Origin: Spirochaeta sp.
GTDB lineage: Bacteria > Spirochaetota > Spirochaetia > DSM-2461
Direction of reading: 5' to 3'
Length of the DNA: 12,069 bases
Assembly: GCA_030635565.1 (NCBI GenBank)
Contig: DAOVYP010000032.1
Location: 1-12,069, forward strand
A model generated the notes under the pieces. That model saw only the letters and a list, made by a program, of their open reading frames with translations. It had not been told where the DNA came from and did not search any database. Shown piece after piece: positions 1 through 12,069 of the stretch. How positions within the stretch are numbered: position 1 is the stretch's first letter; every line of letters begins with the position of its first letter. Position numbers and translations under genes: made by a program.

Positions 1-471
1 GCCGACAACGTTCTCTCCCACTACAATGGGAATGCCACAGAGGGCCGCTCCGGAAGCGAAAGAATCCCAGTATTGGCCGGCTATGAACGTCGAGCCGAGG
101 GCGCCGGTCATGATGGGCATGCGGCATTTTGTCTGGATTTCCCCGCCGAAGCTCGTCTCGATGTTGACGTTGGGAAAGATGCAGTCATCCGGGTCGTTGG
201 TGAGCCCTGTCGGCAAGCCCTTGGATCCGTAGGCATAGCCCTGGATTCGCAGGGAGTGGTATCCGACACCAATACTGACGAAATGGTTCGAGCCGGATGT
301 CGTTTTGCTGTAATCACGTGGATAGAGAAGCTTCCGCCCGACCAGGCAGGACAACCACGTCTCGCACTTCCCCTTGCAATCCGCACGGCAAAGCGTACAC
401 AACCCCGATTCGACAGGATTTCCCCGATTTATCGTTCCTAAAGCATCATTGCTTTTCGGCCAATTGAGCAT
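1..471 (-). CDS. Glutamate synthase-like FMN-binding protein, N-terminal part (cut by window edge)
   Basis: The minus strand is open from an ATG at 471 down to base 1 (157 codons) and continues outside the window. The start MLNWPKSNDALGTINRGNPV is followed by a cysteine cluster, C25-x2-C28-x3-C32-x3-C36, then LLYPRDY and PNVNIETSFGGEIQTKCRMP, MTGALGSTFIA and PIVVGENVVG. These are features of stand-alone proteins related to the FMN/glutamate synthase domain of GltB. I infer a role in glutamate or ammonium metabolism; the exact reaction of this subfamily is not settled and the FMN and Fe-S binding parts downstream are not visible. A GGGGGAT Shine-Dalgarno lies 6 nt before the ATG. It is divergent from nrpR and its promoter carries two NrpR-like inverted repeats, which supports nitrogen control. 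The four N-terminal cysteines could bind a metal or Fe-S centre (inference). Confidence 0.85.
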   Translation of the reverse strand, partial: MLNWPKSNDALGTINRGNPVESGLCTLCRADCKGKCETWLSCLVGRKLLYPRDYSKTTSGSNHFVSIGVGYHSLRIQGYAYGSKGLPTGLTNDPDDCIFPNVNIETSFGGEIQTKCRMPIMTGALGSTFIAGQYWDSFASGAALCGIPIVVGENVVG

Positions 472-483
472 TACATCCCCCTG

Positions 484-501
484 ACGGCATTTTATTGCCG
501 T
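484..501. promoter_or_regulatory. Candidate NrpR operator 1 (perfect inverted repeat)
   Basis: ACGGCA-TTTTAT-TGCCGT, with six-base arms matching perfectly around a 6-nt AT-rich centre. The core GGCA-N6-TGCC has the shape of the archaeal NrpR operators GGAA-N6-TTCC and GGTA-N6-TACC. It covers the predicted transcription start of the minus-strand gene. That NrpR binds here is inferred from the adjoining regulator gene. Confidence 0.65.
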
Positions 502-502
502 A

Positions 503-531
503 TATATGGCATTTTACTGCCGTTAAGTCAA
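503..531 (-). promoter_or_regulatory. Sigma-70-like promoter of the glutamate synthase-like gene
   Basis: Read on the minus strand there is TTGACT at 531-526, a 17-nt spacer, and CATATA at 508-503 (TATATA at 506-501 is an alternative with a longer spacer). Transcription would begin near 496, about 25 nt before the ATG at 471. The inverted repeat at 506-523 fills the spacer and the one at 484-501 covers the start point, the arrangement expected for repression. Assigned by eye. Confidence 0.6.
506..523. promoter_or_regulatory. Candidate NrpR operator 2
   Basis: GGCA-TTTTAC-TGCC core (508-521), a near copy of operator 1: 486-500 and 508-522 agree at 14 of 15 positions. Its centre lies 22 bp from that of operator 1, about two helical turns, so both sites face the same side of the DNA. 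It sits between the -35 and -10 of the minus-strand promoter. Confidence 0.6.
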
Positions 532-604
532 TATAAATTAACATCAAATAGGTTTTAATTGAATTAAATTCCTTTTTTCATCTACATCACCGAATTTACA
601 TGTT

Positions 605-633
605 TTGTTAACGGCATATTTGCCGGTTATATT
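605..633 (+). promoter_or_regulatory. Sigma-70-like promoter of nrpR
   Basis: TTGTTA (605-610), a 17-nt spacer and TATATT (628-633). The start point would fall near 640, about 40 nt before the nrpR ATG. The whole spacer is occupied by the third inverted repeat, which suggests autorepression. Assigned by eye. Confidence 0.55.
612..625. promoter_or_regulatory. Candidate NrpR operator 3 (short spacer)
   Basis: CGGCA-TATT-TGCCG: the same five-base arms as operator 1 but with a 4-nt instead of 6-nt centre. It lies exactly between the -35 and -10 of the nrpR promoter. The shorter centre may mean weaker or different binding; the placement still argues for autoregulation. Confidence 0.5.
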
Positions 634-678
634 ATCCTCTCTATTGAATGAAGACACAAATTTATTCATAATCCGGAT

Positions 679-1680
679 ATGAGTCGGGAAACGAAGAGGG
701 AGTACACACGTCAATTGATACTCGGGCTTCTTGCCGAAAAGGGCATGGCCCTTGGAAGCGTGCAGATTACCGAGCTGCTGACGGATAACGGTCACAACAT
801 CAGCGAGAGAACGGTCCGGTTATACCTGAGCCAACTCGATTCCGAAGATCTCACCGTTTCACATGGGAAAAAGGGACGGCTCATCACCGACAAAGGCAGG
901 ATTGAACTCAAGAGCACCCAGCTGATGAACCGGGTGGGGTACATGTCCACGAAGATCGATACGATGACCTACCGTATGGACTTCGATCTGGCCCTCAGGA
1001 GAGGATCGGTAGTGGTGAACATGGCAATCGTCGGCCGGGAGATCCTCCTGAGCCGTCTGGGCAATATCAACCGGGTTTTCGATCAGGGTTACGCCATGGG
1101 AACCCTGGTATCCCTGCTGGAACCGGGAGAACGAATTGGAGATATTCTGGTACCCCGGGGCGCCGTCGGTTTATGCACGGTATGCTCTATTACCCTCAAC
1201 GGTGTGCTGCTCAAACACGGCATACCCACACGATCTATTTTCAGCGGCCTCCTGGAACTGGAGAATGGTGAACCGACCCGGTTCACCGAACTGATCAATT
1301 ACGACGGCACCAGTATCGACCCTTTGCTGCTGTTTATCAGCAGCCGACAGACCGACTACATGGGAGCTATCACCAACGGAAACGGTAGGATCGGCGCCGG
1401 TTTCAGAGAGATTCCGGAAGACAGTTATGATTTGGCTTTGTCACTGGCGGAGAAACTGGATGCCATCGGCCTGGGGGCCTTCCTGAAGATAGGCCGTCCC
1501 TCCCGGGACGTCTTCAACATCCCCGTGAAGGAAGGAAGCTGCGGCATCGTGGTAATCGGTGGAATGAACCCTGTGGCCATTCTGGAGGAGACAGGAGCCG
1601 AAGTGCACCATTCCGCTCTCTCCGGGCTCATGGAATTCAACAGGCTTTTTCCGTACCAGGAGTTGAAAGACAGGCTGTAA
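679..1680 (+). CDS. nrpR: NrpR-type transcriptional regulator of nitrogen assimilation
   Basis: 333 residues. Residues about 5-75 form a winged helix of the RNase R/NrpR type (QLILGLLAEKG...NISERTVRLYLSQLDSEDL...GKKGRLITDKGR). The rest matches one NrpR effector domain (DUF128), with recognisable stretches LRRGSVVVNMAIV, GTVCSITLNGVLLKHGIPTRSIFSGLLE-like sequence, and GSCGIVVIGGMNPVAILEE near the C-terminus. In methanogenic archaea NrpR represses nitrogen-fixation and assimilation genes and is released by 2-oxoglutarate; some archaeal proteins carry two effector domains, this one carries a single copy after the helix. I infer the same sensing here. The ATG at 679 has no good Shine-Dalgarno (only GGAT close by), but it begins the winged helix where expected. 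It is divergent from the glutamate synthase-like gene and shares an operator-rich promoter region with it. The stop is 7 bp from the convergent next gene. Confidence 0.88.
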   Translation: MSRETKREYTRQLILGLLAEKGMALGSVQITELLTDNGHNISERTVRLYLSQLDSEDLTVSHGKKGRLITDKGRIELKSTQLMNRVGYMSTKIDTMTYRMDFDLALRRGSVVVNMAIVGREILLSRLGNINRVFDQGYAMGTLVSLLEPGERIGDILVPRGAVGLCTVCSITLNGVLLKHGIPTRSIFSGLLELENGEPTRFTELINYDGTSIDPLLLFISSRQTDYMGAITNGNGRIGAGFREIPEDSYDLALSLAEKLDAIGLGAFLKIGRPSRDVFNIPVKEGSCGIVVIGGMNPVAILEETGAEVHHSALSGLMEFNRLFPYQELKDRL

Positions 1681-1687
1681 CTGGTGA

Positions 1688-2551
1688 TCAGAATCGAATC
1701 GTCGCCTTACCCCTGCCCCGGTGCATTCCCGTGAAGCTGTCCTTGTCGCTGAAGGCGAAAATCACCGGGATTTCCTGACCGGGTATGAACTCGTGATCAA
1801 ATTCGTCGACCGCTTCCAGCGATTTGCGAAAACGAATCTCCGTACCGGATCGATTCTCTATCCCACCGAGGATTATAATATCGTCGGAACCGCCCAACGA
1901 GACATCCGAATCATGAGATGTCAGCCATGAGCCGTAATCATCGCGGATAAAAACTTCATCCCCACTCACGTACCCAATGACGAAATCCGCGCCTTCCATC
2001 ATATTCTCCGGATTGAATCCAACGGCAATCCAGCCCTCGCCAGGCGCTTTCAGGGTTCCTTCAAGGTACCCACCGTCGATTTCCCAGGAGAATTCCACCC
2101 CTCCGGCGGTGATCGTCTGCCCATCCTGGACATCCGGAATTCGCATCAGGATACCGGAGATGATGAGCCCGAACAGGATCGTGACAGTCATAGCGGCGGT
2201 TGTGGTGTATCCCAGAAGACGATGCATGGCCCGATGTTTCTTCTTATTCTTCGCCTTTCTGATGCGCAGTCCGATAAAGGGAGTCAGTACCAGGAGCAAG
2301 CCGGTGATGCCTCCGGATACGGCATGAATAGACGTGAAGTGAACACCGCTGTACACCTGAACCATTACAAGGGCGATCAGCAACGCGGTGATTCCCGACG
2401 TACCCGCGAAAATGCCGAGGGCCCGATGGGTTTTATAGCGCCATTTACGTTTTTTATAGAACAGGGAAATCGCAATACCGGTCAAGAGACTCACATAGGC
2501 TGAAGACATCAGCACTGCATGGGTTTTCCATAGAAGATCGTAAACCATCAT
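1688..2551 (-). CDS. Membrane cytochrome b561-like protein with C-terminal DOMON domain
   Basis: 287 residues. Four membrane helices lie at about 11-32, 43-68, 72-97 and 110-136. Histidines H11, H42, H76 and H110 sit in or at the ends of these helices and could serve as b-type heme ligands. The loops after helices 1 and 3 are strongly basic (YKKRKWRYK; RIRKAKNKKKHR), so both termini should face the periplasm. Residues about 150-285 form a DOMON domain: GWIAVGFNP, MMEGADFVIGYV and the final MHRGRG give a Met (M184 or M185) and H277 as likely heme ligands, as in the cytochrome domain of cellobiose dehydrogenase. A transmembrane electron-transfer role is inferred; the partner is unknown. ATG codons at 2551 and 2548 are both possible; the GGGGAG ribosome site is 1 nt from the first and 4 nt from the second, so 2548 may be the true start. 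No terminator fits in the 7 bp before convergent nrpR. Confidence 0.8.
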   Translation of the reverse strand: MMVYDLLWKTHAVLMSSAYVSLLTGIAISLFYKKRKWRYKTHRALGIFAGTSGITALLIALVMVQVYSGVHFTSIHAVSGGITGLLLVLTPFIGLRIRKAKNKKKHRAMHRLLGYTTTAAMTVTILFGLIISGILMRIPDVQDGQTITAGGVEFSWEIDGGYLEGTLKAPGEGWIAVGFNPENMMEGADFVIGYVSGDEVFIRDDYGSWLTSHDSDVSLGGSDDIIILGGIENRSGTEIRFRKSLEAVDEFDHEFIPGQEIPVIFAFSDKDSFTGMHRGRGKATIRF

Positions 2552-2592
2552 ACTCCCCGGTTGAATTCTAATATCACACGGCTTTCGCAGTC

Positions 2593-2629
2593 AAAAAAAT
2601 CGGCCGCCAATGAAACAGGCGGCCGATTT
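2593..2629 (-). terminator. Intrinsic terminator after the secreted-protein gene
   Basis: On the minus strand a 12-bp stem (arms 2618-2629 and 2597-2608, GC-rich GGCGGCCG core) with a 9-nt loop runs into seven T residues (2599-2593). It begins 6 nt after the stop codon of the upstream gene and separates it from the b561-DOMON gene, so the latter needs its own promoter. A TTGACT at 2594-2589 overlapping the T-run could be that -35 element, but the matching -10 is weak. Confidence 0.9.
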
Positions 2630-2635
2630 CACAAA

Positions 2636-3367
2636 TTACATAACCTCAACGTCTACGAAATTCAAATGAATCCAAACGGTATGCGGGGGAAAGTTCCCCG
2701 AATCCGGTTCGACGGTATGAGCAACGAAGTGGATCTCCGTTTCATCGGGTTCCGCAATCGAGTAATCACCGGGATTGCCTGGAGAGAAGAAACCCGACCG
2801 GTCTTTATTATAGATCGCATAGGTATTCGGGTCACGCGATCTTTCCGTGTACATCATGTGTCCGACGAGTTTCTCGTAAACCAACTCGTCATTGACGAAA
2901 ATATCAACGGGTCCCCAGCTGCCAAGGAATGTCCGGACCTTCGGCATGACCGGGGCCTCTTGTCCGGTATCACCGTGAAGCCAGATAAAATCCGCGACCC
3001 CGCCTTCCCAGAAGTCGGAGCCCGTTTCGAATTCCGAATACTCCATTCGAATATTCCCGGTATAGGAGACACCGGCCTCGGGCGTGATGGTTCCGTTGAA
3101 CTTAACGACCATGGATCCCTTGTTCGTTTTGGCATTCAAGTCGACGCGGGCTGTTCCGTCGAGAGGAACCACGGTGGAACCATCGTAGACGAAATTATCA
3201 CCGTAGCCCCCGATAAGAAGCGGATTCCGGGCTTCCAGCTTCCATGTATCCGCGTGGGATCCTTCGAAAGTCAGATGTTCCGGTTCTTCTTCCACACCTG
3301 AGGCGAAGAGCGCAAACCCGACCATGAGAAACGCCAATGCAAACACAATACGTTTGAAAATATCCAT
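2636..3367 (-). CDS. Secreted protein of unknown function
   Basis: 243 residues. MDIFKR followed by a hydrophobic stretch and ALFASG forms a signal peptide with probable cleavage around residues 22-24; no lipobox cysteine is present and the mature protein contains no cysteine at all. It begins with an acidic run (VEEEPE), a style common in exported spirochaete proteins. The mature part is rich in aromatic and acidic residues, with many alternating hydrophobic stretches (SMVVKFNGTI, VDIFVNDELVYEKLVGHMMY, TVWIHLNFVDVEVM) that suggest a beta-sandwich. I do not recognise a family. An AAGGAGA ribosome site precedes the ATG at 3367 by 6 nt. It lies upstream of the b561-DOMON gene on the same strand but is cut off from it by a strong terminator; a functional link is possible, not shown. 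Confidence 0.75.
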   Translation of the reverse strand: MDIFKRIVFALAFLMVGFALFASGVEEEPEHLTFEGSHADTWKLEARNPLLIGGYGDNFVYDGSTVVPLDGTARVDLNAKTNKGSMVVKFNGTITPEAGVSYTGNIRMEYSEFETGSDFWEGGVADFIWLHGDTGQEAPVMPKVRTFLGSWGPVDIFVNDELVYEKLVGHMMYTERSRDPNTYAIYNKDRSGFFSPGNPGDYSIAEPDETEIHFVAHTVEPDSGNFPPHTVWIHLNFVDVEVM

Positions 3368-3504
3368 TTTCTATCTCCTTGGATGAAATCAGTTGGCTCA
3401 TATGGGCCTTTGCCGTATCAGACGCGCCGGTGGAAAGATTTCTTACGAAAAAAAACTGGATTCGAACGATCAGTCTCAACTCTAGTGAATTAATCCTGCT
3501 TTTC

Positions 3505-3513
3505 TGCTATAAC
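3505..3513 (+). promoter_or_regulatory. Possible extended -10 promoter of the sigma factor gene
   Basis: TGCTATAAC is an extended -10 (TGN-TATAAC) with no convincing -35 at 16-18 nt upstream. The ATG of the sigma gene follows only 10 nt later with no Shine-Dalgarno, so the message would be leaderless or almost so. Weak, by eye. Confidence 0.3.
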
Positions 3514-3522
3514 TCACCTGAT

Positions 3523-4173
3523 ATGACAAGGTCGTCTGAGCTTCGACCAATTCCCACCCGGCATCCTCGCAGCGACCGTGAATGGATCGAAAGCCTTGCC
3601 CCGGACCACGCCGATTTCAATTCCGCACTGACCGACCTGAGGGAATATCTCTGGAACGGAATACGCCATACATTCAAAGGTTCCGGAAAAATCGGCGAAG
3701 AGCACCTGGAGGATTTCTGCCAGGAAGCACTCATGCGGGTTCTTTCCAAACGGAACAGCTATTCCGGGAAATCCCGCTTTACCACCTGGGCTATGAAAGT
3801 TGCAGTGAATCTCGTCTTATCGGAGATCCGGAAGAAAACCTGGCAGGATGTCTCACTCGATGCTTTCGATGATACTGAACCGTTTCTTGATGCGAGCCGG
3901 GGAAACGGTCTGTTCTCACCTCAGGAGCGAAAGTTATTCCGGAAAGAAATGGCCGAACTCTGCAATAAACTGATTCAGGAATCCCTGACCGACCGCCAAC
4001 GGACAGCCCTGGTTTACCATATGAAGTACGGAATGCCGCTTGAGGAAATCGCCAGGCGGACCGGTTCAAACCGCAACAGCATCTACAAACTGCTGCATGA
4101 TGCACGAATGAAACTGAAACAGGAATTCGAGAGGAGCGGTGTCGATCGTGATGATATATCGGCACTCGCCTGA
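3523..4173 (+). CDS. ECF-type RNA polymerase sigma factor
   Basis: 216 residues from the ATG at 3523. Region 2 covers about 33-106 (EEHLEDFCQEALMRVLSKR, then SGKSRFTTWAMKVAVNLVLS, the core-binding and -10 recognition helices). A linker rich in D and F follows, and region 4 covers about 145-203 (SLTDRQRTALVYHMKYGMPLEEIARR, SNRNSIYKLLHDARMKLKQ), the helix-turn-helix for the -35. Size and two-domain order are those of group IV (ECF) sigma factors. The frame is open further upstream to a TTG at 3379, but that part has no sigma similarity and overlaps the ribosome site of the divergent gene, so I reject it. The chosen ATG lacks a Shine-Dalgarno. The next gene, 54 nt downstream, is a small zinc-finger protein, the usual anti-sigma partner. 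Confidence 0.88.
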   Translation: MTRSSELRPIPTRHPRSDREWIESLAPDHADFNSALTDLREYLWNGIRHTFKGSGKIGEEHLEDFCQEALMRVLSKRNSYSGKSRFTTWAMKVAVNLVLSEIRKKTWQDVSLDAFDDTEPFLDASRGNGLFSPQERKLFRKEMAELCNKLIQESLTDRQRTALVYHMKYGMPLEEIARRTGSNRNSIYKLLHDARMKLKQEFERSGVDRDDISALA

Positions 4174-4227
4174 GATGCTCCGTAAGAAACCCGATGGACG
4201 GCGCGTCACAGAGATGAGGATGAAGTG

Positions 4228-4494
4228 ATGAAAATGAAAACAGGAATGAAAATGCCTCTCGGAAGCAAGCACGCGAAAATACTCGTCCTCATGGCGAAAG
4301 ACAGTCGCGAAGACGAATTGGATTGCGAATCGGTAGCCGAGAACATGGATTCCTACGCCGAGTACGTCCTTAACTCGGGGGAATCAAGCCGGCTGATTCT
4401 GTTGATCGAAAACCATCTCAAACTCTGCAAAGACTGCGCGGAGGAATTCAAGCTGCTGCTCGGTGCTTTAAAAGCGTCTGAGCGACTTCTCTGA
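4228..4494 (+). CDS. Small zinc-finger protein, probable cytosolic anti-sigma factor
   Basis: 88 residues. It carries C33 and later H63-x3-C67-x2-C70 (HLKLCKDC), the HxxxCxxC signature of zinc-binding anti-sigma (zf-HC2/ZAS) domains, within ENMDSYAEYVL...LLIENHLKLCKDCAEEFKLLLGAL. No membrane helix and no C-terminal sensor domain follow, so any signal would have to act on the zinc site itself (redox or metal, as in RsrA/ChrR-like proteins) or the factor relies on another partner; this is inference. A TGAGGA ribosome site lies 7 nt before the ATG at 4228; an in-frame GTG at 4225 is the alternative. The N-terminal 30 residues are basic with many Met and Lys. It forms a pair with the upstream sigma gene, and the dehydrogenase gene begins 37 nt after its stop, so it may be co-transcribed with the sugar cassette. 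Confidence 0.75.
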   Translation: MKMKTGMKMPLGSKHAKILVLMAKDSREDELDCESVAENMDSYAEYVLNSGESSRLILLIENHLKLCKDCAEEFKLLLGALKASERLL

Positions 4495-4495
4495 T

Positions 4496-4518
4496 CCATT
4501 ATGGAAACGACATAACGG
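4496..4518. repeat. Inverted repeat between the zinc-finger gene and the dehydrogenase gene
   Basis: CC-A-TTATG / 7-nt loop / CATAA-C-GG: seven of eight possible pairs match. It fills most of the 37-nt gap and its 3' arm reaches the GGAG ribosome site (4517-4520) of the dehydrogenase gene. It could be an operator or an RNA hairpin affecting translation; it lacks a T-run, so it is not a standard terminator. Confidence 0.35.
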
Positions 4519-4531
4519 AGAAAAAATAAAA

Positions 4532-5575
4532 ATGAAAGCAGTAGTTTATTACGGTCCGGGTGATGTTCGCGTTGAAGAACGTCCCTATCCATCGGCAACA
4601 GATAATAACCTGATCGCCAAAGTGGAAGCTTGCGCTATTTGCGGCACAGATCTCAAAATCGCAACAATTGGAAATCCACGCTGCCACCCCCCGCGGGTTA
4701 TCGGGCATGAAATGGTCGGTTTCATCGAACATGTCGGCAAGAGCGTCGAAGGATTCGCTGTCGGTGAGCGTATGACACTGGCAACGACGGTTGCCTGCAA
4801 CGCCTGCTCAATTTGCGACAGAGGTCTTCAGAATATGTGTCCGAACGCCAAACCGATCAGCTATGATTTTGACGGTGCATTCGCCGGGTGGATCGCCATT
4901 CCCCCGCAGGCACTGGCAGGCGGTAATGTCATCAAGGTACCCGAAGGAATTCCCGTTGAGGCCGCGGTGCTGAGCGAGCCGATCAGTTGTGTGCTGAATG
5001 CTCAAATTCTGGCCGGTTTAATTGACGGCGATACAGTACTCATCGTCGGAGGCGGCCCCCTCGGCGCATTGCATGCGGAAGTCGCTAAAACACTTGGCGC
5101 CGCTAAAGTGATGATTATTCAGCGTTCAGAACCACGTCTTTCCATGCTCCGGAAACTTGATGGCGTGCAAGTGATTGACGGGGTCAATGAAGATGTCTCG
5201 GTGATTGTTCGGAATGCAACCGGCGGTGCGGGTGCTGATCGGGTGATTGTTTGTGCTCCCTCTCGTATAGCTATGGAGCAATCAATAGATTATGTCCGTA
5301 AAGGTGGAACTATCAGTTTGTTTGCCAGCCTGCCAAAGGGTTCCGCGAATATCAGCTTCGACAGCCGGCTCCTCCACTATAATGAGCTGCATGTGGTTGG
5401 GGCATCCGATTCCCGTCCTGAACACGTACAACAGGCCGTCGACCTGATGAAGGGCGGACGGCTTACACTGGATAAAATTGTAACCCACACCCTGCCGCTG
5501 ACTGATTTCGACAAAGGCCTCGAACTCATGAAACAGAAGGCATGCCTGAAAGTACTTGTTCTTCCCGGGGAGTAA
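4532..5575 (+). CDS. Zinc-dependent medium-chain (polyol/alcohol) dehydrogenase
   Basis: 347 residues, normal length for the family. The catalytic zinc site has C37 (CAICGTD), H59-E60 (GHE) and probably E149 (SEP). The structural zinc loop is intact: C89-x2-C92-x2-C95-x7-C103. The Rossmann fold for NAD(P) begins VLIVGGGPLGALHAE (about 169-183). The overall pattern resembles sorbitol/threonine-type dehydrogenases that oxidise a secondary hydroxyl to a ketone. The substrate cannot be read from sequence; the neighbouring short-chain dehydrogenase and PfkB kinase suggest a sugar alcohol. GGAG lies 11 nt before the ATG, a rather long spacing. It is the first gene of a three-gene cassette: its stop TAA overlaps or touches the next start (TAATGATG). 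Confidence 0.88.
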   Translation: MKAVVYYGPGDVRVEERPYPSATDNNLIAKVEACAICGTDLKIATIGNPRCHPPRVIGHEMVGFIEHVGKSVEGFAVGERMTLATTVACNACSICDRGLQNMCPNAKPISYDFDGAFAGWIAIPPQALAGGNVIKVPEGIPVEAAVLSEPISCVLNAQILAGLIDGDTVLIVGGGPLGALHAEVAKTLGAAKVMIIQRSEPRLSMLRKLDGVQVIDGVNEDVSVIVRNATGGAGADRVIVCAPSRIAMEQSIDYVRKGGTISLFASLPKGSANISFDSRLLHYNELHVVGASDSRPEHVQQAVDLMKGGRLTLDKIVTHTLPLTDFDKGLELMKQKACLKVLVLPGE

Positions 5576-5577
5576 TG

Positions 5578-6354
5578 ATGAAGCTTCAAGATAAAATAGC
5601 AGTAGTGACCGGCGGGGGAAGCGGGATTGGCACAGAGATTTGCCGCGTCTTCGCCGCTGAAGGTGCAAAAGTTGCTGTAACGGATGTTGATTTGAAAACT
5701 GCTGAAAAGGTGGCGAAAGAGATCTGCTCGGCAGACGGGGAGGCCGCCGCATGGGAGATGGACGTCTGCGACGGCAACGAGGTCGACAGGGTAGCACAGA
5801 ACATTGTCGAAACATTAGGTCGGATTGATATCTGGGTGAATAATGCCGGTGTATCTTACATTGTCCCATTTCTGGAATGCAGTGATGAAGTATGGAATAA
5901 AACCATTGCGGTAAATCTGACCGGTACTTTTAACGGCTGCCGTGCAGCCTTGAGGCAAATGAGCATACAGAAAGCCGGTTGTATCATCAATATTGGGTCT
6001 CAGTCCGGTAAACAAGGCAATACGCAATATGCCGCATACTGTGCGAGCAAGTTCGGTGTGGTCGGGATAACCCAATCACTGGCGCTTGAGTTCGCTCCTT
6101 TAGGCATCAGGGTAAACACCATCTGTCCGGGTGTGGTGATGACTCCGCTCTGGAATGATATGCTTGGTGTATATGCGAAGAAGCGTAATTTGAAAGAAGA
6201 AGAAGTCATTCCGTACATGGAAAGCAAAATTCCACTGGGTCGTCTGACGCAGAAAAGTGATGTGACGGCCGCCGCTGTTTTCCTTGCGAGCGATGATGCT
6301 TCATTTATCACCGGTCAATCCATAAACGTTTCCGGCGGTGTTATCATGAATTGA
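5578..6354 (+). CDS. Short-chain dehydrogenase/reductase, probable sugar alcohol or sugar oxidoreductase
   Basis: 258 residues, the size of a classical SDR. The cofactor motif TGGGSGIG lies at 11-18; D36 at the end of the second strand favours NAD(H) over NADP(H). NNAG is at 88-91, and the catalytic set is S141, Y154 and K158 (YCASK). The C-terminus SDDASFITGQSINVSGG is typical of classical SDRs. It resembles sorbitol-6-phosphate, galactitol and related dehydrogenases, but the substrate is unproved. The start at 5578 (or 5575, ATGATG) is chosen because GGGGAG ends 5 nt upstream and SDRs begin just before the first strand (LQDKIAVVTGG); a longer reading from 5542 lies inside the upstream gene and is rejected. 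It is translationally coupled to the upstream dehydrogenase, and the PfkB gene follows after 13 nt. Confidence 0.88.
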   Translation: MKLQDKIAVVTGGGSGIGTEICRVFAAEGAKVAVTDVDLKTAEKVAKEICSADGEAAAWEMDVCDGNEVDRVAQNIVETLGRIDIWVNNAGVSYIVPFLECSDEVWNKTIAVNLTGTFNGCRAALRQMSIQKAGCIINIGSQSGKQGNTQYAAYCASKFGVVGITQSLALEFAPLGIRVNTICPGVVMTPLWNDMLGVYAKKRNLKEEEVIPYMESKIPLGRLTQKSDVTAAAVFLASDDASFITGQSINVSGGVIMN

Positions 6355-6367
6355 AACGGAGTGCAGG

Positions 6368-7342
6368 ATGAGAACTCAGAATGATGACGAGAAACAGATC
6401 GACCTGACCTGCGCAGGCATACTGGTGCTTGATCTTTATGGTAAGGAGATCAACGCCTTTCCCGGGAAGGGCACCTCAATTTATTTCGATACATTAGCCA
6501 CCAATCCGGGCGGATGTGCGTATAATACCGGCGTTGATGCGGCCCGGCTCGGATTGCATGTGGCGGTACAGGGCAGGGTTGGAAAAGACGCCTTCGCCGA
6601 TATCATGCTTAACGCATTGCAAGACGAAAAAATCCATACACAGTCAGTCAGCCGCGGAGAGGAAAATACAGGCTTTTCATTTGTCATGATTCCTGATGAT
6701 GGACAACGACGGATTTATCACACCCGAGGTGCCAATAAAAGCTTCGGCCCGAGTCACCTCGACCTCGATGCAATTCGGCATTCCAGAGTACTCCATATCG
6801 CCGGGGCTACTCTGATGCCTGCCTTGGACGGCGAACCGATCTTCGAGCTGTTGCAATTCTGCCGGGACCATGGAGTCATTACCAGCCTGGATCCGGTATA
6901 CAGGGAAGATATTGCCGATCTGATTTTACCGGCTCTGCCGCTGCTTGATATTTTCCTGCCCAATCGTCAGGAGTCGGTGCACATTACCGGCTTCGCCGAA
7001 CCGGAAGACCAGTTGAAGTTCTATCTCGATCGAGGCGTAAAAATTGCCGGAATCAAAATGGGAGAAGACGGAGTTCTGATTTCAGACGGGTCGGAGTGCT
7101 TCAAACTTGGTATCTATCCGGAGGAAGTCGTTGATACATGCGGCGCGGGTGATGCATTTATCGCAGGGTTTATCTATAGTCATCTTCGACAATGGAGTCT
7201 TCTGAATAGTGCTCGATTCGCCTCTGCGACGGCTGCCTTCTGCGTAAAGACCCTCGGCGCTACAACAGGCATTCCTGATGCCGCCGCAGTTTCAGACTAT
7301 GTGGAAGCGCACAAGATCGGTGCCGCTGATTATCGCTTGTAA
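6368..7342 (+). CDS. PfkB-family carbohydrate kinase
   Basis: 324 residues, usual for ribokinase-like kinases. The N-terminal substrate motif has NPGGCAYNTGVDAARLG (G48-G49 pair). The signature DTCGAGDAFIAGF at 256-268 supplies the anion hole and the catalytic base D262. Other family marks are GRVGKDAFADIML and LDPVYRE. It phosphorylates a sugar, probably a ketose (or a related keto-sugar) produced by the two dehydrogenases upstream; the specific sugar cannot be read. ACGGAG lies 6 nt before the ATG and 13 nt separate it from the SDR stop, so it is the last gene of the cassette. Its 3' end overlaps the convergent DUF1858 gene by 13 bp and no terminator is visible between them. Confidence 0.88.
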   Translation: MRTQNDDEKQIDLTCAGILVLDLYGKEINAFPGKGTSIYFDTLATNPGGCAYNTGVDAARLGLHVAVQGRVGKDAFADIMLNALQDEKIHTQSVSRGEENTGFSFVMIPDDGQRRIYHTRGANKSFGPSHLDLDAIRHSRVLHIAGATLMPALDGEPIFELLQFCRDHGVITSLDPVYREDIADLILPALPLLDIFLPNRQESVHITGFAEPEDQLKFYLDRGVKIAGIKMGEDGVLISDGSECFKLGIYPEEVVDTCGAGDAFIAGFIYSHLRQWSLLNSARFASATAAFCVKTLGATTGIPDAAAVSDYVEAHKIGAADYRL

Positions 7343-7584
7343 TTCTGCACCGGATCTACCGACACCTTTCCTTTCTGCTCAACGGCTTTGTACAATTTGT
7401 CCAGAAATTCATGCAGTGGAACGCGGTGTATCCGGGCCGCCATTTTCACCGTCAGCACCCTTGTGATAATGCGGCGCAGGGAATACTTCCCCACGGGCTT
7501 TACGCCGAACATCACCATCACGCCGGCAATATCACCATAATTCTGCAGGATGTCGAACACCCGGGTTTTTTCTGTAATTTCCAT
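7330..7584 (-). CDS. DUF1858-type small protein without cysteines
   Basis: 84 residues. EITEKTRVFDILQNYGDIAGVMVMFGVKP... and MAARIHRVPLHEFLDKLYKAVEQ fit the small helical DUF1858/ScdA-N-like domain found near hybrid-cluster and sulfur-metabolism genes. Many relatives have cysteines after FG; here the stretch reads GVKPVGKYSLRR and the protein has no cysteine at all. AAAGGAG lies 8 nt before the ATG. It sits directly downstream of the broken CoA-disulfide reductase/DsrE gene on the same strand, which suggests they were once one operon. Its molecular role is unknown. Confidence 0.75.
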   Translation of the reverse strand: MEITEKTRVFDILQNYGDIAGVMVMFGVKPVGKYSLRRIITRVLTVKMAARIHRVPLHEFLDKLYKAVEQKGKVSVDPVQNYKR

Positions 7585-7645
7585 GATTCATTCTCCTTTT
7601 GATATATACGAAGATACGAATAATGCTAGTAATTGACTATGGAAA

Positions 7646-8000
7646 TCACAAAGAAATCAGCTCACCAGCGTGTCTTTGTTTTATAAACTGGTTGATTCCT
7701 GCTGTTCCGGTAGATTCCAGGTAGTTGGCGACTCCGCCAATTTCAGCCATATCAATCTACTCTTCCCGCTTGACTCCCATGACATCTATTGACATCTGGC
7801 AGGGGATGATATTCAAGTCGTTACCCAGGGTGATAATCAAATCACCGTGGATTCCGGGTATAAGCGGCTGGAGGGGTTCGGCTCCGGGAGATATAATCTC
7901 CACGCTCAAAGATGGTGATAACCGCTTTCTCTTCATTCCTTCTCAATCGAGCTGCCATTGCGGCTTCACCGGCGATACCGCCAACTATCAGATATTGTAT
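7646..8000 (-). pseudogene. CoA-disulfide reductase/DsrE fusion gene reduced to its two ends
   Basis: Two pieces of one large gene can be read on the minus strand. From 8000 to about 7887 the codons give IQYLIVGGIAGEAAMAARLRR and EEKAVITIFERGDYIS, the FAD-binding N-terminus of CoA-disulfide reductase-like flavoproteins. The next expected residues (FANCGLPY-type, with the active-site cysteine) are gone and this frame stops at 7844. In the next frame (+1), from about 7885, one reads DLIITLGNDLNIIPCQMSIDVMGVKREE, a TAG (7759-7757), then ID-AEIGGVANYLE and GINQFI, ending with TGA at 7646: the C-terminus of a DsrE-like domain. Fused proteins of the form flavoprotein-rhodanese-TusA-DsrE of about 800 residues are known, so roughly 700 codons seem to have been lost. 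The likely start is ATA at 8000, 6 nt after AGGA, probably a decayed ATG. So there are four lesions: lost start, deletion, frameshift and a Leu-to-TAG change. Confidence 0.85.
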
Positions 8001-8042
8001 TTTGGTTCCTATTCAACAGACTATATACAACTAATTTGGTCA

Positions 8043-8070
8043 GGTATAGTTTTCCAGAAGCGATTGCCAA
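8043..8070 (-). promoter_or_regulatory. Possible relic promoter of the CoA-disulfide reductase/DsrE operon
   Basis: Minus strand: TTGGCA (8070-8065), 16-nt spacer, TATACC (8048-8043), about 40 nt before the expected start at 8000. It may still drive the DUF1858 gene through the pseudogene. By eye only. Confidence 0.35.
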
Positions 8071-8096
8071 ATAAAACAAACACCAAAGGCTGCAGC

Positions 8097-8126
8097 CTGA
8101 CGGTTTTCAGCAATATACCCCATAAT
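8097..8126 (+). promoter_or_regulatory. Possible promoter of the metallo-hydrolase gene
   Basis: CTGACG (8097-8102), 18-nt spacer, CATAAT (8121-8126), which would place the start only about 13 nt before the ATG at 8147, close to the ribosome site. Weak match. Confidence 0.25.
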
Positions 8127-8146
8127 AGAGGTGGAAGGAGGAATCC

Positions 8147-8818
8147 ATGTCCGTAGAAGTTCGCCCATTCATCACGGGTTACTCCAGGGCTTATGCCCTT
8201 ATCGGTGAAAAGACGATCCTCGTTGATGCCGGTCCGAAAAGCGACAAATTCTCGATAAAAGACGCCCTCTTTTCGGTCGGAGTCAAGCCGGATAATGTAT
8301 CCCTCATTGTTATCACTCACGCTCATCCGGATCACATCGCCGCCCTGCCTGCCCTGAAGAGGATTACCGGGGCACCCGTCCTCTGCCATCGCATCGCCGC
8401 CGAATCCCTCAAAAAAGGTTGGGGTGAGAACATTGTTCCTCGAACTGGTTTTGCCCGTTTTGTTGTCCGCCTTATGCCGAAATCGTCGGAACGTAATCGT
8501 CGACCTATGGATGTCGATATCGCCATCACGGAAGAAACCGACCTGACAGGCTACGGACTGGATGCCCGCATCATCCCCACCCCGGGCCATACCGCCGGAT
8601 CGATATCCGTCGTCACCGGGAACGGTGATGCCGTCATCGGCGACCTGGTGATGAAGTTTGGTTTCGGTGGACCGATACTCTCCATGTTCTCCGATGACGA
8701 GGAGAAACTCATTTCCAGCCTGCAGGGACTGCTGGACCGGAACGTCCGCATCTTCCACCTGGCCCATGGAGGAGCCCTTTCCCGGGACAAGGTGAAGCGG
8801 CTTGTCGAGAAGACCTGA
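8147..8818 (+). CDS. Metallo-beta-lactamase-fold hydrolase
   Basis: 223 residues. The metal-binding set is complete: H58-A-H60-P-D62-H63 (ITHAHPDH), H148 (TPGHTAGS), D166 (AVIGDLV) and H207 (HLAHGG), giving a two-metal site. The family includes glyoxalase II-like thioesterases, persulfide dioxygenases and many others; which activity this one has cannot be read. An insertion at about 86-125 (KKGWGENIVPRTGFARFVVRLMPKS) probably shapes the substrate pocket or membrane contact. A very good AAGGAGG ribosome site ends 5 nt before the ATG. It is divergent from the sulfur-locus pseudogene; a thiol-related substrate is therefore possible but only by context. Confidence 0.85.
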   Translation: MSVEVRPFITGYSRAYALIGEKTILVDAGPKSDKFSIKDALFSVGVKPDNVSLIVITHAHPDHIAALPALKRITGAPVLCHRIAAESLKKGWGENIVPRTGFARFVVRLMPKSSERNRRPMDVDIAITEETDLTGYGLDARIIPTPGHTAGSISVVTGNGDAVIGDLVMKFGFGGPILSMFSDDEEKLISSLQGLLDRNVRIFHLAHGGALSRDKVKRLVEKT

Positions 8819-9008
8819 TTATACGAAACCGGCATACTCTGTTGCACCCTTGAACTGATACGACTCCCCGAATGCAGGGAGCTCGATTAGGAAATGAATT
8901 TCCCGGGGCGCGGCAGAGGTCAGTTAACGTTCAATCCAATTCACGAGTAATACCGGCCATCGCCTCCCGCTGCCCCTCACCTGATGAAAATAGGTCATTC
9001 AACATAAT

Positions 9009-9022
9009 CGGTTCATAAACCG
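9009..9022. repeat. Short inverted repeat upstream of the SHOCT gene
   Basis: CGGTT-CATA-AACCG, perfect five-base arms, followed at once by the palindrome TTCATGAA (9023-9030), about 40 nt before the gene. It could be an operator. Apart from it I see nothing in the 250-bp gap 8819-9068. Confidence 0.3.
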
Positions 9023-9068
9023 TTCATGAAAATCATCGAATATTACAAGAACAGGAGGATTACAGATT

Positions 9069-9320
9069 ATGCATTATCTGCATGGTTGGCCGACCCAAGG
9101 CTTCATGGGCATCGGAGGCCCTATCATCATGATTATTTTCGGCATTATCTTTATCGGAGTTCTTGTCTATCTGGCTATCGCCGTATCCAGAAAAAACAAC
9201 GTTCAATCCGGTGGAAGCTTCAATAGGGACAGGGGCATGGACATCCTGAAGGAACGATTCGCCAGAGGCGAAATCACCAAAGATGAGTACGAATCCATGA
9301 GGATCACACTCCTGAACTGA
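9069..9320 (+). CDS. Small membrane protein with C-terminal SHOCT domain
   Basis: 83 residues. A short N-terminus rich in Gly, His and Met (MHYLHGWPTQGFMGIGG) leads into one membrane helix at about 18-40, a basic SRKNN stop, a flexible GSFNRDRG linker, and a SHOCT motif at about 57-80 (MDILKERFARGEITKDEYESMRITL). SHOCT domains are short C-terminal helical hairpins thought to mediate oligomerisation. Such miniproteins often lie near metal or envelope stress genes, but no such partner is evident here. AGGAGG lies 10 nt before the ATG. It converges on the MFS gene with 54 bp between. Confidence 0.75.
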   Translation: MHYLHGWPTQGFMGIGGPIIMIIFGIIFIGVLVYLAIAVSRKNNVQSGGSFNRDRGMDILKERFARGEITKDEYESMRITLLN

Positions 9321-9374
9321 TCTCGGAATATTGGGAATAATCGGAGTGCCGGTGGTGGGAACATCACGTTTGCG

Positions 9375-10658
9375 CTATCTCAGCACATCCTTGTGTTCAC
9401 GCTTTTCACTCCGCCGGAACAATGCCAGAACCGGTTGAGTCAGAACAAAAAGACCCGCTCCGACCAGATATCCCGATGCGATTCCGAATCGTCCGGCCAG
9501 CCTTCCCAGGGCGGGCTGGCCGAAAATGGCGCCACCGCTTCCCACCAGGGAATCCAGTGAAACGATGGTGGCCCGCTTCTCCGAGGGGATCCGGCTATGC
9601 AGCGCACTGCGCAGGAACGGGCCGGCATACCCCAGGCTACCCATCATCAGCATCATACCGGCTATGGCCAGTGCGGGGGCACCCGGAATACCGAGTACCT
9701 CCCTCATCGACGGCAGCCCCGCCAGCCCGGTCAGAAAGGCACCGATTGCCGCCGTAACCATGGACGCTGCGGCAATACCACCAACCAGCTCCTCTCGATC
9801 CATATTTTTCCTGTCCCGACGGGCAGCCAGGGTCTGACCCAGAATCTGGGACAACGTCATCCCGGCGGTTACCAGGCCCGAGAACCAGGCGGCTCCAGGC
9901 AGACCGGCCAGGGTCGTGATATAGGGCTGAAGGGCGTAAAATCCCCACATCATGAAAATTCCCAGCAGGAAGGATACCCCCATCAGGCGGCGTAAAGATA
10001 TAATCTTTAATCCGTACCGGATACTGTCGGCTGCCGTCCGGCGGATCCGTTCCCGGGCCGTCATGGTTTCTCCGTCGGGTTTCCACCCCTTTTCCGGCAT
10101 GGCGAAAACAGTAAGAGCCAGCATAAGCAGAAAAAGCAGCGCCCTGAGAAGGTAGGGAATACGGTAGTCCAGGCTGCCGAGCAGTCCTCCGGTGATGGTT
10201 CCGATAAGCATGGTAGCGCTGGAGGCAGTGGCCGCCGATGCGAAGAGCCCCGTCGAACCCCCTTCATCACCCACTGCCTTGAGTTCATCCACGGCCCAGG
10301 CTTCAGCGGCACCTGAAAAGAAGGTGAATCCCAACCCGAGAATGGCGGAAGCCGCGGCAAAAGCCACAATACCCCCACCCCAGGTACCGGCGGCCAGATA
10401 GCCGAGGGTTCCGGTAAAGAGCATCACCGAACTCCACTGCAGTGAAACCTTCCGGCCCCGGGAGTCGGCGACGGCGCCGGTTGGAATTTCGAAAAGCGTC
10501 ATGGCGGCGGTGAAGACAGCATTTACCAGAAACACCTGGAAAATATCCAGTCCCGAATCCAGCAGAAATAGGGTGTTCACCCCCCATATGAGGGAAGCCG
10601 CCAGTGTATGAGCTCCCGTAAGGATGTAGTATCGCCTTCTGATTTCAGCGGCAGTCAT
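9375..10658 (-). CDS. MFS transporter (12-helix permease)
   Basis: 427 residues with about twelve hydrophobic segments in two halves and a central basic loop at about 196-220 (PEKGWKPDGETMTARERIRRTAADSIRYG). The loop between helices 2 and 3 has the MFS motif A variant GAVADSRGRK (61-70). It starts with MTAAEIRRRYYILTGAHTLAASLIWGVNTLFLLDSGLDIFQVF, the style of a large group of uncharacterised bacterial exporters or permeases. The C-terminus is basic (RRSEKREHKDVLR), cytosolic. The substrate is unknown. The ribosome site is weak (GGAA 3 nt from the ATG). It is divergent from the E2-like gene across a 166-bp gap. Confidence 0.85.
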   Translation of the reverse strand: MTAAEIRRRYYILTGAHTLAASLIWGVNTLFLLDSGLDIFQVFLVNAVFTAAMTLFEIPTGAVADSRGRKVSLQWSSVMLFTGTLGYLAAGTWGGGIVAFAAASAILGLGFTFFSGAAEAWAVDELKAVGDEGGSTGLFASAATASSATMLIGTITGGLLGSLDYRIPYLLRALLFLLMLALTVFAMPEKGWKPDGETMTARERIRRTAADSIRYGLKIISLRRLMGVSFLLGIFMMWGFYALQPYITTLAGLPGAAWFSGLVTAGMTLSQILGQTLAARRDRKNMDREELVGGIAAASMVTAAIGAFLTGLAGLPSMREVLGIPGAPALAIAGMMLMMGSLGYAGPFLRSALHSRIPSEKRATIVSLDSLVGSGGAIFGQPALGRLAGRFGIASGYLVGAGLFVLTQPVLALFRRSEKREHKDVLR

Positions 10659-10666
10659 GATTCCAT

Positions 10667-10691
10667 TTTATACCTTACGGAATGATAATCA
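10667..10691 (-). promoter_or_regulatory. Possible MFS promoter with a Fur-like half site
   Basis: A TATAAA (10672-10667, minus strand) lies just upstream of the MFS start, with no good -35. The nine-base palindrome TGATAATCA (10683-10691) resembles one half of a Fur box, but the second half (AATACTA against ATTATCA) matches at only four of seven positions. Weak. Confidence 0.22.
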
Positions 10692-10824
10692 ATACTAATA
10701 AAGTAATATTTATAGGCCCGCGACAGTGAGGCGATATGAATTAACCCGAAGTTCCCGGATATACGAAATTACTTCCTATCCTGATGACCAACAGGACCGA
10801 ATCGACTATTAATATGGGGGGACC

Positions 10825-11493
10825 ATGGATTTCATTTCCAGGTGGAATGAGAATTCTCCAATAGTCCGGCTCAAGATGTCCGTCATGCAGATATTGCTCG
10901 CTGCCTTCGCCCGAGCGGTGGCCCGGCGGCCGGCACTGAACCGCTTCGTCTCCAATTTCCGGCATTATCAACGGAACAATATCTCAATCTCTTTCGTCAC
11001 CAGGAAGAACCTGACCGATGACGGGAATAAGAGTGACGATGATGTTGATTTATTCGAGAAGCTCCCTGTATTCGTACTCCGCTTTGCCATCAGGCTTCTC
11101 AAATTCCTGGACAGATATAACTGGATTCCGAAATCGATGATCCGGCTCCTGCCGTTCTACAGTTCCGCATTTCCGACCAACGTTGGATCTCTCAAGCTTG
11201 ATGCTCCCTTCCACCATAATTTCGAAACAGGAAACTGTGGAATATTCATTTCTCCGGGAAAGTTAAGATTCGAGAAATTCATCGATAAAGACAACATGAT
11301 CCGGGATCGCAGAGTGGTATCCATCCGCTACACCTTCGACGACCGTATCGTTGACGGTATCTACTCAGGACGGGCGATGAAGCTCATTGAAAAACCCGAT
11401 ATCGATCCAAAATACATCAAAGAACCTGCCCTGACCGAAAAAGGGTGGAATCTATGGGCCAAGAGTCTGTCGGACTTAACCATTCAGGAATGA
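10825..11493 (+). CDS. 2-oxoacid dehydrogenase E2-like (CAT-fold) protein, shortened, catalytic His replaced
   Basis: 222 residues. AFARAVARRPALNRFVSNFRHYQRNNISISFV, PFYSSAFPTNVGSLKLDAPFHH and RYTFDDRIVDGIYSGRAM match the stand-alone relatives of the E2 acyltransferase catalytic domain (chloramphenicol acetyltransferase fold). In true E2 the motif is DHRxxDG; here it is DDRIVDG (172-178), so the catalytic His is Asp, as in the Asp/Glu-bearing stand-alone group, and normal acyl transfer is doubtful. Relatives are nearer 280-300 residues. The N-terminal 40-50 residues are missing: the frame upstream is closed by TAA at 10810, although weakly similar sequence seems to continue behind it. About 30 residues also seem lost after LTDDG (residue 67). 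A GGGGGG tract 3 nt before the ATG is a poor ribosome site. It may be a decaying gene; the remaining frame is intact to its stop. Confidence 0.65.
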   Translation: MDFISRWNENSPIVRLKMSVMQILLAAFARAVARRPALNRFVSNFRHYQRNNISISFVTRKNLTDDGNKSDDDVDLFEKLPVFVLRFAIRLLKFLDRYNWIPKSMIRLLPFYSSAFPTNVGSLKLDAPFHHNFETGNCGIFISPGKLRFEKFIDKDNMIRDRRVVSIRYTFDDRIVDGIYSGRAMKLIEKPDIDPKYIKEPALTEKGWNLWAKSLSDLTIQE

Positions 11494-11615
11494 GTTTCCA
11501 GCCCCCGGCGGCCCGGGTGGGGAAGGCGGCTGCCGCGATCTGAGTTGACACCTTCCCGGGAGTTATCTAGTGGGCAGCGAGGTAGCCGGGTTCAATTAAC
11601 CCTGAATGAAATGAC

Positions 11616-12069
11616 TCAGAACTTGATTTTCAACATGGCGTTGGCGCCGACATCTGAGAAGTTCTGTTTTGTCTTCACTTCAATGAAGGCTTCAAAGAAC
11701 GCAATATCAACGCCCAGCCCCAGGGTAATATACTCCCGGTAATAGCTGGCTCCCACATCCAGAAAATTGAAGAAGCGCAGGTTTGCCCCTACTCTCATAT
11801 GCCAGAGAAACGGGTTTAAATCGGACGAGTAGAAATCCTTGAGACTCGTATAATTCGTATCGTTATACTCTCTGACCAGTCCCACCAGATCGTAGAAGTC
11901 CAGACTGAACTTGGGTCGAACAACTCTCCAATCCGGCTGCCAGGAAAGGCCGGTTCCCACATCAAGGTTCCAGGTATAACCACCTGAGGGACCTGAGACA
12001 TTCCCTGACATGAAGTCCCCCACCGTCCCCGAAGCCATATCATCGATCGGAGTGACTGATCCGATGATA
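11616..12069 (-). CDS. Outer-membrane beta-barrel protein, C-terminal part (cut by window edge)
   Basis: At least 150 residues are open on the minus strand from the right edge to a TGA at 11616; the upstream part lies outside the window. An ATG at 12038 is internal, since the frame stays open upstream of it. The sequence alternates polar and hydrophobic residues in strand-length units with aromatic girdles (YTWNLDVGTGLSWQP, FLWHMRVGANLRFF, FLDVGASYYREYITLGLGVDIAFFEAFIEVKT) and ends ...ANAMLKIKF, with the terminal Phe typical of barrel-insertion signals. This points to an outer-membrane barrel of a double-membraned cell; the specific family is not recognised. No terminator is visible in the 122-bp gap toward the E2-like gene. 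Confidence 0.65.
   Translation of the reverse strand, partial: IIGSVTPIDDMASGTVGDFMSGNVSGPSGGYTWNLDVGTGLSWQPDWRVVRPKFSLDFYDLVGLVREYNDTNYTSLKDFYSSDLNPFLWHMRVGANLRFFNFLDVGASYYREYITLGLGVDIAFFEAFIEVKTKQNFSDVGANAMLKIKF

Follow-up and report, generated by a model that had tools for sequence, protein, structure and literature searches.

GGCA palindromes with two spacer lengths as probable operators of bacterial NrpR beside genes for glutamate-forming enzymes

The 12,069-nucleotide stretch of Spirochaeta sp. DNA analysed here (the window) carries an nrpR gene (679-1680, plus strand) divergent from a gltB-like gene, with three GGCA palindromes in between. The first-pass annotation had described two of them as twin inverted repeats, and they are indeed exact: GGCA-N6-TGCC at 486-499 (GGCATTTTATTGCC) and at 508-521 (GGCATTTTACTGCC), 22 bp apart centre to centre. 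It had overlooked a third palindrome, GGCA-N4-TGCC, at 613-624 (GGCATATTTGCC). A TTGACT (531-526) and a CATATA (508-503) of the minus strand bracket the second N6 site; this promoter-like pair is absent from the list given by a consensus promoter scan of the window. The relevant features are the following.

1..471, minus strand: 5' part of the gltB-like gene, for a glutamate synthase domain protein, which runs off the edge of the window; assigned from tblastn relatives
486..499, no strand: predicted operator 1 (GGCA-N6-TGCC, a conserved class), which covers the point where transcription of the gltB-like gene is expected to begin
508..521, no strand: predicted operator 2 (GGCA-N6-TGCC), within the spacer of the promoter-like sequence, its centre 22 bp from that of operator 1
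503..531, minus strand: promoter-like TTGACT - 17 bp - CATATA of the gltB-like gene, from sequence; weak -10
613..624, no strand: predicted operator 3, GGCA-N4-TGCC, inside the nrpR-side promoter-like spacer, 104 bp from operator 2
605..633, plus strand: promoter-like TTGTTA - 17 bp - TATATT on the nrpR side, a consensus match only
679..1680, plus strand: nrpR, winged helix plus one NRD domain (Pfam, AlphaFold2 model, Foldseek)

Such an arrangement is rare in shuffled DNA. Of 100,000 first-order Markov shuffles of the region 472-678, 0.27% had at least one N4 or N6 site and not one had two N6 sites; any half-site with at least three G/C, occurring twice with an equal spacer, was found in 0.22% of 5,000 shuffles of the same region. 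The 157-residue piece of the gltB-like protein has no Pfam match, and a longer relative (in L094) matches Glu_synthase (PF01645, 56.5 bits); tblastn relatives of the gene are divergent from nrpR in 30 loci, the window included. The draft genome to which the window belongs (2.97 Mb in 589 contigs, 78% complete) has a second nrpR gene (L024), with GGCAAGTACCTGCC 52 bp upstream.

The protein encoded at 679-1680 has the NRD domain (NRD1_2, PF01995, 264 bits against a cut-off of 25) and an N-terminal winged helix (HTH_12, 45.5 bits) according to Pfam. Its AlphaFold2 model (mean pLDDT 91.8) places helices at residues 3-21, 27-36 and 43-55 and strands at 59-61 and 67-69, the recognition helix being at about 43-55 and the NRD domain at 86-323. 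Foldseek aligns this model with 3nek, the nitrogen repressor-like protein MJ0159 (TM 0.90-0.92 by target length, E 5e-20); the two have the NRD fold in common, but the identity is 23-24% and the match spans the NRD part only. Among the seven named nrpR relatives the closest is that of a Treponema MAG (62%), with which the genomes of the window genome's class cluster in the protein tree. Next to nrpR lies a gene for a membrane protein with DOMON and cytochrome b561-like domains (1688-2551, Pfam). Further along are a Sigma-70 family sigma factor gene with regions 2 and 4 (3379-4173) and then a small gene with no Pfam match (4225-4494), perhaps its partner.

In archaea the NrpR operator is GGAA-N6-TTCC in Methanococcus maripaludis (PMC2723118) and GGTA-N6-TACC for NrpRI of Methanosarcina mazei (PMC3177094), the archaeal regulon comprises nif, glnA, glnK-amtB and transporters (PMC2723118), members of the family repress and are relieved by 2-oxoglutarate (PMC11957540), and NrpR has been recorded in "certain Bacteria" (PMC2723118). 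The proposal that the palindrome of the window differs from both archaeal operators in its third base pair only is borne out. With the M. maripaludis system the bacterial one shares an NRD-domain repressor family, an N6 inverted repeat and tandem operators; it differs in having C rather than A at the third pair, N4 and N5 spacers as well, a single NRD domain, no visible amtB control and, as the targets seen, glutamate synthase and glutamate dehydrogenase rather than nif, glnA, glnK-amtB and transporters. A 2005 paper reportedly describes two operators at nif for the M. maripaludis protein. NrpRI of M. mazei is a DNA-binding subunit with a winged helix and one NRD domain, as in the NrpR of the window; its operator has the same frame as the bacterial site and another third base pair. 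Among the matches listed in a search of the open-licence literature, we found no description of a bacterial NrpR operator. Earlier NrpR work was done in methanogens; for the bacterial relatives the present comparison adds a motif, candidate target genes and a mechanism that can be put to the test.

The nrpR loci compared come from named genomes (7 loci) and from whole-genome searches, which found nrpR in 18 of 26 genomes in the window's order, 14 of 392 in its phylum, 86 of 240 in the class to which G418 (a Pontiella genome) belongs and 65 of 297 in the phylum to which G415 (a "Deltaproteobacteria" MAG) belongs. The two last searches contributed their best 30 matches only, so this first set is skewed to closer relatives. 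After the removal of 11 duplicates or fragments and of one locus with less than 150 bp upstream, 91 upstream regions of at most 300 bp were searched for all 256 four-letter half-sites at spacers of 0-10. The most frequent palindrome was GGCA-N4-TGCC (47 of 91 regions), followed by GGCA-N6-TGCC (42 of 91); GGCA at other spacers occurred in 0-2 regions, and the archaeal types GGAA-N6 and GGTA-N6 in three and one. In 40 Markov shuffles the two GGCA classes averaged 0.45 and 0.25, and any palindrome reached at most 11; the 91 regions are not independent, because related genomes are among them. In a tree of 80 NrpR proteins, site-bearing loci fall in most groups, the named rows with both spacers or N6 belonging to Spirochaetota, Myxococcota, Thermodesulfobacteriota and Pseudomonadota, and the site remains with nrpR where the neighbour switches between a gltB-like gene and gdhA. 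The suggested tie between GGCA-N6-TGCC and nrpR is thus upheld across phyla by the 91 upstream regions, the 60 divergent loci described below and the tree, and sites were found at about ninety loci altogether.

An exact N4 or N6 site was absent from 25 of the 91 loci, among them that of the Planctomycetota (L021) and those in which nrpR adjoins NifA-like genes (L052 and L055). The neighbour in L052 is a NifA-like sigma-54 activator (GAF and Sigma54_activat), and that in L055 is the same by resemblance. In a genome of the window's genus, two pieces of a first-type nrpR lie beside a gltB-like gene (L042 and L044, G023:C126); we read them as fragments only.

The two spacers are not interchangeable in their placement. 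At 60 loci the divergent partner of nrpR is either a gltB-like gene (30) or gdhA (30), the gdhA of L016 matching the NADP-specific glutamate dehydrogenase model NF006929 at 776 bits (cut-off 536). In these loci 52 of 54 N6 sites are enzyme-proximal and 52 of 57 N4 sites nrpR-proximal. Strictly within the 60 intergenic regions the exact sites number 55 for N4, 54 for N6, one for N5 and one for N0, with zero at other spacers up to N12. Seven related gdhA genes with no exact N6 (L020, L062, L063, L065, L067, L071 and L072) have a one-mismatch N6 starting 27-29 bp from the gene start; none was seen within 110 bp of the gdhA genes of L079, L083, L084 and L089. Both classes are flanked by C or T before GGCA and mainly A/T after it, and the half-site is therefore the same. 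How one protein distinguishes 4 bp from 6 bp is a question that this spacer rule raises.

Tandem sites of the same class also keep a regular distance. Neighbours less than 60 bp apart (n=13; some tandem loci are related, and seven longer distances of 77-295 bp are excluded) are separated by 17, 22 (four), 23, 31, 32 (two) or 42 bp (four). Twelve of the 13 thus come close to whole helical turns (22-23, 31-32 or 42 bp), in 12 loci that include the window; its 22-bp N6 tandem recurs in L095, L096 and L117. These distances fit proteins bound side by side on one face of the DNA.

We think it highly probable, with some reserve, that the three palindromes are operators through which the NrpR of 679-1680 represses the enzyme promoter and from which it is released by 2-oxoglutarate. 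In the scheme that we infer, an NrpR dimer would bind WNYGGCAAT-like half-sites through its winged helix; the two N6 sites, on the same helix face, would keep it on the gltB-like promoter and block it, and the N4 site about 105 bp away would keep it on the nrpR side, so that NrpR would control its own gene and a loop might form. A rise in 2-oxoglutarate would then make NrpR release the DNA and the enzyme would be made, a local substrate-induced switch. 2-Oxoglutarate is a substrate of both glutamate synthase and glutamate dehydrogenase. Substrate-induced derepression appears the best mechanism because the sites overlap promoter-like sequences, because archaeal NrpR represses and is released by 2-oxoglutarate, and because this compound is the substrate of the enzymes concerned. 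The direct repression that the first-pass annotation proposed agrees with the promoter-like placement, which is that of a repressor site; repression itself we infer from sequence. That the bacterial NrpR has an operator with its own specificity and at least two spacers (N5 being a third, in one clade) seems very likely on the sequences compared.

The sites might instead be those of a different regulator of glutamate synthesis, found beside nrpR by coincidence. Since the enzyme and nrpR share one intergenic region at all 60 divergent loci, linkage alone cannot separate NrpR from such a regulator. The second-type nrpR genes of the spirochaete family have neither a gltB-like gene nor gdhA as neighbour, yet seven of 17 such loci carry N6, and never N4, upstream. 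The full-length gltBD operon was looked at in 10 of the 18 nrpR genomes of the window's order: all eight readable second-type nrpR genomes (G002, G005, G015, G019, G021, G022, G024 and G025; the contigs of G000 and G023 do not reach the start) have N6 there, starting 31-73 bp before gltB. N6 was found at gltBD in none of 12 genomes that lack nrpR, of which two are from the same family, and in none of eight genomes with other nrpR types. Four further gltB loci, in which the start was not located, are left out of these counts, and "without nrpR" means no match in the genome searches of the order, the phylum, the class of G418 and the phylum of G415. In G002 nrpR lies about 1 Mb from gltB, and in G005 the two are on different contigs; both have N6 at gltBD, while their nrpR genes have no exact site. 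In genomes without nrpR, gdhA has the site in only one of 19 cases, about 340 bp before the start. Comparison of the sequences shows site, spacer and nrpR to be linked, with N6 at gltBD away from nrpR, and we regard the other regulator as unlikely.

Were NrpR to act as an activator from N6 or N4, several second-type nrpR sites would be suitably placed, upstream of a TTGACA-like -35, the usual place for an activator. In the window, on the other hand, one site lies within the promoter spacer, and 44 of 51 enzyme-side N6 centres lie at or past the best predicted start, a figure confounded by the TTGCC of the sites themselves. Predicted promoters are consensus guesses with the same confounding, and the promoter profile around the sites is unusable because their TTGCC scores as a -35. 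Archaeal NrpR is moreover a repressor (PMC2723118, PMC11957540), and we give activation little credence. We give still less to RNA stem-loops (attenuators or terminators), which would be very improbable even though the window scan marks the N4 palindrome as terminator-like: no other half-site of the same geometry substitutes for GGCA, as compensatory change would allow, the flanking letters are conserved as well, and one window site is inside a promoter spacer.

A variant of the repressor reading is that N4 serves not for autoregulation but as the other arm of a loop by which the enzyme promoter is repressed. In 32 of 35 loci the closest N6 and N4 sites stand 75-150 bp apart (median 115), as they do in 14 of the 17 whose intergenic region measures 250 bp or more; a single uniformly placed N4 would give 4.9 of 17, with a maximum of 13 in 20,000 trials, although the choice of the nearest pair somewhat favours short distances. 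N4 stands at much more variable distances from the nrpR start (standard deviation 95, against 41 for N6-N4). Lac/Gal type repressors, an unrelated protein family, have two operators about 90-115 bp apart; what they have in common with the sites described here is a pair of operators with conserved spacing that spans a promoter region, looping being hypothetical here. The N6-N4 distances show little helical phasing (p 0.29 when each distinct distance is counted once; p 0.02-0.03 on 19 cluster representatives chosen by hand), and a fixed distance between two divergent promoters, which fits the data as a loop does, would yield an equal pattern. We therefore treat the loop arm as an appreciable possibility, somewhat below an even chance.

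How far would the NrpR operator extend beyond these promoters? The annotation had proposed control of ammonium and glutamate genes. Sites are present at gltB-like genes, gdhA and gltBD, but the ammonium transporters lack the site as a class: it stands upstream of 3 of the 43 read in nrpR genomes and 1 of the 27 read in genomes that lack nrpR (70 of 94 places covered, one of the 27 readable over only 21 bp), and the glnK-amtB control known for archaeal NrpR was not seen there. The gdhA genes away from first-type nrpR in nrpR genomes have the site in none of 11, three of which (L192, L214 and L218) adjoin another nrpR copy; in G710 gdhA is divergent from such a copy (L192) and has no site. The gdhA control counts cover 30 of 70 places, and N5 was likewise absent from them.

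The genome pattern GGCAWNNNNWTGCC, strict enough that some true sites escape it, matches 4 times in G015, 12 in G002, 14 in G219 and 24 in G501 (a subset of the last was examined; in the other three, flanking genes were examined only for sites near a gene start). The four in G015 are at nrpR, at gltBD, inside a gene and in an intergenic region, 39 bp before a transporter permease gene. The sole clear promoter site among the 12 in G002 is that of gltBD; 13 of the 14 in G219 are within genes and the remaining one is the nrpR-gdhA site. A scan for GGCAWW-N0-2-WWTGCC covered mainly G667, whose nrpR locus is outside the set, and 12 loci from four other genomes; among the matches listed, 27 of 30 N4, 15 of 17 N5 and 9 of 10 N6 sites were well inside reading frames, the gene calls being longest-ORF guesses. 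In the window's genome the N6 pattern occurs 53 times, against 47 for a reversed-pattern control, and most single N6 sites per genome are therefore due to chance; the control is unlike the real pattern in CpG content and was not our main test. A broad ammonium regulon is thus not supported by the transporters, by the distant gdhA genes without the site or by the other sites, which in the genomes scanned are mostly inside genes. The regulon seemingly is very small and made up of glutamate-forming enzymes, and NrpR may here be a nitrogen repressor that has shrunk to switching these enzymes locally.

Some loci bend the spacer rule. Forty more upstream regions of low-identity nrpR genes were taken, 20 from the class of G418 and 20 from the phylum of G415. 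The former have N4 in 16 (12 of them adjoining gdhA), but only two have an exact N6 no further than about 1 kb away; the latter have N4 in nine and N5 in nine. Three of the nine N5 sites (L390, L391 and L397) lie within gdhA or at its end, and the other six are upstream of nrpR (L381, L386, L389, L392, L393 and L394), five with N4 nearer nrpR. In eight loci with gdhA and then a low-identity nrpR in the same direction (L383, L384, L387, L388, L390, L391, L396 and L397), no GGCA site was found in the 350 bp before gdhA. A glutamine-dependent NAD synthetase gene is divergent from nrpR in L381 (544-2244), L386 (497-2218), L389 (357-2237), all three by Pfam, and L385 (by tblastn), the flanks being included in this observation. 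N5 is on the enzyme side in three of these four loci and N4 nrpR-proximal in three, L385 having N4 on both sides; N4 and N6 are therefore not the whole rule. NrpR may possibly be tied to NAD synthesis there. A strict rule of even spacers fits the 60 intergenic regions, with N5 once, and is broken by the NAD synthetase sites. On present sequences, spacing tracks promoter and clade, and the rule is incomplete.

One tentative generalization, which we would sooner doubt than adopt, is that a single repressor family uses the same half-site in registers chosen by the promoter, the spacer encoding the hold, with an N6-N4 loop of about 115 bp. If so, the registers would be N6 for gltB-like genes, gdhA and gltBD, N5 for NAD synthetase in one clade and N4 for the nrpR side, and the spacer would set the strength, or the 2-oxoglutarate state, of the hold on each promoter. 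Finally, a gltB-like gene in L119 has next to it a GGTAATCAATTGCC pair in tandem at a distance of 22 bp, with one half-site of the Methanosarcina type (GGTA) and one of the bacterial type; judged by its letters, it is a possible bridge between the GGTA and GGCA operator types.
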